Positions 1-64,000 are shown, counted from the stretch's first letter. The stretch: DNA of 64,000 nt from Gemmatimonas sp. (GCA_011390885.1 JAABRO010000054.1:62001-126000), one strand, 5' to 3'. The notes: a model not told the origin generated them from the sequence alone. Translations and numbers: made by a program.

Positions 1-510
1 CTCAACAAGCTGGTGCGCCGCAAGGCGTTCGCGCGCGTATCCAACACGCCGGGACGCACGCGCGAGATCAACTTCTTCAAGGTGAACGGCACCTTCGTGC
101 TCGCCGACCTGCCGGGCTACGGCTACGCACGCATCTCGAAGGAGCGGAAGGCCGCGTGGCGGCCGCTGATCGAGGGATTCCTGCGCGACAGCCCGATGCT
201 GCGCGGTGTGGTGCAGCTGCTCGATGTGCGGCACGACCCCACCGACGACGACCGCCACATGCTCGACTTTCTCGCCGACGTGGGCGTGCCCACGCTGGTG
301 GTGTTCACCAAGGTGGACAAGCTGCGGCCGGCCGAGCGCGCGGAGCGCCTGCCGGCCCTGCTCGCCTCACTCGAACTCGAGGAGGAGCAGGCGCTCGTGT
401 TCTCCGCGCGCACCGGCGAAGGGCGCGACGAGCTGGCCGAGGCCGTGGTCTCGCTGGTGACCGGACCCTCGTGGCGTGAGCCGGAGGGGTCGGCGGAGAC
501 GGAGGCATGA
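1..510 (+). CDS. engB: Ribosome-biogenesis GTPase EngB/YihA (5' end outside window)
   Basis: The frame is open from the first base, so the start and the P-loop (G1) lie upstream of the window; 169 residues are visible. Visible motifs are the switch I segment SNTPGRTREINFF, G3 DLPGYG near visible residue 36, G4 TKVD near residue 102 and a G5-like SART near residue 130. The order and spacing are those of the TrmE-Era-EngA-YihA-Septin GTPases of the EngB type, which act in large ribosomal subunit assembly in the cytoplasm. Its TGA overlaps the ATG of the next gene (ATGA), so the lipoprotein downstream is probably translationally coupled to it. The identification is firm; only the missing N-terminus limits it. 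Confidence 0.95.
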   Translation, partial: LNKLVRRKAFARVSNTPGRTREINFFKVNGTFVLADLPGYGYARISKERKAAWRPLIEGFLRDSPMLRGVVQLLDVRHDPTDDDRHMLDFLADVGVPTLVVFTKVDKLRPAERAERLPALLASLELEEEQALVFSARTGEGRDELAEAVVSLVTGPSWREPEGSAETEA

Positions 511-1217
511 GGCCCGCCGCGTGCAGTCGCACTCGGCCGCGTGCGGCGGCGCTCGGTGCGCTCGCGTGCCTCGTGGGCGCCGCCGGATGCGCGTCCATGC
601 CGATCGGCGCGGAGGGCACCGCGACGACCTCCGCGCCCACCACGGCGCCGGCGATCGGCCAGGAAGCGCTGCTCGTGCCCGTCGGCTTCGGCACACTTCG
701 CCAGGACGACATCGCGATCCGTCTGTCACTCGCCGGCGGCTTGCAGGTGCGCGCGGCCCCGCTCGACGAGTCGTTCATCCGACTGCTGTCGCCCGACTCG
801 CACCGCGCCATGCGCGAGTTGATCGCCAGCAAGCAGCCGGACATCGACCGGCTGCAGCAGCGCGTGCGCATGCCGTCGTACTCGCTGTGGGTGGTGAACT
901 TCTTCGCGCAGGAGCAGGGCGAGACGCGATTCAGTCCGCTGGAGATCGTGATCCGCAACGTGGGCCGTGACTTCCGGCCGATCGAGGTGTTTCCCATGAC
1001 GCCCGGCTTTGGCGAATACCGGCTGCGTCAGCGCGAGACCCAGTCCGCCGTGCTGGCCTTCGACGGGCTGCTCGACCCCAATCAGCCGCTGTCGATGATC
1101 GTGGAGACCACCGAGAGCAGCGGCTGGCAGGTCGTGCTGCAGCGCGTGGAGCGCGAGCGGGCGCTGGTGCGCTCGCGCGCGAACGCACCCTCGCGCCGGG
1201 ACACCGTCGGCGGCTGA
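507..1217 (+). CDS. Hypothetical lipoprotein
   Basis: This encodes 236 residues with an Arg-rich N-terminus, a hydrophobic stretch and a lipobox-like site (VGAAGC, Cys near residue 28), so I infer export and lipidation. The mature part is mixed alpha/beta-looking and has no motif I recognise. The C-terminal tail is Arg-rich. The start ATG overlaps the engB stop. It converges on the Nudix gene across a 71-bp gap that holds a short tandem repeat. I cannot assign a function; a periplasmic or outer-membrane-anchored protein is the most that the sequence supports. Confidence 0.7.
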   Translation: MRPAACSRTRPRAAALGALACLVGAAGCASMPIGAEGTATTSAPTTAPAIGQEALLVPVGFGTLRQDDIAIRLSLAGGLQVRAAPLDESFIRLLSPDSHRAMRELIASKQPDIDRLQQRVRMPSYSLWVVNFFAQEQGETRFSPLEIVIRNVGRDFRPIEVFPMTPGFGEYRLRQRETQSAVLAFDGLLDPNQPLSMIVETTESSGWQVVLQRVERERALVRSRANAPSRRDTVGG

Positions 1218-1227
1218 CCGACGCGTC

Positions 1228-1262
1228 GCGCATCGCGCACCGCGCATCGCGCATCGCGCACC
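1228..1262. repeat. Five tandem copies of a GCGCAYC heptamer
   Basis: Five head-to-tail 7-bp units (GCGCATC, GCGCACC, GCGCATC, GCGCATC, GCGCACC) fill the gap between the convergent lipoprotein and Nudix genes. The repeat is non-coding and could vary in copy number between strains. I see no clear stem-loop terminator in this gap. Confidence 0.85.
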
Positions 1263-1288
1263 GCGGGGCACGCGCTGCCGGCCTCGGG

Positions 1289-1816
1289 TCAACGCACCCG
1301 CAGCACGTCCTCGGCCACGCCCGCGTCGCCCGATCGCAGCAGGTGCCCGATGTGCCCGAGCGCCTCACGCTCCCGCGGCCAGGTGACCGAACGCGACGCC
1401 ACCGGCATGGTGAGCCAGCGGCTGCGCACATGCTCCGGCCCGAGCACCACGGTCGGTGGCGGTCCGTCCTCCCCAACGATCGCCGCGAACACGATCGCGG
1501 TCTTGATGTCGCGGCCGGCGAGGTAGAAGGCGTTCACGGTGACGCAGTAGAGCCGCAGCACATCGAGGCCGGTCTCCTCGCGTACCTCGCGCACCGCGGC
1601 GTCCTCCGGACGCTCTGCCGGCTCGATCCGCCCGTGCACGAGTTCCCACGAGCCCGGGCAGCGCGCGGCGGCCCCGCGCTCCAGGAGCAGCACGCGCCAG
1701 CGGCGCCCCGCCCCCGCGTCGGCGCGCACGCGGCCCGGTGCACGCTCGCGATGCAGCACGCACACATCCACGACGTCGGGCGTGATCGGTGTTCGTCCGT
1801 CGATAGGAGTCCACAT
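1289..1816 (-). CDS. Nudix hydrolase
   Basis: This is a 175-residue protein with a complete Nudix box, G-x5-E-x7-REVREETGL, at about residues 63-85. It therefore should cleave a nucleoside diphosphate linked to another group, using Mg2+ held by the REVREE glutamates. Substrate cannot be read from sequence. The start ATG at 1816 is supported by a TAGCTT -10-like hexamer ending only 6 nt upstream, which predicts a leaderless message. It diverges from trpE, and the roughly 57-bp space between them carries both promoters. Confidence 0.88.
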   Translation of the reverse strand: MWTPIDGRTPITPDVVDVCVLHRERAPGRVRADAGAGRRWRVLLLERGAAARCPGSWELVHGRIEPAERPEDAAVREVREETGLDVLRLYCVTVNAFYLAGRDIKTAIVFAAIVGEDGPPPTVVLGPEHVRSRWLTMPVASRSVTWPREREALGHIGHLLRSGDAGVAEDVLRVR

Positions 1817-1822
1817 CCCGCC

Positions 1823-1828
1823 AAGCTA
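1823..1828 (-). promoter_or_regulatory. -10 element of the Nudix gene (leaderless type)
   Basis: TAGCTT read on the minus strand is followed by 6 nt and then the ATG. I see no good -35 at 17 nt, so the call rests on the hexamer and its repeated use elsewhere in the window. Confidence 0.55.
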
Positions 1829-1873
1829 GCCGCGGTGCTTGCCGAGCGGGGAGCGGGACGGCGAGTTTTGAAG

Positions 1874-3403
1874 GTGACTTCTCGTGACACTTTCCTGACG
1901 CGCGCCGCCGCCTGCCGGACCGACGGTGGCCTCGTGCCCGTCTGGCGCGATTGCCTGCTCGACCTCGACACGCCGGTCGCCGCCTACGCGAAGCTGCGGC
2001 GCGGCCCGTTCTCCTTCCTGCTCGAGTCGGCGCCGGCCGGCGGCGAGACCTGGGCGCGCTACACGTACCTGGGCAGCGAACCGCGTGGCGCCTGGCGCCT
2101 GACGGACGGCGTGGTGGAGGAGTGGACGCCGACGCTCGGCTGGCACGGCGCGCGCACCCCCGACGACCCCCTCGCCGACCTGCAGCAGATCGTGGCCGGC
2201 ATGCGCCCGGTCGAGGCGCCCGAGCTCGGCCCCTTCTGGAGCGGCGCCGTGGGCTTCTTCGCCTACGACATCGTGCGGCACATCGAGCGCCTGCCGCATG
2301 CCCCACCGCGCGCGATCGCCGCGCCCGATGCGTGCTTCCTGTTTCCGCGCACCGTCGTGATGATCGACAACTGGCGCGGCCAGGCGCGCGTGATCGCCTC
2401 CGTGCCGGTGCCGGCCGGTGTCGACGACGAGGCGCTCGCTGCGCTGTATCGCGACGCCGAGCAGGTGCTCGACGAGACGATCGAGCGGCTGCAGGGCCCC
2501 GACGTGCTCGCGCCGATCTCGCTCGCGCACGACGCCACGCCGGCGGAGGGGACGTCGTCGTACGCGCGCGAGGACTTCGAGCGCGATGTCGCGCGCATCA
2601 AGGAGTACATCCTGGCCGGCGACGTGTTTCAGGCGCTGCTCGCGCGCCGCATCAGCACGCCGCACGACTTCGCGGGGAGCACGCTGTATCGCTGCCTGCG
2701 CGCGCTCAATCCGTCGCCGTACATGTACCACCTGGAGCTCGACGGCGTGGAGATCGTGGGCTCGAGCCCGGAGCTGCTGCTGCGCGTGGCCGACGGCAAG
2801 GTCACCGTGCGACCGATCGCGGGCACGCGCCGTCGCGGCGCCACGCCCGCCGATGACGCCGCGCTCACCGCCGAGCTGCTTGCCGACGAGAAGGAGCGCG
2901 CCGAGCACGTCATGCTGGTGGATCTCGGACGCAACGACGTGGGCCGCATTGCGCGCTTCGGCACCGTGCGCGTGACCGACCTCATGACGGTGGAGCGCTA
3001 CTCGCACGTGCTGCACATGGTGAGCCAGGTGGAAGGCGAACTGCTCCCGCAGTACAGCGCGCTCGACGCACTGCGCGCGACGTTCCCCGCCGGCACGATG
3101 ACTGGCGCGCCGAAGGTGCGCGCCATGGAGATCATCGACGAACTCGAGCCGGAGCGGCGCGGGCCGTACGCCGGCGCGCTCGGCTTCATCGCGGCCGGCG
3201 ACCGGCGCATGGATCTCGCGATCACGATCCGTACCTGCGTGATCGCAGGCGGCGTGGCGTCGGTGCAGGCCGGTGCCGGCATCGTGCACGACTCGGTGCC
3301 GGCGAGCGAGTGGGAAGAGACGGAAACGAAGGCGCGCGCCCTGCTCACGGCCATCGGTCGCGCACGCGCCGCGGAAGCTGCCATGCCGCCACACGCTCGC
3401 TGA
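1874..3403 (+). CDS. trpE: Anthranilate synthase component I
   Basis: This 509-residue chorismate-utilising enzyme would make anthranilate from chorismate with ammonia supplied by a TrpG subunit, the first committed step of tryptophan synthesis. The N-terminal LLES motif (about residue 50) is the tryptophan feedback site. The catalytic domain has PIAGTRRRG near residue 313, DLGRNDVGR near 350 and a TFPAGTMTGAPK segment near 410. Alanine in PIAGT, rather than the lysine of PIKGT, favours TrpE over aminodeoxychorismate synthase PabB. The frame is open far upstream; I place the start at GTG 1874 because family similarity begins just after it, and TTG 1868 is an alternative. No trpG or other trp gene is nearby. 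The cyclase gene begins 5 nt after its stop. Confidence 0.88.
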   Translation: MTSRDTFLTRAAACRTDGGLVPVWRDCLLDLDTPVAAYAKLRRGPFSFLLESAPAGGETWARYTYLGSEPRGAWRLTDGVVEEWTPTLGWHGARTPDDPLADLQQIVAGMRPVEAPELGPFWSGAVGFFAYDIVRHIERLPHAPPRAIAAPDACFLFPRTVVMIDNWRGQARVIASVPVPAGVDDEALAALYRDAEQVLDETIERLQGPDVLAPISLAHDATPAEGTSSYAREDFERDVARIKEYILAGDVFQALLARRISTPHDFAGSTLYRCLRALNPSPYMYHLELDGVEIVGSSPELLLRVADGKVTVRPIAGTRRRGATPADDAALTAELLADEKERAEHVMLVDLGRNDVGRIARFGTVRVTDLMTVERYSHVLHMVSQVEGELLPQYSALDALRATFPAGTMTGAPKVRAMEIIDELEPERRGPYAGALGFIAAGDRRMDLAITIRTCVIAGGVASVQAGAGIVHDSVPASEWEETETKARALLTAIGRARAAEAAMPPHAR

Positions 3404-3408
3404 CCGGC

Positions 3409-4986
3409 GTGCCGCTCGCCCTCGTATCCCCGGCCGGCGACCGCCGCTTCGTCCTCCCCGAGGGCGCGACGCTCGTGCTCGGTCGTGACACCACCGCCGA
3501 CCTCCCCCTGCTCGACCCCGGTGTGTCGCGCCGCCATGCCGAGGTGCGCGTGCTCGGCGATCGCCTTTCGCTCGTGGACCTCGCGTCGAGAAACGGCACC
3601 TGGCTCAACGGGCGACGGGTGGAGCGCGCGACCGCCGCCGTGGGCGACCTCGTGAGCTTCGGTCCCGTGGAGCTCGCCGTGGTGGAAGAGGTCGCGCCCC
3701 GCGCGTCGGTGACGGCCCCGTTCGCCCTCGACGGTGCGGCCACGATGGTGCGCGAGCGGCTCATGCCGTCCGGCGCCGAAGCCATCGAAGCCGTCGCCGG
3801 ACGGCGCCTCGCGCAACTCGTGGCCGTCACGCAGCGGCTCGGCGGCCTCGCGCGCCTCGATGCCCTGCTCGCGCGCATCGTGGACGACGCCTTCGAGGCG
3901 TTCGACGCCGACCGCGTGGCCGTGCTGCTCACGCGCGACGATGGCGAGCTCGACATGCGCATCGCGCGCAGCCGAAGCGGCGACGACGTCAGCCGTCCCG
4001 TGCCGCGCACCATCGCCAAGAGTGTGGCCGAGAAGCAGGTGTCGTGGCTCATGCACGACGCGAGCCGCGATGCGCGCCTCACCGGCGATTCCGTGATCCA
4101 GCAGGCCGTGCGGTCGGCGCTCGCGGCGCCCCTGATCGGCGAAGGACGTCGCACGCTGGGCGTGCTGTACGTGGACAACCTGCGCGACGTGCAGGCGTTC
4201 AACGATGCGGACCTCGACTTCCTGGTAGCCTATGCCGGCATCGCCGCCGCAGCCATGGAGCGCGAGCAGGCGGCGGCCCAGCTGCGCGAAGCCGCGCGCG
4301 TGCGCGAGAACTTCGAGCGCTACTTCACGCCGCAGCTCGCCGATCGCATCGCCGCACAGCAGGGCGACGTCGTGCTCGGCGGTGACCGACGTCGCGTCAC
4401 GGTGCTCTTCAGCGACATTCGCGGCTTCACGGAGGTGGCCGAGACGATGGCGCCCGACCGCATGGCCGCACAGCTCAACGAATACTTCGCGGCGATGGTG
4501 GAGTGCGTGTTCCGGCACGAGGGCGCACTCGACAAGTTCATCGGGGATGCGCTCATGGCCTACTGGGGCGCCCCGGTCGCGTCGGCGGAGGACGCGGATC
4601 GCGCCATCCGCGCGGCCCTCGACATGCAGGAGGCGCTCGAGGCACTGAACGCGCGCTGGACGGCCACCGGTCGCCCCGCACTGCAGGCCGGCATCGGCAT
4701 CAACGCCGGCGACGCGTTCGTGGGCAACATCGGCTCGCCGCGCCGGCTCGAGTACACGCTCATCGGCGACACGGTCAACCTCGCCAGTCGGCTGTGCAGC
4801 ATGGCGCGCGGCGGCGAGGTGCTCGTGAGCGATGCCGTGCGCACGCGACTCACGGTGCCGGTGCCGGTGCGGGCGCGACCGGAGCTTGTCCCCGAACGCT
4901 TTCGCGGACCGGCGGTGGACGTGTTCAGCGTGGAGCGCGATGACCGCACGAACGTGCGCGACGTGAACGCGGACCCCGAGGCATGA
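3409..4986 (+). CDS. FHA-GAF-adenylate cyclase (class III)
   Basis: This is a 525-residue cytoplasmic signalling protein. Residues about 8-85 form an FHA phosphothreonine-binding domain (GRD, SRRHA, NGTWLNG). Residues about 125-290 look like a GAF sensor domain, followed by a short linker helix. Residues about 325-490 are a class III nucleotide cyclase. The metal aspartates (FSDIRGF near 333 and FIGDALMAYWG near 378), the adenine-contacting Lys before FIGD and Thr in YTLIGDTVN, and the Asn/Arg pair in VNLASR are all present, so an active adenylate rather than guanylate cyclase is expected. I chose GTG 3409, just after the trpE stop, because the FHA fold begins directly after it. Its stop overlaps the next start (ATGA), tying it to two LPS-core genes. 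The FHA domain suggests control by a Ser/Thr kinase, none of which is in the window. Confidence 0.88.
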   Translation: MPLALVSPAGDRRFVLPEGATLVLGRDTTADLPLLDPGVSRRHAEVRVLGDRLSLVDLASRNGTWLNGRRVERATAAVGDLVSFGPVELAVVEEVAPRASVTAPFALDGAATMVRERLMPSGAEAIEAVAGRRLAQLVAVTQRLGGLARLDALLARIVDDAFEAFDADRVAVLLTRDDGELDMRIARSRSGDDVSRPVPRTIAKSVAEKQVSWLMHDASRDARLTGDSVIQQAVRSALAAPLIGEGRRTLGVLYVDNLRDVQAFNDADLDFLVAYAGIAAAAMEREQAAAQLREAARVRENFERYFTPQLADRIAAQQGDVVLGGDRRRVTVLFSDIRGFTEVAETMAPDRMAAQLNEYFAAMVECVFRHEGALDKFIGDALMAYWGAPVASAEDADRAIRAALDMQEALEALNARWTATGRPALQAGIGINAGDAFVGNIGSPRRLEYTLIGDTVNLASRLCSMARGGEVLVSDAVRTRLTVPVPVRARPELVPERFRGPAVDVFSVERDDRTNVRDVNADPEA

Positions 4987-5759
4987 CCGCGATCGACGAC
5001 AGCACCGCCGTGCCGTTTCGATCGGGCGTGGTGCGCGGCACGACGCTCGTGGCGCTGCCGGCGCTGCACGACGCGCTCAGCCAGCGGCTGCACGCGCACG
5101 AGTCGCTGTACACGTGGGCCGAGTCGGAGCCGCAGCCGCGCGCGCTGCAGGGGCGCGCCGTGGTGTACGTGGCGGAACTCCCCGAGTGCGACACCACGAT
5201 GGCCGTGCGACACGCGTGGCACGGCGGCGTGTTCGCGCCGCTCACCGGCGACCGGTTTCTCGTGCCGACGCGCGCACCGCGCGAAGCGGCCGCGAGCCTC
5301 ACGCTGCGCGCACGCGGTATCGACACCCCCGAACTGCTCGCCTACGCCCTGTATCCGGCGGGGCCGGGGCTGCGTCGCGTGGACGTCTGCACGCGCTTCG
5401 TGCCCGACTCGTGGGACTTCGGTGCCGTGCTCGCCGGGCTGGCACCTGGCATCGCGCGTGGCGCCGCCGAACGGGCCGTGCTCGACTTGCTGGCTCGCCT
5501 GGCGCGCACCGGGGTCGTGCACCCGGATCTCAATGTGAAGAACATCCTGCTCGTGCCCGACGGCGGCGGCGCGCTGCGCGCCTGGCTGCTCGACGTGGAT
5601 GTCGTGCAGTTCCGTTCCGGTCCACCCCATTCGCACATGCACCGCAACGTGGGACGGCTCGCGCGTTCGATCCGGAAGTGGTACCGGCGACACGAACTGC
5701 CCATCGACGAGGCCTGGCTGACGGGCTTCGCCGCCTCGGCGCTGGGAACACTGCCGTGA
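4983..5759 (+). CDS. LPS-core kinase of the Kdo/WaaP family
   Basis: This is a 258-residue protein with a eukaryotic-like kinase core. The catalytic loop reads VVHPDLNVKNILL near residues 177-189 and the metal-binding segment LLDVDVVQF lies near 202. This matches 3-deoxy-D-manno-octulosonic acid kinase and WaaP-type sugar kinases, which phosphorylate the inner LPS core at the inner membrane. The start ATG overlaps the cyclase stop and its own stop overlaps the GT9 start (GTGA), so all three are probably made together. The heptosyltransferase neighbour supports the LPS-core assignment. The exact sugar phosphorylated cannot be told. Confidence 0.85.
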   Translation: MTAIDDSTAVPFRSGVVRGTTLVALPALHDALSQRLHAHESLYTWAESEPQPRALQGRAVVYVAELPECDTTMAVRHAWHGGVFAPLTGDRFLVPTRAPREAAASLTLRARGIDTPELLAYALYPAGPGLRRVDVCTRFVPDSWDFGAVLAGLAPGIARGAAERAVLDLLARLARTGVVHPDLNVKNILLVPDGGGALRAWLLDVDVVQFRSGPPHSHMHRNVGRLARSIRKWYRRHELPIDEAWLTGFAASALGTLP

Positions 5760-6838
5760 GCCGCGCCGTGGTGACGGCCGGCCTCGACCGGATCTGCATC
5801 GTGATGATGAGCGCGGTGGGCGACGCCGTGCACGTCATGCCGATCATCCACGCGCTCAAGGCGCATCACCCGCGCGCCCACATCACCTGGGTGCTGCAGC
5901 CCGGCCCGGCCACGCTCGTGCGCGGGCATCCGCTGGTGGACGAGATCGTACTCTTCGATCGCGCACGCGGCTGGCGTGCCTTCCTCGATGTGCGACGGGC
6001 ACTCGCCGCACGCCGATTCGACCTCGTGCTCGCGCTGCAGGTGTACTTCAAGGCCGGCGTGGTCACCAGCTTCGCGCACGCGCCGGTCAAGCTCGGCTTC
6101 GACCGCGCACGCGCGCGCGATGCGAACTGGCTGTTCACCACGCACCGCATTCCACCGCACACCGGCCAGCATGTGCAGGCACAGTACTTCGAGTTCCTCG
6201 ATGCGCTCGGCGTGCCGCACGGCGCCCCGGCGTGGGGACTCGGGCCGTGGAACGCCGAGGAGCGCGAGTGGCAGCGGCAGTTCGTCGCCCAGTTCGACCG
6301 GCCCATCGTGCCGATGGTGGTGGGCACGAGCAAGCCGGCCAAGGACTGGTTCGCGGATCGCTGGGTGCAGGTGTGTCATGCACTGTACCACGAGCACGGG
6401 CTGCAGCCGGTGCTCGTGGGCGGGCGCTCGGAGCGCGAGGCGGCCGCCGAATCGGTGATCCTGCAGGGCGCCCCCTTCGCGCATTCAGCGCTCGGCAGCG
6501 GCCTTCGCAGACTCGCGGCCATTCTCGACGGAGCCGCGCTGGCCATCTCACCGGACACGGGTCCGCTCCACCTCGCGGTGGCGCTGCGCACGCCCGTGAT
6601 CGGGCTCATGGGCTACACCAACCCCAAGCGCGTGGGGCCGTACGACTTCGCGCACGACCTGCTCATCGACGCGTACGGCGACCCGGGCGAGGACTACCCG
6701 CTCGACATGGTGTATCGCGAGGGGCGCATGGCACGCATCACGGTGGACGACGTGATGGCGAAGGTGGCGCGCTGGCGCGAGCAGTACCGCGCGGCGCGGC
6801 TCGAGGACCTCGCGGCGCGCGACCTGCGCCCAAGCTGA
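5756..6838 (+). CDS. Glycosyltransferase family 9 (heptosyltransferase-like)
   Basis: This encodes 360 residues starting at GTG 5756, which overlaps the upstream stop. The N-terminal segment (MMSAVGDAVHVMPIIHAL, about residues 17-34) is the GT9 acceptor-side signature. The later SPDTGPLHLAVALRTPVIGL near residue 265 is the ADP-heptose-binding signature. It should add heptose, or a similar sugar, to the LPS inner core on the cytoplasmic face. Several codons upstream of the GTG are also open but belong to the kinase gene in another frame. It converges on maf. Confidence 0.9.
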   Translation: MSRAVVTAGLDRICIVMMSAVGDAVHVMPIIHALKAHHPRAHITWVLQPGPATLVRGHPLVDEIVLFDRARGWRAFLDVRRALAARRFDLVLALQVYFKAGVVTSFAHAPVKLGFDRARARDANWLFTTHRIPPHTGQHVQAQYFEFLDALGVPHGAPAWGLGPWNAEEREWQRQFVAQFDRPIVPMVVGTSKPAKDWFADRWVQVCHALYHEHGLQPVLVGGRSEREAAAESVILQGAPFAHSALGSGLRRLAAILDGAALAISPDTGPLHLAVALRTPVIGLMGYTNPKRVGPYDFAHDLLIDAYGDPGEDYPLDMVYREGRMARITVDDVMAKVARWREQYRAARLEDLAARDLRPS

Positions 6839-6880
6839 GGTCGCGCGGGCGCAGGCGGCCTCGCTTCGACTGCGTGCGCC

Positions 6881-7477
6881 TCAGGCGCCCTGCAGGGGCC
6901 CGAACGCGTAGCGGTAGCCGTTGCGTGTGCAGAGCGCGATCAGGCGCCGCAGCGGCAGCCCCATGACCGCGAAGAAGTCGCCGTCGATGCCGTCGATGAG
7001 GGTGGACCCGAAGCCCTGGATGCCGTAGGCACCCGCCTTGTCCGACGGCTCGCCAGTGGCGACGTAGGCGTCGATGTCTGCGTCGGTGAGCTGCCGAAAC
7101 GCGACCGTCACGCCCTCGACCTCCGAGTCCACCATCCCATCGCGCGCGATCGCCACGGCCGTGTAGACCATGTGCGTGCGCCCTGACAGCAGGCGAAGCA
7201 TGGCACGCGCGTCGGCATCGTCGCCGGGCTTGCCGAGGATCCGGCCGCCCACCACGACCACGGTGTCGGAGCCGATCACCAGGGCGCCCGGTTCACGCGC
7301 CGACACGAGCGCGGCCTTCTCGCGGGCCAGACGCTCGCTGTGCACGGTGGGCAGCTCGCCGGGGAGCGGGGTTTCGTCGAGGTGCGCCGGCTGCACCTCG
7401 TGGGTGATGCCGATGAGCGAGAGGAGTTCGCGTCGCCGGGGCGACTGGGACGCGAGGATGACACGGGGAGTGGACAT
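6881..7477 (-). CDS. maf: Maf-like nucleoside triphosphate pyrophosphatase
   Basis: This is a 198-residue Maf/YhdE house-cleaning enzyme that hydrolyses non-canonical or selected NTPs (such as dTTP or UTP) to the monophosphate. The N-terminal LASQSPRRRELL loop, the GSDTVVVV segment near residue 68 and the DKAGAYGIQG motif near 145 are the conserved active-site parts. I prefer ATG 7477 over the in-frame TTG 9 nt earlier because LASQSPRR follows at the usual distance. The gene sits 10 nt after the M28 stop on the same strand and may be co-transcribed, though a TAAATT hexamer lies 7 nt before the ATG. Confidence 0.93.
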   Translation of the reverse strand: MSTPRVILASQSPRRRELLSLIGITHEVQPAHLDETPLPGELPTVHSERLAREKAALVSAREPGALVIGSDTVVVVGGRILGKPGDDADARAMLRLLSGRTHMVYTAVAIARDGMVDSEVEGVTVAFRQLTDADIDAYVATGEPSDKAGAYGIQGFGSTLIDGIDGDFFAVMGLPLRRLIALCTRNGYRYAFGPLQGA

Positions 7478-7484
7478 GGCCGCC

Positions 7485-7490
7485 AATTTA
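7485..7490 (-). promoter_or_regulatory. Possible -10 element of maf
   Basis: TAAATT on the minus strand, 7 nt before the maf ATG and overlapping the M28 stop codon, fits the TANNNT pattern seen at other starts here. No -35 is visible. Confidence 0.4.
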
Positions 7491-10034
7491 TCGCGCGCTC
7501 CCGCCGATGCGGATGCGCGCCCAGTCCCAGCCCTCGAGTCCCCGATCGTTCACCGCCTTGACCTGCACCACGGTGCCCGACGGCGCATTCTCGAGTCGCA
7601 GCGTGGGCGTGGGGCTCTCCGCGCGGTAGCGTGCGGGCTCCGATTCCGGACCCCAGGTCACGAGGTACCGCACCACGTCGCGCTCCCGGCTGGGCGTCCA
7701 CCGCACGCGCACGGCGTTCGCACCATCGGCCGTGACCTCGACGCCGGCCAGCCGCGACGGCGCGGACGCCAGGTACATGATCGAGGCGACGGTGGTCTTC
7801 GCCACCTCGGCCACCAGGCGGTGGTTGATCGTCTCGAGCACGTCGTGCGGCTGGTGATAGTGCGGGTTGCCGAGCACCGGATACGAGCCGATGCCGCCCA
7901 CGATGTCGCCGTAGCCGTCGTAGAACGCCTGCGCGTCGGTGCTCTTGTAGTAGAACGCGTCGTACGTGATGAGGTCGCTGAAGCCGATCGCCGCCGCGTG
8001 CTGGATGTCGCGGATGCCGGGATTGGAGTAGCGGATGGTGTTGTCGAGCCGCTGGTCGTTGGCCCACCCCACCATGTCGTTGTTGAGCACGCCGGCGAGC
8101 TGCAGCCCCTCGGCCTTGGCCACGCGCACGAACTCGCGGCCGCCGAGCAGCCCCGACTCCTCGCCGGTGAGCGAGGCGAAGATGATCGTGGCCGCCTGCG
8201 GACGCGACGCGAGCACACGCGCCGTTTCCAGCAGCACCGCCGTGCCGGACGTGTTGTCATCGGCGCCCGGCCCTTCGGCGCGCGAGTCGAAGTGGCTCGA
8301 GATCACGTACACGAGCTCCGGGTGCGTCGTGCCCGGGAGCACCGCCAGGATGTTCGCGGTCGGGACCGGCGGCTGGTTCACCGCAGTGCGCGCCTCGAAT
8401 GCCTGCGCTCGCACGTCGGTGTAGCCGAAGCTGCGGTACGTGTCCTGCAGGTAGGCGCGGGCTTTCGCGTTGCCGGGCTGCGTGACGTGCTTGCTGTCGA
8501 ACTGGAACAGGTCGAACGCCGAGCGATACACCCGGTCCACGCTCACGTCGGCCACCGCCGCGCGCACCGCGTCGGCGATCGGCGCGAACGCCTTCGCTCC
8601 CGCCATGCGCAGCGCGAGTTCGGCGGACCGGTTCTCGTTCACGCGCGCGAGGAGTTCCGCCACCGTGACTTCACGCGTGAGGTCCATGCACCAGAGGTGC
8701 CGATTCGGCGTGACCGTGTCGCCATCACGCTCGGCCACGATGAGCAGCTTCGTGCCGTCCGGGCTGGGCGCCCACTCGTACTCCGGGGCGATCGTGCGCA
8801 CGGTGTTGTTATGAAAGAGCCGGATGCGGCGCCCCCCGGTGTACAGGTACGAGCGACGGTGGCGCGCCTCGCCCATCACGGCGAGCAGGCGCGTGTCGTC
8901 GAGCCACTGCGGCAGCAGGTCGTGCTGGATCTCGCGCGTCACACGCTCCGGCGTTCCCGCAGCGGTCGACACGGTGAAGAGCTCCCAGTCCTCGCGCACG
9001 CGTTGCTGGAAGGTGACGCGGCTGCCGTCGGGCGTGAGGGCAAGCGCATCGAGCGCGTCGGCACTGCGATGCACCTCGCGCGGCGCGGCGAGTTCGGTGA
9101 GCGCAGCGACGTGCACACGATTGATGCCGCGCTCGCGCGTGATCCACGCCGCGTGCGTACCGCGCGCGGAGAGCACCGGCGCCTCGCCGGCGATCACGCG
9201 CTCGGCGCCCGTCGTCAGGTCGAGCACCGCGAACTGTCGCCGCGCGGGTCCACGCGCGAACGCGCCGCCTGTGCCTTGCTGCAGCGGACTCCGGCCACCC
9301 ACGCCGTACAGCACATGGCGCGCACCGACCGCCACGACCGGTTCGCTGACCACCGAGTCGATCACGCTGATGCGCACGGCGGCGCCGGCTCGGCCGTTGC
9401 GCTGCAGCGGCACGCGGTAGAGCGCCGTGCGCACCTCGCCGGCGGGCGCCCCGACCACGAGCAGCACGCTGTCGTGCACGAAGCGCACCTGCGCCGGCAC
9501 CAGCCCGCCGAGGTCGAGCGCGACGCCGTTCACGCGTGGCCGTGCCGGCGCGGACGCGGACGCGGGGAGCGTGTGCAGGAGCACGCGTGCCTCCGCGCCC
9601 GCGCCGGCCACCCACGCAATCCGATCACCCGACGGCGCGAACACGAGCCCGACGCCGTTCACCTCGGCGAGCACGGGGAATCCGTCGGTGCCGGCGACCA
9701 CACGCGTGAGGCGCGCCGTGCCGGTGCCCGTTTCGTACGCCGCACGCCGGCCGTCGGCCGACCAGCGCGGCGCACGGGCGTTCTCGGCCACCTGTGTCGT
9801 GCGCCAGTTCTCGCCGGTGAGGAGCGCGATGCGCTCCCGGAGTGCATTGGCGTCCGGACCGCGCAGCAGCGTGTCGAGCAGGGCCAGCGCCCGCGGGTAG
9901 TCGCCCGCCTCCCACGCGAACTCGGCGCGCGTGATCGGCGCATCGGCCGAGGGCTGGGCCACGAGCGAGGTGGCCGAGGCGGCCAGCGTGAACACACCGA
10001 GTGCGGCCAGTGGCCGAAGGGCAGACGCGATCAT
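7488..10034 (-). CDS. M28 family zinc aminopeptidase with N-terminal propeller region
   Basis: This is an 848-residue exported enzyme. Residues 1-26 form a signal peptide ending near VAQ. About residues 70-430 contain repeated WSADGRR- and APSGDRIAW-type blades like TolB/DPP propellers. The M28 catalytic domain (about 530-750) keeps the zinc ligands: His in SSHFDS near 581, Asp in GADDNTSG near 592, GEESG glutamates near 624, Asp in NNDMVG near 652 and His in HYHQPHD near 728. The last 90 residues resemble a fibronectin type III domain. It probably trims peptides in the periplasm or outside. Its ATG overlaps the dtd stop (TGATG), so the two are coupled. Confidence 0.9.
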   Translation of the reverse strand: MIASALRPLAALGVFTLAASATSLVAQPSADAPITRAEFAWEAGDYPRALALLDTLLRGPDANALRERIALLTGENWRTTQVAENARAPRWSADGRRAAYETGTGTARLTRVVAGTDGFPVLAEVNGVGLVFAPSGDRIAWVAGAGAEARVLLHTLPASASAPARPRVNGVALDLGGLVPAQVRFVHDSVLLVVGAPAGEVRTALYRVPLQRNGRAGAAVRISVIDSVVSEPVVAVGARHVLYGVGGRSPLQQGTGGAFARGPARRQFAVLDLTTGAERVIAGEAPVLSARGTHAAWITRERGINRVHVAALTELAAPREVHRSADALDALALTPDGSRVTFQQRVREDWELFTVSTAAGTPERVTREIQHDLLPQWLDDTRLLAVMGEARHRRSYLYTGGRRIRLFHNNTVRTIAPEYEWAPSPDGTKLLIVAERDGDTVTPNRHLWCMDLTREVTVAELLARVNENRSAELALRMAGAKAFAPIADAVRAAVADVSVDRVYRSAFDLFQFDSKHVTQPGNAKARAYLQDTYRSFGYTDVRAQAFEARTAVNQPPVPTANILAVLPGTTHPELVYVISSHFDSRAEGPGADDNTSGTAVLLETARVLASRPQAATIIFASLTGEESGLLGGREFVRVAKAEGLQLAGVLNNDMVGWANDQRLDNTIRYSNPGIRDIQHAAAIGFSDLITYDAFYYKSTDAQAFYDGYGDIVGGIGSYPVLGNPHYHQPHDVLETINHRLVAEVAKTTVASIMYLASAPSRLAGVEVTADGANAVRVRWTPSRERDVVRYLVTWGPESEPARYRAESPTPTLRLENAPSGTVVQVKAVNDRGLEGWDWARIRIGGSAR

Positions 10035-10522
10035 CAGTCAGCGGAAGAGGTGGTGGTCGCCGCGGCCTCGCGTTCGAGCCAGAGCGTGACGGGGCCGTCG
10101 TTGACGAGGTCGACGTCCATCATGGCGCCGAACTCGCCCGTGGCCACGGGGATGCCCCGTTCACGCAGGAGCGCCACGAAACGTTCGTACAGCGGGATGG
10201 CCGTCTCGGGGCGCGCCGCGTCGATGAAGCTGGGGCGCCGTCCCTTGCGCGCGTCTCCGTAGAGCGTGAACTGCGACACGACGAGTGCCCCGCCCTGCAC
10301 GTCGGCGAGCGAGAGGTTGAGCTTGTCGTCGGCATCGGCGAAGAGGCGCAGGCCGACCACCTTGTCGGCCATCCACGCCACCTCGGCCTCGGTGTCGGAG
10401 TGCGTGAGGCCGACCAGGAGCAGGAAGCCACGGCCGATGCGGCCGGACACGAACGGGAGGGCGCCGCCGTCAGGGCGGATGCGCACTTCGGCGCGGGAGA
10501 CGCGTTGGAGGAGGAGTCGCAT
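10034..10522 (-). CDS. dtd: D-aminoacyl-tRNA deacylase
   Basis: This 162-residue cytoplasmic enzyme hydrolyses D-amino acids from tRNA. The two defining motifs are present: SQFTLYGD near residue 84, carrying the cross-subunit catalytic region, and NDGPVT near residue 140. The N-terminus MRLLLQRVSRAEV is typical. It lies 25 nt downstream of the nucleotidyltransferase gene and is coupled to the M28 peptidase downstream. I see no promoter of its own. Confidence 0.96.
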   Translation of the reverse strand: MRLLLQRVSRAEVRIRPDGGALPFVSGRIGRGFLLLVGLTHSDTEAEVAWMADKVVGLRLFADADDKLNLSLADVQGGALVVSQFTLYGDARKGRRPSFIDAARPETAIPLYERFVALLRERGIPVATGEFGAMMDVDLVNDGPVTLWLEREAAATTTSSAD

Positions 10523-10547
10523 ATCGGGGGGTCAGCGGAACGGCTGG

Positions 10548-11036
10548 CTATGCATGCGGGGGATCGTCGTCACGCAGCGCGCGCAGCGCTTCGAGCTCGA
10601 TGAGATGCTCGATGTCCTTCTTGCGTCGCGCCGCGCGCTTGGCGTCGATCAGGGCGTCGAGCGAGATCGTGTGAAATCGCACCGAGCCGATCTGCGCCTC
10701 TTCAGACCGCGCGAGCACTTCTTCGTACCCGCCCACTCCGGGCACGCGATCGAGCAGGTCGAAGTCGCCGTGCGTGGTCACGAGCGTGAGCAGCGGCGTG
10801 ATGGCGAAGGTCCGCACATCGAGGATGAAGGGCAGCCCCGGCTCAACGCCGCGGAGATAGGCCTTCCACTCGGTGAGCAGCCCCACCAGCCGTTGCAGAT
10901 TGTCGCTGTCTGTGGCGTAGCAGATGTCGAGATCGTTCGTATAGCGCGCCGAGCCGTGAATGGTGGCGGCCACGCCGCCCACCACGACGAACCGTATGCC
11001 TCGGGCCACGAGCGCGCGCAGCATCTCCTCGAACAT
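10548..11036 (-). CDS. Nucleotidyltransferase-fold protein (AbiEii/MNT-like)
   Basis: This encodes 162 residues. A GG motif at residues 19-20 is followed by DLDIC near residues 35-39, the metal-binding pattern of the DNA polymerase beta-type nucleotidyltransferase fold. A conserved SLDALIDAKRAARRKKD helix near residue 125 is shared with AbiEii-like and MNT-like proteins. The C-terminus is acidic. It starts 3 nt after the stop of the gene at 11040-11561, so the two are one transcription and translation unit. Relatives serve as toxin or antitoxin components that transfer nucleotides to tRNA or protein partners. A toxin-antitoxin role here is inference. Confidence 0.7.
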   Translation of the reverse strand: MFEEMLRALVARGIRFVVVGGVAATIHGSARYTNDLDICYATDSDNLQRLVGLLTEWKAYLRGVEPGLPFILDVRTFAITPLLTLVTTHGDFDLLDRVPGVGGYEEVLARSEEAQIGSVRFHTISLDALIDAKRAARRKKDIEHLIELEALRALRDDDPPHA

Positions 11037-11039
11037 GCG

Positions 11040-11561
11040 TCAGCCTGCGGCGCGGCTGACCGGACGGCGCACGCGACGGCGGAAATCAGCCATCGCGTCG
11101 AGCTGTCGAAGCCGCTCCGTCGGGGTGCGACGCAGATTGGACGCGAGCAGCGAGAGGTCGAGCCCCCAGTCGCGGGCCGCCTCGAGCGGCCCTTTCGCGC
11201 CCGACGTCGGGCGGCCGCGCACGCGCGGCGCGACAGTGGTCTGCAACGCCGAGCGACGCGCGGCGAACGTGGAGTGAAGCCGTGCGACATCGAGCTGCAT
11301 CGACACGGTTCCCACGTCGTCCAGCGCGACGGAGACGGAGTCAGCGTCAGCCGGCGCCCCCGCAGCCTGGAGGAGCCGGCCGGCGATCGCCTCGGCCCGT
11401 TCCACCGAGCACCCGGCAGCCTGCTGCAGCAGGCGGACGACGTACAAACGTCGGGCCAGGGCGAGCGAGTATTGGGCGTCGAGCCCGAGCGCCGCGCACG
11501 TGTTCAGCACCCATTTCGTGGGTGCGTCGGCCAGATAGGCGACCTCGGCGAGGGTGAGCAC
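11040..11561 (-). CDS. Partner protein of the nucleotidyltransferase (possible antitoxin/regulator)
   Basis: This encodes 173 residues from GTG 11561. Residues about 3-45 look like a winged or MerR-like helix-turn-helix (LTLAEVAYLADAP then a helix pair). The C-terminal third carries DLSLLASNLRRTPTERLRQL, a segment I associate with uncharacterised partners of AbiEii-like nucleotidyltransferases. The start is set by a strong -35/-10 pair ending 6 nt upstream of the GTG, so the mRNA is probably leaderless. The gene stands directly at the truncated end of a beta-propeller gene, as if inserted there. The function is not established. Confidence 0.6.
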   Translation of the reverse strand: MLTLAEVAYLADAPTKWVLNTCAALGLDAQYSLALARRLYVVRLLQQAAGCSVERAEAIAGRLLQAAGAPADADSVSVALDDVGTVSMQLDVARLHSTFAARRSALQTTVAPRVRGRPTSGAKGPLEAARDWGLDLSLLASNLRRTPTERLRQLDAMADFRRRVRRPVSRAAG

Positions 11562-11565
11562 ATAT

Positions 11566-11985
11566 TCAGTCTACCACGAAGACCATATTACAGCAACCAC
11601 GCACCGCGGCGGGAAACTCCCCAGGTCCGCTGCCGGCTCGACCGATCGTGCGCACGAGTGAGCCGGCCGTATCGATCAGCAGCAGTTCCCGACCGTGCGC
11701 GTGCGCGACGACCACGCGGCCGTCCGGCAGCACCGCGGCCGATCGCAGCCGATACAACTCCGGCTCATCGCGCCCCCACACGCTGTCCAGCCGCCAGCGC
11801 GGAGTCGCCTCGGGCACGCGCGCAGGCCGGGGCCCCAGCACGCTCGTATCGGCGTAGGTCACACGGCGCACACCAGCGCTGTCGCGGATCGCGGGGCCGC
11901 GCGCTCCAGCCTGATCTCCGGGGGCGCTGCACCCGGCGGCCGCGCACAGCACGCTGCCGGCAATGAGCCAACCCCACCGAGGCAT
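11566..11985 (-). pseudogene. Truncated 6-bladed beta-propeller lipoprotein
   Basis: This encodes 139 residues from ATG 11985, chosen because GGGAGG lies 5 nt before it; two ATGs further upstream lack a ribosome site. A signal peptide with lipobox CAAAGC is followed by the start of a propeller (LRSAAVLPDGRVVVA then TIGRAGSGPGEF). Intact members run to about 350-400 residues, but here the family pattern ends right after GPGEF. A short unrelated tail reads through the promoter of the next gene to a TGA at 11566. I read it as a remnant left by insertion or deletion, although a short lipoprotein could still be made. Confidence 0.65.
11568..11596 (-). promoter_or_regulatory. Promoter of the nucleotidyltransferase module
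   Basis: On the minus strand TTGCTG (11596-11591) and TAGACT (11573-11568) are exactly 17 nt apart, and the -10 ends 6 nt before the GTG start. It lies inside the 3' end of the truncated propeller frame. Confidence 0.7.
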
Positions 11986-12036
11986 TCGGACCTCCCAGCG
12001 TGTGCGCATCATCGTTCCGCGACGATACCACGCACA

Positions 12037-12068
12037 ACGCGGGCGGGCAAATGCATGCCCGCCCGCGT
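12037..12068. terminator. Stem-loop downstream of glmS
   Basis: A perfect 13-bp stem (ACGCGGGCGGGCA and its complement) with a 6-nt loop lies about 50 nt beyond the glmS stop. No real T-run follows. It most likely ends the glm transcript and separates it from the lipoprotein remnant. Confidence 0.65.
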
Positions 12069-12119
12069 GAGAAACCGGCTGCTCCGCGCAGGCGCGCGGA
12101 GGGTGCGTACGAACGCGGT

Positions 12120-13946
12120 CTACTCCACCGTCACCGACTTCGCGAGGTTGCGCGGCTGGTCCACGTTGCAGCCGCGCTTGACGGCGATGTAGTACGCCAG
12201 CAGCTGCAGCGGCACCGACGCCAGCACGGGCGTGAGCAGGTCGATCGTTTCCGGCACGCGGAACTCGTAGTCGATGAGCCCCTCGAGCGCCTCCTCCTCG
12301 CGCGTGGTGATCGCGATGATCTTGCCCTTGCGCGCCTTCACCTCCTGGATGTTCGAGACGACCTTCTCGAACACCGTGTCGTGCGGGGCGATGAACACCA
12401 CCGGCATCATCTCGTCGATGAGCGCGATCGGGCCGTGCTTCATTTCCGCCGCGGGATAGCCCTCGGCGTGGATGTAGCTGATTTCCTTGAGCTTGAGCGC
12501 ACCCTCGAGGGCGGCGGGGAAGTTGTAGCCGCGCCCCAGGTACAGGAAGTTGCTCGCGCGCTTGAACTCCTCGGCGATCTCCTCGATCTCCGGTGCGCGA
12601 TCGAGGATCTGCTGGATCTGTCCCGGCAGGTCGGCCAGCGCCTTCGCGATCTCGCGGCCACGCTCCTGGTCCATGCCGTGCAGGCGCGCCAGCTTGAGCG
12701 TGAAGAGCGCGAGTGCGACCACCTGGCTGGTGAACGCCTTGGTGCTGGCTACGCCGATCTCGGGGCCGGCGTGCAGGTAGATGCCGCCATCACTCTCCCG
12801 CGCGATCGTGCTGCCCACCACGTTCACCAGGCCCATGGTGCGCGCCCCGCGACGCTTGGCTTCGCGCATGGCGGCCAGCGTGTCGGCCGTCTCGCCGGAC
12901 TGCGAGATGACGAGGCAGAGCGTGTTGGGCCGCACGATCGGATTGCGGTAGCGGAACTCGGAGGCGTACTCCACGGCCACCGGGATCCGGCACAGCTCCT
13001 CGATCATGAGCTTGCCGATGAGCGCCGAGTGCCAGCTCGTGCCGCAGGCCGTGATGAGGATGTTGTCCACGGCCATCAGGTCATCCTTGAGGATGTTGAT
13101 GCCGCCGAGCTTGGAGAAGCCCTCGTCCACGAGCAGGCGACCGCGCATGGTGTCGGTCACCGTCACCGGCTGCTCGAAGATCTCCTTGAGCATGAAGTGC
13201 GGATAGCCACCCCGCTCGATCTGCGCGAGATCCCAGTCGATGCGGCTGACCGGCTTGTCCTGCAGTTCGGCATCCAGGTCGAGGATGCGATAGCCGTCGC
13301 GCGTGAGCACGGCGAGTTCGTCATCGTCGAGGTACACCACCTCGCGCGTGTGGGAGAGCACGGCGCTCGCATCCGACGCGAGGTAGTACTCGCCCTCACC
13401 GAGTCCGATGAGCAGCGGGCTGCCCTTGCGCGCCGCGACGATCTTGTCCGGTTCCGCGCTCGAGATCACCGCCATGCCGTACGTGCCGTCCACCTGGTTC
13501 AGCGCCTCGATCACCGCCGCCTCGAGGTTGCCGGCGTACGCGGCCTCGATCAGGTGCGCGAGCACCTCCGTGTCCGTGTCGGACTTGAACACATAACCGC
13601 GCGCCTCGAGCGAGCGCTTGAGCACGGTCGCGTTCTCGATGATGCCGTTGTGCACCACGGCGATCGTGCCGTTGTGACTGGCGTGCGGGTGCGCGTTGAT
13701 GGTGGTCGGCGGGCCGTGCGTGGCCCAGCGCGTGTGCGCGATGCCCAGCGTGCCGTGCGGCGGATCCTCGGCGATGGCCTGCTCGAGCTTGCTGATCTTG
13801 CCGGCCGCCTTGCGCGTCTCCACCCCCTTGCCGTTCATCACGGCCACGCCCGCGGAATCATAGCCGCGGTACTCGAGGCGCTTGAGGCCGTCGATCAGGA
13901 GCGGGGTGGCCACACGGGGGCCGACATATCCGACGATACCGCACAT
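12120..13946 (-). CDS. glmS: Glutamine--fructose-6-phosphate aminotransferase (isomerising)
   Basis: This 608-residue enzyme makes glucosamine-6-phosphate, the first step to UDP-GlcNAc for peptidoglycan and LPS. Cys2 of MCGIVGYVG is the class II glutamine amidotransferase nucleophile, and the glutaminase domain spans about residues 1-230. Two SIS isomerase domains follow, with SQSGETADTLAA near residue 347 and a second near 460-600. The C-terminus DQPRNLAKSVTVE is the conserved end that caps the active site. It lies 38 nt downstream of glmM on the same strand, so both steps of glucosamine phosphate supply are co-transcribed. I see no glmS ribozyme in the short leader. Confidence 0.97.
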   Translation of the reverse strand: MCGIVGYVGPRVATPLLIDGLKRLEYRGYDSAGVAVMNGKGVETRKAAGKISKLEQAIAEDPPHGTLGIAHTRWATHGPPTTINAHPHASHNGTIAVVHNGIIENATVLKRSLEARGYVFKSDTDTEVLAHLIEAAYAGNLEAAVIEALNQVDGTYGMAVISSAEPDKIVAARKGSPLLIGLGEGEYYLASDASAVLSHTREVVYLDDDELAVLTRDGYRILDLDAELQDKPVSRIDWDLAQIERGGYPHFMLKEIFEQPVTVTDTMRGRLLVDEGFSKLGGINILKDDLMAVDNILITACGTSWHSALIGKLMIEELCRIPVAVEYASEFRYRNPIVRPNTLCLVISQSGETADTLAAMREAKRRGARTMGLVNVVGSTIARESDGGIYLHAGPEIGVASTKAFTSQVVALALFTLKLARLHGMDQERGREIAKALADLPGQIQQILDRAPEIEEIAEEFKRASNFLYLGRGYNFPAALEGALKLKEISYIHAEGYPAAEMKHGPIALIDEMMPVVFIAPHDTVFEKVVSNIQEVKARKGKIIAITTREEEALEGLIDYEFRVPETIDLLTPVLASVPLQLLAYYIAVKRGCNVDQPRNLAKSVTVE

Positions 13947-13984
13947 AGGCAGGAAGTCTCAGGTAAGGATGACGCAGAAATCGA

Positions 13985-15361
13985 TCAGGCGGCGCCAGCG
14001 AGCGCGGCGAGTGGCTCGCGCGCATCGGCGATGAGCTGGCGCGCCGCCTCCTCGGTGGGCGCTTCGGCGATCACGCGCACGATCGGCTCGGTGCCGGACG
14101 GGCGCAGGTGCACCCAGCGGTCGGGCCAGTCGAGTCGGAGGCCGTCCTGCGTGTCGGCCACGGCCTCGGCGAACCGTTCGCGCAGCGCCGCATACACGGC
14201 ATCGAGCGCCACGTCGGGGCGATCGAGCTTGTCCTTCACGATCACGTAGCGCGGATGCGCCGTGACGAAGTCCGACACGGACTTGCCGGTGGTGGCGAGC
14301 AGGTGCAGTACGAGCGCGACGGCCACCGGCGCGTCACGCCCCAGGTGCAGCTCGGGCAGGATCACGCCGCCATTGCCCTCGCCACCGATCGTGGCACCGG
14401 CGTCGCGCATGGCCAGGGCCACATTCACCTCGCCGACCGGCGCGAAGTGGAAGTCCGCGCCATGATCGCGCGCCGCGTCCTGCACGACCTTGCTGGTGCT
14501 CAGGTTGGTGACCACGCTGCCCGGTCGGGCCGGCAGCACGGCGCGCACGGCCATGGCCAGCGTGTAGTCCTCGCCGATCGGCCGCCCCGTCTCGTCCACC
14601 AGCGCCAGCCGGTCCACGTCCGGGTCGGTGGCGAAGCCCACGACCGCGCCGCTCGCCCGCACGAGGTCACTCAGCGCACCGAGGTTCTCGGCCACCGGCT
14701 CGGGCGGACGCGGGAAGCGGCCATCGGCCGTCATGCCGATGGACGACACGGTGCAGCCCAGCGCGTCGAGCAGCGCGGGCATGATGCGACTGCCCGCGCC
14801 GTGGCAGCAGTCGAGCGCCACGGGGAACGCCTTCGCGCGGATGGCGGCCACGTCGAGGAAGGGCAGCGCGAGCACGGCGTCGACGTGGCGACGGATCGCG
14901 TCCTCGTCGGCCACGATGGTGCCGAGCCGGTCCCAGGTCGCGCGCGGAATGGCGCCGTCGAGCAGCGCGCGCATCTCCGCGCCTTCGGCGGCGGAGAGGA
15001 ACAGCCCGCTCGAGCCGATGAACTTGAGCGCGTTCCACTCGATGGGATTGTGACTCGCCGTGATGGCGAGGCCGCCGGCGGCGTGATGGTGCTCGACCTC
15101 GAGCTGCACGGTGGGCGTGGGCACCATGCCGATGTCGATCACGGTGCAACCGACCGACTCGAGCGCGGCATGCACGACGCGCGTGAACATGGCACCGGAG
15201 ACTCGGCTGTCGCGGCCCACCACGACCGGACGCCCGGGGTGGCGGGCCGTCGCCCACGCGCCGAACGCGGCCGCGAAGGTGGCCATCACCTCGGGCGTGA
15301 GCGCGTCACCGACGCGGCCCCGAACTCCAGAGACACTCACCATCAACCCATCGAACCGCAT
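13985..15361 (-). CDS. glmM: Phosphoglucosamine mutase (archaeal-like type)
   Basis: This is a 458-residue alpha-D-phosphohexomutase converting GlcN-6-P to GlcN-1-P. The phosphoserine loop TASHNP near residue 100, the metal loop DPDVDRLAL near 247, the sugar loop GGEGNGG near 320 and the phosphate loop RPSGTEP near 420 are all present. The sugar loop is GGEGNGG rather than the bacterial GlmM GGEQSGH, which I associate with archaeal phosphoglucosamine mutases. The glmS neighbour is the main reason to call it GlmM rather than a phosphomanno- or phosphoglucomutase. ATG 15361 is preferred over an upstream in-frame start because GAGGTG lies just before it. Confidence 0.82.
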   Translation of the reverse strand: MRFDGLMVSVSGVRGRVGDALTPEVMATFAAAFGAWATARHPGRPVVVGRDSRVSGAMFTRVVHAALESVGCTVIDIGMVPTPTVQLEVEHHHAAGGLAITASHNPIEWNALKFIGSSGLFLSAAEGAEMRALLDGAIPRATWDRLGTIVADEDAIRRHVDAVLALPFLDVAAIRAKAFPVALDCCHGAGSRIMPALLDALGCTVSSIGMTADGRFPRPPEPVAENLGALSDLVRASGAVVGFATDPDVDRLALVDETGRPIGEDYTLAMAVRAVLPARPGSVVTNLSTSKVVQDAARDHGADFHFAPVGEVNVALAMRDAGATIGGEGNGGVILPELHLGRDAPVAVALVLHLLATTGKSVSDFVTAHPRYVIVKDKLDRPDVALDAVYAALRERFAEAVADTQDGLRLDWPDRWVHLRPSGTEPIVRVIAEAPTEEAARQLIADAREPLAALAGAA

Positions 15362-15581
15362 GTCACCTCGCACGAGTATGCCGAACAGACGCAACCTCTT
15401 CAAGATACACGCGTTGCGCCTCGGTCGGGCCAGCCGGGCCGCGTTCGATCCGACCCGTGCTGTGAAGACGCGTGACGATCGATGGCGTTACACGACCGGA
15501 CTCATCCGTGTCGTGGCGCGTCCTTCTGGGGCGCGTGCGCGTGGGGCGCCGGCCCCTCGGCGTGTGCTCGCGTTCCGTCGC

Positions 15582-16661
15582 TCAGGCGACGAGGCTCGGG
15601 CGCGCGACGGGGCGGCGCACGCGCGAATCCGGCAGCGGAAAGGCCCGCGCGTCCATCGCGCGCGCGAAGGCGGCCACGCACTCGGCGTCGAACTGCGTGC
15701 CGATGCAGCGGCGCAACTCGGCCATCGCGTCGTCCACGGCCATGCCCGCGCGATACGGGCGCCCGCTCGTCATCGCGTCGAAGGAGTCGGCCACCGCCGC
15801 GATGCGGGCCTCGAGCGGGATCGCGTCGCCGGCCAGGCCATCGGGCGCGCCGCGTCCGTCCACCCGCTCATGGTGCGAGCGCACCACGGCGAGCGCGTGC
15901 GGCGCATCGCGCAACAGCGGCGACAGCAGGCGCCAGCCGATGACCGGATGCTCCATGATGTGCCGGTACTCCTCGGGCGTGAGCGCGCCTTCCTTGTTCA
16001 GCACGCCCTCGCGCACGCCGATCTTGCCGATGTCGTGCAGACGGCTGCCGAGCTCGAGCTGCGCGATCCGGTCGGCATCGAGGCCGAGCTCGCGGGCGAT
16101 GGCGAGCGAGTACTGCCCCACCCGTACCGAGTGCCCCCACGTGTAGGGGTCCTTCACTTCGAGCGCGTCGGCCAGCGACTGCAGCGAGGCGAGGAAGAGG
16201 TCCTCGTAGGCCCGCGCCTGCTGCTGCACCCGCGCCTCGAGGTGCTCGCGGTAGGCGGTGTTCTCGAGCAGGAGCTGTCGCTTCTCGAGGGCCTGTCCCA
16301 CTCGGCCGCGGATCTCGTCCACGCGGAACGGCTTGGTGACGTAGTCCATCGCCCCGTTGGCGAGGCATTGCACCGCGAGATCCACGTCGGAGACCCCCGT
16401 CACCATCACCACCGCCGTCTCGGGCCAGCGCTCGCGCACGATCTTGAGCAGCGTGACGCCATCCATCTCCGGCATGTGGTAGTCGGTGAGCACGAGCGCG
16501 GCCGGCAGTGCCTCGAGCAGTGCCACCGCCTCCGCGCCGGAGGCCGCATCCCGACAGCGAAACCCCTGCTGCTCGAGAATCCGACGGAGCACGGCACGCA
16601 GCGGCGCTTCGTCATCGACGATCAGGCAGCACGGAGCGGTTTCGCGATCGGGGAGGGACAT
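15582..16661 (-). CDS. Response regulator with HD-GYP phosphodiesterase domain
   Basis: This encodes 359 residues. A receiver domain (residues 8-125) has the phosphoacceptor Asp in LTDYHMPEMDG near 60 and the conserved Lys in YVTKPF near 109. A coiled-coil linker (about 125-170) leads to an HD-GYP domain with HDIGKIG near 209 and HHERVDGRGAPDG near 262. HD-GYP proteins hydrolyse cyclic di-GMP. Here the name-giving GYP tripeptide reads GAP, so activity or substrate may differ, although the HD and HHE metal ligands are kept. No sensor kinase is adjacent. It lies upstream of glmM on the same strand across a 220-bp gap that probably holds a glmM promoter. Confidence 0.9.
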   Translation of the reverse strand: MSLPDRETAPCCLIVDDEAPLRAVLRRILEQQGFRCRDAASGAEAVALLEALPAALVLTDYHMPEMDGVTLLKIVRERWPETAVVMVTGVSDVDLAVQCLANGAMDYVTKPFRVDEIRGRVGQALEKRQLLLENTAYREHLEARVQQQARAYEDLFLASLQSLADALEVKDPYTWGHSVRVGQYSLAIARELGLDADRIAQLELGSRLHDIGKIGVREGVLNKEGALTPEEYRHIMEHPVIGWRLLSPLLRDAPHALAVVRSHHERVDGRGAPDGLAGDAIPLEARIAAVADSFDAMTSGRPYRAGMAVDDAMAELRRCIGTQFDAECVAAFARAMDARAFPLPDSRVRRPVARPSLVA

Positions 16662-16766
16662 GGCGGCCTACGGCAGATGCGGGAGTGGGAGCGGGGCGAC
16701 GCGACGGTCAGGCAGCGGGCGGTGCATCGAACGGCGGCGGCTCGTGCGAGGCCCGTGCCCGCGGGC

Positions 16767-16772
16767 TAGCTT
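16767..16772 (+). promoter_or_regulatory. -10 element upstream of the transsulfuration gene
   Basis: TAGCTT lies 43 nt before the ATG, so a leader of roughly 35 nt is predicted. The -35 region is weak. Confidence 0.4.
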
Positions 16773-16815
16773 GCGCTGACCCCCGGCGTTCCCCACGCAC
16801 CACTTCGAACCGACG

Positions 16816-17979
16816 ATGACGCGCATCTTCCCTGACGATCTCGAGGCCGGCCTGTCGACGCGGGCCATTCACGCGGGCCAGCGGCCGGAGCCGCAGGCCG
16901 GCGCGATCATGACGCCGCTCTACCTCACGTCCACCTATGTGCAGGACGGGATGGGACAGCACAAGGGGTACGAGTACGCCCGCGGCAAGAACCCGACCCG
17001 CGAGGCCCTGGAGCGCAATGTCGCCTCCCTCGAGGGCGGACAGCACGGCTTCGCCTTTGCCAGCGGCATGGGGTGCCTCGACTCGATCATGAAGCTCTTC
17101 CGCGCCGGCGACCACATCGTGGTGGGCGAGAACGTGTACGGCGGCACGTTCCGGCTCTTCGACCGCATCCTGAAGCATATGGGGCTGTCCTTCAGCTATG
17201 TGGACACGCAGGACGCGCAGCGCGTGGAGGACGCCATGACGCCGGCCACGCGGGCCCTGCTCGTGGAGACGCCCACCAACCCGCTCATGCGCCTCGCCGA
17301 CCTGGCGGCCATGGCCGACATCGCGAAGCGGCACGACGCCCTGCTCGTGGTGGACAACACCTTCGCCACGCCGGTCTTCCAGCGGCCGCTCGAATTCGGG
17401 GCCCACATCGTGTGGCATTCCACCACCAAGTACCTCAATGGTCATAGTGATATGATCGGCGGCGTCGCGGTGGTTCTTGAGGACGACCTCGCCGCGCGGC
17501 TCCAGTTCATCCAGAACGCTGCCGGCGCCGTGCCCGGCCCCTTCGACTGCTGGCTCGCGCTGCGCGGCACCAAGACGCTGCCGCTTCGCATGCGCCAGCA
17601 TGACGCCAATGGGCGCCAGATCGCCGCCTGGCTGGCCAACCGGCTGGGCGAGGAGGCCGTCATCTACCCCGGGCTCGCCTCGCATCCGCAGCACGAGCTG
17701 GCCGCACGGCAGATGAGCGGCTTCGGCGGCATGATCACCATCGAGACGGGCAGCGTGGAGCGGGCCCGCCGGGTGCTCGAGGGCGTGCGGGTCTTCGCCC
17801 TCGCGGAGTCGCTCGGCGGCGTGGAGAGCCTCATCAGCCATCCGTTCAGCATGACCCACGGCTCGGTCCCCGCCGAGGTCAAGGTCGCCATGGGACTCAC
17901 GGACGGCATGGTGCGCCTGTCGTGCGGCGTGGAGGACGTCGAGGACCTGATCGCGGACCTCGACCAGGCCCTGGGCTGA
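16816..17979 (+). CDS. Cystathionine gamma-synthase/lyase family PLP enzyme
   Basis: This is a 387-residue Cys/Met-metabolism PLP enzyme. The Schiff-base lysine is in HSTTKYLNGHSD near residue 205. The cofactor phosphate-binding YEYARGKNPTR segment lies near 53 and the FASGM loop near 80. The LRGTKTLPLRM segment near 255 follows the cystathionine gamma-synthase/gamma-lyase pattern. It either joins cysteine to an activated homoserine in methionine synthesis or cleaves cystathionine to cysteine; sequence alone does not decide, and methionine gamma-lyase is less likely. It stands alone between a divergent regulator and the M48 gene. Confidence 0.85.
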   Translation: MTRIFPDDLEAGLSTRAIHAGQRPEPQAGAIMTPLYLTSTYVQDGMGQHKGYEYARGKNPTREALERNVASLEGGQHGFAFASGMGCLDSIMKLFRAGDHIVVGENVYGGTFRLFDRILKHMGLSFSYVDTQDAQRVEDAMTPATRALLVETPTNPLMRLADLAAMADIAKRHDALLVVDNTFATPVFQRPLEFGAHIVWHSTTKYLNGHSDMIGGVAVVLEDDLAARLQFIQNAAGAVPGPFDCWLALRGTKTLPLRMRQHDANGRQIAAWLANRLGEEAVIYPGLASHPQHELAARQMSGFGGMITIETGSVERARRVLEGVRVFALAESLGGVESLISHPFSMTHGSVPAEVKVAMGLTDGMVRLSCGVEDVEDLIADLDQALG

Positions 17980-18049
17980 GCCGCCACCGAACATCGCAAC
18001 TTCCGAGGGGCTGGCAGCGTAGGGATCGGGAACCCTGATCCCCCCTGCC

Positions 18050-19156
18050 ATGTCCCCTCAGAAGCTCTCGCAGATCTCCTCCGTCAGCTGGGAGCACCCG
18101 GCCGACCGCGCTGCGCTCAACGCGTTGCGCGCCCTCCCGGGCTTCGACCTCGCCGTACGCAAGATCGCCGGCTTCTTCGGCGAGCGCGGCATCCGGAATC
18201 TCTTCCTCGGCGACGCGGTGCTGGTGGGCCCGACCCAGCGCCCCAACCTGTACGCGCTGTACCAGGAAGTGCTCGAGACGCTCGACTGGCCGCCGGCCGG
18301 CGGCGACCCGCCGCAGCTCTATGTGGCGCAGACGCCGCTCGCCAACGCGGGCGCGGTGGGCTTCGACAAGCCGTTCATCGTGATCAACTCGGGCGCGCTC
18401 GAGATCCTCTCGCGAGAGGAGCAGCGGTTCATCCTCGCGCACGAGCTCGGGCACATCATGAGCGGACACACCACGTACCGCACCATCGCGGTCATCGTCA
18501 TGACCTTCGGCTTCCAGGTCCTGCCGATCGTCGCGACCGTGGCACTGCTCCCGTTCCAGCTCGCCCTGCTGGAGTGGTACCGCAAGTCGGAGCTGTCGGC
18601 CGACCGTGCCGGCCTGCTCGGCTCGCAGAACCCGCGCGAATCCATGCACGCCTTCCTGTCCCTCGCGGGCGGCAAGGTCGTCAACGACACCGTCGACCTC
18701 GACGCCTACCTGGAGCAGGCGAGGGAGTACGAAGTGGGCGGCTCGTCGTGGGACGCCGTCCTCAAGGCGCTCAACACCGCGCTGCGCGTGCACCCGTTCC
18801 ACACGGTGCGCGTGGGCGAGCTCAACCGGTGGGTGGAATCGGGCGGCTTCAGCCGCATCCTCGGTGGCGACTACGTGCGGCGCGGCGATGAGGCGCAGCG
18901 ACCGCTCGGCGACGATGTGCGCGAGGCCACCAACTACTACGCGGCCGAAGCGCGAGCGGCCGTGGACAAGGTGGGCGACGTCTTCACCAAGGCCGCCGAC
19001 GCGTTCGCCGATGCCTTCCGCTCGGCGACCGGCGCGGCCTCGTCGCCCCGTGGCGATGGCGGAGCGAGCGGGCCCGCGACGGGTGGCCCGACCGAAGGCG
19101 GCCCGACCGGTGCTCCGCCCGCGGAACCGGGACCGAGCGGCCCGACGAACGGTTAG
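18050..19156 (+). CDS. M48 family metalloprotease, membrane-bound
   Basis: This is a 368-residue zinc protease. HELGH near residue 130 is the zinc-binding and catalytic motif, and ELSADRAG near 182 supplies the third ligand. Two hydrophobic segments (about 145-180) between them place it in the inner membrane. The last 50 residues are rich in Gly, Pro and Thr and look disordered. Family members such as HtpX degrade misfolded membrane proteins, which is the probable role. The stop TAG is also the start of a TAGCTT hexamer upstream of purD. Confidence 0.88.
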   Translation: MSPQKLSQISSVSWEHPADRAALNALRALPGFDLAVRKIAGFFGERGIRNLFLGDAVLVGPTQRPNLYALYQEVLETLDWPPAGGDPPQLYVAQTPLANAGAVGFDKPFIVINSGALEILSREEQRFILAHELGHIMSGHTTYRTIAVIVMTFGFQVLPIVATVALLPFQLALLEWYRKSELSADRAGLLGSQNPRESMHAFLSLAGGKVVNDTVDLDAYLEQAREYEVGGSSWDAVLKALNTALRVHPFHTVRVGELNRWVESGGFSRILGGDYVRRGDEAQRPLGDDVREATNYYAAEARAAVDKVGDVFTKAADAFADAFRSATGAASSPRGDGGASGPATGGPTEGGPTGAPPAEPGPSGPTNG

Positions 19157-19159
19157 CTT
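19154..19159 (+). promoter_or_regulatory. -10 element upstream of purD
   Basis: TAGCTT shares its first three bases with the M48 stop codon and lies 42 nt before the purD ATG. No convincing -35 is seen. Confidence 0.4.
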
Positions 19160-19201
19160 TCGCGCGGCCGCCACGGCGGCGGCCTCGCACCCCGTGTCGT
19201 C

Positions 19202-20485
19202 ATGAAGATTCTCCTCGTCGGCAGCGGCGGGCGCGAACATGCGCTCGCCGATGCCCTGGTCCGCGAAAACACCACCATCGAACTGCTCGCGGCCCCCGGC
19301 AACCCGGGGATCGCGCAGCGCGCGCGCACCGTCCCCGTGAAGGTCGGCGAGCTGGACCGGCTCGTGGCACTCGCGGAGGAGGAGCAGGTCGACCTCGTCG
19401 TGGTCGGCCCGGAGGCACCGCTCGCGGACGGCCTCGTGGACCGGCTGCGGCTGCGCGGCATCGCCGCATTCGGCCCCACGCGCGAGGCGGCGGAGATCGA
19501 GACCTCGAAGCACGTGGCGAAGTCGCTCATGACGCGCGCCGGCGTGCCCACCGCGCGCGCCGAGACGCATCGCACGGCCGAGGAGGCGCACACGGCGGTG
19601 CGTGAGCGCTTCGGCGCCCCGGTGGTGATCAAGGCCTCCGGGCTGGCCGCCGGCAAGGGCGTGATCGTGTGCGCCACCGAGCGTGAGGCGCACGCCGCTA
19701 TCGACCGCATCATGGACGACCGGGCCTTCGGCGACGCGGGCAACGAGGTGCTCGTGGAGGCGTTCATGCAGGGCGAGGAGCTCTCGCTGTTCGCGCTCAC
19801 CGACGGCACGGATGTGCTCACCATGCTCCCCGCGCAGGACCACAAGCGCCTGCTCGACGGCGACGACGGCCCGAACACCGGCGGCATGGGGGCGTACACG
19901 CCGGTGTCCATCGGCACCCCGTCGCTCATCGACGACGTCACCGAGCGCATCCTGCTCCCCACGCTGCACGCGCTGCGCAAGCGCGGCTCGCCGTTCACCG
20001 GCCTGCTCTACGCCGGCCTGATGCTCACGGAGGAGGGGCCGCAGGTCGTCGAGTTCAACTGCCGCTTCGGCGACCCAGAAACGCAGGCCCTCCTCCCGCT
20101 GCTCGAGAGCAGCCTGCTCGACCCCATGCTCGCGATCGCGCGCGGTGCGCGCATCGGCAACATGTCACCGCTCGCCTGGCGCGCCGGGGCATCGGTCACC
20201 ACGGTCGTGGCGGCGGCCAACTATCCCGAAACGCCGCGCACCGGCGACGAAATCACGCTACCCGACGATGACGCCACCCGCCGCGTGTACCACGCGGGCA
20301 CGGCGCGCGATGCGAGCGGGCGACTCGTCACGAGCGGCGGGCGGGTGGTGGCCGTGACCGGCCTGGGCGCCACGCTGCGCGACGCGCAGCGCGTGAGCCG
20401 AGCGGGAGCGGAGGCGGTGGGCTTCGAGGGCGCGCACTTCCGCACCGACATCGGCTGGCGGGAAGCGGCACGACACGGCGCCTGA
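19202..20485 (+). CDS. purD: Phosphoribosylamine--glycine ligase
   Basis: This 427-residue ATP-grasp enzyme joins glycine to phosphoribosylamine in de novo purine synthesis. The N-terminal MKILLVGSGGREHALA, the GPEAPLADG segment near residue 62, the ATP-grasp IKASGLAAGKGVIV near residue 142 and GLLYAGLMLT near 268 are typical. Length matches the family. No other pur gene is adjacent. mutM follows after 16 nt on the same strand and is probably co-transcribed. Confidence 0.97.
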   Translation: MKILLVGSGGREHALADALVRENTTIELLAAPGNPGIAQRARTVPVKVGELDRLVALAEEEQVDLVVVGPEAPLADGLVDRLRLRGIAAFGPTREAAEIETSKHVAKSLMTRAGVPTARAETHRTAEEAHTAVRERFGAPVVIKASGLAAGKGVIVCATEREAHAAIDRIMDDRAFGDAGNEVLVEAFMQGEELSLFALTDGTDVLTMLPAQDHKRLLDGDDGPNTGGMGAYTPVSIGTPSLIDDVTERILLPTLHALRKRGSPFTGLLYAGLMLTEEGPQVVEFNCRFGDPETQALLPLLESSLLDPMLAIARGARIGNMSPLAWRAGASVTTVVAAANYPETPRTGDEITLPDDDATRRVYHAGTARDASGRLVTSGGRVVAVTGLGATLRDAQRVSRAGAEAVGFEGAHFRTDIGWREAARHGA

Positions 20486-20501
20486 GGCGGCGCGCCTCGG
20501 C

Positions 20502-21344
20502 ATGCCGGAGCTGCCGGAAACGGAGACGATCGCACGCGACCTCGAGGCCCTGATCGGAGGCGCGCAGATCGTCGGCGCGCGCGTGATGCGCCCGGACGTG
20601 CTGCGCGAGATCGAGCCTGAGCGTCTCGGCGCGTCGATTGCTGGTACGCGCGTGCGGTGCGTGTGGCGGCGCGCCAAGCTGATCGTGCTCGACCTCGCGC
20701 GCGACGAAGAGCGCGTGAGCACGCACCTGGTCGTGCAGCCGCGCTTCACCGGCGCGCTGCTCGTGGACGACGGCACGCTCGACGCCGAGCTGCGTGAGTA
20801 CCTGTGTGTCACGCTCCGGCTCGCCGACGGACGCGCCCTGCACTACCGCGACGTGCGGCGGCTGGGCACGGTGGCGCTCATGACACCGGCGCGCTTTGCC
20901 GAGTATGCCGGAGCGCTCGGACTCGAGCCGCTCGACGCCACCAGCACGCCGGAGGCACTGCGCGCCGTGTTCGGCAGCAGCGTGCGTCCGATCAAGGCCG
21001 CGCTCATGGACCAGGCGCTGCTCGCCGGCGTGGGCAACATCTACGCGACCGAAGCCTGCTGGGTCGCAGGCATCGACCCGTCGCGCGCGGCGAACTCGCT
21101 CACGCCGCACGAGTGGACCGTGCTGCACACCGCGCTCGTGCGCCTGCTGCGCGACAGCATCGCGGCGCGTGGCACCAGCTTTCGCGACTACCGCGATGCG
21201 ACGGGCGCGCGAGGTGGCTTCGTGTCGCAGCTGCGCGCGTACGGCCGCGCAGGACTGCCCTGTGCCCGCTGTGGACGACGGCTCGTGGGTACCGACGCCA
21301 TCGACGGGCGGATGACGGTGTTCTGCCCCTGGTGCCAGCGATAG
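20502..21344 (+). CDS. mutM: Formamidopyrimidine-DNA glycosylase
   Basis: This 280-residue base-excision enzyme removes 8-oxoguanine and formamidopyrimidines and nicks the abasic site. The N-terminus after Met, PELPETE, holds the catalytic Pro and Glu. Lys in RRAKLIVLDL near residue 62 is the conserved hairpin lysine. DQALLAGVGNIYATEACW near 168 is the helix-two-turn-helix region typical of Fpg rather than Nei. The C-terminus has a four-cysteine zinc finger (CARC and CPWC, residues about 254-279). It converges on the SDR gene. Confidence 0.94.
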   Translation: MPELPETETIARDLEALIGGAQIVGARVMRPDVLREIEPERLGASIAGTRVRCVWRRAKLIVLDLARDEERVSTHLVVQPRFTGALLVDDGTLDAELREYLCVTLRLADGRALHYRDVRRLGTVALMTPARFAEYAGALGLEPLDATSTPEALRAVFGSSVRPIKAALMDQALLAGVGNIYATEACWVAGIDPSRAANSLTPHEWTVLHTALVRLLRDSIAARGTSFRDYRDATGARGGFVSQLRAYGRAGLPCARCGRRLVGTDAIDGRMTVFCPWCQR

Positions 21345-21375
21345 CGGCCGCACGTCGCCGCCGTATGCTGCGCGT

Positions 21376-22278
21376 TCAGAGTGGCCCGTCGCGAAACGTC
21401 CACTGCGGTGTGTAGCCGAGCCGCTCGCGTGCGGGACCGATGTCGAGCACGCTGGGCCGTGCCAGCTGGCGCACCACGTACCGGGTGAGCGGCGGATCGT
21501 CGTTCCGTCGGAGCAGCGTCCACAGGGCCTCGCTGCCGAGCGCGACCGCGTGTGCGATGGGCTCGGGCACGAAGCGCAGCTGCACCGGTACCTCGTAGCG
21601 CTCGAACAGGGTGCGCAGCAGATCGTCCACGCGCGGCGCGTCGGCGTCGGCCACGTCGAGCACGAGCGGTGACCGCGCGTCCGGCGCGCCGCGCAGCAGC
21701 TCGAGGGCGCGCACGATCGCCTGCACGAGGTTGTCGATGTGCGTGACGGAGATCGGCGAACGCCCATCGCCGGGCACGAAGAGCCGGCCGCCTCGCACCC
21801 GCGATCGCACGCGCGGCCAGAGTGTGGTGTCGCCGGGACCGTAGATCACGTGCGGCCGCAGCACGACGGCCGGGTGCCCACTGTCGGTGACGATCGCCTC
21901 ACCGCGCTGCTTGCTCGCCGCGTATGGCGGCAGGTCGCGACCGTCGTACACACTGGCCGTGCTCACGTGCACGATCGGCACGCCCGCCTGCAGACTGGCG
22001 AGCAGATGGCGCGTGCCGCGCTCGTTCACGGCAGCGAACTGCTCGGCCGCCCCCCACTGCCCCACGTGCGCCGCGCAGTGCACGACGGCATCCACGTGGC
22101 GCAGGTCGATCGCCCCGTGCGCGAGGTCCCAGGACGCATAACGCGGCGGCCCGCTGTTCAGCGCCGCAGCTGGTCGACGCCCGAAGGACCAGACCTCGTG
22201 TCCGAGTACCTCGAGCGCTCGTGCGGTGCGCCCACCCACGAAGCCGCTCGCACCGGTCACGGCCACGCGCATCGTCAC
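21376..22278 (-). CDS. Extended SDR (NAD-dependent epimerase/dehydratase; OleD-like)
   Basis: This encodes 300 residues with the Rossmann motif GASGFVG near residues 9-15 and the catalytic YAASK near 120. It belongs to the extended short-chain dehydrogenases that include 3-beta-hydroxysteroid dehydrogenases and OleD, the enzyme that reduces beta-keto acids in bacterial olefin synthesis. It is the last gene of a five-gene operon. GTG 22278 overlaps the ligase stop (GTGA), while ATG 22272 two codons later is an equally good start. The OleD-like role is inferred from the ligase and KAS III neighbours. Confidence 0.8.
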   Translation of the reverse strand: MTMRVAVTGASGFVGGRTARALEVLGHEVWSFGRRPAAALNSGPPRYASWDLAHGAIDLRHVDAVVHCAAHVGQWGAAEQFAAVNERGTRHLLASLQAGVPIVHVSTASVYDGRDLPPYAASKQRGEAIVTDSGHPAVVLRPHVIYGPGDTTLWPRVRSRVRGGRLFVPGDGRSPISVTHIDNLVQAIVRALELLRGAPDARSPLVLDVADADAPRVDDLLRTLFERYEVPVQLRFVPEPIAHAVALGSEALWTLLRRNDDPPLTRYVVRQLARPSVLDIGPARERLGYTPQWTFRDGPL

Positions 22279-23897
22279 CGGCCCGGCTCGGCGTCCAGTT
22301 GCGCGATCGGCTGCGCGATGCGATTCTCGCGCGTCGGCTCCCCCGGCGCCCGCAGCCCCAACGCGCGCCGCAGCGCCGCCTTGTCCACCTTGTGGGAGCG
22401 CCCCGACTCCGGCAGCGCATGCAGTCGGATCTCGTCGGGCAACGCCGAACGGTCGAGTCGATTGGCGCCGGTGCGCACTGCACGCGCCACCTGCTCACGC
22501 AGCGCGTACCCATCGGCACCGGGCTCGGGTTCGATCACGAGGACCACGCGTTCGTCGGCCCGCGACTCGTCGAAGTCGCCCACCAGCGCGGCACGGCGCA
22601 CGCCCGGAATGCGCTCCACCAGCGGCTCGTACAGCTCCGGATAGATGTTGTGGTCGCCCCGGATGATCATGTCCTTGAGCCGCCCGAGCAGCACGATGCG
22701 ATCGCCGTCGAGTCGTGCGAGGTCGCCGGTGGCGTGCTCCGACAGCTCCGGCCGACCGGCGTATCCGCGACAGAGCGATGCGCCCGACACCAGCAGCTGG
22801 CCACGCGCATCGACGCGGACGGTGACGCCACGCACCGGCCGGCCCACCAGGTCTCCATGGCCGTCGTAGGCGAGCTTCTCGCGCAGCGACACGCGCGCGA
22901 TCGGCAGCAGTTCCGTGGCCCCGTACACGCACCATGCGTCGCACGCGGTCGGCAGCAGCGGTGCCAGTCGCGCGAGAAACGGCGCGCGTACCGGCGCGGC
23001 ACCGATCATGAGCGAGCGCAGATTCGGCGGCATGGCGCGTCCCCCCGCCTCGCAGGCCTCCACCAGCAGCCGACAGTCGCGCGTGGTGAAGAACGCGTGC
23101 GTGACACCGTGCGCGTCGAGCGCCGCCAGCGCGTCGACCGCACGAAAGGCGAGCGGGCGCGGCACGAGGGCGAGCGCGCCCGTGCACAGCGCCGGCAGGA
23201 GCAGGTGCAGGTCCTTCGCGTACACCACATCGGCCAGCGCCGGTGCGAGTTCGCGCTCCACCGTCTCGAGAATGGACCCGAGCGAGCCGCGCGTGTGCAC
23301 GACGGCCTTCGGGTCGTCCGTGGTGCCGGAGGTGCAGACGATGAACGCCTCATCACGCGGCGAGGCCGTGCCCTGCGCCTCGCACGAGAGCGTGCCGGAC
23401 GCGCGACGCGCGAGCAGTGACGCGAGCGTGATCGTGGCCGGCAGCCCGGGCAGCCAGGGGCCCACGCGCACGACACGTGCACCCGCCACGCCGCCGAGCG
23501 GTGCGAAGCGAACGCCGCGCGACCGCAGCAGGCGCGCCACCACGCCGTCGGTGCGCACCAGCAGCATCGACTCGGCGAACACCCACGCGGGTTCGAGCTG
23601 CCGCATGCGCGTGGCGAACAGCACATCGGAGGTGCCGGGGTCCTGCGGCACCAGCACACCACCCAGCTCGTGCACCGCCAGCACGAGGCACACCGCATCG
23701 ATGCCGGGGCGCACGGAGAAGACCACGCGGTCGCCTCGCCGGAAGCCGAAGGCGTGCAGTCCGCGCATCAGCGCGCGCACCCGCTGCACGAGGGCGACAC
23801 GTGTGATCTGTCGACCGCTTCGCGCCCCGCTCACCTCCCGGAGCGCCATCCCCCCCGGCACCTCGTCCGCCCGCGCGGTGATGCGTTCAAGGAGCAT
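22275..23897 (-). CDS. AMP-dependent acyl ligase (OleC-like)
   Basis: This is a 540-residue adenylate-forming enzyme. The ATP-binding loop reads CTSGTTDDPKAVVHT near residue 189, where the usual glycine-rich TGxPKG is TDDPKA. The YGATELLP motif near 325, the hinge GRLKDMIIRGDHN near 402 and the catalytic Lys in SHKVDKAAL near 507 are present. YGATE-xLP is, as I recall it, characteristic of OleC beta-lactone synthetases. ATG 23897 overlaps the P450 stop by 11 nt, and the longer upstream frame is P450 coding in another phase. It should activate a carboxylic acid, possibly the beta-hydroxy acid made by the SDR. A plain fatty acyl-AMP/CoA ligase is the alternative. Confidence 0.8.
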   Translation of the reverse strand: MLLERITARADEVPGGMALREVSGARSGRQITRVALVQRVRALMRGLHAFGFRRGDRVVFSVRPGIDAVCLVLAVHELGGVLVPQDPGTSDVLFATRMRQLEPAWVFAESMLLVRTDGVVARLLRSRGVRFAPLGGVAGARVVRVGPWLPGLPATITLASLLARRASGTLSCEAQGTASPRDEAFIVCTSGTTDDPKAVVHTRGSLGSILETVERELAPALADVVYAKDLHLLLPALCTGALALVPRPLAFRAVDALAALDAHGVTHAFFTTRDCRLLVEACEAGGRAMPPNLRSLMIGAAPVRAPFLARLAPLLPTACDAWCVYGATELLPIARVSLREKLAYDGHGDLVGRPVRGVTVRVDARGQLLVSGASLCRGYAGRPELSEHATGDLARLDGDRIVLLGRLKDMIIRGDHNIYPELYEPLVERIPGVRRAALVGDFDESRADERVVLVIEPEPGADGYALREQVARAVRTGANRLDRSALPDEIRLHALPESGRSHKVDKAALRRALGLRAPGEPTRENRIAQPIAQLDAEPGR

Positions 23898-25176
23898 CGG
23901 TGGCCACCACCCGCAGTTCACGCCACGCCGGCAGCAGCACGCCGCGTGACGCGCGGCGCCGCGTGATCCGAAGCGCCGGGAACGTGCCCGCGATGTGGGC
24001 GACGGCCGCATGCAGCGCGCGCTGTGCGAGCGTGAAGCCCAGGCAGAAGTGCGGACCGGCACCGTACCACAGATAGCGCGCCCGTGGATCGTGCACGCGC
24101 GTCACATCGTAGCGATGCGGATCGGGAAAGAGCTGCGGGTCGCGCGCGAGATTGGCGGTGAGCACGAACACCCGCTCGCCAGCCCGCACCGCCGTTCCTG
24201 CGAGCCTCGTGTCCGCGGCGGCGATGCGCAGCGTGAGCGGCACCGGGCACGTGTAGCGCAGTCCCTCGTCGACCGCCGCGCCCACAAGCGAGGCGTCGCG
24301 ATGCACGAGCGCGAGCTGCCGCGAATCCACCAGCAGCGCGACCACGCGCGGCAGCGTCACGCCGAGCGTGAGCGCCCCCGCGATGAAGAAGATGGAGAGA
24401 ATGCCGCGCGTCTCTTCGGCGGTGCACCCCATCGTGCGCAGCCGTGCAACCAGCGAGCCGGGTGGCAGCGTGTCGCTCGCGAAGGCGCGCTCGGCATAGG
24501 CGAGCAGGCGGTCGAGGTCGGCCTGCACGGCGCCGAGCCGACGCTCCGGGAGGCGCGAGAGCTGCAGGGCAGATGCGATGCGTTCTCCGAGCGCGTGCAC
24601 CGCGAGCGCGTCGGTGTCGTCAGCCCCGTCGCGCGCACCGGGCACAGGCGGCCAGGGCTCCACCCCCATGAGCGTGAGCGTCAGTCGCCCGGAGAGCGTG
24701 CGCGCGGTGCGCGCGAGGTCCACCGTGCGCCCCTGAGCGAGCGCCGCGAAGGCCCGGTCGAGTGGACTGCGCGACGCGTCGAGCCACGCGTCGGCCTGTT
24801 CGGCAGAGGCCAGCGGACCCAGTCGCCGACGGAGCGCGCGGTGCGGATCCCCGTCCATGTTGGCGAGCGCGGACGGGCCAAACGCCTGCGTCATGACCTC
24901 GGCGATGCCGCCCCGCCCCTGCTTGCGAAAGAGATCGTCTCGGCAGAGCACGTCGTGCGCGAGCAGCGCGTCGTTCACCACCACGCCCAGTCCTGGCACG
25001 CGGAGCACCGCGCCGCTTCGGCCGACGAGGCGCACCGCCGGCCACAGCAGCGGGTGCGCGGCCAGGTTGAGACGCGCCTCCTGCCACGCCGCGCGACGCG
25101 TGTCCGCACCCTGCGGGAGCGCGGGCGCGCGGCGCCCTGCGTCGGGGCGCGCCGGCAGTTCGAGCGGCGCCGTCAT
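23887..25176 (-). CDS. Cytochrome P450 with atypical I-helix
   Basis: This is a 429-residue soluble bacterial-type P450. The heme-thiolate loop YGAGPHFCLG places Cys near residue 377, with Tyr instead of the usual Phe. The K-helix ExxR is EGLR near 303. The I-helix segment is FIAGALTLG near 260-268, where families normally have AGxDT: the acidic residue of the acid-alcohol pair is Leu, while the Thr is kept. This suggests altered oxygen activation or peroxide use. The ATG overlaps the GT2 stop (ATGA) and the ligase starts inside its last codons. No ferredoxin or reductase is encoded nearby. Confidence 0.88.
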   Translation of the reverse strand: MTAPLELPARPDAGRRAPALPQGADTRRAAWQEARLNLAAHPLLWPAVRLVGRSGAVLRVPGLGVVVNDALLAHDVLCRDDLFRKQGRGGIAEVMTQAFGPSALANMDGDPHRALRRRLGPLASAEQADAWLDASRSPLDRAFAALAQGRTVDLARTARTLSGRLTLTLMGVEPWPPVPGARDGADDTDALAVHALGERIASALQLSRLPERRLGAVQADLDRLLAYAERAFASDTLPPGSLVARLRTMGCTAEETRGILSIFFIAGALTLGVTLPRVVALLVDSRQLALVHRDASLVGAAVDEGLRYTCPVPLTLRIAAADTRLAGTAVRAGERVFVLTANLARDPQLFPDPHRYDVTRVHDPRARYLWYGAGPHFCLGFTLAQRALHAAVAHIAGTFPALRITRRRASRGVLLPAWRELRVVATDAP

Positions 25177-25973
25177 CGCACGTCCACGACGGCGGGGCGG
25201 TATCCGTGATTGCGGTACCAGCGCAGCACATTCACGAAGCCGTACGCCCGCACGCGCCGCACCGAGTTGTACACCACGATGTCACGGCGCACCTCGGCGC
25301 GATCGGTGAGCGTGCGCACGCGCTCCGACAGCTCGCGGTCCTCGTGCGCCGTCTCGATCGCCGTGCGCGGAAACCCGCCCGCCGCCACGTACAACGTGGC
25401 CGCAATCGCGAGGTTGTTGCCGGCGGCCATGAAGTATGGATACCGGAACTGCGGGCCGCGTCGCACAAACCGTCCGTAGCGCTCGGCCAGCGCGATCATG
25501 ACCGGCAGCACGAGACGTTCGCGCAGTGACAGCCCCTCGTCTTCACGCGGCACGATGCGGCCGGCCACGAACTCAAGACCGTCCGCCACGAGCGCGTCCT
25601 TGAGCCGGGCCACCCACTCCCGGTGTGGCAGGCAGTCGGCATCGGTGCGGGCGATCCACAGGGCGCCCCGCGCGATGGCCGCGCGAAACCCCGTGTCGGA
25701 GGCGGCCCCGGTACCCTTTTTCAGCTCGCGCACGAGCTCCACCGGAAAGGGGGCACGCGCGGCGAACTCGCGGACGACATGCGCTGACTCGTCAGTGCTG
25801 GCGTTGTCCACCACGACGAGCGTGAACGCCGTGTCGGTCTGCTCGGCGAGCGCGCGCAGCGTGGCCGGCAGGCCGCGCGCCTCGTTGTAGCACGGCACCA
25901 CGACGAAGAAGGTGCGCGCATCGGCGCGGCGCACTTCGGCGCTGCGCGCAGCGATCGGCGCCGGCATGGTCAC
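25173..25973 (-). CDS. Glycosyltransferase family 2
   Basis: This is a 266-residue GT-A enzyme. VVVPCYNEARGL near residue 23, VVDNASTDES near 55 and the metal-binding DAD in ARTDADC near 109 are present. ETAHEDRELSERV near 207 supplies the probable catalytic Asp region. There are no transmembrane segments, so it is probably cytoplasmic or peripheral. GTG 25973 overlaps the KAS III stop, with ATG 25967 as alternative. Its place between the KAS III and P450 genes suggests it glycosylates the operon's lipid product or a carrier. Acceptor and donor are unknown. Confidence 0.85.
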   Translation of the reverse strand: MTMPAPIAARSAEVRRADARTFFVVVPCYNEARGLPATLRALAEQTDTAFTLVVVDNASTDESAHVVREFAARAPFPVELVRELKKGTGAASDTGFRAAIARGALWIARTDADCLPHREWVARLKDALVADGLEFVAGRIVPREDEGLSLRERLVLPVMIALAERYGRFVRRGPQFRYPYFMAAGNNLAIAATLYVAAGGFPRTAIETAHEDRELSERVRTLTDRAEVRRDIVVYNSVRRVRAYGFVNVLRWYRNHGYRPAVVDVR

Positions 25974-26989
25974 GTCTCGATCACGAGCACACCCACGCTG
26001 ATGCCGCTGGCCATGCCGAGCCAGAGCACCCGTTCGCCCGCGCGTACCGTGCCGTCGGACACGGCGAGCGCGTGCGCCACCGGCAGCGTGGCCGAGGCCA
26101 TGTTGCCGAGGTGCGTGACGGTGCCGCGCACCTTGTCGGCCGGAATGCCGGTGGCGGCGAGCAGTTCGGCATGGTACGCGAGCCCGACCTGATGCACGAA
26201 GATGTGGTCGAAGTCGTCGAAGCCATACCCGCCCGCGCGCAGCATGTCGTGCAGGATGCCGGGGCCGTTGGCCACGAACGCGTCCTTGAGCGCCGGCCCG
26301 TCACCGTGCAGGTACGCGTATTCGTCGCCGCGCGGGTGCATGGAGCCGCCATACGGAATGGTGGCCAGCGGCCAGTGCGCACTGCGCGCGGCGAACTGGC
26401 GGAAGACGATGCCACGCGTACCGTCGGCGGGCGTGAGCACCACGGCCGCCGCGGCGTCGCCCATGGTCCAGCTCGGGAAGAAGCGACGGAACTCGTCGGC
26501 GTCCTTCACGTGCCAGCGCACGGCGCGTGAGCAGATCTCCCCCGTGACCACGAGCGCGTGGCGCGCGGCCCCGGACTGAATGAGCGACTCGGCCACCTGC
26601 AGCCCGTTGAGGAACGAGTTGCAGGCATTCTTCACGTCGAGCACCTGGCAGTTGGTGCCGAGCTTGTGCTGCACGATGTGCGACGTGGCCGGCTCGATCA
26701 GGTCCTGGCTGGCCGCGGCGAAGATGAGCAGGTCCACGTCGTGCACGGTGAGGCCGGCCTCCTCGAGCGCGCGCCGAGCCGCTCGCACGGCCAGGTCGGA
26801 GCACTGCTCATGCTCGGCCGCCACGCGGCGCTCGCGAATGCCGGTGCGCGCCTCGATGATGCCCGGGCGCACACGGATGTCCGGGCTTTCGGCGGCGATG
26901 CGCTGCTCGACGTCCCGTGACGTACGCACGCCATTCGGCAGGTAGGCCGCGACGGACGCAATCTGGACGTGGGCGTGCGGCAGGATCAT
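25970..26989 (-). CDS. Beta-ketoacyl synthase III family (thiolase fold; OleA-like)
   Basis: This is a 339-residue condensing enzyme. The nucleophilic Cys is in VKNACNSFLNG near residue 121. The His of FVHQVG lies near 263 and the Asn of THLGNMASATLPVA near 293, giving the Cys-His-Asn triad of FabH and OleA. Length is closer to OleA (about 340) than to compact FabH, and no acyl carrier gene is nearby, which suits an acyl-CoA user. ATG 26989 is chosen because the family N-terminus (IASVAAYLPNG) begins shortly after it; the frame continues upstream without similarity. It is the first gene of the operon; I could not find a convincing promoter in the 205-bp divergent region. Confidence 0.85.
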   Translation of the reverse strand: MILPHAHVQIASVAAYLPNGVRTSRDVEQRIAAESPDIRVRPGIIEARTGIRERRVAAEHEQCSDLAVRAARRALEEAGLTVHDVDLLIFAAASQDLIEPATSHIVQHKLGTNCQVLDVKNACNSFLNGLQVAESLIQSGAARHALVVTGEICSRAVRWHVKDADEFRRFFPSWTMGDAAAAVVLTPADGTRGIVFRQFAARSAHWPLATIPYGGSMHPRGDEYAYLHGDGPALKDAFVANGPGILHDMLRAGGYGFDDFDHIFVHQVGLAYHAELLAATGIPADKVRGTVTHLGNMASATLPVAHALAVSDGTVRAGERVLWLGMASGISVGVLVIET

Positions 26990-27159
26990 GGAGCGAGCGG
27001 GGTCGATGACGGGGAAGACGATGGCGGCTGAGGTCGGATACGCCCGACACGCGCCGCACCGCGAATGATCTACCCCGACCCGTACGATGCGGCCATCGTC
27101 CGGGTGACGTAGAAGCTGACGTAGCGATCGCCCCGATTCGAGGGGCGGCCGGCGCGCTC

Positions 27160-27188
27160 TTGCCCGCCGAGGGCGCGCGCCGTACTTT
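27160..27188 (+). promoter_or_regulatory. Promoter of the UvrC/Cho-like gene (leaderless type)
   Basis: TTGCCC (27160-27165) and TACTTT (27183-27188) are separated by exactly 17 nt, and the ATG follows 6 nt later. The predicted transcription start falls at or next to the A of ATG. Confidence 0.75.
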
Positions 27189-27194
27189 CGGCCT

Positions 27195-28409
27195 ATGTTC
27201 GGCTCCCTGACTCGAAGCGTCTCCGGCACGACGCCCGCGCTCGCGCAGCTCTCGTTCCTCGATGCCCCGCCGCGCATCGACGCGTCGCCGCTGCGCGATG
27301 TCGTTCGCCGATCCGCCCGCAACGTCCCGGGCGTGTACCGCATGCTGGGCGCGCGCGGTGACGTGCTGTACGTGGGCAAGTCGCGCCAGCTGCGCACGCG
27401 ACTGCTGTCGTACTTCCGGCTGCCGTGGCCGGAGCATCGCCATGCGCGCATGCTGCGGGAGACGGCACACATCGAGTGGGAGGAATCACCCAGCGAGTTC
27501 GCCGCCCTGCTCCGCGAGACGCGCCTCATTCGTGCGCACCTGCCCGCGTACAACCGGCGAGGAGCGCGGCCGCTCGACAAGTGGTGGGTGATCGTGGTGC
27601 CCCGCGACAGCGCGCCTCGGCTCCGGGTGCAGCGCGCGAGCGCGGTCGGTGACCGTCGCGCGTCCGTGGCCGAGTCGGTGATCGGACCCTTCGCGCATCG
27701 CGCGCCGCTGCTCTCGGCAGTCCGGGTGCTCAACGATGCGCTCGGGCTGCGCGACTGCTCCGACCGCGTGCCCATGGTGCTGCGCGATGCGGGCGACTTC
27801 TTCGCCGACGACCCGCGCTACGCGCGCACCCCCGCCTGCCACCGGTACGAGACGCGGCGCTGCCTGGGCCCCTGCATCGCCGCGTGCACGCACGCGGAGT
27901 ACCGCGCGCAGGTACAGCGCGCCCGCTCGTACCTCGACGGGGAGTCCGACGCGCCGCGTGCCGAGCTGGCGAAGGAGATGGCGATGGCCAGCGCGCAGCT
28001 GCTCTACGAGCGGGCCGGCTGGCTGCGTGACCGGCTCACGGCGCTCGAGACGCTCGAGGCGCAGCTGCTGCGCGTGCGTGAGGCGCTGCTGCGGCCGTCA
28101 TTCGCCTATCGGCTGCCGAGCCTGTACGGCGCCGACCGCGTGTACCTCGTGCGCGACGGACGCGTGGTGAGCGAATCGTGCGTTGACGACCCCGACGGCA
28201 TGGACCAGCTGCTCGCCCGCGAAGCAGCCCCCGCGTCCAGCGCCAGGGCCCTCACGGTCGAGGCGCTGGAGGAACTCACCCTGCTCGAGCACTGGTTCCG
28301 CACGCGCGCCGAGGAGCAGTCGCGCACGGCACCGACGGTGCGGGAGCTGCTCGGGCGCGCCGCGAATCCCGCCGTCTCGAGCGGCGCAGTCTGCAGCGGC
28401 GCAGTCTAG
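27195..28409 (+). CDS. UvrC-like GIY-YIG nuclease lacking the C-terminal half (Cho-like)
   Basis: This encodes 404 residues. The GIY-YIG endonuclease domain (about 45-125) reads GVYRML, then VLYVGKS, with the conserved Arg and Glu following. A UvrC-type cysteine cluster (Cys in CHRYETRRCLGPC and a following Cys, near residues 215-235) and a UVR-like helical pair (about 255-300) are present. The RNase H-like 5' nuclease and helix-hairpin-helix domains of full UvrC (about 600 residues) are absent, as in Cho. It should make only the 3' incision in nucleotide excision repair. Its TAG stop overlaps the stop of the opposing phosphatase gene. Confidence 0.87.
   Translation: MFGSLTRSVSGTTPALAQLSFLDAPPRIDASPLRDVVRRSARNVPGVYRMLGARGDVLYVGKSRQLRTRLLSYFRLPWPEHRHARMLRETAHIEWEESPSEFAALLRETRLIRAHLPAYNRRGARPLDKWWVIVVPRDSAPRLRVQRASAVGDRRASVAESVIGPFAHRAPLLSAVRVLNDALGLRDCSDRVPMVLRDAGDFFADDPRYARTPACHRYETRRCLGPCIAACTHAEYRAQVQRARSYLDGESDAPRAELAKEMAMASAQLLYERAGWLRDRLTALETLEAQLLRVREALLRPSFAYRLPSLYGADRVYLVRDGRVVSESCVDDPDGMDQLLAREAAPASSARALTVEALEELTLLEHWFRTRAEEQSRTAPTVRELLGRAANPAVSSGAVCSGAV
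28380..28409 (+). repeat. 15-bp tandem duplication at the gene end
   Basis: AGCGGCGCAGTCTGC at 28380-28394 is followed by a second copy at 28395-28407 that breaks at the stop. It encodes SGAVCSGAV at the C-terminus. The final CTAG carries both convergent stop codons. Confidence 0.8.
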
Positions 28410-28921
28410 AGCGGCACGATCTCCACGTGCGCGTGTCCGCGGGAGATGTGCAGCTGCGCCACGCTCGGGCTGAGGTCGAACCGAGCGGGCCCTGCGGCGC
28501 CCGGGTTCACCACGAGCGTGTCGCCGATGCGCGTGATCATCGGCTTGTGCGTGTGGCCGTACACGATCACCTCCGCGTGCGGATAGGCGGCCACGAGCGA
28601 CTCGGGCGTGGGCGATCCGAGCTCGTGCCCGTGCGTGACCACCACCTTGATGCCCGCGATCACGACATCGAGCCGCTCGACGAGGTCCGGGCGGCCCGGT
28701 GCATCGGTGTTGCCGTACACGGCGCGCACGGGCGCGATCGCGCGCAACTCGGTGAGCACGTCACCGCCGTCGGCCGTGTGCCCGACGTCCCCCGCGTGCA
28801 GGATCTCCGCCACGCCGGCCAGTGCCGTGAACACGGAGGGACGCACGAGGCCGTGCGTGTCGGAGATGAGGCCGATGGCGATCGATTCGCCGCCGCGGCC
28901 GTCGAGAGGGACAGGCGTCAT
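28406..28921 (-). CDS. YfcE/MJ0936-type metallophosphoesterase
   Basis: This is a 171-residue calcineurin-like phosphoesterase. The metal-binding set is complete: SDTHG near residue 21, GDVGH near 44, GNTD near 72, THGH near 97 and GHTHKP near 126. This matches small phosphodiesterases with broad activity on model substrates; the natural substrate is unknown. ATG 28921 overlaps the ubiX stop (ATGA), so it is the last gene of the menaquinone operon. Longer upstream reading belongs to ubiX in another phase. A role in that pathway is not implied by sequence. Confidence 0.88.
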   Translation of the reverse strand: MTPVPLDGRGGESIAIGLISDTHGLVRPSVFTALAGVAEILHAGDVGHTADGGDVLTELRAIAPVRAVYGNTDAPGRPDLVERLDVVIAGIKVVVTHGHELGSPTPESLVAAYPHAEVIVYGHTHKPMITRIGDTLVVNPGAAGPARFDLSPSVAQLHISRGHAHVEIVPL

Positions 28922-29520
28922 GGTTCGTCTCCACCCCAGCGCTTGCCGATGCGATGGTCCACGTCGAGCTGGTCCAGGATGCGGGCCACGACGAAGTCCA
29001 CGAGCTCGGCAATCGACTGCGGTTGATGATAGAAGCCGGGCGCGGCCGGCAGCACGATCGCGCCGGCCCGCGTGACCGCGGCCATGTTCTCGAGGTGCAC
29101 GAGCGACAGCGGCGTCTCCCGTGGCACGAGCAGGAGCTTGCGGCGCTCCTTGAGGGCGACATCGGCGGCGCGCTCCACGAGCGATCGCGAGGTGCCGTGC
29201 GCGATCGCACTGACCGTGCCCATGCTGCAGGGGCACACCACCATCCCGGCACTGCGCGCCGAGCCCGAGGCCGGCAGCGCGCCACGATCGCCGTCATCGA
29301 AGACGCGTACGTGCGCATCGAAGCGCTCCGGCCCCACCCACACGCGCAGCGCCTCGAGGTTCTCGATCCCCGACTCGGTCTGCAGCAGGCGCCAGCCGTG
29401 CGAACTCACGATCAGCCAGGTGGGCACGCCCTCCTGCGCGAGCACTTCGAGCAGGCGCACCGCGTACGGGGCACCGCTCGCGCCCGTGATCGCGAGCACC
29501 ACCGGCAGCCGCGCCGTCAT
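28918..29520 (-). CDS. ubiX: Flavin prenyltransferase
   Basis: This 200-residue enzyme makes prenylated FMN, the cofactor of UbiD decarboxylases. ITGASGAPYAVRLLE near residue 11, VCPCSMGTVSAIAHG near 95, LLVPRETPLS near 128 and PAAPGFYHQP near 157 are the conserved FMN and prenyl-phosphate sites. ATG 29520 overlaps the ubiA stop. The UbiD partner lies two genes upstream in the same operon. Confidence 0.95.
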   Translation of the reverse strand: MTARLPVVLAITGASGAPYAVRLLEVLAQEGVPTWLIVSSHGWRLLQTESGIENLEALRVWVGPERFDAHVRVFDDGDRGALPASGSARSAGMVVCPCSMGTVSAIAHGTSRSLVERAADVALKERRKLLLVPRETPLSLVHLENMAAVTRAGAIVLPAAPGFYHQPQSIAELVDFVVARILDQLDVDHRIGKRWGGDEP

Positions 29521-30500
29521 GCCGCGACCACCGCCGCACCGCGGCCGAGCACCGTGGCGCCCAGCACGCAGCCGAAGAACACCATGGAAATGATGCCGTT
29601 CATGGTGAAGAAGGCGGCATCGAGCTTGCTGAGGTCGTCGGCCTGCACGAGGCGGTGCTCCCACACGAGCAGCGCCGCGGCCAGCGCCACACCAACCCAC
29701 AGCAGCGCACCGGCCACGGCCGTGTCGGGACGGGCCGCCAGGCCGAGCGGATCGGACCACACCACCGCCGCGAGGCACAGCACGGTGAGCACGTGCAGCG
29801 CACGTGCCACCAGGATGGCACGCGGCACACCGATCGCCGACGGGAGCGAATGCAGCCCGTTGCGCCGGTCGAACTCCGCATCCTGCAGCGCATACAGAAT
29901 GTCGAAGCCGCCCGTCCAGCTCATCACCGCGAGGGACAGCGCGCACAGCACCCACCACGGCGAACTCCACGCACCGGTGACGGCCAGATAGCCGCCGACG
30001 GGCGCGATCCCGAGCCCGAGCCCGAGCCAGAGGTGCGACCAGCGCGTGAAGCGCTTGGTGTAGCTGTAGCCGAGCACCCAGAGCAGGGCCACCGGCGACA
30101 GCGCGAAGCACAGCGGATTGAGCCGCCACGCCGCGAACACGAACAGCGCGCTCATGACCGTGACCGCCGCGGTGGCCTGCGCCACCGTAAGCGCGCCACG
30201 CGGGATTTCGCGCATGGCCGTGCGCGGATTCTTCGCGTCCACGTCGCGGTCCACGATGCGATTGAAGCCCATGCCGGCGAAGCGCGCAGCGGTGAAGGCC
30301 ACCAGCACCCATCCCACCTCGGCGAGCGTGGGCATGCGCACCGCACTCGCGAAACACACGCCCACGAGCGCGAACGGCAGTGCGAACACGGTGTGCGGCA
30401 GCTTCACGAAGTTGGCGAGCCGCACGAGCAGCGACGTACCGTCAAAGGTCTGTCCGTCGCGCGCGCCCGGCGGCAGCGGCATGCCGGTGTGACCGTTCAC
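29517..30500 (-). CDS. ubiA: UbiA-family aromatic prenyltransferase
   Basis: This 327-residue inner-membrane enzyme has about eight hydrophobic segments. The two Asp-rich motifs are NRIVDRDVD near residue 76 and DILYALQDAEFD near 195, which bind Mg-polyprenyl diphosphate. It should attach the isoprenoid tail to an aromatic carboxylate. With UbiD and UbiX beside it, and menaquinone rather than ubiquinone likely, the substrate may be 1,4-dihydroxy-6-naphthoate as in the futalosine pathway (MqnP role); 4-hydroxybenzoate is the alternative. GTG 30500 overlaps the ubiD stop, with ATG 30482 as a shorter start. Confidence 0.9.
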   Translation of the reverse strand: MNGHTGMPLPPGARDGQTFDGTSLLVRLANFVKLPHTVFALPFALVGVCFASAVRMPTLAEVGWVLVAFTAARFAGMGFNRIVDRDVDAKNPRTAMREIPRGALTVAQATAAVTVMSALFVFAAWRLNPLCFALSPVALLWVLGYSYTKRFTRWSHLWLGLGLGIAPVGGYLAVTGAWSSPWWVLCALSLAVMSWTGGFDILYALQDAEFDRRNGLHSLPSAIGVPRAILVARALHVLTVLCLAAVVWSDPLGLAARPDTAVAGALLWVGVALAAALLVWEHRLVQADDLSKLDAAFFTMNGIISMVFFGCVLGATVLGRGAAVVAA

Positions 30501-31999
30501 CGCGCCCCCATCACCGGGGGCGGCGTCGGCAGCCCGAGCTTGCCCCACATCGCGTCCACGCTGGCCTTCGTGGTGGCGTCCATCGCGATCATCTTCGGCC
30601 AGGCGCGGTGCGCGCCCTCCTCGGGCCACTTGCGCGTGGCATCAATGCCCATCTTCGACCCGTACGTGAAGGCGCGGCTCGCGTGATCGAGCACGTCCAC
30701 CGGTCCCATGGTGAAGCGCACATCGCGCTCGGGATCCATGTTGTTGAGCGCGGCCCACCACGCTTCAAGCGGGTTGCGCACGTTCACGTCACTGTCGAGC
30801 ACCACGAGCACCTTGGCGAGGGACATGAGCCCCTGCCCCCAGAGCGCGTGCATGACCTTGTCGGCGTGGCCGGGATACCGCTTGTCGATGCTCACGAAGA
30901 CGAGGTTGTGGAACCCGCCCTCGGCCGGCATGTGGTAGTCCACGATCTCCGGGCAGGTGAGCTTGAGCAGCGGCAGGAAGATGCGCTCGGTGGCATGCCC
31001 GAGATAGAAATCCTCCATGGGCGGCTTGCCCACGATCGTGGTGGCATACACGGCCTGCTTGCGCATCGTCACCGCGGTGACGTGCACGCGCGGGTACAGG
31101 TCGGCCTCGCTGTAGTAGCCGGTGTGGTCGCCGAACGGGCCTTCCATGACGAGCGCTTCGGCCGGATCGATGTACCCTTCGATCACGAGGTCGGCCTCGG
31201 CCGGCACCTCGAGGTCGCACGTCACGGCCTTGGCCAACTTGACGGGCGCGCGACGCAGGAAGCCGGCGAAGATGAACTCGTCGATCATCGGCGGCAGTGG
31301 CGCGCTGGCGCTGTACATGCTCGCCGGATCGGCGCCCACGGCGATGCACACCGGCATGGTCTCGCCACGCTCGGCCATCTGCCGCAGGTGCTCCGCCCCC
31401 GTCTTGTGACGCTGCCAGTGCATGGCCACGTCACGCTTGCCGAGCTGCTGCACGCGGTACATGCCCACGTTGCGGATGCCACGCGCCGGGTCCTTGGAGA
31501 TCACCATCGTGAGGGTGACGTAGGGACCGCCGTCCTCGGGCCAGCAGGTGAGCACGGGGATCTTGTCGAGGTCGATCTCGTCGCCCTTCCACACGATCTC
31601 CTGGCAGGCGGGCGTCCCGCCGCTCGTGCGCGGCGGGAACTTCGACACCTCGAACAGGCGCGGCAGCAGGCCGAGCTTGCCCATGAGGCCATCGGGCACC
31701 TTGAGGTCGAGCAGCTCCGTGATGCGCCCGCCCACGCGGTCGAGGTCGTCCACGCCGAGCGCAAGCGCCATGCGGCGCATGGATCCGAAGAGGTTGATGG
31801 CGACCGGCATCGACGCGCGGGTGCCGTCGCGCAGCACCGGATGCTCGAAGAGCAGCGCCGGCCCGCCGCCGGGCAACTTCATGGCGCGGTCGGCGATCTC
31901 GCACAGCTCGAGGTGCACCCGCACCGGGTGCGTGATGCGATGCAGTTCCCCCGCCTTCTCGATGGCGGTGATGAACTCGGACAGGCTATCGATGGACAC
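30497..31999 (-). CDS. ubiD: UbiD-family decarboxylase
   Basis: This is a 500-residue prFMN-dependent decarboxylase. GIRNVGMYRVQ near residue 180, the EGPFGDHTGYYS segment near 285 with its catalytic Glu region, and GKPPMEDFYLGHATERIF near 340 are family signatures. It removes the ring carboxylate after prenylation. GTG 31999 (VSIDSLSEFI) matches the usual family start; a TTG nine codons earlier is possible. It overlaps ubiA by 4 nt and lies 48 nt after ubiE. The ubiD-ubiA-ubiX order matches the late futalosine genes of Streptomyces, as I recall them. Confidence 0.93.
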   Translation of the reverse strand: MSIDSLSEFITAIEKAGELHRITHPVRVHLELCEIADRAMKLPGGGPALLFEHPVLRDGTRASMPVAINLFGSMRRMALALGVDDLDRVGGRITELLDLKVPDGLMGKLGLLPRLFEVSKFPPRTSGGTPACQEIVWKGDEIDLDKIPVLTCWPEDGGPYVTLTMVISKDPARGIRNVGMYRVQQLGKRDVAMHWQRHKTGAEHLRQMAERGETMPVCIAVGADPASMYSASAPLPPMIDEFIFAGFLRRAPVKLAKAVTCDLEVPAEADLVIEGYIDPAEALVMEGPFGDHTGYYSEADLYPRVHVTAVTMRKQAVYATTIVGKPPMEDFYLGHATERIFLPLLKLTCPEIVDYHMPAEGGFHNLVFVSIDKRYPGHADKVMHALWGQGLMSLAKVLVVLDSDVNVRNPLEAWWAALNNMDPERDVRFTMGPVDVLDHASRAFTYGSKMGIDATRKWPEEGAHRAWPKMIAMDATTKASVDAMWGKLGLPTPPPVMGAR

Positions 32000-32047
32000 G
32001 GCGACGAATGCAGGAGGGTCGGGCAAACGATCCCGACGAGGTCGGGC

Positions 32048-32839
32048 TCACGGGGCACGCCCCACATGGATGGCGGCGATCCCGAAGCTCACCCGCTGCC
32101 AGGTGATGTCGGTGAAGCCGGCGCCGCGCATGCGATCAGCGAGCGCCTGCTCCGTGGGGAAGTGCGCCACGCTCATGGGCAGGTACGTGTACGCGGAGCC
32201 GTGCCCGCTCACGAGACGCCCCACCGCCGGCAGCACGTGATGGAAGTACGCGTGGTAGCCGGCACGCACGAGGCGCGATGGCGGCGTGCTGAACTCGAGA
32301 ATCACGAATCGGGCCCCGGGCCGCAGGACGCGGCGCACCTCGCGCAGCCCCGCATCGAGGTCGGCCACGTTTCGGATGCCGAACGCGACGATCGCCCCGT
32401 CGAGCGCACCGTCGGCGAACGGCAGCGACAGCGCATCGGCGCCGACGGGCGCCAGGCGGTCGCGCGGCGCCTTGCCGCTGCCGTGCCGCAACATGGGCAC
32501 GGCGAAGTCGGCACCGATCACACGCCCGCTGAACCCCTGCTGCCGCACGAGCATGGCGCCCACGTCGAGCGTGCCGGCACAGAGATCGAGGAAGACGCCC
32601 CCGGGCCGCTCCGTCCACGCGAGCGCGCGCAGCGCCTTGCGCCGCCACGCCCGGTCGATGTTGAGGGAGAGCACATGATTGAGCAGGTCGTAGCGCGGCG
32701 CGATGTCGCTGAACATGCGCTGCACGTACGCGCGCTTCCCTTCACCCGCGGCGGCCGCGGCGGCATCCTGCACGGACGGCGCATCAGCGGCGGATCGAGG
32801 ACGCGCCTCGGGCGGACCGGCTGCAATCGGGGGTACCAT
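32048..32839 (-). CDS. ubiE: Demethylmenaquinone methyltransferase (UbiE/MenG)
   Basis: This is a 263-residue SAM-dependent C-methyltransferase. VQRMFSDIAPRYDLLNHVLS near residue 39 and the SAM-binding DLCAGTLDVG near 86 are typical of UbiE/MenG, as is AFGIRNVADLDAGL near 152. The first 30 residues are Ala/Pro-rich and probably disordered. ATG 32839 is preferred because upstream codons show no similarity. It should methylate the menaquinone precursor as the last step and heads the ubiE-ubiD-ubiA-ubiX operon. It diverges from the sigma factor gene. Confidence 0.92.
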   Translation of the reverse strand: MVPPIAAGPPEARPRSAADAPSVQDAAAAAAGEGKRAYVQRMFSDIAPRYDLLNHVLSLNIDRAWRRKALRALAWTERPGGVFLDLCAGTLDVGAMLVRQQGFSGRVIGADFAVPMLRHGSGKAPRDRLAPVGADALSLPFADGALDGAIVAFGIRNVADLDAGLREVRRVLRPGARFVILEFSTPPSRLVRAGYHAYFHHVLPAVGRLVSGHGSAYTYLPMSVAHFPTEQALADRMRGAGFTDITWQRVSFGIAAIHVGRAP

Positions 32840-32970
32840 CCCGAATACTCGCCGCCCGCGAGCGCCCGAGCAAGCGAGCGGGCGCCTGAACCGCATCGGT
32901 AGTGCGCGATGCCGCAGCGCCCTGTCCGGACAGTGACGACGCATGGCTGGTCTCGTGGGTGCACGGGGGC

Positions 32971-32976
32971 TAGCTT
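32971..32976 (+). promoter_or_regulatory. -10 element of the ECF sigma gene
   Basis: TAGCTT lies 11 nt before ATG 32988, predicting a leader of only about 5 nt. The -35 position (TGGTCT) is poor. Confidence 0.5.
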
Positions 32977-32987
32977 CCCGACGCCCG

Positions 32988-33590
32988 ATGCCTCCCACCG
33001 ACGACCTGGTCTCGCTACCGGACGCCGACGTCGTGCGCCTCGCTCAAGAGGGGCGCGAACGCGCGTTCCGTGAACTCGTACGCCGGTACGAGCGTCCGGT
33101 CTTCTCGCTCGTGTACCGCATGGTGCGCGACCGGGAGACCGCCGAGGACCTTGCGCAGGACGCCTTCATCAAGGTCCTGAACCACATCGATCGGTACAGC
33201 CCCGAGTTCAAGTTCTCGAGCTGGATCTTCAAGATCGCCAACAACGTGGCGATCGATCACCTGCGGCGCCGGCGCATCGATACCATCAGCATGGACGGCT
33301 CGCCCCACGCGGCGAGCGCCTCCGAGATCGAGGCCAGCACCTTCGACATCGCCGCCGAGCAGGAGGATGCGCTCGACGAGCTCGCGGCCAAGGAGCTCGG
33401 GAGCGCCATCGAAGTGGCCATCGGGAAGCTCCGTCCGGAATACCGCTCCTGCATCATGCTGCGGCACGTGGAGGGACGCTCCTACGAGGAGATCGCCTCC
33501 ACCCTCGACCTGCCGCTCGGCACCGTGAAGACCTACATCCACCGCGCCCGGCACGAACTGCGCCGCGCGCTCGAGGACCTCAGGACGTGA
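32988..33590 (+). CDS. ECF-type RNA polymerase sigma factor
   Basis: This is a 200-residue sigma-70 family protein. Region 2 (about 20-95) includes DLAQDAFIKVLNHIDRY and FSSWIFKIANNVAIDHLRRRR, and region 4 (about 135-195) has the helix-turn-helix RSYEEIASTLDLPLGTVKTY. No region 3 is present, as in ECF factors. ATG 32988 follows the TAGCTT hexamer; an in-frame ATG at 32943 would lie upstream of that promoter. The zinc-finger anti-sigma gene follows after about 100 nt. Confidence 0.93.
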   Translation: MPPTDDLVSLPDADVVRLAQEGRERAFRELVRRYERPVFSLVYRMVRDRETAEDLAQDAFIKVLNHIDRYSPEFKFSSWIFKIANNVAIDHLRRRRIDTISMDGSPHAASASEIEASTFDIAAEQEDALDELAAKELGSAIEVAIGKLRPEYRSCIMLRHVEGRSYEEIASTLDLPLGTVKTYIHRARHELRRALEDLRT

Positions 33591-33683
33591 CCGCCGTCAC
33601 CCGCCGGACGTCCCGCCGACAGGCGCCGCGTTCCTTCGCGCCGCTCGTGAAACCCCTCGTCACCGCGGGCCGTACGCCCCGGT

Positions 33684-33690
33684 GGAGGAA
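33684..33690 (+). promoter_or_regulatory. Ribosome binding site fixing the anti-sigma start
   Basis: GGAGGAA ends 3 nt before GTG 33694, a near-perfect Shine-Dalgarno, so the in-frame GTG at 33682 is not the start. Confidence 0.8.
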
Positions 33691-33693
33691 CCT

Positions 33694-34278
33694 GTGCTAG
33701 ACCGACACCTGCGACCAGACGAAATCGACCTGCTCCTCGACCCCGAGGTAGGGTTCGGCGTGCAACCCCTCCGGGCGCACGTCCGGGACTGCCCTGCCTG
33801 TCAGGCGGAGCTGGATCGAGCCCAGGAGATGATCTTCGTGCTCGAAGACATCCCGCACTTCACCCCGTCGGCCAACTTCGCCGACCGGGTGATGCTGCAG
33901 GTGCAGGTCTTCGAGCCGTGGCACGTCGCGGCACGCAACTCGGTGTTGCGCCTCGTGCCCGCCTCGCGTCCGGCACGCGTCGCCGCCGGCGTGGGGCTGG
34001 CTGCCTCGGCGGGCATCATGGTGACGGGCGCCTCATGGGCGCTGAACCAGGCCGACATCGGCGTGCTGGTCGCCAACGTGGGCCTCGAGCGGGCCCGGAC
34101 CGCCGCGTCGGCGGCCGCGTCCGACATCGTGCTGGCAGCCGTGGGCCAGAGCGGCCTCGAGGCCTGGGCCGCCGGTGGTCCCATGGTCGCGGTGGCGGCC
34201 GGCGTTGGATTCGTGGCCGCCGCCGGGGCCGTCGTGACCGGGCTGCGCGCGCTCACCACGCCTCGCCAGCGTCGCTGA
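33694..34278 (+). CDS. Zinc-finger anti-sigma factor, membrane protein
   Basis: This is a 194-residue protein. HVRDCPACQAEL near residues 26-37 is the H-x3-C-x2-C zinc-binding anti-sigma motif that holds the ECF factor. Hydrophobic segments near 88-110 and 150-185 would anchor it in the inner membrane, with an Ala/Val-rich stretch between them. It follows its probable partner sigma factor. The membrane gene downstream begins 2 nt after its stop, so the three form one unit. The signal sensed is not evident. Confidence 0.85.
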   Translation: MLDRHLRPDEIDLLLDPEVGFGVQPLRAHVRDCPACQAELDRAQEMIFVLEDIPHFTPSANFADRVMLQVQVFEPWHVAARNSVLRLVPASRPARVAAGVGLAASAGIMVTGASWALNQADIGVLVANVGLERARTAASAAASDIVLAAVGQSGLEAWAAGGPMVAVAAGVGFVAAAGAVVTGLRALTTPRQRR

Positions 34279-34280
34279 CC

Positions 34281-35198
34281 ATGCGCCGCTTCGCCCGCCT
34301 GCTCACGCTCGTCGGTGCCCTCGCGGCGCTGACCATTCCGTCGCCGCGGGGCGTGCACGCGCAGGGCGTGGCTGACGCCGCCGAGACCGTCGCTGAGGCC
34401 GTAACCACCGCCGACGCCGTTCGTCGGCTCGTGCAGACGGCAGCGGCGCGTGTGGTCGAATCGGTGCGCGCCGTGGCCCCCTCCGCGGTGGACCGTCTCG
34501 ATGGACTGCTGCAGGGGCGCGGGGCCTCGGACGCCGTCGCCCCCGAACCGGCCGGTGCGCGCACCGCCCATGCGTTGCTGCAGGTGACCGGCGTGGCCGT
34601 GATCGGTCTCGTCATCGCCTTGGTCGTGCTGGTCACGGCGCTCGGGCCGCTCGAGGGGGTGATCCGCACCGTCGAGGCCGACGTGAGCGGTGCGTTCTGG
34701 CGCGGGCTGCTCGCCCAGGCGATCGCGCTGCCGATCCTGTCGCTGGTCTTGCTCGGCCTCGCGCTCACCGTGGTGGGATTGCTGCTCGTGCCCATCGTGC
34801 TGCTCGGCGCGACCGTGGCCGGGGCGGGGATCGGCACGCTCGGTGTGCTGGCGCTGGCCGCCGTGATCGGCCGCGCCCGCGCCGTCGACGAATCGGCCCG
34901 CAGCCGCGCCCGACTGCTGCGGGCGCTGCTCTCCGGCTACGCCGTGGTGTGGCTCCCGTGGCTCGCGGCCGCCCTGCTCGTGGCCGTGCCCGTGCTCGGC
35001 CTCACCACGCGCATCGTCGCGCTGGCGAGCACGTGGGTGCTGCTCACGGTCGGCATCGGCGCCGTGATCCGCTCGCGTGGCGGGGTGCGGGTGCCCGATC
35101 TGCCGACCGCGCCTGCAATCGGGGGAAAGCCGGCCAAGCAGCCCGACTGGTCCACTCCCACGCCAGTGGCCGGCGTGGTCGCGGCGCCGCGGCAGTAG
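34281..35198 (+). CDS. Multi-pass membrane protein of the sigma/anti-sigma operon
   Basis: This is a 305-residue protein with a signal peptide (cleavage near VHAQ, residue 28), a soluble segment to about 95 and then five or so hydrophobic helices between about 98 and 275. The tail is Pro-rich. GATVAGAGIGTLGVLALAAV near 175 is a Gly-rich membrane stretch. I do not recognise a family. Position directly behind the anti-sigma gene suggests a target of, or accessory to, that stress response. The 3' end faces the SAM hydrolase gene. Confidence 0.65.
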   Translation: MRRFARLLTLVGALAALTIPSPRGVHAQGVADAAETVAEAVTTADAVRRLVQTAAARVVESVRAVAPSAVDRLDGLLQGRGASDAVAPEPAGARTAHALLQVTGVAVIGLVIALVVLVTALGPLEGVIRTVEADVSGAFWRGLLAQAIALPILSLVLLGLALTVVGLLLVPIVLLGATVAGAGIGTLGVLALAAVIGRARAVDESARSRARLLRALLSGYAVVWLPWLAAALLVAVPVLGLTTRIVALASTWVLLTVGIGAVIRSRGGVRVPDLPTAPAIGGKPAKQPDWSTPTPVAGVVAAPRQ

Positions 35199-35210
35199 TC
35201 CTCAGCCTCC

Positions 35211-35978
35211 TCAGCCCCCACGCCGATGCGTGGGGTGCCAGATCACCGTGGCCCCCCGCGCCAGGTGCAGCGCCGAGGCCGCGCTGCCGTTCCGCACCGC
35301 CACCTCGAGCAAGCCGCTGGAGCCGATCACGCCCACGCGTGTTCCCTCCGCCACCTCGGCGTACGTGCGCACGACCGGCAGCATGGTGCCCGCCACCTCC
35401 AGCCACCCATCGGCCCGAGCGTAGAGGTTGGTGACCGCGTTGCCGAAACGGTCGATGGTGAGCACCTCCCCCTGCACCGCGCCATCGGCCCGCTTGAGCG
35501 GCTCCGGGGTGCGGCGACGCACCGGCTGCAGCACGGGTTCTCCGAGCTCGTGCAGGGGTGTGCCGGCGGCGAGCCGTGCGGCTGCCGGCGCGAACACATC
35601 GCGGCCGTGGAAGGTGGGCGCAGCGTTCGGCGGCACCGGCAGCGCGACCGCCCGCGCGTCGAGCGCGAACAGCGCGGGCGACAGCACGCCGTTGTCGGGC
35701 CCCACGAGAAAGCGGCCGTCGCTCTCGATGGCGAGCGCCGCGCGCTCGCTGCCCACCCCCGGATCGATCACCGCCACGTGCACCGTGCCCGCCGGGAAGC
35801 GCCGCCAGTAGCGCGCGAGCGCGAGCCGCGCCCCGTCGATGTCCTGCGGCGCGACCTCGTGCGAGATGTCCACCAGCACGCAACCGGGCGCGTGCGACAG
35901 CAGCACCCCCTTGAGCTCACCGACGTAGCCGTCGGCGGTGCCGAAGTCGGTGAGCAGCGTGACCAGGCGGCCGGTCAT
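35211..35978 (-). CDS. SAM hydrolase (DUF62, S-adenosyl-L-methionine hydroxide adenosyltransferase)
   Basis: This is a 255-residue member of the fluorinase/chlorinase-like family. LLTDFGTADGYVGELKG near residue 7, DISHEVAPQD near 38, VIDPGVGSER near 72, VGPDNGVLSP near 90 and FHGRDVFAPAAA near 123 are signatures. Most bacterial members hydrolyse SAM to adenosine and methionine. The Asp of LTDFG and the HGRD segment are kept. ATG 35978 sits 44 nt after the mrp stop, so co-transcription is likely. Codons upstream of this ATG are non-coding. Confidence 0.9.
   Translation of the reverse strand: MTGRLVTLLTDFGTADGYVGELKGVLLSHAPGCVLVDISHEVAPQDIDGARLALARYWRRFPAGTVHVAVIDPGVGSERAALAIESDGRFLVGPDNGVLSPALFALDARAVALPVPPNAAPTFHGRDVFAPAAARLAAGTPLHELGEPVLQPVRRRTPEPLKRADGAVQGEVLTIDRFGNAVTNLYARADGWLEVAGTMLPVVRTYAEVAEGTRVGVIGSSGLLEVAVRNGSAASALHLARGATVIWHPTHRRGG
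35216..35235. terminator. Stem-loop between convergent genes
   Basis: CCCCACGC, a 4-nt loop and GCGTGGGG form an 8-bp stem inside the last codons of the SAM hydrolase gene and 18 nt past the membrane gene stop. It can serve both directions, but neither side has a T-run. Confidence 0.5.
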
Positions 35979-36022
35979 GGGCGATGCGCTCCTCGCTGGC
36001 GCGGAGAGTGGCGACCGGGTGC

Positions 36023-37171
36023 TCAGCCGGCGACGGCGGCCGCGCCCCAGCGCGCGTCCATGCGCGCGACCACGTTCTCGGCGATCGCGCGGATCGCCTT
36101 CGAGGCCTTGGCCTCCGGCTCGGCGACCACGAGCGGACGTCCGGTGTCGCCTCCCTCCTGGATGCGCGGATCGACCGGCACCTGCCCCAGCAGGGGCAGG
36201 TCGGTTTCCTCGGCGAGGCGCTGCCCGCCGCCGGTCCCGAAGAGCGCGATCGGCTTGCCCGTCTCCGGGTTCTCGAACCACGACATGTTCTCGATGATGC
36301 CCAGCACCGGCACCGACACGCGCTCGAACATCTTCACGCCGCGGAGCGCATCGCCCACGGCCACCTGCTGCGGCGTGGTCACGATCACCGCGCCGTGCAC
36401 CGATGTGGCCTGCACCAGCGAGAGCTGCGCGTCACCGGTGCCCGGCGGCATGTCCACGAGGAAGTAGTCGAGCTGCCCCCAGTTCACGTCACGCAGGAAC
36501 TGCGTGATGATCTTCATCACGATCGGACCACGCCAGATCGCCGGCTGCTCCTTCTCGATGAGGAAGCCGATCGACATGACCTTGATGCCGTGCGCCTCGA
36601 GCGGAATGATCTTCTCGTCGCGCACGGCGGGCGCGGCGTCCACGCCCAGCATGAGCGGCAGGTTGGGGCCGTACACGTCGGCGTCCATGATGCCCACGCG
36701 CGCGCCGCGCTGTGCGAGCGCGATCGCGAGGTTCACCGCCATCGTGGACTTGCCGACGCCGCCCTTGCCCGACGAGACGGCAATGATGCGACCGAGCTGC
36801 GGGTAGGCCACCTGCGGCGGCGGTGCCACGTTGCGCGCGGCAGCCGGCGGCGCGGTGTCCACCACGGGCAGGGCCCGCGATGGCTTGGGCGCCGGGGGCG
36901 GGGGAGGCGGCGCGTTGCGCTCGTACTGCGCCGGGTCCTTCACGTCCACGCGTACGTCGGTCACGCCAGCCACCGTCTGCACGGCGTCGCGCACTTCGCG
37001 CACGAGGTTGGCGTCGTCGGCCGCGGAGAGCAGCACGGTGAGGCGCACCTTGCCGTCGAGCGTGGTGCCGATGTCGCGGACGGCTTCGGCAGTGAGGACA
37101 TCGGTGCCGAGCCGGGGATGCGCCACGCCCTGCAGGGCGGTCGCAATGCGTTCCTGAAGCGTCTGGGTCAT
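36023..37171 (-). CDS. mrp: Mrp/NBP35-type Fe-S cluster carrier ATPase
   Basis: This is a 382-residue P-loop ATPase. An N-terminal MIP18/DUF59-like domain (about 1-95) precedes a Pro-rich linker. The deviant Walker A GKGGVGKSTMAVNLA lies near residue 134, with VDMPPGTGDAQLSLVQ near 250. ApbC/Mrp proteins carry Fe-S clusters to apo-enzymes. The usual CxxC near the C-terminus is not evident here, as far as I can see. It has its own near-consensus leaderless promoter. The SAM hydrolase gene follows. Confidence 0.92.
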   Translation of the reverse strand: MTQTLQERIATALQGVAHPRLGTDVLTAEAVRDIGTTLDGKVRLTVLLSAADDANLVREVRDAVQTVAGVTDVRVDVKDPAQYERNAPPPPPPAPKPSRALPVVDTAPPAAARNVAPPPQVAYPQLGRIIAVSSGKGGVGKSTMAVNLAIALAQRGARVGIMDADVYGPNLPLMLGVDAAPAVRDEKIIPLEAHGIKVMSIGFLIEKEQPAIWRGPIVMKIITQFLRDVNWGQLDYFLVDMPPGTGDAQLSLVQATSVHGAVIVTTPQQVAVGDALRGVKMFERVSVPVLGIIENMSWFENPETGKPIALFGTGGGQRLAEETDLPLLGQVPVDPRIQEGGDTGRPLVVAEPEAKASKAIRAIAENVVARMDARWGAAAVAG

Positions 37172-37177
37172 GCAGGC

Positions 37178-37206
37178 AAACTATCGGGACCGCGGGACGG
37201 GTCCAA
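37178..37206 (-). promoter_or_regulatory. Promoter of mrp (leaderless type)
   Basis: On the minus strand TTGGAC (37206-37201), a 17-nt spacer and TAGTTT (37183-37178) are followed by 6 nt and the ATG. Confidence 0.75.
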
Positions 37207-37245
37207 GGCGGCGCACGGCCCCGACGGGCCGGTGGCCGGAGGCGA

Positions 37246-38316
37246 TCAGCCGTTGGCGACCGGCACCGAGGCGAGGTAGGCGCGCGCGGCCGCGATGACC
37301 AGCCGCTCGGTGTCCTCGAGCGTGCCCACGAGCAGCGCGCCTGACGCCTTTACGTGACCACCGCCGCCGAACTGTCGCGCGAGCTGCTGTGCGTCCACGT
37401 TGCCCGTGCTGCGGAACGACACCTTCACCTTGCCGTGTCCGAGGTCGCGGAACAGCAGCGCGAGCCGCGTGCCGGCCACCGAGCGCGGATGCTCGACCAG
37501 GCCATCGACGTCGTCGGTGGTGGCGCCGGTGCGGTGCACGACTTCGTACGGCAGCGAGATCCAGCTCAGCCCGATGGTGGAGTCGATCTGCAGGGTGCCG
37601 AGCGCCTCGCGCAACAGGTGCAGCCGCGACGGCTTGACCTGCGCGTAGATGCGCCGGTACATGGACTCCGGCGCAACGCCAGCGGCGAGCAGCGCGGCGG
37701 CGACGGCGTGGGCGCGCGGCGAGGTGTTGCTGAACCGGAAACCGCCGGTGTCGGTGAGCAGCGCGCAGTACAGCGACTCAGCGATCGCCGGCGTGATCTC
37801 GAGGCCGAGCGTGCGTGCCAGGTCGAACACGAGCTCGCCCGTGGCGCAGGCAGCCGTGTCGGCGTACGTGACGTGCCCGATGGGCTCGTCCCCCGGCATG
37901 TGGTGGTCGATCACGCCGATCGGCACCGACAGCGCGCGCACGGCATCGGCGAGCACACCGAGCCGGCGCACGTCGTTGATGTCGAGCACGAGCAGCAGGT
38001 CGATGCCCGCCAGCGCCTCCACGCCCCGTGCGGTGGCGTCTTCCACGTCGTCGCCGAGCAGGAACTCGAAGAGCGCCGGCCACGGCGTGGGATTCACGAT
38101 GCGCACGTGCATGCCGCGCTGCGCGAGCAGCCGCGCGAGCGCCGCCTCGGAGCCGCACCCGTCGCCGTCGGCGTTCAAGTGCGTGGACAGCGCCACGGTC
38201 GCCCCCGGCACGAGCAACGGCTCGAGTTCGCGAATCGCGTCGATGCGAGACCGCGGCACCGAGAACAGGTCCTCGATCACGGCGTTGTCAGCGGGCGTGC
38301 GGGAGGGGGCGTACAC
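37246..38316 (-). CDS. nrnA: Bifunctional oligoribonuclease/pAp phosphatase (DHH family)
   Basis: This is a 356-residue DHH/DHHA1 phosphoesterase. HLNADGDGCGSE near residue 46, the DHHMPGD motif near 138 and DTGGFRFSNTS near 192 bind Mn2+. The C-terminal DHHA1 domain ends with GGGGHVKASGA near 322. It clears nano-RNAs and 3'-phosphoadenosine 5'-phosphate. GTG 38316 lies 6 nt after the guaB stop, so it is co-transcribed with guaB. Confidence 0.9.
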   Translation of the reverse strand: MYAPSRTPADNAVIEDLFSVPRSRIDAIRELEPLLVPGATVALSTHLNADGDGCGSEAALARLLAQRGMHVRIVNPTPWPALFEFLLGDDVEDATARGVEALAGIDLLLVLDINDVRRLGVLADAVRALSVPIGVIDHHMPGDEPIGHVTYADTAACATGELVFDLARTLGLEITPAIAESLYCALLTDTGGFRFSNTSPRAHAVAAALLAAGVAPESMYRRIYAQVKPSRLHLLREALGTLQIDSTIGLSWISLPYEVVHRTGATTDDVDGLVEHPRSVAGTRLALLFRDLGHGKVKVSFRSTGNVDAQQLARQFGGGGHVKASGALLVGTLEDTERLVIAAARAYLASVPVANG

Positions 38317-38322
38317 GCGAGG

Positions 38323-39951
<1,629 letters not shown>

Positions 39952-40356
39952 CTAGCGGCGCCCCACGAGGCGGCTGAGCCGCTTGCCGGTGCGCCCAGGG
40001 AGAAAGAACGCGGCCGCGCCGACGGCCGCGGCCAGCGACGCATCGGAGAGCGCGCGCGGGTCGCCGCGCCAGTAGCGCAGCACCACATCGCGACCGGCCC
40101 GTTTCACGAGCCGCTGCACCGCCGCCACCAGCAGGAAGACGTCGTCCGCCTGCCCGAGGAACGGGATGAAGTCGGGCACGAAGTCGAGCGGGCTGATGAT
40201 GTACGCCATGGCGCCGACCACCAGCACCCGGTCGAGCATGGACACCCGCCGATCGGTCATGAGGCCGGCGAGCAGACGCAGGAACGAGGGGAGCTGCCGG
40301 ATGGTGCCGAGCACCGTGCGGCGGGCGCCGGTGCGCGGCGCGGTGATTGGACTCAC
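39952..40356 (-). CDS. DUF1232 (YkvA-like) membrane protein
   Basis: This is a 134-residue protein. The DUF1232 core near residues 42-75 ([19 protein letters not shown]) is unmistakable, with a probable membrane segment overlapping it and an Arg-rich C-terminus. The family has no settled function. GTG 40356 overlaps the stop of the upstream gene (GTGA). It is the last gene of a three-gene unit with the M15 peptidase. Confidence 0.88.
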
Positions 40357-40826
40357 GCCGCACCTCCGGTCGGCGTCGCGCCACCCGGCGGGGCGGCCGG
40401 CGGTGTCGGCGGCGTGCCACTGGCCGAGGCACTCGGCGCCGCGCCGGCGGGTGCACCGGCGGACGCACCCGACGCCGGCGTGGTCATGATCCGCTGCGCC
40501 GTGGAGCCGACTTCGCCGGCCACGGCCATGCCAACCGACGCGACGTCGGACGCCACCGACATGCCGGCCGCGGCCACGCCGCCGAGCACGCCGACGGCCT
40601 TGTTCAGCAGGCCCATCGTCTCGGCGACCGTGCCCGCGGCCACGCCACCCACACGCAGCCGGTCTTCCACCCCTTCGGAGAAGCGCTGCAGGAGCGAGAC
40701 GGGGGTCGGCGCCTTCTCGGCGTACTTGCTCTCCAGGAAATCGACGTAGTCGAGCACCTGATAGCCACGCTCGTCACTCAGCGTGTCGAGCTTGCGGAGG
40801 ATCCGGTCACGCAGACTGACGTTCAT
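40353..40826 (-). CDS. Hypothetical protein with disordered tail
   Basis: This is a 157-residue protein. The first 40 residues (MNVSLRDRILRKLDTLSDER and on) form charged helices resembling small DUF2281-like domains, followed by an Ala/Val/Gly-rich amphipathic region (about 60-110) and a Pro/Ala/Gly-rich tail. I recognise no enzyme motif. It starts 6 nt after the M15 gene stop and overlaps the DUF1232 gene, so its role should be sought with those two. Confidence 0.65.
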   Translation of the reverse strand: MNVSLRDRILRKLDTLSDERGYQVLDYVDFLESKYAEKAPTPVSLLQRFSEGVEDRLRVGGVAAGTVAETMGLLNKAVGVLGGVAAAGMSVASDVASVGMAVAGEVGSTAQRIMTTPASGASAGAPAGAAPSASASGTPPTPPAAPPGGATPTGGAA

Positions 40827-40832
40827 GCACCC

Positions 40833-41900
40833 TCACCCGCGCCAGCGCTTGCGTTCGCCGCGCGCATCGATGTGGACGTAGGGCGTGGGCCAGCGCGGAC
40901 TGGAGTAGACCCCCAGGCCGCCGGCCAGCTCGGGATGCAGCTGCTCGATCCACTCGACCGCGCGCTCCACCCGATACGCATCGAAAATCGTGAACTTGCC
41001 GTCACCGTCGGCATCGATCGCCACGTCGGTGGCATCGCCGTACATGTGCCGCGAGTCGCGCGCCGAGCCTTCGACGCCGGCGTTGTGCAGCGGTGTGCGA
41101 AAGCCGCTGTGCACGCGCACATCGAAGAGGATCTGATCATCGCCGCGACGGCGCGCGAGTTCCGCCAGCACCAGCTCGATCTTGTCCACCACGCGCGGAT
41201 CGATGGCCACGTAGCGCGGCCAGCGGGTCTGCGCATCGTGCGTGAGAAAGTCGGAGACCTTGAGGTGCGTGGAGACCGGCATCTCCGCGTGTTCCGCCGT
41301 CACCTCGACGAATCCGGGCGGCCGCTCGAACCGTTCGCGGTCGGCCGACCACTCCGCCGGGTAACTGCCGATGCGATAGCCGTTGAGCGTGCCGCCCAGC
41401 TTGCGCTCGAAAGGCACCAGAACGGCAACCTTGGGCTCGTCCAGACGCTGCACTTCGCCGCCGCGGGCCAGCTGCAGCTCGTAGATGCCCGGCGTGAGCG
41501 GCACCAGCAGTTCCGTTTCCGTGAGCGCGCGCGCCACATCGCCGCTCTCGTCGGTGCCCACGCGCATCCACTGGTACGTGTACCCGCCGGGGTTGCCGCG
41601 GATCTCGAGCGGATACGCGAGTGCCTCGCCAGCCCGCACGAAGTGCATGCGCAGATGCCCACTCTGGCCGAACGCTTCCCTCGCCGTCTCGACACTCGCC
41701 ACCTCGGGCGCGCGCGGTGCCATCGGCTCGGCGCGCATGGCGCCGGCCGGCTCGTACCACCACAGCGCCGCGATCGACGCAGCGCCGGTCAGGCCCAACA
41801 GCAATCGCCGGTTCACGAAGCCACGGCGCCCCTTGGGGAGCTCCGCCGCCCCGAGAGCGCGATGGCGCCAGGTGGACACGCGATCAGACGAAGAGTTCAC
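40833..41900 (-). CDS. M15/DUF882-type peptidoglycan peptidase, membrane-anchored
   Basis: This is a 355-residue protein. A hydrophobic segment near residues 32-47 anchors or exports it. A central beta-rich region (about 70-210) is unassigned. The C-terminal domain carries VHSGFRTPLHN near 267, SRHMYGDATDVAID near 285 and PYVHID near 343. The His, Asp and His of the last two motifs form the zinc site of M15-like D-Ala-D-Ala peptidases. It probably cuts peptidoglycan cross-links or stem peptides in the periplasm. The GTG start could also lie slightly downstream. Confidence 0.8.
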   Translation of the reverse strand: MNSSSDRVSTWRHRALGAAELPKGRRGFVNRRLLLGLTGAASIAALWWYEPAGAMRAEPMAPRAPEVASVETAREAFGQSGHLRMHFVRAGEALAYPLEIRGNPGGYTYQWMRVGTDESGDVARALTETELLVPLTPGIYELQLARGGEVQRLDEPKVAVLVPFERKLGGTLNGYRIGSYPAEWSADRERFERPPGFVEVTAEHAEMPVSTHLKVSDFLTHDAQTRWPRYVAIDPRVVDKIELVLAELARRRGDDQILFDVRVHSGFRTPLHNAGVEGSARDSRHMYGDATDVAIDADGDGKFTIFDAYRVERAVEWIEQLHPELAGGLGVYSSPRWPTPYVHIDARGERKRWRG

Positions 41901-42011
41901 GGAAACCGAAGAGTCGAGGATCGGGACAGCGGGGTGGCGCGGCGCATCGGTGCGCGGCGGCCGCCAGGTCCTGTCTCATGACGATCCAGCACCGCCCGAG
42001 GGCATACCGGA

Positions 42012-42017
42012 AAGCTA
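42012..42017 (-). promoter_or_regulatory. Possible -10 element upstream of the M15 operon
   Basis: TAGCTT on the minus strand lies 6 nt before an ATG that opens only a 9-codon frame. The M15 start is about 110 nt further on, so either a short upstream peptide is made or this ATG is not used. Confidence 0.4.
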
Positions 42018-42102
42018 GTCGGATCGAACCCGGGATTGACGGTGGGATACCCGCCGCGTCCGACCTTCGGTCCACCGGGGAGCCGCCAGCGTCAACGACG
42101 CG

Positions 42103-43278
42103 TCACGGCCGGGTGAGTTCCAGCAGGTCGAGAATGGGAACGCCTGCCGGCTGGCTGCGCCCGGTACGCACCCGAGCGGTGATCGTCACCTCGGTCAGCG
42201 GCGACAGCGCCTGCGCGGCCGCCACCAGCCCGTCGGGCACCGCCAGGTAGAGCACCGCCCGCTCGGCACCAGGCCCGCGGGCGAGCAGGTACCGCTCGCC
42301 CGGGGTGAAGCCTTGCCGGAGCGCATCGGCCGTCTGGAACGCCAGCACCTCCACCGTCCAGCGCACGAGGCGGCCGACGGTGCCGGTCGGGTTCGCGCGC
42401 AGATCGGCGGCGCTCAGGGCGCCGGCCGATCGGGCACCGGCCGCCTCGAGGGCAGAGTCGGGGAGCCACCCCTCGATGCGCACGCGAACCCAGCCGCGTT
42501 CCCGTGCCAGTGGCGACATCGCCACGCCGCCTGGGATGGTCGCGACGGCCTCGCCGTCGGGCCCGGTGCGGAGGGTTGCCGGGGCGCGGGTCTCGAAGGT
42601 CGGCGACGGTGTCGCGGCCGGCGGCTGAGCGGTGCCTCCCACCGCGGAGTCTGCCGCGGCGGAGACTGCCGCGGCAGGGCGCCGTGGTGTGGTGTCCGCC
42701 CGCGGACGGGCGGGCGGCGGCTCGGCGGGACGCGCCGTCGGCCGCGCCGCAGGCCGGCTCGCTGCGCCTTGGCTCGTGCCACCCGTGACCCGGCTCAGGT
42801 CTACCCAGATCGCGCGGCGCGCCGGCAGGAACGCCCCCGCCCGCGCGGCGGGAAACGCCGCGCCCGCGCGCAGCGGGAAGATGTACGCGCTCCGCCGCAG
42901 TTCGGCGATCGCGGCCCCGTTGGCGGCACCCGTCGCGCGCAACGTCGTGCCGTTCGCGGGAAGCACCTCGCCGCGCGACCGGTTGGCGGTGAGCCGGACA
43001 TCGCCGGCCGCCACGTGCCCCTCCACGGTCACGCGCACGAACGTGGCCTGCACCATCTCGACCGGCGCGGTGATCGCGCGGCTGCTCACCCCGATCACCT
43101 CGCCGCCGGGCGTGCTGCGAAGCGCCGTGCCCGATCGGATGGTCACACGGTCACCACGTCGCGGCGCCGCCTGCGCGTGGACCTCGAGCGACGGCAGCAG
43201 GACCGCGAGCAGCAGGGCCGCACCGGCGCGCCGGCCGGCAGCGCTGCGCAGGGCGCGGATGACGGAGTCGAGTGCCAT
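42103..43278 (-). CDS. Exported SH3-like domain protein
   Basis: This is a 391-residue protein with a signal peptide ending near VHAQ (residue 36). Two or three bacterial SH3-like segments are visible: RVTIRSGTALRSTPGGEVIG near residue 45, LRATGAANGAAIAELRR near 118 and LRTGPDGEAVATIPGG near 258. A long Pro/Ala-rich linker (about 170-235) separates them. Such domains bind peptidoglycan. The C-terminal 90 residues may form an OB-like fold. ATG 43278 is the start before the signal peptide. It stands divergent to gpmI. Confidence 0.7.
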   Translation of the reverse strand: MALDSVIRALRSAAGRRAGAALLLAVLLPSLEVHAQAAPRRGDRVTIRSGTALRSTPGGEVIGVSSRAITAPVEMVQATFVRVTVEGHVAAGDVRLTANRSRGEVLPANGTTLRATGAANGAAIAELRRSAYIFPLRAGAAFPAARAGAFLPARRAIWVDLSRVTGGTSQGAASRPAARPTARPAEPPPARPRADTTPRRPAAAVSAAADSAVGGTAQPPAATPSPTFETRAPATLRTGPDGEAVATIPGGVAMSPLARERGWVRVRIEGWLPDSALEAAGARSAGALSAADLRANPTGTVGRLVRWTVEVLAFQTADALRQGFTPGERYLLARGPGAERAVLYLAVPDGLVAAAQALSPLTEVTITARVRTGRSQPAGVPILDLLELTRP

Positions 43279-43287
43279 CGGGATTGG

Positions 43288-43316
43288 TTGGAGCGGCTCA
43301 GTGCGCGGGGTAGATT
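43288..43316 (+). promoter_or_regulatory. Probable gpmI promoter
   Basis: TTGGAG (43288-43293) and TAGATT (43311-43316) are 17 nt apart. This predicts a leader of about 110 nt before gpmI, unlike the leaderless promoters elsewhere. Confidence 0.6.
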
Positions 43317-43435
43317 TCGCGCGCGCCCGCCACGCACGAGGTTGTGTGGTCGGGCACGCGCGCCAGCCGGCGCAGACATCGGCGCGACGCCAGCGCCGAC
43401 AGGCAAACGTATTCCATGTCCCCCACCGAGCAAGG

Positions 43436-44998
43436 ATGCCCGCTACCGTCACCCGTCCCGTCGCGCTGATCATTCTGGATGGCTGGGGCCATCGCGAGAC
43501 GCGCGAGGCCAACGCGATCGCGCTGGCGCACGCGCCGACCTGGGAGCGGGTGTGGGACACGCCCACGCGCACGCTGCTCTCCGCCTCGGGACCGGCCGTC
43601 GGCCTCCCCGCCGGGCAGATGGGCAACAGCGAGGTCGGGCACCTCAACCTCGGGGCCGGCCGCGTCGTCATGCAGGACCTGGTGCGTATCGGCTCGTCGA
43701 TCGAGACGGGCGCGTTCTTCGAGAACGCCGCCTTCCGCGAGGCATGCGCGCGCGCCCGCGCGACCGGTGGCGCTGTGCACCTCGTGGCGCTGCTCGGCAA
43801 CGGCGGCGTGCACGCGCTCGACCAGCACCTCTTTGCGCTCGTGGACCTGTGCGCGCGCGAGAAGGTGCCCCGCGTGTTCGTGCACGGACTGCTCGACGGT
43901 CGCGACACCGCGCCCACCTCCGGCCTCGACTTCCTGCGCGAGACGCTCGGCGTGCTCGACGGGCGCGCCCAGCTGGCATCGCTGTCGGGGCGCTATTTCG
44001 GCATGGATCGCGACAATCGCTGGGAGCGTACCGGCGCCTGGTTCCGCGCCGCGGTGCACGGCGACGGCGAGCGGGCAAGCGATCCGCTCACGCTGCTCGA
44101 GACGGCGTACGCGTCCGGCACGACCGACGAGTTCCTGCCGCCGCATGTGCTCGTCGACAGCGACGGCTCGCCGATCGGCCCGATGCGTGACGGCGACGTG
44201 GTGCTCTGCGCCAACTTCCGCTCCGACCGCATGCGCCAGTGGCTGCGCGCGCTGTCGCAGCCGGCCTTCGACGCCTTCGACACCGGCACGCGTCCCGACG
44301 TGCACGTCGTGACCATGACGCGCTACGACGACGCGTTCGACTTCCCGATCGCGTTCGCCCCGCAGTCGATGGCCAACCTCGTGGGCGAGGTGATCGCGAA
44401 CGCCGGCCTCACGCAGCTGCGCACCGCGGAAACCGAGAAGTACCCGCACGTGACGTACTTCTTCAACGGCGGAGGCGACACGCCCTTCCCCGGTGAGGAT
44501 CGCGCAATGGTCCCGAGCCCGAAGGTGGCCACGTACGACCTGCAGCCGGAGATGAGTGCGTCCGCCGTGTGCGACGTGCTGTGCAACGCGCTCGCGACCC
44601 GCTCGCACGACTTCATCCTCTGCAACTTCGCGAACGGCGACATGGTCGGACACACCGGCTCGCTGTCGGCGGCGATCCGCGCGGTGGAGACCCTCGATGG
44701 CTGCCTGGCGCGTGTCCTCGACGCCGCGGAGGCGGGCGGTGCGCAGCTCATCATCACCGCCGATCACGGCAACTGCGACATCATGGTGGACCCGGAAACG
44801 GGCGCGCCGCACACGGCGCACACCACCAACCCGGTGCCCTTCGTGATCCGCGATCCCGACGGCCAGTGGCTGCTGCGCGACGATGGTGCGCTGTGCGACG
44901 TCGGACCGACGGCGCTACGCATGCTGGGCCTGGAGCTGCCGGCCGAGATCACCGGACGCGACCTGCGGGTCGCGCCCCTTCCCGCACACACGACCTGA
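43436..44998 (+). CDS. gpmI: 2,3-bisphosphoglycerate-independent phosphoglycerate mutase
   Basis: This 520-residue Mn2+-dependent glycolytic enzyme interconverts 3- and 2-phosphoglycerate. IILDGWGHRE near residue 12 holds a metal Asp, MGNSEVGHLN near 62 holds the phosphoserine, and GLLDGRDTAP, ANFRSDR, DMVGHTG and TADHGN follow in the alkaline-phosphatase-like order. ATG 43436 fits the family N-terminus. The outer-membrane protein gene overlaps its stop (TGATG). Confidence 0.97.
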   Translation: MPATVTRPVALIILDGWGHRETREANAIALAHAPTWERVWDTPTRTLLSASGPAVGLPAGQMGNSEVGHLNLGAGRVVMQDLVRIGSSIETGAFFENAAFREACARARATGGAVHLVALLGNGGVHALDQHLFALVDLCAREKVPRVFVHGLLDGRDTAPTSGLDFLRETLGVLDGRAQLASLSGRYFGMDRDNRWERTGAWFRAAVHGDGERASDPLTLLETAYASGTTDEFLPPHVLVDSDGSPIGPMRDGDVVLCANFRSDRMRQWLRALSQPAFDAFDTGTRPDVHVVTMTRYDDAFDFPIAFAPQSMANLVGEVIANAGLTQLRTAETEKYPHVTYFFNGGGDTPFPGEDRAMVPSPKVATYDLQPEMSASAVCDVLCNALATRSHDFILCNFANGDMVGHTGSLSAAIRAVETLDGCLARVLDAAEAGGAQLIITADHGNCDIMVDPETGAPHTAHTTNPVPFVIRDPDGQWLLRDDGALCDVGPTALRMLGLELPAEITGRDLRVAPLPAHTT

Positions 44999-45747
44999 TG
45001 CCGGTTCTTCCGCGTTCGTCCTCCTCGGCCCATCCGCGCGTACTGCCGCGGCGCGCGCACCTGCTCGCCGCGGGTGTCCTGGCGTCGCTGCTCGGCGGCT
45101 CGCCGCTCGCCGCACAGCTCGTGGGCAGCGAGCCTGACCGCAGCCCGTTCCGCGACCTCGAGACCACGCAGCAGCTGACGCTGTCGGCCGGCTGGTTCGA
45201 CGCCACCCGGGACGCCGCGGGCGTAGGTCCGAAGCCGGCGCCGCTCCTCTCGCTGCGGCACGATCTCCATCTTGCCGGTCCCGCGTGGCTGACCACGCGC
45301 TACAGCACGGTGCGCACGGAGCGCAACGTGATCGATCCGGGCATGCCTGCCGCCGAGCGCGATCAGGGCACGCAGTCGGTCACGCACCATGTGGCCGACA
45401 TCGGCCTCACGCTGGCGCTGACCGGGCGCAAGTCGTGGCGCAACCTGGTGCCCACCTTCGGCGGCGGCGTCGGCATGACCTCCGACTTCGGCACGGCCGA
45501 CCTCGGCGGGTATCGCTTCGGCACGAAGTTCGCGTTCACCTTCGGCCCCGGCCTGCGCATTCCGCTGCGCAACGGCTACTCGGTACGCGTGGACCTCACC
45601 AATCATGTGTACCAGATCCAGTACCCGAGCACGTACTTCACCGCGGCGAGCGACGGCAGCCGTGTGCTGACCGACACGCGCCAGCGCTCGGGGTGGCGCA
45701 GCAACTGGGGCCTCACGGCCGGCGCGTCGGTTCCCCTGTTCCGCTGA
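44998..45747 (+). CDS. Outer-membrane beta-barrel-like protein
   Basis: This is a 249-residue protein with an Arg-rich signal peptide ending near LAAQL (residue 40). The rest is alternating polar/hydrophobic strands, for example LTLSAGWFDATRD, VADIGLTLALTG and FGPGLRIPLRNGYSVRVDL, and ends in Phe-Arg. This suits a small outer-membrane barrel. The family is not recognised. The start overlaps the gpmI stop, so the coupling may reflect genome compaction rather than function. Confidence 0.7.
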   Translation: MPVLPRSSSSAHPRVLPRRAHLLAAGVLASLLGGSPLAAQLVGSEPDRSPFRDLETTQQLTLSAGWFDATRDAAGVGPKPAPLLSLRHDLHLAGPAWLTTRYSTVRTERNVIDPGMPAAERDQGTQSVTHHVADIGLTLALTGRKSWRNLVPTFGGGVGMTSDFGTADLGGYRFGTKFAFTFGPGLRIPLRNGYSVRVDLTNHVYQIQYPSTYFTAASDGSRVLTDTRQRSGWRSNWGLTAGASVPLFR

Positions 45748-45763
45748 CCTCCTCCTGCCGACC

Positions 45764-46195
45764 ATGGCTCGCCTGTCCCTCACGCGCCGCGTGCACTTCT
45801 CCGCGGCGCACCGGTACCGCCGTCCAGAGTGGGACGATGCGCAGAACCTCGCGACCTTCGGCAAGTGCGCCCGGCCCAACTTCCACGGCCACACGTACAT
45901 CTGCGAGGTGACCGTCACCGGGCCGCTCGATGAGACCACGGGATTCGTGGCCGACCTGGGGCTCCTCGACCGGTTGCTGGCGCAGGAGGTGGTCGAACGG
46001 CTCGACCACACGAACCTCAACCTCGACATCGAGGAGTTCGCCGAGGGACGCCGCATTCCGTCGAGCGAGGAACTCGCACGCTGGATCGCCGATCGCGTCA
46101 ACGCGGGGCTTGCGACCACTCCCACTCGCGTGCGACGCGTGACTGTCGCGGAAGAACCCAACCTGTGGGCCACCTGGGACGAGGACGACGCATGA
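45764..46195 (+). CDS. 6-pyruvoyl-tetrahydropterin synthase/QueD family protein
   Basis: This is a 143-residue enzyme. The zinc histidines are in FSAAHRY near residue 16 and FHGHTY near 46. The catalytic Cys is in FGKCARPNFHGH near 37, the His in LDHTNLN near 84 and the Glu in VAEEPN near 133. The Cys-to-HGH spacing (C-x5-HGH) matches animal PTPS rather than the C-x3-HGH of typical QueD. It may serve queuosine or pterin synthesis. No queC, queE or folE is nearby. Its stop overlaps the dacB start. Confidence 0.85.
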   Translation: MARLSLTRRVHFSAAHRYRRPEWDDAQNLATFGKCARPNFHGHTYICEVTVTGPLDETTGFVADLGLLDRLLAQEVVERLDHTNLNLDIEEFAEGRRIPSSEELARWIADRVNAGLATTPTRVRRVTVAEEPNLWATWDEDDA

Positions 46196-47793
46196 GCCGC
46201 TCGCACGCTCGCACCGTGCCGACCATCGCCCGTGTCGGGCTCACCCTCGCCGCCATCCTGCTGTCGGCCACCGGCTGCGCGGCGCGCGGTGGCAGTTCGC
46301 CCGACATTCCGGTGCGCATCGATCCGGTGGCGATTCCGTTTCCCGAGATCGAGATGCCGGAGGTTCCGCTGCCGCCGGCGCGCGCGGAACTGCTGCGTCT
46401 CGTGGACTCGCTCACCAGCGATTCCACGTTCCGCATGGCCCACTGGGGCGTGCTGATCATGGACCCTGAGGTGGGCGACACGCTCGTCTCGCTGAACGCC
46501 GACAAGCTGTTCATGCCGGCGTCCAACCAGAAGCTCGTGACCGGGGCCACCGCCCTCACGCTGCTCGGCCCCGACTACACGTGGCGCACCCCGGTGCTGC
46601 TGCGCGGCACCCTGCGCGGCGGCACGTTCCGTGGCGACGTGGTGCTGGTGGGCAGCGGTGACCCGTCGTGGAGCGAGGCCATGCGCGGCGGCGACGCCCT
46701 GTCGGCACTGCACCCGATCGCCGACGCACTCGCCGCGCGCGGCGTACGACGCATCGTGGGGCGCATCGTGGCGGAAGGCGACGCCTTCCCCGACGCCTCC
46801 TACGGGCACGGCTGGGGGTGGGACGACTTCGACTTCGGCTACTCCGCGGGCATCGACGAGCTGCAGTTCAACGAGGGGTTCTTCCGCGTGATCGTGCGCG
46901 CGGGCCGTCGCACCGGCGCACGGGCCACGGCGAGCACGGCACCGCTCGCCACCTACCCCGCGCTGCGCATCACGGCGACCACGCGCGCGGCCGATGACAC
47001 GGCCACCGCGCGCCTGCAGCCGCTCGAGGTGCTGTCCGACTCCACCGCGACCGCCCTCGAGGTGCGCGGCACCATCGCGCTCGGCGACAGCGTCGTGGTC
47101 ACGCGCGCCTATCGCCACGCGAGCGACGCGGCGCGTATCGCGCTCCGAGAACTGCTGGTGGCGCGCGGCATCCGCTTCACCAGTGGCGCTGCCGCACCGG
47201 CGCGCGCCCGCACCGACACGCTCGTCGTGCTGCAGTCGCCGACGCTGCGCGACGTGCACGCGCGCATGCAGAAGCCGTCGCAGAACCAGATCGCCGAAAC
47301 GATCTTCAAGACGATGGGACGAGAGGTGACCGGGGTGGGAAGCGCCGACAGCGCGCGCGCGGCCGTGGAGCGCCAGCTGCTCGCCTGGGGCATCGGCGCC
47401 GCCGACGCCGCCGTGCGCGACGGTAGCGGCCTCTCGCGACACGACTACCTCACGCCTCGCGCAGTCGTGCGGCTGCTCACCGTGATGCAGCAGCAGCCGA
47501 CCTTCGCCGACTTCTACGCCGCGCTGCCCATCGCCGGCGTGGACGGCACGATCGGCTCGCGCATGCGCGGCACGCCGGCCGAGGGCAACCTGCGCGCGAA
47601 GACGGGCACGCTCGACAAGGCGCGCTCCCTGTCGGGCTACGTGACCACACGCGACGGGCACCAGCTCGTGTTCTCCATGCTGTGCAACAACTGGGTGGGC
47701 TCGGTGCGCGACGTCGAGCGCGTGCAGGATGCGATCGGCGCGTGGCTCGCGAATGCCACGATGGCCGACCTGCGCGTGGCGATGCCGCAGTGA
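46192..47793 (+). CDS. dacB: D-alanyl-D-alanine carboxypeptidase/endopeptidase (PBP4-type, S13)
   Basis: This is a 533-residue lipoprotein (lipobox SATGC, Cys near residue 29). The catalytic SxxK is SNQK in PASNQKLVTG near 109, followed by the large S13 insertion domain. A DGSGLSRHD segment lies near 410, and KTG in LRAKTGTLD near 470 completes the penicillin-binding site. It trims or cleaves peptidoglycan cross-links in the periplasm. ATG 46192 overlaps the previous stop (ATGA), while an in-frame start 27 nt earlier lies inside that gene. Confidence 0.92.
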   Translation: MSRSHARTVPTIARVGLTLAAILLSATGCAARGGSSPDIPVRIDPVAIPFPEIEMPEVPLPPARAELLRLVDSLTSDSTFRMAHWGVLIMDPEVGDTLVSLNADKLFMPASNQKLVTGATALTLLGPDYTWRTPVLLRGTLRGGTFRGDVVLVGSGDPSWSEAMRGGDALSALHPIADALAARGVRRIVGRIVAEGDAFPDASYGHGWGWDDFDFGYSAGIDELQFNEGFFRVIVRAGRRTGARATASTAPLATYPALRITATTRAADDTATARLQPLEVLSDSTATALEVRGTIALGDSVVVTRAYRHASDAARIALRELLVARGIRFTSGAAAPARARTDTLVVLQSPTLRDVHARMQKPSQNQIAETIFKTMGREVTGVGSADSARAAVERQLLAWGIGAADAAVRDGSGLSRHDYLTPRAVVRLLTVMQQQPTFADFYAALPIAGVDGTIGSRMRGTPAEGNLRAKTGTLDKARSLSGYVTTRDGHQLVFSMLCNNWVGSVRDVERVQDAIGAWLANATMADLRVAMPQ

Positions 47794-49085
47794 CGACTGC
47801 CGCGGTGACGGCGGCCGCACCGGAGCGCCCCGCCCTGTCAGTGACGGAGGCGCTCACCGCCGTGCTGGCGCGCGCGCGCGCGCTGCCGGTGGAGGAGGTG
47901 CACCTCGACGCCGCCATCGGCCGTGCCCTCGGCGGCACCGTCACCGCCAGCGTGACGTTGCCGCCGTGGGACAACGCCGGCATGGACGGCTACGCGGTGC
48001 GTCGCGCCGATGTGCTCGGCGCAACCGGTGCCGCGCCCCGCACGCTGCAGGTGCTCGCCACGATCACGGCCGGCGGTGCCGCCAGCCCCACGGTCACGCC
48101 CGGCACCTGCGCGCGCATCATGACCGGCGCCCCGATGCCGAACGGTGCGGACGCCGTCGTGCGGGTGGAGGACACCGACCGCGGCGTGGAGACCGTCAGC
48201 ATACGCGATGATCGCGATGTGCAGACCGTGACCGGCAACGTGCGACCGCGCGGCGAGGATGTGCGCGAGGGCGAGATCGTGGCCACCGCCGGCGACACGA
48301 TCACCCCAGCGCTGCTCGGCGTCCTGGCGAGCGTGGGCATGGCGACCGTGGCGGTGCACCGCGCCCCGCGCGTGATCGTGGCATCCGGTGGCGACGAACT
48401 GCTGCCGGTCACCGACGTGGACGCGGTGCGCGCGGGACGCGGGATCATCTCCTCGAGCAGCCACGCGCTGCCCGCCCTGCTGCGCGCAACCGGCGCGGAC
48501 GTGCGCGTGCTGCCGATGCTGCCCGACCACCCTGATGCGATCCGCGATGCACTGGGCCGTGCCCTCGAGGATGACTGCGACCTGCTCGTCACCACCGGTG
48601 GCGTGTCGATGGGATCGCACGACCATGTGCGCGACGTGATCCTCTCGCTGGGCGGGCGCATCGACGTGCACCGTGTGCGCGTGCGCCCCGGCGGGCCCAT
48701 GAGCGCCGGTCACGTGCTCGGCACGCCCTGGATCGGGCTGCCGGGGAATCCCGTGAGCACGCTCGTGACGGCCGAGCTCTTCGTGCGCCCGGCGATTCGC
48801 GCGCTGGGCGGACATCGCCGGGTGCAGCCGTCGCGCGTTTCGGTGCGACTCGCCGAAGCGGTTTCCGCGCCGGCTCCGCTCACCTTCTTCCTGCGCGCGG
48901 CGATTCACGCCGGCGCCGACGGCGTGCTCGAAGCGCGTCTCTCCGGTCGTCAGGGGTCCAACTTGCTCACATCCATGGCGCGCGCCGACGCGCTGCTGCA
49001 GGTCGAGGGACCGCAGGCGAGCGTGCCGGCCGGCACGCTGGTGCCCGCCCTGCTGCTCGACGGCGCGCTGCTGGTGGCCGCATGA
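47790..49085 (+). CDS. moeA: Molybdopterin molybdenumtransferase
   Basis: This is a 431-residue MoeA protein that inserts molybdate into adenylated molybdopterin. PPWDNAGMDGYAVR near residue 55, GAPMPNGADAVV near 112, VTTGGVSMGSHDHVRD near 268 and GLPGNPVSTL near 315 are family signatures, and a C-terminal domain IV follows. GTG 47790 overlaps the dacB stop. No other moa, moe or molybdate transport gene lies in the window. Confidence 0.95.
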   Translation: MTTAAVTAAAPERPALSVTEALTAVLARARALPVEEVHLDAAIGRALGGTVTASVTLPPWDNAGMDGYAVRRADVLGATGAAPRTLQVLATITAGGAASPTVTPGTCARIMTGAPMPNGADAVVRVEDTDRGVETVSIRDDRDVQTVTGNVRPRGEDVREGEIVATAGDTITPALLGVLASVGMATVAVHRAPRVIVASGGDELLPVTDVDAVRAGRGIISSSSHALPALLRATGADVRVLPMLPDHPDAIRDALGRALEDDCDLLVTTGGVSMGSHDHVRDVILSLGGRIDVHRVRVRPGGPMSAGHVLGTPWIGLPGNPVSTLVTAELFVRPAIRALGGHRRVQPSRVSVRLAEAVSAPAPLTFFLRAAIHAGADGVLEARLSGRQGSNLLTSMARADALLQVEGPQASVPAGTLVPALLLDGALLVAA

Positions 49086-49095
49086 CGCTGCCCGC

Positions 49096-49893
49096 ATGAC
49101 GCTCACGATTGCCGAACGCCAGCGCCTGGCCGAGTTCGAAGCCACGCTCAGCCACCTCGACCTCGTCTCGAGCGCCGTGGAGGCAGGGGGCGCCAAGGTC
49201 GTGCTGCGCAAACCCCGCAGCGCCGAGTCGCTGATTTCCGAGGACGACTTCGCGGGTGACGAGCGGCTCCCCTACTGGGCCGATGTCTGGCCCTCGTCGC
49301 GTGCGCTGGCGGGGGTGGTGCGCGGACTCCATGGCACCGGGTGCACGCTGCTCGAACTCGGCTGCGGCGTGGGACTCGTGTCGATCACGGCACTGCGGGC
49401 CGGTTTCACCGTGACGGCCACCGACTACTACCGCGATGCGATGGCGGTCACGCGACTGAACGCGATGCGCCTGGCGGGCGACGGCGACGCGCGGCTGCAC
49501 ACGCGCTATGTGGACTGGCGGGCGCTCCCCGAGGATCTCGGCCGCTTCGATGTGGTCTGTGCGGCGGACGTGCTCTACGAACGCGAGTACGCCACGCTTG
49601 TGGCCGAGACGATTCACAAGACGCTCGCGCCTGGTGGCATGGCACTCGTGGCCGATCCCGGCCGGTCCGCGCTCGCGCCCTTTCGCGAATACGCCGCGTC
49701 GATCGGCCTGCAGGAGATCGACGCGCTGTCGGTGCTGGTGCAGCAGGACGCCGCGTCCGGCGAGTTGGTGCAGAAGGCGCGACCGGGGGGCTCCGGCATG
49801 ACGCCGGGAGCTGTGGGGCTGCCCCCGGCGCACAAGGTCACGGTGTTCCGGTATCGCTGGTCAGCGAGCGGACCGGACGCGGAACACGACTGA
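49096..49893 (+). CDS. SAM-dependent methyltransferase (METTL21-like)
   Basis: This is a 265-residue class I methyltransferase. LPYWADVWPSSRALAG near residue 56 and the SAM motif LLELGCGVGLVSI near 85 match the lysine protein methyltransferases of the METTL21/Nnt1 type. VVCAADVLYEREYA near 154 is the post-II motif. Substrate is unknown. It starts 10 nt after the moeA stop and ends 8 nt from the convergent argA gene. Confidence 0.8.
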   Translation: MTLTIAERQRLAEFEATLSHLDLVSSAVEAGGAKVVLRKPRSAESLISEDDFAGDERLPYWADVWPSSRALAGVVRGLHGTGCTLLELGCGVGLVSITALRAGFTVTATDYYRDAMAVTRLNAMRLAGDGDARLHTRYVDWRALPEDLGRFDVVCAADVLYEREYATLVAETIHKTLAPGGMALVADPGRSALAPFREYAASIGLQEIDALSVLVQQDAASGELVQKARPGGSGMTPGAVGLPPAHKVTVFRYRWSASGPDAEHD

Positions 49894-49901
49894 GCCGCAG
49901 C

Positions 49902-50564
49902 TCAGCGCTTCGGCCGCTCCTGGTACACCGTGGGCGCCGACACCAGCATCGGCGCGTTCATGACCAGCCGCGAGAAGGCGCGCGGCGCGCGCAGGCGCTT
50001 GCGGAAGCAGCGCTTGGGCACGAGTGCCGCACCGGCGGCCGAGAGCGCCGCGTAGCGCGCCAGCTTTTCGGGATAGCGCGCGAGCGGCGCCGCCTGGTAG
50101 CCGAGCGTCTCGAAGAAGTGGTCGGCGAGCGAGAGCGCGAACAGTTCACGATGGCCGCGCCGGCGCGCCAGCCGCTCGACCGCGCGCACGACACGTGACC
50201 CCAGGCCGCGCCCCTGCGCCTCCGGCGCGACGGCCACGGAGGCGACCTCGGCGAGCGACGGCGAGTACTCCTGCAACGCGGCACAGGCGAGCACCGCGCC
50301 ATCGACGGCCGTGACCACGACAAAGGCATCGATCGCCGCTTCCACGTCGGCCACGGCGCGAGGCAGCAGCGTGCCGTCGTGCGCGTAGCGCCCGATCAGC
50401 GCGGCGATCCCGGGCGCATCGCTCGGACGCGCCGCGCGGGCACGTCCAACCGCACCCGCCACGGGGCGCACCAGGGTTCCGGCGGTCGGGCGCTCGGAGA
50501 CCAGTCCCGAGACGACGACCGCCCCGTCACCGGTGGGCCGGTGCAGGGCGGAGAAGTTATGCAT
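49902..50564 (-). CDS. argA: Short N-acetylglutamate synthase (GNAT family)
   Basis: This encodes 220 residues. The GNAT core (about 45-175) has VASVAVAPEAQGRGLGSRVV near residue 108, the acetyl-CoA loop. GTLLPRAVADVE near 65 and HFFETLGYQ near 150 recall single-domain bacterial N-acetylglutamate synthases, which lack the kinase-like domain of E. coli ArgA. The last 45 residues are basic and unassigned. ATG 50564 lies within an AT-rich operator-like site, which supports arginine regulation and the assignment. A general GNAT acetyltransferase is the alternative. Confidence 0.72.
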   Translation of the reverse strand: MHNFSALHRPTGDGAVVVSGLVSERPTAGTLVRPVAGAVGRARAARPSDAPGIAALIGRYAHDGTLLPRAVADVEAAIDAFVVVTAVDGAVLACAALQEYSPSLAEVASVAVAPEAQGRGLGSRVVRAVERLARRRGHRELFALSLADHFFETLGYQAAPLARYPEKLARYAALSAAGAALVPKRCFRKRLRAPRAFSRLVMNAPMLVSAPTVYQERPKR

Positions 50565-50575
50565 ACATAATGCAT
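50559..50575 (-). promoter_or_regulatory. ARG-box-like operator over the argA start
   Basis: Two ATGCAT hexamers (50559-50564 and 50570-50575) are separated by ACATA inside an AT-rich island of about 25 bp in otherwise GC-rich DNA. The first includes the start codon. The arrangement resembles ArgR sites. TTGCTT at 50599-50594 with a TATGCA 17 nt on would put the site over the -10. Confidence 0.55.
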
Positions 50576-50598
50576 AATAATGCGCGATGGGCAAAGCA

Positions 50599-50622
50599 AG
50601 AGGCCGCCTCCCGGCGGCCTCT
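50599..50622 (-). terminator. Terminator of the ETF:menaquinone oxidoreductase gene
   Basis: AGAGGCCGCC, a 4-nt loop and its 10-bp complement lie 60 nt past the oxidoreductase stop. On the minus strand it is followed by TGCTTTG, a weak T-rich tail. Confidence 0.7.
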
Positions 50623-50681
50623 CGATGCGGTGCCCTGCCCTGCGGCGCCCTGCCCTCGCGTGCTCTGCCCTCCGTCGCGCG

Positions 50682-52733
50682 TCAGTCCGCGCCGACCGGC
50701 GTCGCGGCGAGTCGGCCGGCCACGACCTCGGCGATGTCCACCACCGGCACGTCGCTCCCACTGGCCGTGACGCCGTCCGTCATCATGGTCATGCAGAACG
50801 GACAGGCCACCGCGATCTGGTCGGCACCCGTGGCGAGCAGCTCCTCGGTGCGTTCCACGTTCACGCGCTTGCCCTGCGTTTCCTCCATCCACATGCGGCC
50901 GCCACCGGCGCCGCAGCAGAGACCACGGCTCTTCGTGCGCGGCGGCTCCACCAGCTGCACCACCGGGAGCGCCTTGCGCAGCGTGTTGCGCGGGGCGTCA
51001 TAGACGTCGTTGTAGCGGCCGAGATAGCACGAATCGTGATAGGCCACCTTGAGGCGCTGGCCGTGCTCCGTGTCGAGCGGCACGCGACCGTCGGCCAGCA
51101 GACGCTCGATGTACTCGGTGTGGTGAATGACCTCGTAATGACCACCCAGATCCGGGAACTCCTTCCCCATCTGGTGGAAGCAGTGCGGACAGAAGGTCAC
51201 GATGGTCTTCACCTGATACCCGTCGAGCGTTTCGATCACGCCCTTGGCGAGCATCTGGTACAGGTACTCGTTGCCCATGCGACGCGCCGGATCGCCGTGG
51301 CACGTCTCCTCCTGGCCGAGGATCGCAAACTTCACGTTCGCGGCCTGCAGGATGCGCGCGAAGGCGACGGTGATCTTCTTGGCCCGATCGTCGAACGAGC
51401 CCATGCACCCCACCCAGAACAGGATGTCGGGGCGTTCGTCACGGGCGGCCAACTCCGCCATCGTGGGGATGTCCATGCCCTCGGCCCACGTCTCGCGATC
51501 GGCGGGGCTGAACGACCACGGGCTGCCGTTGCGCTCGAGCGACGTGAGCGCGCCCTGCGCCTCCTCGGGGAAGCGCGACTCCATGAGCACGAGGTCGCGG
51601 CGCAGCTCGTTGATGATCTCGAGCTGGTCGATGGAGACGGGGCACTCTTCCACGCACGCGCGGCAGCTCGTGCACGCCCAGAGCTCCTCTTCCGTGATCC
51701 AGTCATCGAGCAACCGCTTGTCGAGCACCGCCTGCTGCTCGGCCGTGGCGGTGCCGCCGCCGACCGCATCGAGCACCGTGGCCTTCTCCGTGAGGCGCGC
51801 GCGCGTCTTCACCACGATCATGCGCGGCGACAGCGTCTTGCCGGTGAGGTTCGCCGGGCAGGCCGCCGTGCAGCGTCCGCACTCCGTGCACGAGTAGCCG
51901 TCGAGCAGGTTCTTCCACGTCAGGTGCTCCACATCGGCCGCGCCGAACTGCTCGGCGTCCTCCGCCTCCAGGTCCATCGGCTTCATCGCGCCGACGCGCC
52001 CCGGCCCGCTCGTGTTCGAGAACCACACGTTGATCAGCGACGTGAGCACGTGCAGGTGCTTGGACTTCGGCAGGTGGTTGAGGAACCACAGGATGAGCAG
52101 CGCGTGCACCCACCAGCTCGCGCGCGCCATGACGTGCGCCGTCTCGGCGCTCATGCCACCGAAGAGCGGCAGCAGCAGGCTCGTGATGAGTCGGCCGGTG
52201 AGGTCGGCGCCCGGCTGCTTCGCCTCGCCCACGAAGAGCACCAGCAGCGTGAGCATGAGCACGGCGATCGCGCTCAGGATCAGCACGGCGTCTCCGCCAT
52301 GCACGGGGTCCACGTGGAAGCGCTTCGGCTTGATGACGAGCCGGCGATACAGCAGGTAGCCCACGGGTGCGAGCACGAAGACCGCGAAGATCTCCTGCGA
52401 GAACACGTACGGCACGTACAGCAGCCGCGGCAGGAGCACGTCCCAGGTGAAGGGCGTGTACAGCCCCTGGATCATGATCTCGACGGTGCCGAGGCCGAGC
52501 ACGCAGAAGCCCCAGAACACGAGGGCGTGCATGAGCCCGCCCCAGGGATCGCGCAGGATCTTGGTCTGCGCGAGGCCGATGAGCAGCAGGTTCTTCGTGC
52601 GCTCGTCCGGGTGGTCCGTGCGGTCCTCCGGGCGGCCGATGCGAGCCCAGCGCACGAGCCGGCTTGCGCTCCCGGAGAAAAGTGCCCCCGCGACCACGAG
52701 GCACAGGGCGAACACGATGTTTTGGGCGGTCAT
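50682..52733 (-). CDS. Membrane Fe-S ETF:menaquinone oxidoreductase (HdrD/CCG type)
   Basis: This is a 683-residue protein. The N-terminal 230 residues hold about six membrane helices with His residues suited to b-type hemes, like NarI. Two 4Fe-4S motifs follow: [12 protein letters not shown] near 283 and [12 protein letters not shown] near 353. Two CCG domains follow, with CHGDPARR near 478, CPHC near 515, CYLGRYND near 572 and CCGAGGG near 600. This architecture passes electrons from EtfAB to menaquinone. The etfA/etfB genes upstream on the same strand and the menaquinone operon support that role. ATG 52733 follows its own promoter by 7 nt. Confidence 0.88.
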
Positions 52734-52740
52734 GCTCGCG

Positions 52741-52769
52741 AAGCTAGGGGGCGGAACGGGTGGTCACAA
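52741..52769 (-). promoter_or_regulatory. Promoter of the ETF:menaquinone oxidoreductase gene (leaderless type)
   Basis: On the minus strand TTGTGA (52769-52764), a 17-nt spacer and TAGCTT (52746-52741) are followed by 7 nt and the ATG. Confidence 0.75.
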
Positions 52770-52796
52770 GGCGAACCCGACGGGGGGGAACGACAA

Positions 52797-52829
52797 CGGC
52801 CCACACCCCGGAGACCGGAGCGTGGGCCG
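52797..52829 (-). terminator. Stem-loop after etfA
   Basis: CGGCCCAC and GTGGGCCG form an 8-bp stem with a long loop, 31 nt past the etfA stop and upstream of the next promoter. It probably separates etfBA from the oxidoreductase transcript. Confidence 0.55.
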
Positions 52830-52859
52830 CAGGACGATCCGTGTCGCGACAGCGCGCGA

Positions 52860-53846
52860 TCAGCTCGCCTTCGCGGCCTTCACGGCCGCGGTGAGCGCGG
52901 GCAGCACCTCGAAGACGTCGCCCACGATTCCGTAATCGGCGATCTTGAAGATGGGCGCGTCCTTGTCCTTGTTGATCGCCACGATGGTGCGCGAGGTGCG
53001 CATGCCGGCCAGGTGCTGGATGGCCCCCGAGATGCCGGCGGCGATGTACAGGTCGGGGCTCACGTTGCGCCCGGTCTGGCCGATCTGATCGCTGTGCGGA
53101 CGCCAGCCGTCGTCGGTGACCGCGCGCGTGGCACCCACCGCGGCGTTGCCGAACGCCTCGGCCAGATCTTCGCACAGCTTGAAGTGCTCGGCGGCCTTGA
53201 GGCCACGGCCGCCGGCCACGATCACCGGCGCGTCGTTGAGGTCGATCTTGTCGGTGTTGCCCTGCTTGAGCTCCACCACCTTCACGCGCGACGCCGACGG
53301 GTCGACCGCCGACGTGATCGCCTCGGTCGCGAGCGGGCGCGCCGCCGCCACCGGCTGGAACGCGGCCGGCCGCACGGAGAGCAGGGCCGGCGAACCGCTG
53401 AGCGCCAGCGTGGCCACCACCTTCGCGTTGTTGATCGGGTGCTGCCCGACCACGGCGCCGCCTTCGACCGCGAACCCGGTGAGGTCCGCCGCGAGTCCCA
53501 CGCCGAGCTTCGCCGCGACGCGCGGCGACAGGTCGCGGCCGTGCGAGGTGGCGCTGAAGAGCCCATAGCCGTACGCACCGCCCTGCAGCAGGCCGGCCAG
53601 CGTGGCCGCGAGCGCCTCGGGGTTGTACAGCGCGAACCCCTCGTGCTCGAGCACGAGCACCTTGTCGGCGCCATGGGCGGCAAGCGCCTCGGCCTTGCCC
53701 GCGATACCGGCGGCACCCGCGAGCACCGCGTGCACCTGCCCACCACCCGACTGCTCGGCCAGCGTGCGGGCCGCAGTCACGGCCTCGAGGGCCACCTTGC
53801 GCAAGTCACCCGCGCGCGATTCGGCGAAAACGAGAACGTTGGCCAT
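52860..53846 (-). CDS. etfA: Electron transfer flavoprotein alpha subunit
   Basis: This is a 328-residue FAD-binding subunit. The C-terminal domain holds [19 protein letters not shown] near residue 255 and [17 protein letters not shown] near 275, the FAD site of ETF alpha, and ends with the usual VFEVLPAL segment. It forms a heterodimer with EtfB, taking electrons from acyl-CoA dehydrogenases. The start lies 2 nt after the etfB stop. Confidence 0.96.
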
Positions 53847-53848
53847 GC

Positions 53849-54601
53849 TCAGAGCACCTTCGCTTCGGTCTGGAGGAGACGGACGAGTTCGGGCACCGCG
53901 TCGGCGCCTTCACCCACGATGCGGCCGGCGGCACGCTCGGGCGGCAGCGCCATGGAGCGCGCCACGACGGCCTGCTCGCCGAGGGCGGCGGGCTTGACGT
54001 CGAGCGGCTTCTTCTTGGCGGCCATGATGCCCTTGAGCGACGGGAGGCGCTCCTTGTTGAGGCCGTCGTCGATCGTGAGCACGGCGGGGAGCGGGAACTC
54101 CACCACTTCGCTCGCACCCTCGAGCACTCGCTCGGCGCGGCCGGTGGCCCCGCCGATGTCGAGCTTGAACACATTCGTGACGACCGGGAGGCCGAGCAGC
54201 TCGGCGACCATGGGGCCGGTCATCTGGTTCATGGAATCGATGGCGACGCGGCCGAAGAGGACGAGATCGTAGCCGCCGTCCTTGAGCTCGGCAGCGAGCG
54301 CCCGGGCCACCGCAAGACCGTCGTACACGCGGGCATCGGTCTCGAGCAGGGTGCCGGAATCGGCGCCCATGGCCATGGCCTTGCGGATCTGCTCCTGCGC
54401 GGCGTTGGGGCCGAGGCAGACCACGTGCACCGAGCCGGCGCCGGCCTTCTCCTTGAGTTGGAGGGCGGCTTCGATGGCCCAGAGGTCGAAGTCGTTGATG
54501 TCGTACTTGAGGCCCGTCTCCTCGTACCGGGAGCCGTCCGCGGTGATCGCGAACTTCACTTCCATGACGGGGACGCGCTTGATGCACACGGCAATCTTCA
54601 C
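53849..54601 (-). CDS. etfB: Electron transfer flavoprotein beta subunit
   Basis: This is a 250-residue partner of EtfA that binds AMP. VCIKRVPVME at the N-terminus, YDINDFDLWAIEAAL near residue 34, AMGADSGTLLET near 76 and GRVAIDSMNQMTGPM near 122 are family features. The recognition loop ALTIDD-type segment near 178 reads AVLTIDDGLNK. GTG 54601 has GGAG 9 nt upstream in a leader of about 42 nt. An acyl-CoA dehydrogenase is encoded 5 kb away on the same strand. Confidence 0.95.
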   Translation of the reverse strand: MKIAVCIKRVPVMEVKFAITADGSRYEETGLKYDINDFDLWAIEAALQLKEKAGAGSVHVVCLGPNAAQEQIRKAMAMGADSGTLLETDARVYDGLAVARALAAELKDGGYDLVLFGRVAIDSMNQMTGPMVAELLGLPVVTNVFKLDIGGATGRAERVLEGASEVVEFPLPAVLTIDDGLNKERLPSLKGIMAAKKKPLDVKPAALGEQAVVARSMALPPERAAGRIVGEGADAVPELVRLLQTEAKVL

Positions 54602-54650
54602 CGCGCTCGCTCCATGCTGAGGGTGCTCGTGAAGGAATTCACAAGCTCAA

Positions 54651-54680
54651 AAGCTAGCCACGACGCACAACGGGGGGCAA
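54651..54680 (-). promoter_or_regulatory. Promoter of etfBA
   Basis: On the minus strand TTGCCC (54680-54675) and TAGCTT (54656-54651) are 18 nt apart. The -35 lies within one arm of the SusD terminator. Unlike other promoters here it leaves a leader with a ribosome site. Confidence 0.6.
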
Positions 54681-54702
54681 CGCACCAAGGCGTTGCCCCC
54701 CG
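54671..54702 (-). terminator. Terminator of the SusC/SusD operon
   Basis: CGGGGGGCAACGC, a 6-nt loop and its perfect 13-bp complement lie 24 nt past the SusD stop. No T-run follows. Confidence 0.7.
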
Positions 54703-54726
54703 CTGGCAATCTGGGACGTCCCGCCG

Positions 54727-56046
54727 TTACGGGAAGTTGGGATTGGCGAACCGCTCCACGTCGGGCAGCGGCCAGCACTGCTGGTCGCCGTAGATGCCGC
54801 CCTTGGCGTACGCCGTGCCCGCCACCGGCACCTGCGGCAGGTCGCGACGGTTCATGTCGAACCACCGGTTCCCCTGCAGCCAGAGTTCCCGGTTGCGCTC
54901 TTCCATGACCGTGGCCGTGAAGTTGGCCTGTTCGGCCGCGGTGAGCGGCGGCAGCGCGACGCCCGCGCGCGCGCGGAGCGCGTTGATGACGCCGACCCCA
55001 GTGCTCGCGCCGGCCACTTCCGCCTGAATGAGCTTCGCCTCGATGCCGGTCGCGATCGGCGTGCCCGTGGTGAGCGAGCCGTACTTCTGCTGCACCCAGA
55101 GCCGGTTGATCTGATCGGTGGTGTTGCGGCCGCCGTCGACGGCCCGCACGCGCGGATCAGGATTGCCGCCCACCGTCATCGCGCGGTACGCCGGGGCGAC
55201 CGAGACAGCGAAGCCCTGGTTGTTCTGCGCGAAGATGCGGTTGTTGCGCGTGGCGGCGTTGAGATCGTGCGTGGCGTTGAACACGAAGTCCTGCGGCACG
55301 AGCGCGGCGTCGGCGGCAGCACCGGGCCCGTCGCCCTTGCCGAGCAGCGCACGCGCGCGTCCGACACGCGCCAGGTTCACGAGCGTCGGGTCGTTCGCCG
55401 CCTGGGCGGCCGTGAGCGCCTTCGTGAATCGCGCCGCGGCCGAGTCGAGCGCCTGCGCCGTGGTGAGCGCCGGCCCGAGGTCGATCACGCACTCACAGAA
55501 TCCCTCGGCGAGCAGCAGGATGGCGTAACCGGCCATGGCCGCGTTGCGCGCGATCAGGCGCTGGCGGTTGGGCACATCGGCGTCACTCCACCCCTCGAGC
55601 AGGCGCGTGGCCTGGTCATTGGTGTGCCGCGCCACGTTGAGCGGCGTGTACACGCCGATCGCCGCGCATCCGGCTGACGCGTACTGCGCCTCGTTCGGAA
55701 TGATGTCGCGCCGGTCCATGGACCAGCGGGCCGCGGTCTGCGTGCCCTCGACGAGTTCACCGGCCGCGAGGCCACTGGCCACGATGTACGCGCCCTGCGC
55801 GCACTCGAAGTCGGCGACGGCCGAGTTGGAGATGAGCGCCGCGTTCTGCGGGACGAGGAAGTTCGTCTCGGCGAGCCGGCTGGGCGAGTTGACGGTGAGC
55901 AGGCGGTCCACGGTGTCGCAGGCCGCCGTGCCCAGCAGTGCGAGGGCGCCCACGGCGGCGAGCCACGGCTGCCGACGACGGTTGCGAAGCCCCGTCGCGA
56001 CGGTGCCGGTGTGACCGGACACGGATGCGGAATGTTGGGTGCGCAT
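54727..56046 (-). CDS. SusD/RagB-like nutrient-binding outer-membrane lipoprotein
   Basis: This is a 439-residue lipoprotein with a lipobox at LLGTAAC (Cys near residue 43) after an unusually long basic N-terminus. The helical TPR-like body is typical of SusD, and the C-terminal EERNRELWLQGNRWFDMNR near residue 385 is the signature. It caps the SusC channel and binds the substrate, which could be glycan or peptide. ATG 56046 lies 5 nt after the SusC stop, whereas upstream codons overlap SusC. No glycoside hydrolase or peptidase gene is in the same operon. Confidence 0.9.
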   Translation of the reverse strand: MRTQHSASVSGHTGTVATGLRNRRRQPWLAAVGALALLGTAACDTVDRLLTVNSPSRLAETNFLVPQNAALISNSAVADFECAQGAYIVASGLAAGELVEGTQTAARWSMDRRDIIPNEAQYASAGCAAIGVYTPLNVARHTNDQATRLLEGWSDADVPNRQRLIARNAAMAGYAILLLAEGFCECVIDLGPALTTAQALDSAAARFTKALTAAQAANDPTLVNLARVGRARALLGKGDGPGAAADAALVPQDFVFNATHDLNAATRNNRIFAQNNQGFAVSVAPAYRAMTVGGNPDPRVRAVDGGRNTTDQINRLWVQQKYGSLTTGTPIATGIEAKLIQAEVAGASTGVGVINALRARAGVALPPLTAAEQANFTATVMEERNRELWLQGNRWFDMNRRDLPQVPVAGTAYAKGGIYGDQQCWPLPDVERFANPNFP

Positions 56047-56051
56047 GATCG

Positions 56052-59000
56052 TCAGAAGTTGAGGTTGACCGTGGTCACGAACTGGCGGAGCTGCGGAAGC
56101 ACGTTCTGCTCCCACTGCCCGAAGCCACCGCGCGTGCCGCCGTTGAAGGAGGCTTCGGGTTCGATGCCGCGGAAGTTCGTCCAGAGCCCCAGGTTGCGGC
56201 CGGCCACCGTGATCGACGCGCGCGAGGCGCGCAGCACCCGCGCAAACGACGCCGGCAGCGTGTACGTGGCCGAGAGCTCGCGGAAGCGCGTGAAGCTGGC
56301 ATCCTGAATGAGCTGATCGGTGAACGCCGTGCCGCCCTGCGCCTCGGCCACGAGCACCGGGTCGAACCGCTCGGGGAAGTAGTTGATCTCGCAGAGCGAG
56401 AAGAGGTTGCAGCGCACGCGCTGGTTGCCGTCGAGCTTGCTGTAACCACCGCGGTAGTCGAAGAACGCGTTGATGCGCAGGTTCTTGTACAGCGTCAGGC
56501 CGGCGCCGATGGAGCCTTCGCGCGTGGGCACGGAGTTGCCGCGGAAAACGCGCGGTGCCTGCGCGCAGGCGATCGCCCCACCGTTGCCGTCGTCACACTG
56601 GATGTTGACAGCGCGGCGGGTGGTTGCGTCGAAATCGGCGCTCACGATCCGCCGGTCCCACCAGGCGCCGGGCGCGTAGCCGACGACGTGCTGTTCGGTG
56701 GAGGACAGGTTGATGCGCTCGTTCGCGCCGAGGCTCTCGATCCTGTACTCGAGCGTGCTGCCGTTGAGGGTGAAGTCGAGGCCGAGGTTCTCGCGGTTGA
56801 GCGCCTGCCAGCGGATCTGCCACTCGAGCCCCCTGCGTGACACTTCACCGGCGTTGAACAGCTGCTCGCCTGGGAAGCCCGATGAGGGCGGCGCGAGCCG
56901 CGCGAGGATGGCGTCCTTCGTGCTGCCGTCGAAGTACGTCACGTCGAGGCCGATGCGGTCCTCGAGCAGGGCGGCGTCGAAGCCCAGCTCCAGCTCCGTG
57001 CTGCGCTCCGGGCCGAGGTCAGGATTGCCGGCGTTGGCCGGCGTGAGGAAGCCACCCTGCGCCGCATAGGTGCGCGTGGCGTCGAAGGCGCCGGGCTGCT
57101 GACCGCTCCCGCCGTAGGCCGCGCGCAGCCGGAGCTGGTCCACCCAGCCGGGCAGCGCAATCGACGGCTCTTCGCTGATCACGTACGACAGGCTGAACTT
57201 CGGGTACGTGACGATGTCGAAGTTGGTGCCGAAGGCCGAGTTGTCGTCGGCGCGAACGGCGGCGGTGAGGAACAGCCGGTTGTTCCAGATGAGCTGTTGC
57301 TGCAGGAAGCCGCCAACCGTGTTGTTTTCGAACACTTCGTCACCGGTGACGTTGCGCACAGCGGCGGCGGCGAGCGACACGAGACCGGCCGCCGGGAAGT
57401 CGTTGCCCGACGCGGCTCGGAAGAGCGACTTGCGGCCGAAGAACTGGCCGCCGGCCGACGAGACGCTGCGCAGCCCCTCGCTGAGCTTCACGTCGAGGTT
57501 GGCGAGGTAGTCGAAGGTGGTGACGGTCACGTCACGCGTGGAGACGGCCATGGAGCCGTTGGTCGGCGGCCCAGACCCGGCAAAGGCCGCATACCGCGCG
57601 GCGAGCGGGTCGTTGCGCGGCGTGAGCGACTGGTTGTCCTCTGCCAGCCGGTCCACGCCCAGGATCAGGCGGTGATTGAACCAGCTCGTGGCGCGATTGG
57701 TGAGCGTGACGCTGCCCGTGAAGCGGTCGGCGTCCTGGAAGTTGTTGTACGCCTGGTAGTACACATCGGGCGGTCCCGAGCGGAAGCCGAGCTGCGGGTT
57801 GCCCGTATTGCGTCCGGCGTAGAGGAAACCCGGGGACGAGAAGAGCGTGCCCCACACGGCCCCGCCGCCACCCGCTTCGAAGGGCATGTACGTACGGCCG
57901 GTGGTGTAGCCCATCGAGGCCTGCACATCCCAGTTCTCGCTCGGTGTGGCCGAGAGATTGGCGCGCAGGTTGGTGCGATGGAGCCGGTTCACCGGTTCCG
58001 CTCCCTGGTTCTCTTCGTAGCCGCCGCCCAGGTAGTAGCGCAGCGTGGGCGAGCCGCCGCTGACGCTCATCTGCAAGTCCTGCAGCAGGCCGGCCTCGAA
58101 GATCTCGCGGCCGAAGTTGGATTGCAGCGAGTCGTTGAGATCGCGGGTGGAGAGCGTGACCGTGTCGAAGGCAGTGGTGGAACCGGCGACCGGCACGCGT
58201 CCCCAGTTGTCCGCGAAGCGGTTGCGCCAATCGGGCACCCAGTTCGTGCCCATGCGGAAGGTGGTGTTCCACACCGGCCGGCCGGCGGCGCCCTTCTTGG
58301 TGATGATCTGGATCACGCCAGCCGCGGCCTCGGTGCCGTAGAGCGTCGCCGCCGCTGGGCCCTTGATGACTTCGAGGCTCTCGATGTCATCGGGGCTGAA
58401 GTCGTTCCAGCGAGAAATCGACTGCGAGCCGAACCCCTGCGTCGTGGGGCCGGACGCCTGCGTGTTGTCCACGCGCACGCCGTCCACGAAGATGAGCGGG
58501 TTGTTGTTGAGCGACAGCGACGACGCGCCGCGTACGCGAATGCGCGAACCCGTGCCCACCTGTCCTGAACTGGCCACGACACTCACGCCCGAGGCGCGGC
58601 CGGTGAGCAGGTCCTGGAAGTTGTTGATCGGCTGGGTGGCCACGATGTCTGAGGCCTTCACGGTCGAGACCGCATTGCCGATGGCGCGCTTCTCGGCCAC
58701 GCCGGCAGTGCCGGTCACGACCACGCCGCCGAGCTCGAGGGCCCGCTCGGTGAGCACGATGCGGACCGTGCTCGCGCCGATCGCCGCGGTCACGGTGCGC
58801 GGCTGGAACCCGATGCGCCGCACGGTGAGGTCGACGTTGCCCGAGCCGGCAACGCCCACGAGCCGGAACCGGCCGGCGGCATCGGACGTGGTCCCGACCG
58901 ACGCCTGCCCTTCGACATTGATCTGGGCGTCGCTGACCGGGGTGCCACGTTCGCTGACCACGGTACCGGCGATCACGCCACCGGACTGAGCCGTGGCGGG

Positions 59001-59147
59001 CGCCGCCGGCCAGAGCAGCGCGGTGGCGATCGCGACCAGCGCCGCAAGTGGCCCGCGGCGCGGCCGGCGTCTGGCGAGGATGGGAGAACGAGCGGACGTG
59101 GCGGCGCCGTGAAGCCGCAGCGCGTCCGGGGTGGGATCTGGCTGCAT
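56052..59147 (-). CDS. SusC/RagA TonB-linked outer-membrane transporter
   Basis: This is a 1031-residue protein. A signal peptide ends near ATAQ (residue 54). A carboxypeptidase-like regulatory domain (about 57-140, GTVVSERGTPVSDAQINVEG...) precedes the plug (about 150-270, with GRASGVSV and RVRGASSLSLNNNPLIFVDG), then the long beta-barrel ending in NLNF. It imports a ligand bound by SusD using TonB energy. GGAGG 7 nt before ATG 59147 fixes the start. An inverted repeat and a promoter lie in the 170-bp upstream space. Confidence 0.95.
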   Translation of the reverse strand: MQPDPTPDALRLHGAATSARSPILARRRPRRGPLAALVAIATALLWPAAPATAQSGGVIAGTVVSERGTPVSDAQINVEGQASVGTTSDAAGRFRLVGVAGSGNVDLTVRRIGFQPRTVTAAIGASTVRIVLTERALELGGVVVTGTAGVAEKRAIGNAVSTVKASDIVATQPINNFQDLLTGRASGVSVVASSGQVGTGSRIRVRGASSLSLNNNPLIFVDGVRVDNTQASGPTTQGFGSQSISRWNDFSPDDIESLEVIKGPAAATLYGTEAAAGVIQIITKKGAAGRPVWNTTFRMGTNWVPDWRNRFADNWGRVPVAGSTTAFDTVTLSTRDLNDSLQSNFGREIFEAGLLQDLQMSVSGGSPTLRYYLGGGYEENQGAEPVNRLHRTNLRANLSATPSENWDVQASMGYTTGRTYMPFEAGGGGAVWGTLFSSPGFLYAGRNTGNPQLGFRSGPPDVYYQAYNNFQDADRFTGSVTLTNRATSWFNHRLILGVDRLAEDNQSLTPRNDPLAARYAAFAGSGPPTNGSMAVSTRDVTVTTFDYLANLDVKLSEGLRSVSSAGGQFFGRKSLFRAASGNDFPAAGLVSLAAAAVRNVTGDEVFENNTVGGFLQQQLIWNNRLFLTAAVRADDNSAFGTNFDIVTYPKFSLSYVISEEPSIALPGWVDQLRLRAAYGGSGQQPGAFDATRTYAAQGGFLTPANAGNPDLGPERSTELELGFDAALLEDRIGLDVTYFDGSTKDAILARLAPPSSGFPGEQLFNAGEVSRRGLEWQIRWQALNRENLGLDFTLNGSTLEYRIESLGANERINLSSTEQHVVGYAPGAWWDRRIVSADFDATTRRAVNIQCDDGNGGAIACAQAPRVFRGNSVPTREGSIGAGLTLYKNLRINAFFDYRGGYSKLDGNQRVRCNLFSLCEINYFPERFDPVLVAEAQGGTAFTDQLIQDASFTRFRELSATYTLPASFARVLRASRASITVAGRNLGLWTNFRGIEPEASFNGGTRGGFGQWEQNVLPQLRQFVTTVNLNF

Positions 59148-59219
59148 TCCATGCCTCCGGAGGGGGACAAGCAGGCGGGACGACCGTGGCGATGCGGTGC
59201 GGCACCACGGCGATGCACC

Positions 59220-59256
59220 GCACCGTCACGACTCCGTGATGAAATCGTGACGGTGC
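59220..59256. repeat. 12-bp inverted repeat in the SusC leader
   Basis: GCACCGTCACGA (59220-59231) and its exact complement (59245-59256) flank 13 nt, with a shorter TCACG/CGTGA pair nested inside. It starts about 6 nt past the predicted transcription start of susC and could be an operator or an RNA hairpin. It may also end the upstream acyl-CoA dehydrogenase transcript, 62 nt past that stop. Confidence 0.75.
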
Positions 59257-59269
59257 GCATCAACTGCCC

Positions 59270-59297
59270 ATTGTATGTCCCTCGGAGGCGCGCGCAA
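59270..59297 (-). promoter_or_regulatory. Probable SusC promoter
   Basis: On the minus strand TTGCGC (59297-59292), a 16-nt spacer and TACAAT (59275-59270). This gives a leader of about 115 nt containing the inverted repeat. Confidence 0.5.
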
Positions 59298-59318
59298 GAT
59301 CCCCGCGCGCGCCGCGCG

Positions 59319-60554
59319 TCACTTGAACGCGTTCAGCCCCGTGATCGCCTGGCCGAGGATGAGCGAGTGCACGTCGTGCGTGCCCTCGTAGGTGTACACG
59401 CTCTCGAGATTGGCCATGTGCCGCATGGCGGCGTACTCGGCGAGGATGCCGTTGCCGCCCAGCAGCCGGCGCGTCTCGCGCGCGGCCTCCGTGGCGATGT
59501 GCACGTTGTTGCGCTTGGCCAGCGACACCTGCACCGGCGTGAAGTTGCCCGCGTCCTTGAGGCGCCCGAGGTGCAGCGACACGAGCTGTCCCTTCACCAG
59601 CTCGGTGAGCATGTCGGCGAGGCGCACCTGCTGGATCTGAAAGCCACCGATCGGCCGGTCGAACATCACGCGGTTCTTCGCGTACGACACGGCCTCCTCG
59701 AAGCAGGCCATGGCCGCGCCGAGCACGCCCCAGGAGATCCCGTAGCGCGCCTGCGTGAGGCACATGAGCGGGCTCTTGAGGCCGCCCGAGTTGGGGAGGA
59801 GCGCATTGGCCGACACGTGCACGTCCTGCAGCACGAGCTCGCTGGTGTCGCTCGCGCGCAGGGACAGCTTGCCCTTCTGGTCCTTGGCCGTGAAGCCCGG
59901 GGTGTCGGTGTGCACGATGAACCCGCGGATCGACTTGTCGTCGTCGGCGTCGCCGGTCTTGGCCCAGATGATGGCGATGTCGGCCATCGAGCCGTTCGTG
60001 ATCCACATCTTGGCGCCGTTCAGGATCCACGAGCCGTCGGCCTGCTGGCGCGCGCGGGTGATCATGCCCGACGGGTTGGAGCCGAAGTCGGGCTCGGTGA
60101 GGCCGAAGCAGCCGATGTACTCGCCCTTGGCGAGGCGCGGCAGGTACGTGCGCCGCTGCTCCTCGCTGCCGAACGCGTAGATCGGGTACATGACGAGCGC
60201 GCCCTGCACCGACGCGAACGAGCGGATGCCCGAATCGCCGCGCTCGAGCTCCTGCATGATCAGGCCGTAGGCCACGCTCGACAGGCCGGCGCAGCCGTAC
60301 TCTTCGGGGAGCGACGAGCCGAGCAGCCCCATCTCGGCCATCTCGGGAATGAGCTCCTTGGGGAAGCGCCCGTCCACGTAGCACTGCCCGATGATGGGGA
60401 GGACCTTCTCGTTCACCCAGGCGCGCACCGTGTCGCGAATGGCGCGTTCCTCCTCGGTGAGCGCGGCGTCGATGTTGAACAGGTCGGCGGCATGCGCCGT
60501 CAGGTCGACGGACGGGAGCGCGGGAATCGCGGCGGCAAGCGTATCGGTGGACAT
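59319..60554 (-). CDS. Acyl-CoA dehydrogenase, glutaryl-CoA dehydrogenase-like
   Basis: This is a 411-residue flavoenzyme. CFGLTEPDFGSNPSGM near residue 146 and KMWITNG near 176 bind FAD and substrate. RLLGGNGILAEYAAMRH near 360 and YEGTHDVHSLILGQAITG near 386 give the catalytic Glu and the C-terminal pattern typical of glutaryl-CoA dehydrogenases. It would feed electrons to EtfAB. The decarboxylating activity is inferred. ATG 60554 has GAGG 7 nt upstream. The frame stays open upstream without similarity. Confidence 0.87.
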   Translation of the reverse strand: MSTDTLAAAIPALPSVDLTAHAADLFNIDAALTEEERAIRDTVRAWVNEKVLPIIGQCYVDGRFPKELIPEMAEMGLLGSSLPEEYGCAGLSSVAYGLIMQELERGDSGIRSFASVQGALVMYPIYAFGSEEQRRTYLPRLAKGEYIGCFGLTEPDFGSNPSGMITRARQQADGSWILNGAKMWITNGSMADIAIIWAKTGDADDDKSIRGFIVHTDTPGFTAKDQKGKLSLRASDTSELVLQDVHVSANALLPNSGGLKSPLMCLTQARYGISWGVLGAAMACFEEAVSYAKNRVMFDRPIGGFQIQQVRLADMLTELVKGQLVSLHLGRLKDAGNFTPVQVSLAKRNNVHIATEAARETRRLLGGNGILAEYAAMRHMANLESVYTYEGTHDVHSLILGQAITGLNAFK

Positions 60555-60965
60555 CGGGAGACCTCGAGGAAGCACGCAGAGCGTTGTCAGAGCAGGCGAC
60601 GAGCAGGCCCGGGCCGAGACCACGGCCCCGAGCCGAAACATAGTGGCGGTTCGGGAGGCGCGGGTACGCTTGTAGGGGTAGGTCACCCGCACGGCCACCA
60701 TCCTCACACCGAGCCGCGGCCGGTCCCCGCGATCACCCATCATCGACGACGGCACGAAAAGCGGGCTCAGCCGCAACATCTGCCGGGCGTCGTGACGTAG
60801 GAGCAGGAGGGCTGGCACCATCTTGCGCTGGCTCAGATGTTGGACCCACTCCCTCGAGGCCGGCACGTCCGATACCGGCCTCACGACACCCTCCGTTCGA
60901 TTCCCCTGCCGCTCATGTTCCTGCCTTCCATTGGCCCATCACGACGTCGCGACCGGTCTCCCGCG
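60555..60965. other. Intergenic region between divergent genes
   Basis: These 411 bp separate the dehydrogenase and the Ig-like lipoprotein gene. An inverted repeat, GAGGCCGG and CCGGCCTC with an 11-nt loop, lies at 60856-60882 upstream of the lipoprotein gene. TATGTT on the minus strand (60642-60637) is a possible -10 for the dehydrogenase but has no -35. Open frames crossing the region show no recognisable protein. I see nothing else. Confidence 0.6.
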
Positions 60966-63482
60966 ATGCGTCCGTGGCGTCACACGGCCCTTGCCCTCGC
61001 CGCCGCCCTCCTCACCGCGTGCGGCGGCGGCGGCGGCGATGGTCCCACGAATCCGAATCCGAACCCCACGCCGGGCACGCTCGCGATCGCGCTGAACAGC
61101 AACTCCGGCTCGGTGGTGGCGGGGAATCAGGTCGCGGTCGCGGTGACGGTCACACGTGGCGGCAGCTTCACGGGCGCCGTGACGCTCGAGGCGACCGGCG
61201 CGCCGGCGGGTGTCACGGTGGCGTTCTCGACCACGTCGCTCGCGGCGGGTGTCACGGCCGCGACGTTCACCGCCTCGACCACCAGCGCCGCCGCGCCCGG
61301 CACGTACCCCATCATCGTGCGCGCGTCGGGCACCGGCGTCACCCCCACGGCCGCCGTCTATTCGCTCACCGTCACGGCGGCGCCGGTCCCCACGGTGTCG
61401 ATCGAGGTGAGCAACAACGCACTCACGCTGCCTGCGGGCGAGAGCCGACAGGTTGACGTCACGATCACGCGCGGCGGCGGCTTCGCCGGCCCCGTCTCGC
61501 TCGCCGTCACGGGACTGCCCACGGGCGTCACGGCCACGGTCGCAACCAACCCGGTGGCCGGAACCACCGGCACCATCACGCTGACCGCCACCGCCGGTGC
61601 GGCCGCGACGACCGGCACGCTCACCGTGCGCGGTACCGCTGCGGGCGTGACCGATGCCACCGCGTCGATCGCACTCACCGTGACGGGTCCGCAGCGCCTC
61701 ACCCTCGAAACGACGACGCCCGCCGTGACGATCGTGCAGGGGGCGCAGTCGGCCGCACTGCCGATCACGATCACGCGCGAGAACATCACGGGCAACGTCA
61801 CCTTCTCCGTGAGCGCGCCCACGGGCGTCACCGCCACCGTCACGCCGAATCCGGCCACCGGCAACAGCGCGCAGGTCGTGATCGCGGTCGCGGGCTCGGT
61901 CGCACCCGGTCTGGTGCCCGTCACCGTTACCGGACAGCTCGGCAGCCGCAGCGCGACGATCAACTTCCAGGTCACGGTGACATCGGCCGCGTCGCCCGAT
62001 TTCGGCATCGCGCTGGCAAGTGCCTCGCTCACCGTGACGGCCGGCCAGGCAGCCGGCACGACCGTGAACATCACCCGCTCGGGCGGCTTCACCGGGACGG
62101 TGTCCTTCGGGACGAGCGCCTTGCCCGCCGGCGTCAGCGTGACGTTCACCCCCGATGTCGTGAGCGGCGCGAGCACGCAGCTGCAGGTGCAGACGGCGCC
62201 GTCGACTGCGGCCGGCACCTACAACTTCACCGTGATTGCGTCCGCCACCGGCATCGGCAGCCGGCTGCTCAACCTGCAGCTCACCGTGCAGCCAGGCAGC
62301 GGCGGCGGCACGGGCAACGTGACCTGGCAGTTCTGCGATGTCAGCCGCTTCCCGATCTGGTTCGCCTTCCGCGACGGAACGAGTGGCGCATGGACGCGCG
62401 TGCTCCCCGGCGCCAACCAGACGTACAGCTTCACCATGAACGACACGCGCGGCGGCGTGACCTACGTGTTCGATGGCGGCGGCGCCGACTTCGATGTGAC
62501 GACGTTCTACCTCACGCGCGACGAGTTGCAGGCCCTCGGGGCGGCGGAGTGCGTGAACAACCGCGCCACCAAGACGATCAACGGGACCGTCGCCGGGCTC
62601 GGCGCCGGACAGACGGGCACCATCAGCGTTGGCAGCGGCTCCGGCACCGCGACAGTGAACGGTCCGGTCTCCATCACCAACGTGGATGACGGCACCGTGG
62701 ACATGATCGCGGTGCGCGCCGCGATCGACATCGGCACATTGTCCACCACGCCCGACCGACTCGTCCTGCGGCGCAGCGTCAACATCGCGAACAACGGCAC
62801 GCTGCCGCTGGTGGACTTCGGGTCGGCCGAGGCGTTCGCGCCCGCGACGGCGACCTACACGATCGCAAACGGCGGCGCGGACCAGGTCGCCATGGCCACC
62901 GGCTTCAGCACGTCCAACGGCACGGCCGGCTTCTTCTCGTACGGTCCCCTCGCCGGCGCTGGCGGTGGAGCGCGCACCGTGTACGGCGTGCCGTCGGCGC
63001 GCACGCAGGCTGGCGACCTGCAGTACGTGCAGGCCACGGCCATCGAGGGCACCGTGGGGACGCGCATCGTGGCACAGTACAATCGTGAGCTGGCCAACCG
63101 GACGCTGACCCTCGGGCCGGCCCTGAACGCGCCGACGATCACCACCCTCGGAGCGGCGCCCTATCCGCGGCTGCGCGCCGCGGGCAACTGGCAGGGCGAC
63201 TACAACCAGGGCAACGGCGTCACGTTCACCCAGATGGCGAACGGTGGTCGCACCTGGTCGATCGCATCGTCGTTCGGTTACACCGCGGGTGCCGCTGGCT
63301 TCGAACTCGAGATCCCGGACGTGACGAGCGCCAGCGGCTTCAACACGACGTGGGCTCTGCAGGGCGGGAGCGCCACGAACTGGGCGGTCTCGGCCTCACG
63401 CGTGGAGAACGCGCCGATCGGTGCGGCGGTCGAGGGCTTCCGTTTCCGCGCCGCCTCGCGCCAGGGCAGCGTCACGCCCTGA
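60966..63482 (+). CDS. Surface lipoprotein with tandem Ig-like repeats
   Basis: This is an 838-residue protein. A signal peptide with lipobox LLTAC (Cys near residue 19) is followed by a Gly run and an Asn-Pro linker. Four to five tandem repeats of about 85-95 residues (roughly 35-440) share patterns such as GGSFTGAVTLEATGAPAGVT and GGFTGTVSFGTSALPAGVSV, like bacterial Ig-like domains. The remainder (about 450-838) is a Gly/Thr-rich beta region that I do not recognise. ATG 60966 directly precedes the signal peptide. It probably sits on the outer surface. Adhesion or binding is a guess. Confidence 0.75.
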   Translation: MRPWRHTALALAAALLTACGGGGGDGPTNPNPNPTPGTLAIALNSNSGSVVAGNQVAVAVTVTRGGSFTGAVTLEATGAPAGVTVAFSTTSLAAGVTAATFTASTTSAAAPGTYPIIVRASGTGVTPTAAVYSLTVTAAPVPTVSIEVSNNALTLPAGESRQVDVTITRGGGFAGPVSLAVTGLPTGVTATVATNPVAGTTGTITLTATAGAAATTGTLTVRGTAAGVTDATASIALTVTGPQRLTLETTTPAVTIVQGAQSAALPITITRENITGNVTFSVSAPTGVTATVTPNPATGNSAQVVIAVAGSVAPGLVPVTVTGQLGSRSATINFQVTVTSAASPDFGIALASASLTVTAGQAAGTTVNITRSGGFTGTVSFGTSALPAGVSVTFTPDVVSGASTQLQVQTAPSTAAGTYNFTVIASATGIGSRLLNLQLTVQPGSGGGTGNVTWQFCDVSRFPIWFAFRDGTSGAWTRVLPGANQTYSFTMNDTRGGVTYVFDGGGADFDVTTFYLTRDELQALGAAECVNNRATKTINGTVAGLGAGQTGTISVGSGSGTATVNGPVSITNVDDGTVDMIAVRAAIDIGTLSTTPDRLVLRRSVNIANNGTLPLVDFGSAEAFAPATATYTIANGGADQVAMATGFSTSNGTAGFFSYGPLAGAGGGARTVYGVPSARTQAGDLQYVQATAIEGTVGTRIVAQYNRELANRTLTLGPALNAPTITTLGAAPYPRLRAAGNWQGDYNQGNGVTFTQMANGGRTWSIASSFGYTAGAAGFELEIPDVTSASGFNTTWALQGGSATNWAVSASRVENAPIGAAVEGFRFRAASRQGSVTP

Positions 63483-63490
63483 CGCCACAC

Positions 63491-63530
63491 CGGGCGAAGC
63501 GGCCGGTCAGCCGACCGGCCGCTTCGCCCG
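63491..63530. terminator. 17-bp perfect stem-loop at convergent gene ends
   Basis: The arms 63491-63507 and 63514-63530 are perfectly complementary with a 6-nt loop. One arm codes for the last residues of the SprT-like protein and the loop contains most of its stop codon. It can terminate both genes. Confidence 0.75.
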
Positions 63531-64000
63531 CGGCAGCACCCCCACCTCGCGCGCCTTGCGACGGAACGCGGGCCCGTGATCGAGCGGATGGCCGCTCTCG
63601 TCCTGCCACTGGTGCACCATCTCGTGCAGCAGCGTGTGCAGCGCCTCCGGCCAGCCGTCGCGCCGCAGGTGCCGCCGGCTGAGCACGATCTCCGCACCCG
63701 GCCCGTCTTCGCCCTTCGGGCTGTAGTGGCCAAGGCGCGTCTTCATGCGCGAGGAGAGCCGCACCCGAATGCGCGTGAGCGCACCGCCGAAGTGCTGCCG
63801 GTTGAGCTCGGCGTGTGCGTCGGCCAGGCGCGCAAGCAGCGGACCGTCGCCCGGGCGCTCGGGTTCGGCGCGTCGCTGTGCGGGCGGCCGGTCCACCGGA
63901 TGCGCCAGGATCACGTCACGCGCCGCCAGGCGCGCAGCGCGTGTGCGGGCCGTCGCGAACGTGACCACGGCGCGAAGCACCGGCTCCGGCGCCGTCGCAT
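63507..64000 (-). CDS. SprT-like zinc protein (5' end probably outside window)
   Basis: At least 157 residues are read from GTG 63980, but the frame stays open to the window edge, so the true start may lie outside. LLHEMVHQWQDE near residue 117 is the HExxH zinc motif, and HGPAFRRKAREVG near 135 gives the third ligand region. LNRQHFGGAL near 58 is the usual SprT start of similarity. SprT-like proteins are putative DNA-protein crosslink proteases or metal-binding proteins. The C-terminal codons form one arm of the terminator hairpin. Confidence 0.8.
   Translation of the reverse strand, partial: ATAPEPVLRAVVTFATARTRAARLAARDVILAHPVDRPPAQRRAEPERPGDGPLLARLADAHAELNRQHFGGALTRIRVRLSSRMKTRLGHYSPKGEDGPGAEIVLSRRHLRRDGWPEALHTLLHEMVHQWQDESGHPLDHGPAFRRKAREVGVLPRAKRPVG

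Follow-up and report, generated by a model that had tools for sequence, protein, structure and literature searches.

A compact five-gene cassette in Gemmatimonadota that resembles oleB-less OleACD clusters and carries a cytochrome P450 and a glycosyltransferase

What might be produced by an operon that combines relatives of OleA, OleC and OleD with a cytochrome P450 and a glycosyltransferase, and that comes without oleB? Here, we analyse such a cassette in a 64,000-nucleotide stretch of Gemmatimonas sp. DNA (the window), which belongs to a Gemmatimonadaceae MAG of 4.07 Mb in 62 contigs that is 95% complete. Translations place five genes on the minus strand, transcribed from 26989 to 21376 in the order KAS III, GT2, P450, acyl-AMP ligase and SDR, with successive overlaps of 4, 4, 11 and 4 nt; Pfam and NCBIfam agree on the domain of each gene. 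A sequence-only reading had described just such a unit of overlapping genes at 21376-26989, and the motifs that it named are present (NACNSFLNG in the KAS III, YGATELLP in the ligase). The locus is organised as follows.

25970..26989, minus strand: OleA-like KAS III (thiolase fold), 339 aa, with Cys123, His266, Asn296 and Glu99-Pro100
25173..25973, minus strand: GT2-family glycosyltransferase, 266 aa
23887..25176, minus strand: cytochrome P450, 429 aa, with heme Cys and ExxR, and I-helix AGALTLG without acidic residue
22275..23897, minus strand: acyl-AMP ligase with YGATELLP and A8 GRLKDMI, sister to the OleC/PRK09274 group
21376..22278, minus strand: NAD(P)-dependent SDR, 300 aa, with OleD (2-alkyl-3-oxoalkanoate reductase) as top curated match
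21345..27194, no strand assigned: interval that holds the entire cassette, bounded by fpg and the uvrC-like gene
20502-21344, plus strand: fpg, downstream neighbour of the cassette, convergent
27195-28409, plus strand: uvrC-like gene, upstream neighbour of the cassette, divergent

Beside the cassette, at 28918-32998 of the window, lies a block of ubiX, ubiA, ubiD and ubiE-like genes in an order that is kept in two congeners (G001 and G004) and that, going by gene names only, would serve quinone synthesis.

We consider it reasonably probable that the cassette is a self-contained, oleB-less OleACD-type unit for a lipid or natural product, in which head-to-head condensation, reduction, lactonisation, oxidation and glycosylation are combined. 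We infer the individual reactions, their order and substrates, and the lactone as follows. The OleA-like KAS III would join two acyl thioesters head to head into a 2-alkyl-3-keto acid, which the OleD-like SDR would reduce to a 3-hydroxy acid. The ligase would then adenylate the carboxyl group and probably close a beta-lactone, the P450 would oxidise an alkyl chain, and the GT2 would transfer a sugar onto a hydroxyl group. As there is no OleB, the product would not be decarboxylated to an olefin.

The five genes recur in unchanged order in G001 and G004 and in G019, a member of another genus, to whose copy the GT2 is the most similar cassette gene (72% identity). The cassette proteins are 57-83% identical to those of the two congeners, and dN values of 0.14-0.39 against dS values of 0.8-1.8 for the same comparison mean that the differences are mostly synonymous and that the cassette genes are under purifying selection. 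Conserved order, this level of identity and a dN well below dS rule out chance open reading frames. A ligase profile search found the cassette in 6 of 395 sampled Gemmatimonadota genomes, distributed among three genera of one family; two of the six copies are incomplete, with a contig end inside GT2 and ligase in G263 and G189. In G001 and G004 the cassette occupies the same place as in the window. In G003, a congener that lacks the cassette, only 63 bp separate fpg from the uvrC-like gene, an interval that contains nothing else, and fpg also adjoins the uvrC-like gene in G005, which belongs to another genus. This empty site in G003 indicates that gain or loss affected the whole cassette at once. 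Near the cassette of G019 there is none of the window's flanking genes, and the cassette was probably acquired horizontally. A binning error was rejected, as the cassette has the same flanks in each of three congener MAGs. Two local differences concern the surroundings of the cassette: a 467-aa open reading frame with no Pfam match is located between fpg and the cassette in G004 (L029:5671-7074), and a gene for a LuxR-family (GerE) regulator, a candidate regulator of the cassette that the window does not have, lies divergently 115 bp upstream in G019 (L030:14258-15439).

Beyond the phylum, a search of genome contigs that used just the ligase returned only two Gemmatimonadota MAGs and two Bradyrhizobium ligases, the latter without the other four genes. 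Tblastn against plasmids revealed relatives of KAS III, GT2 and ligase co-located on Streptomyces viridifaciens pKVP2; a Xanthomonas OleA fragment gave no match in a tblastn search against plasmids.

The first predicted step depends on the nature of the KAS III. In an alignment to PDB 3row, which we take to be Xanthomonas OleA, Glu99-Pro100 of the window's KAS III falls on OleA Glu117 and the proline that follows it. This glutamate is described as essential for condensation by X. campestris OleA, through a mechanism that, among the characterised proteins of the thiolase superfamily, only OleA homologues use (PMC7064751). In a 36-row alignment, all five cassette KAS III and all five OleA rows combine Glu-Pro with the cysteine of NAC and with the catalytic His and Asn. 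Phylogenetically, the cassette KAS III form a clade of their own, with canonical OleA and FabH as two further clades, and they are joined at 96/90 by actinobacterial OleA-like KAS III that also bear Glu-Pro. The earlier comparison with OleA thus stands as regards Glu-Pro and the catalytic triad, but not as regards family membership, given the position outside the canonical OleA clade and a score of 203 bits with PRK09258 (OleA) that is under the cut-off of 285. Judging from these residues, the KAS III most likely works like OleA, yet it is not a canonical member of the OleA family.

One of the actinobacterial KAS III (L041, Streptomyces sp. BHT-5-2) is encoded in an oleABCD-like operon that also holds a ligase grouping with OleC, an OleD-like SDR, and an OleB-like protein with an HDWGG elbow and 39-42% identity to Gemmatimonadota OleB. 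An interpretation of this locus as lipstatin-like was dropped because the gene after the KAS III is OleB-like. At this locus (L041:485-12575, plasmid p1), the operon is flanked by a divergent gene for a 2456-aa type I polyketide synthase. On two further Streptomyces plasmids (L137:7090-8981 and L139:7102-8978), the gene for an OleA-type Glu-Pro KAS III shares 4 nt with an SDR gene and no ligase is annotated in the vicinity, so that a shorter pathway is possible there.

The cassette SDR scores 167 bits with OleD (cut-off 580) and 109 bits with Shewanella OleD, as compared to 44 bits for the top non-OleD model, and it possesses the motifs YxxxK and LRPHxxxGPGD. True OleD sequences form a clade (99/98) that excludes the cassette SDRs in a tree whose deep branches around that clade are weak. 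While the top curated match and the motifs agree with the proposed identification as OleD, the score under the cut-off and the placement outside the OleD clade of this weakly resolved tree do not, and by sequence the SDR is best termed OleD-like.

Whether the pathway proceeds to a beta-lactone hinges on the ligase. Reference OleC, OleD and OleB sequences (six, from Gemmatimonadota) were taken from oleABCD operons found with NF006754, and the ligase tree comprised the six OleC references and 13 host adenylating enzymes, with three fragment rows left out. The cassette ligases constitute one clade (100/100) that is joined to OleC and other PRK09274 ligases (100/99) and is separate from acyl-CoA synthetases, with no grouping with the acyl-CoA ligases of the host, and from NRPS domains. 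YGATExLP is common to the cassette ligases and OleC and is relaxed in remoter cassette members. These features agree with the proposal of an OleC on the OleC/PRK09274 side of the tree. However, the cassette ligases branch outside the OleC and PRK09274 group, their A8 motif is GRLKDMIIRGDHNIYP, of the CoA-ligase type and unaltered, whereas that of OleC is GRKxHRV, and the window ligase reaches only 144 bits (cut-off 478) and 85 bits (cut-off 900) with the curated OleC models. The ligase of Streptomyces pKVP2 scores 88 bits with the fatty-acyl-CoA ligase model versus 80, slightly favouring the former. Closure of a beta-lactone by the ligase is plausible from its sequence, but it is not implied by family membership, and the separate clades and the canonical A8 motif make it less certain than the name OleC implies.

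A less likely alternative is that the product is not a beta-lactone but a glycosylated, hydroxylated 2-alkyl-3-hydroxy acid, i.e., a mycolate-like glycolipid or surfactant, for which the ligase would activate the carboxyl group so that it can be passed on to CoA, to a carrier protein or to a sugar. The canonical GRxKDMI of the ligase, a motif that is changed in OleC, and the branching outside OleC argue for this possibility, and hydroxy-acid surfactants are among the end products of pathways started by OleA (PMC7064751). However, the cassette encodes no carrier protein or acyltransferase, and YGATExLP is shared by the ligase and OleC. The predicted oxidised and/or glycosylated beta-lactone or lipid holds in outline and is the same as the prediction published for Actinoplanes, although the A8 motif and the clades leave the lactone itself less certain than first assumed.

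The apparent absence of OleB extends beyond the operon. A search of the 95% complete host genome with Gemmatimonadota OleB, for which the true OleB of G140 scores 390 bits, yielded as best match a serine hydrolase with the elbow GHSMGG (66 bits, about 30% identical). None of the 17 host alpha/beta hydrolases has an HDWGG elbow. A single hydrolase with an Asp elbow (GQDVGG, 30% identity) is located on another contig and scores best with enol-lactonase models. The carriers G004 and G019 gave weak matches only, and G001 has one HDFGG protein (33% identity) that is comparable to the haloalkane dehalogenase-like paralogues that accompany OleB in oleABCD genomes. These searches thus gave no sign of an oleB elsewhere in the host at 95% completeness, and supply of OleB from another part of the genome was rejected on that basis. 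True oleABCD operons, with an HDWGG elbow in OleB, do occur in the phylum at L096, L097, L098 and L099 (G140, G142, G240 and G254), and two other ole loci (L100 and L104) have no visible OleA; OleC-type ligases above the PRK09274 cut-off were found in 9 of 395 Gemmatimonadota genomes.

The cassette P450 is the sole P450 of the host at E below 1e-15. Directly before the I-helix Thr, four of the six cassette P450s have Leu, one has Ile and one has Asn, so that the acid is absent from all six while Thr is kept; four comparison P450s have Glu at this position (AGxETT). AlphaFold models built from four sequences did not reach a quality that would permit fold searches (mean pLDDT 62 for the P450 and 42 for the GT2). 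A reading that we regard as rather unlikely is that of an undescribed lipid class, a glycosylated derivative of a head-to-head condensed fatty acid, made with unusual acid-less P450 chemistry and a ligase reaction other than that of OleC. The P450 chemistry may then be a peroxide-driven oxidation or a loss of carbon that replaces OleB.

A related proposal, that the P450 takes the place of OleB or is an unusual oxidase or peroxygenase, e.g., for oxidative loss of the carboxyl group, with no hydroxylation of the chain, appears decidedly improbable. Besides the acid missing from all six proteins as compared to AGxETT, the location of the window's P450 gene, which is flanked by those of the KAS III side and the ligase and so matches the place of OleB in oleABCD, would suit this proposal, and the acid-alcohol pair is also altered in natural peroxygenases of the CYP152 type (PMC10750395). 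Yet the Thr of this pair is retained, and the Streptomyces P450 occupies another position in its operon.

Returning to the condensing enzyme, it is very unlikely that the KAS III acts in priming as FabH does and that the cassette is an ordinary fatty-acid operon. A score of 190 bits with FabH models lies near the 203 bits for OleA, but Glu-Pro is found in none of the FabH rows, including the two of the host, in which V, L, F, A or similar residues replace Glu. In the tree the KAS III is placed apart from FabH, and two true FabH genes are located elsewhere in the host genome. An ordinary FabH operon was rejected on these three grounds. Least probable of all is that the P450 is a mere glycosyltransferase activator like DesVIII or EryCII: its best NCBIfam match is the model for P450-derived glycosyltransferase activators (82 bits, cut-off 343) and its gene directly follows the glycosyltransferase gene, but none of the six cassette P450s has lost the heme Cys motif or ExxR, and P450-derived glycosyltransferase helpers have lost the Cys ligand and have GT1-type, not GT2, partners.

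The oleB-less OleACD-type unit remains our preferred reading. The OleA glutamate, the SDR scores, the 100/99 ligase branch and the weak OleB match speak for it, as do the joint occurrence of the five genes in Gemmatimonadota and Streptomyces and a published cluster of the same gene types. Against it count the scores of all three Ole-like proteins below curated cut-offs (203/285, 144/478 and 167/580 bits for KAS III, ligase and SDR), the placement of KAS III and ligase outside canonical OleA and OleC, the A8 loop and the score of the Streptomyces ligase, and the purified Actinoplanes OleA that condensed no acyl-CoA tested.

The cluster type and its predicted product are already published for Actinoplanes atraurantiacus, in which one region encodes OleA, a glycosyltransferase, OleC, a P450 and OleD in a genome without oleB, and for which an oxidised, glycosylated beta-lactone was proposed (mBio 2020, PMC7064751). 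Actinoplanes OleA was active in a p-nitrophenyl ester screen, and the purified enzyme, limited by precipitation, gave no condensation with any acyl-CoA that was tried (PMC7064751). In the literature found, no characterised product of this cluster type is reported. As far as checked, new findings are that the cluster type occurs in Gemmatimonadota, that an empty site points to gain or loss of the whole block, that KAS III and ligase form separate clades, that the A8 loop is canonical and that the P450 acid is absent. The cluster type had been proposed from one actinobacterial genome, and a compact block in a second phylum supports a real functional module. With only five genes, it lends itself well to expression and to identification of its product, for which the Gemmatimonadota KAS III offer alternatives to the Actinoplanes enzyme that precipitated.

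By gene content, the Actinoplanes cluster and the window cassette are alike: each unites these five types of gene in a single operon, without an oleB. They differ in order, which is OleA-like, GT2, P450, ligase, OleD-like in the window and OleA, GT, OleC, P450, OleD in Actinoplanes. The listed Actinoplanes order is that of pKVP2, and from gene content and order these clusters may belong to one family. On pKVP2 (CP090842.1 49282-54485), one operon of mostly overlapping genes encodes a ketoacyl-ACP synthase III, GT2, acyl-CoA ligase, P450 and NAD(P)-dependent oxidoreductase, i.e., the five types of the window with P450 and ligase swapped. Identities to the window proteins are 44% for KAS III, 48% for GT2, 42% for SDR, 33% for ligase and 31% for P450; the pKVP2 P450 is shorter (359 aa), and its genes are annotated generically only. 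With oleABCD of the Xanthomonas type, the cassette shares OleA-, OleC- and OleD-like proteins, the OleA glutamate and YGATExLP, whereas it lacks OleB, contains GT2 and P450, and has KAS III and ligase in separate clades. Among the beta-lactones that Ole clusters without oleB produce are drug leads, for example lipstatin. The lipstatin (lst) and nocardiolactone clusters likewise encode OleA-, OleC- and OleD-like proteins without OleB and give beta-lactones (PMC7064751); compared by description, lipstatin relies on a heterodimeric KAS III pair, LstA/LstB, whereas the cassette has one KAS III together with a GT2 and a P450.
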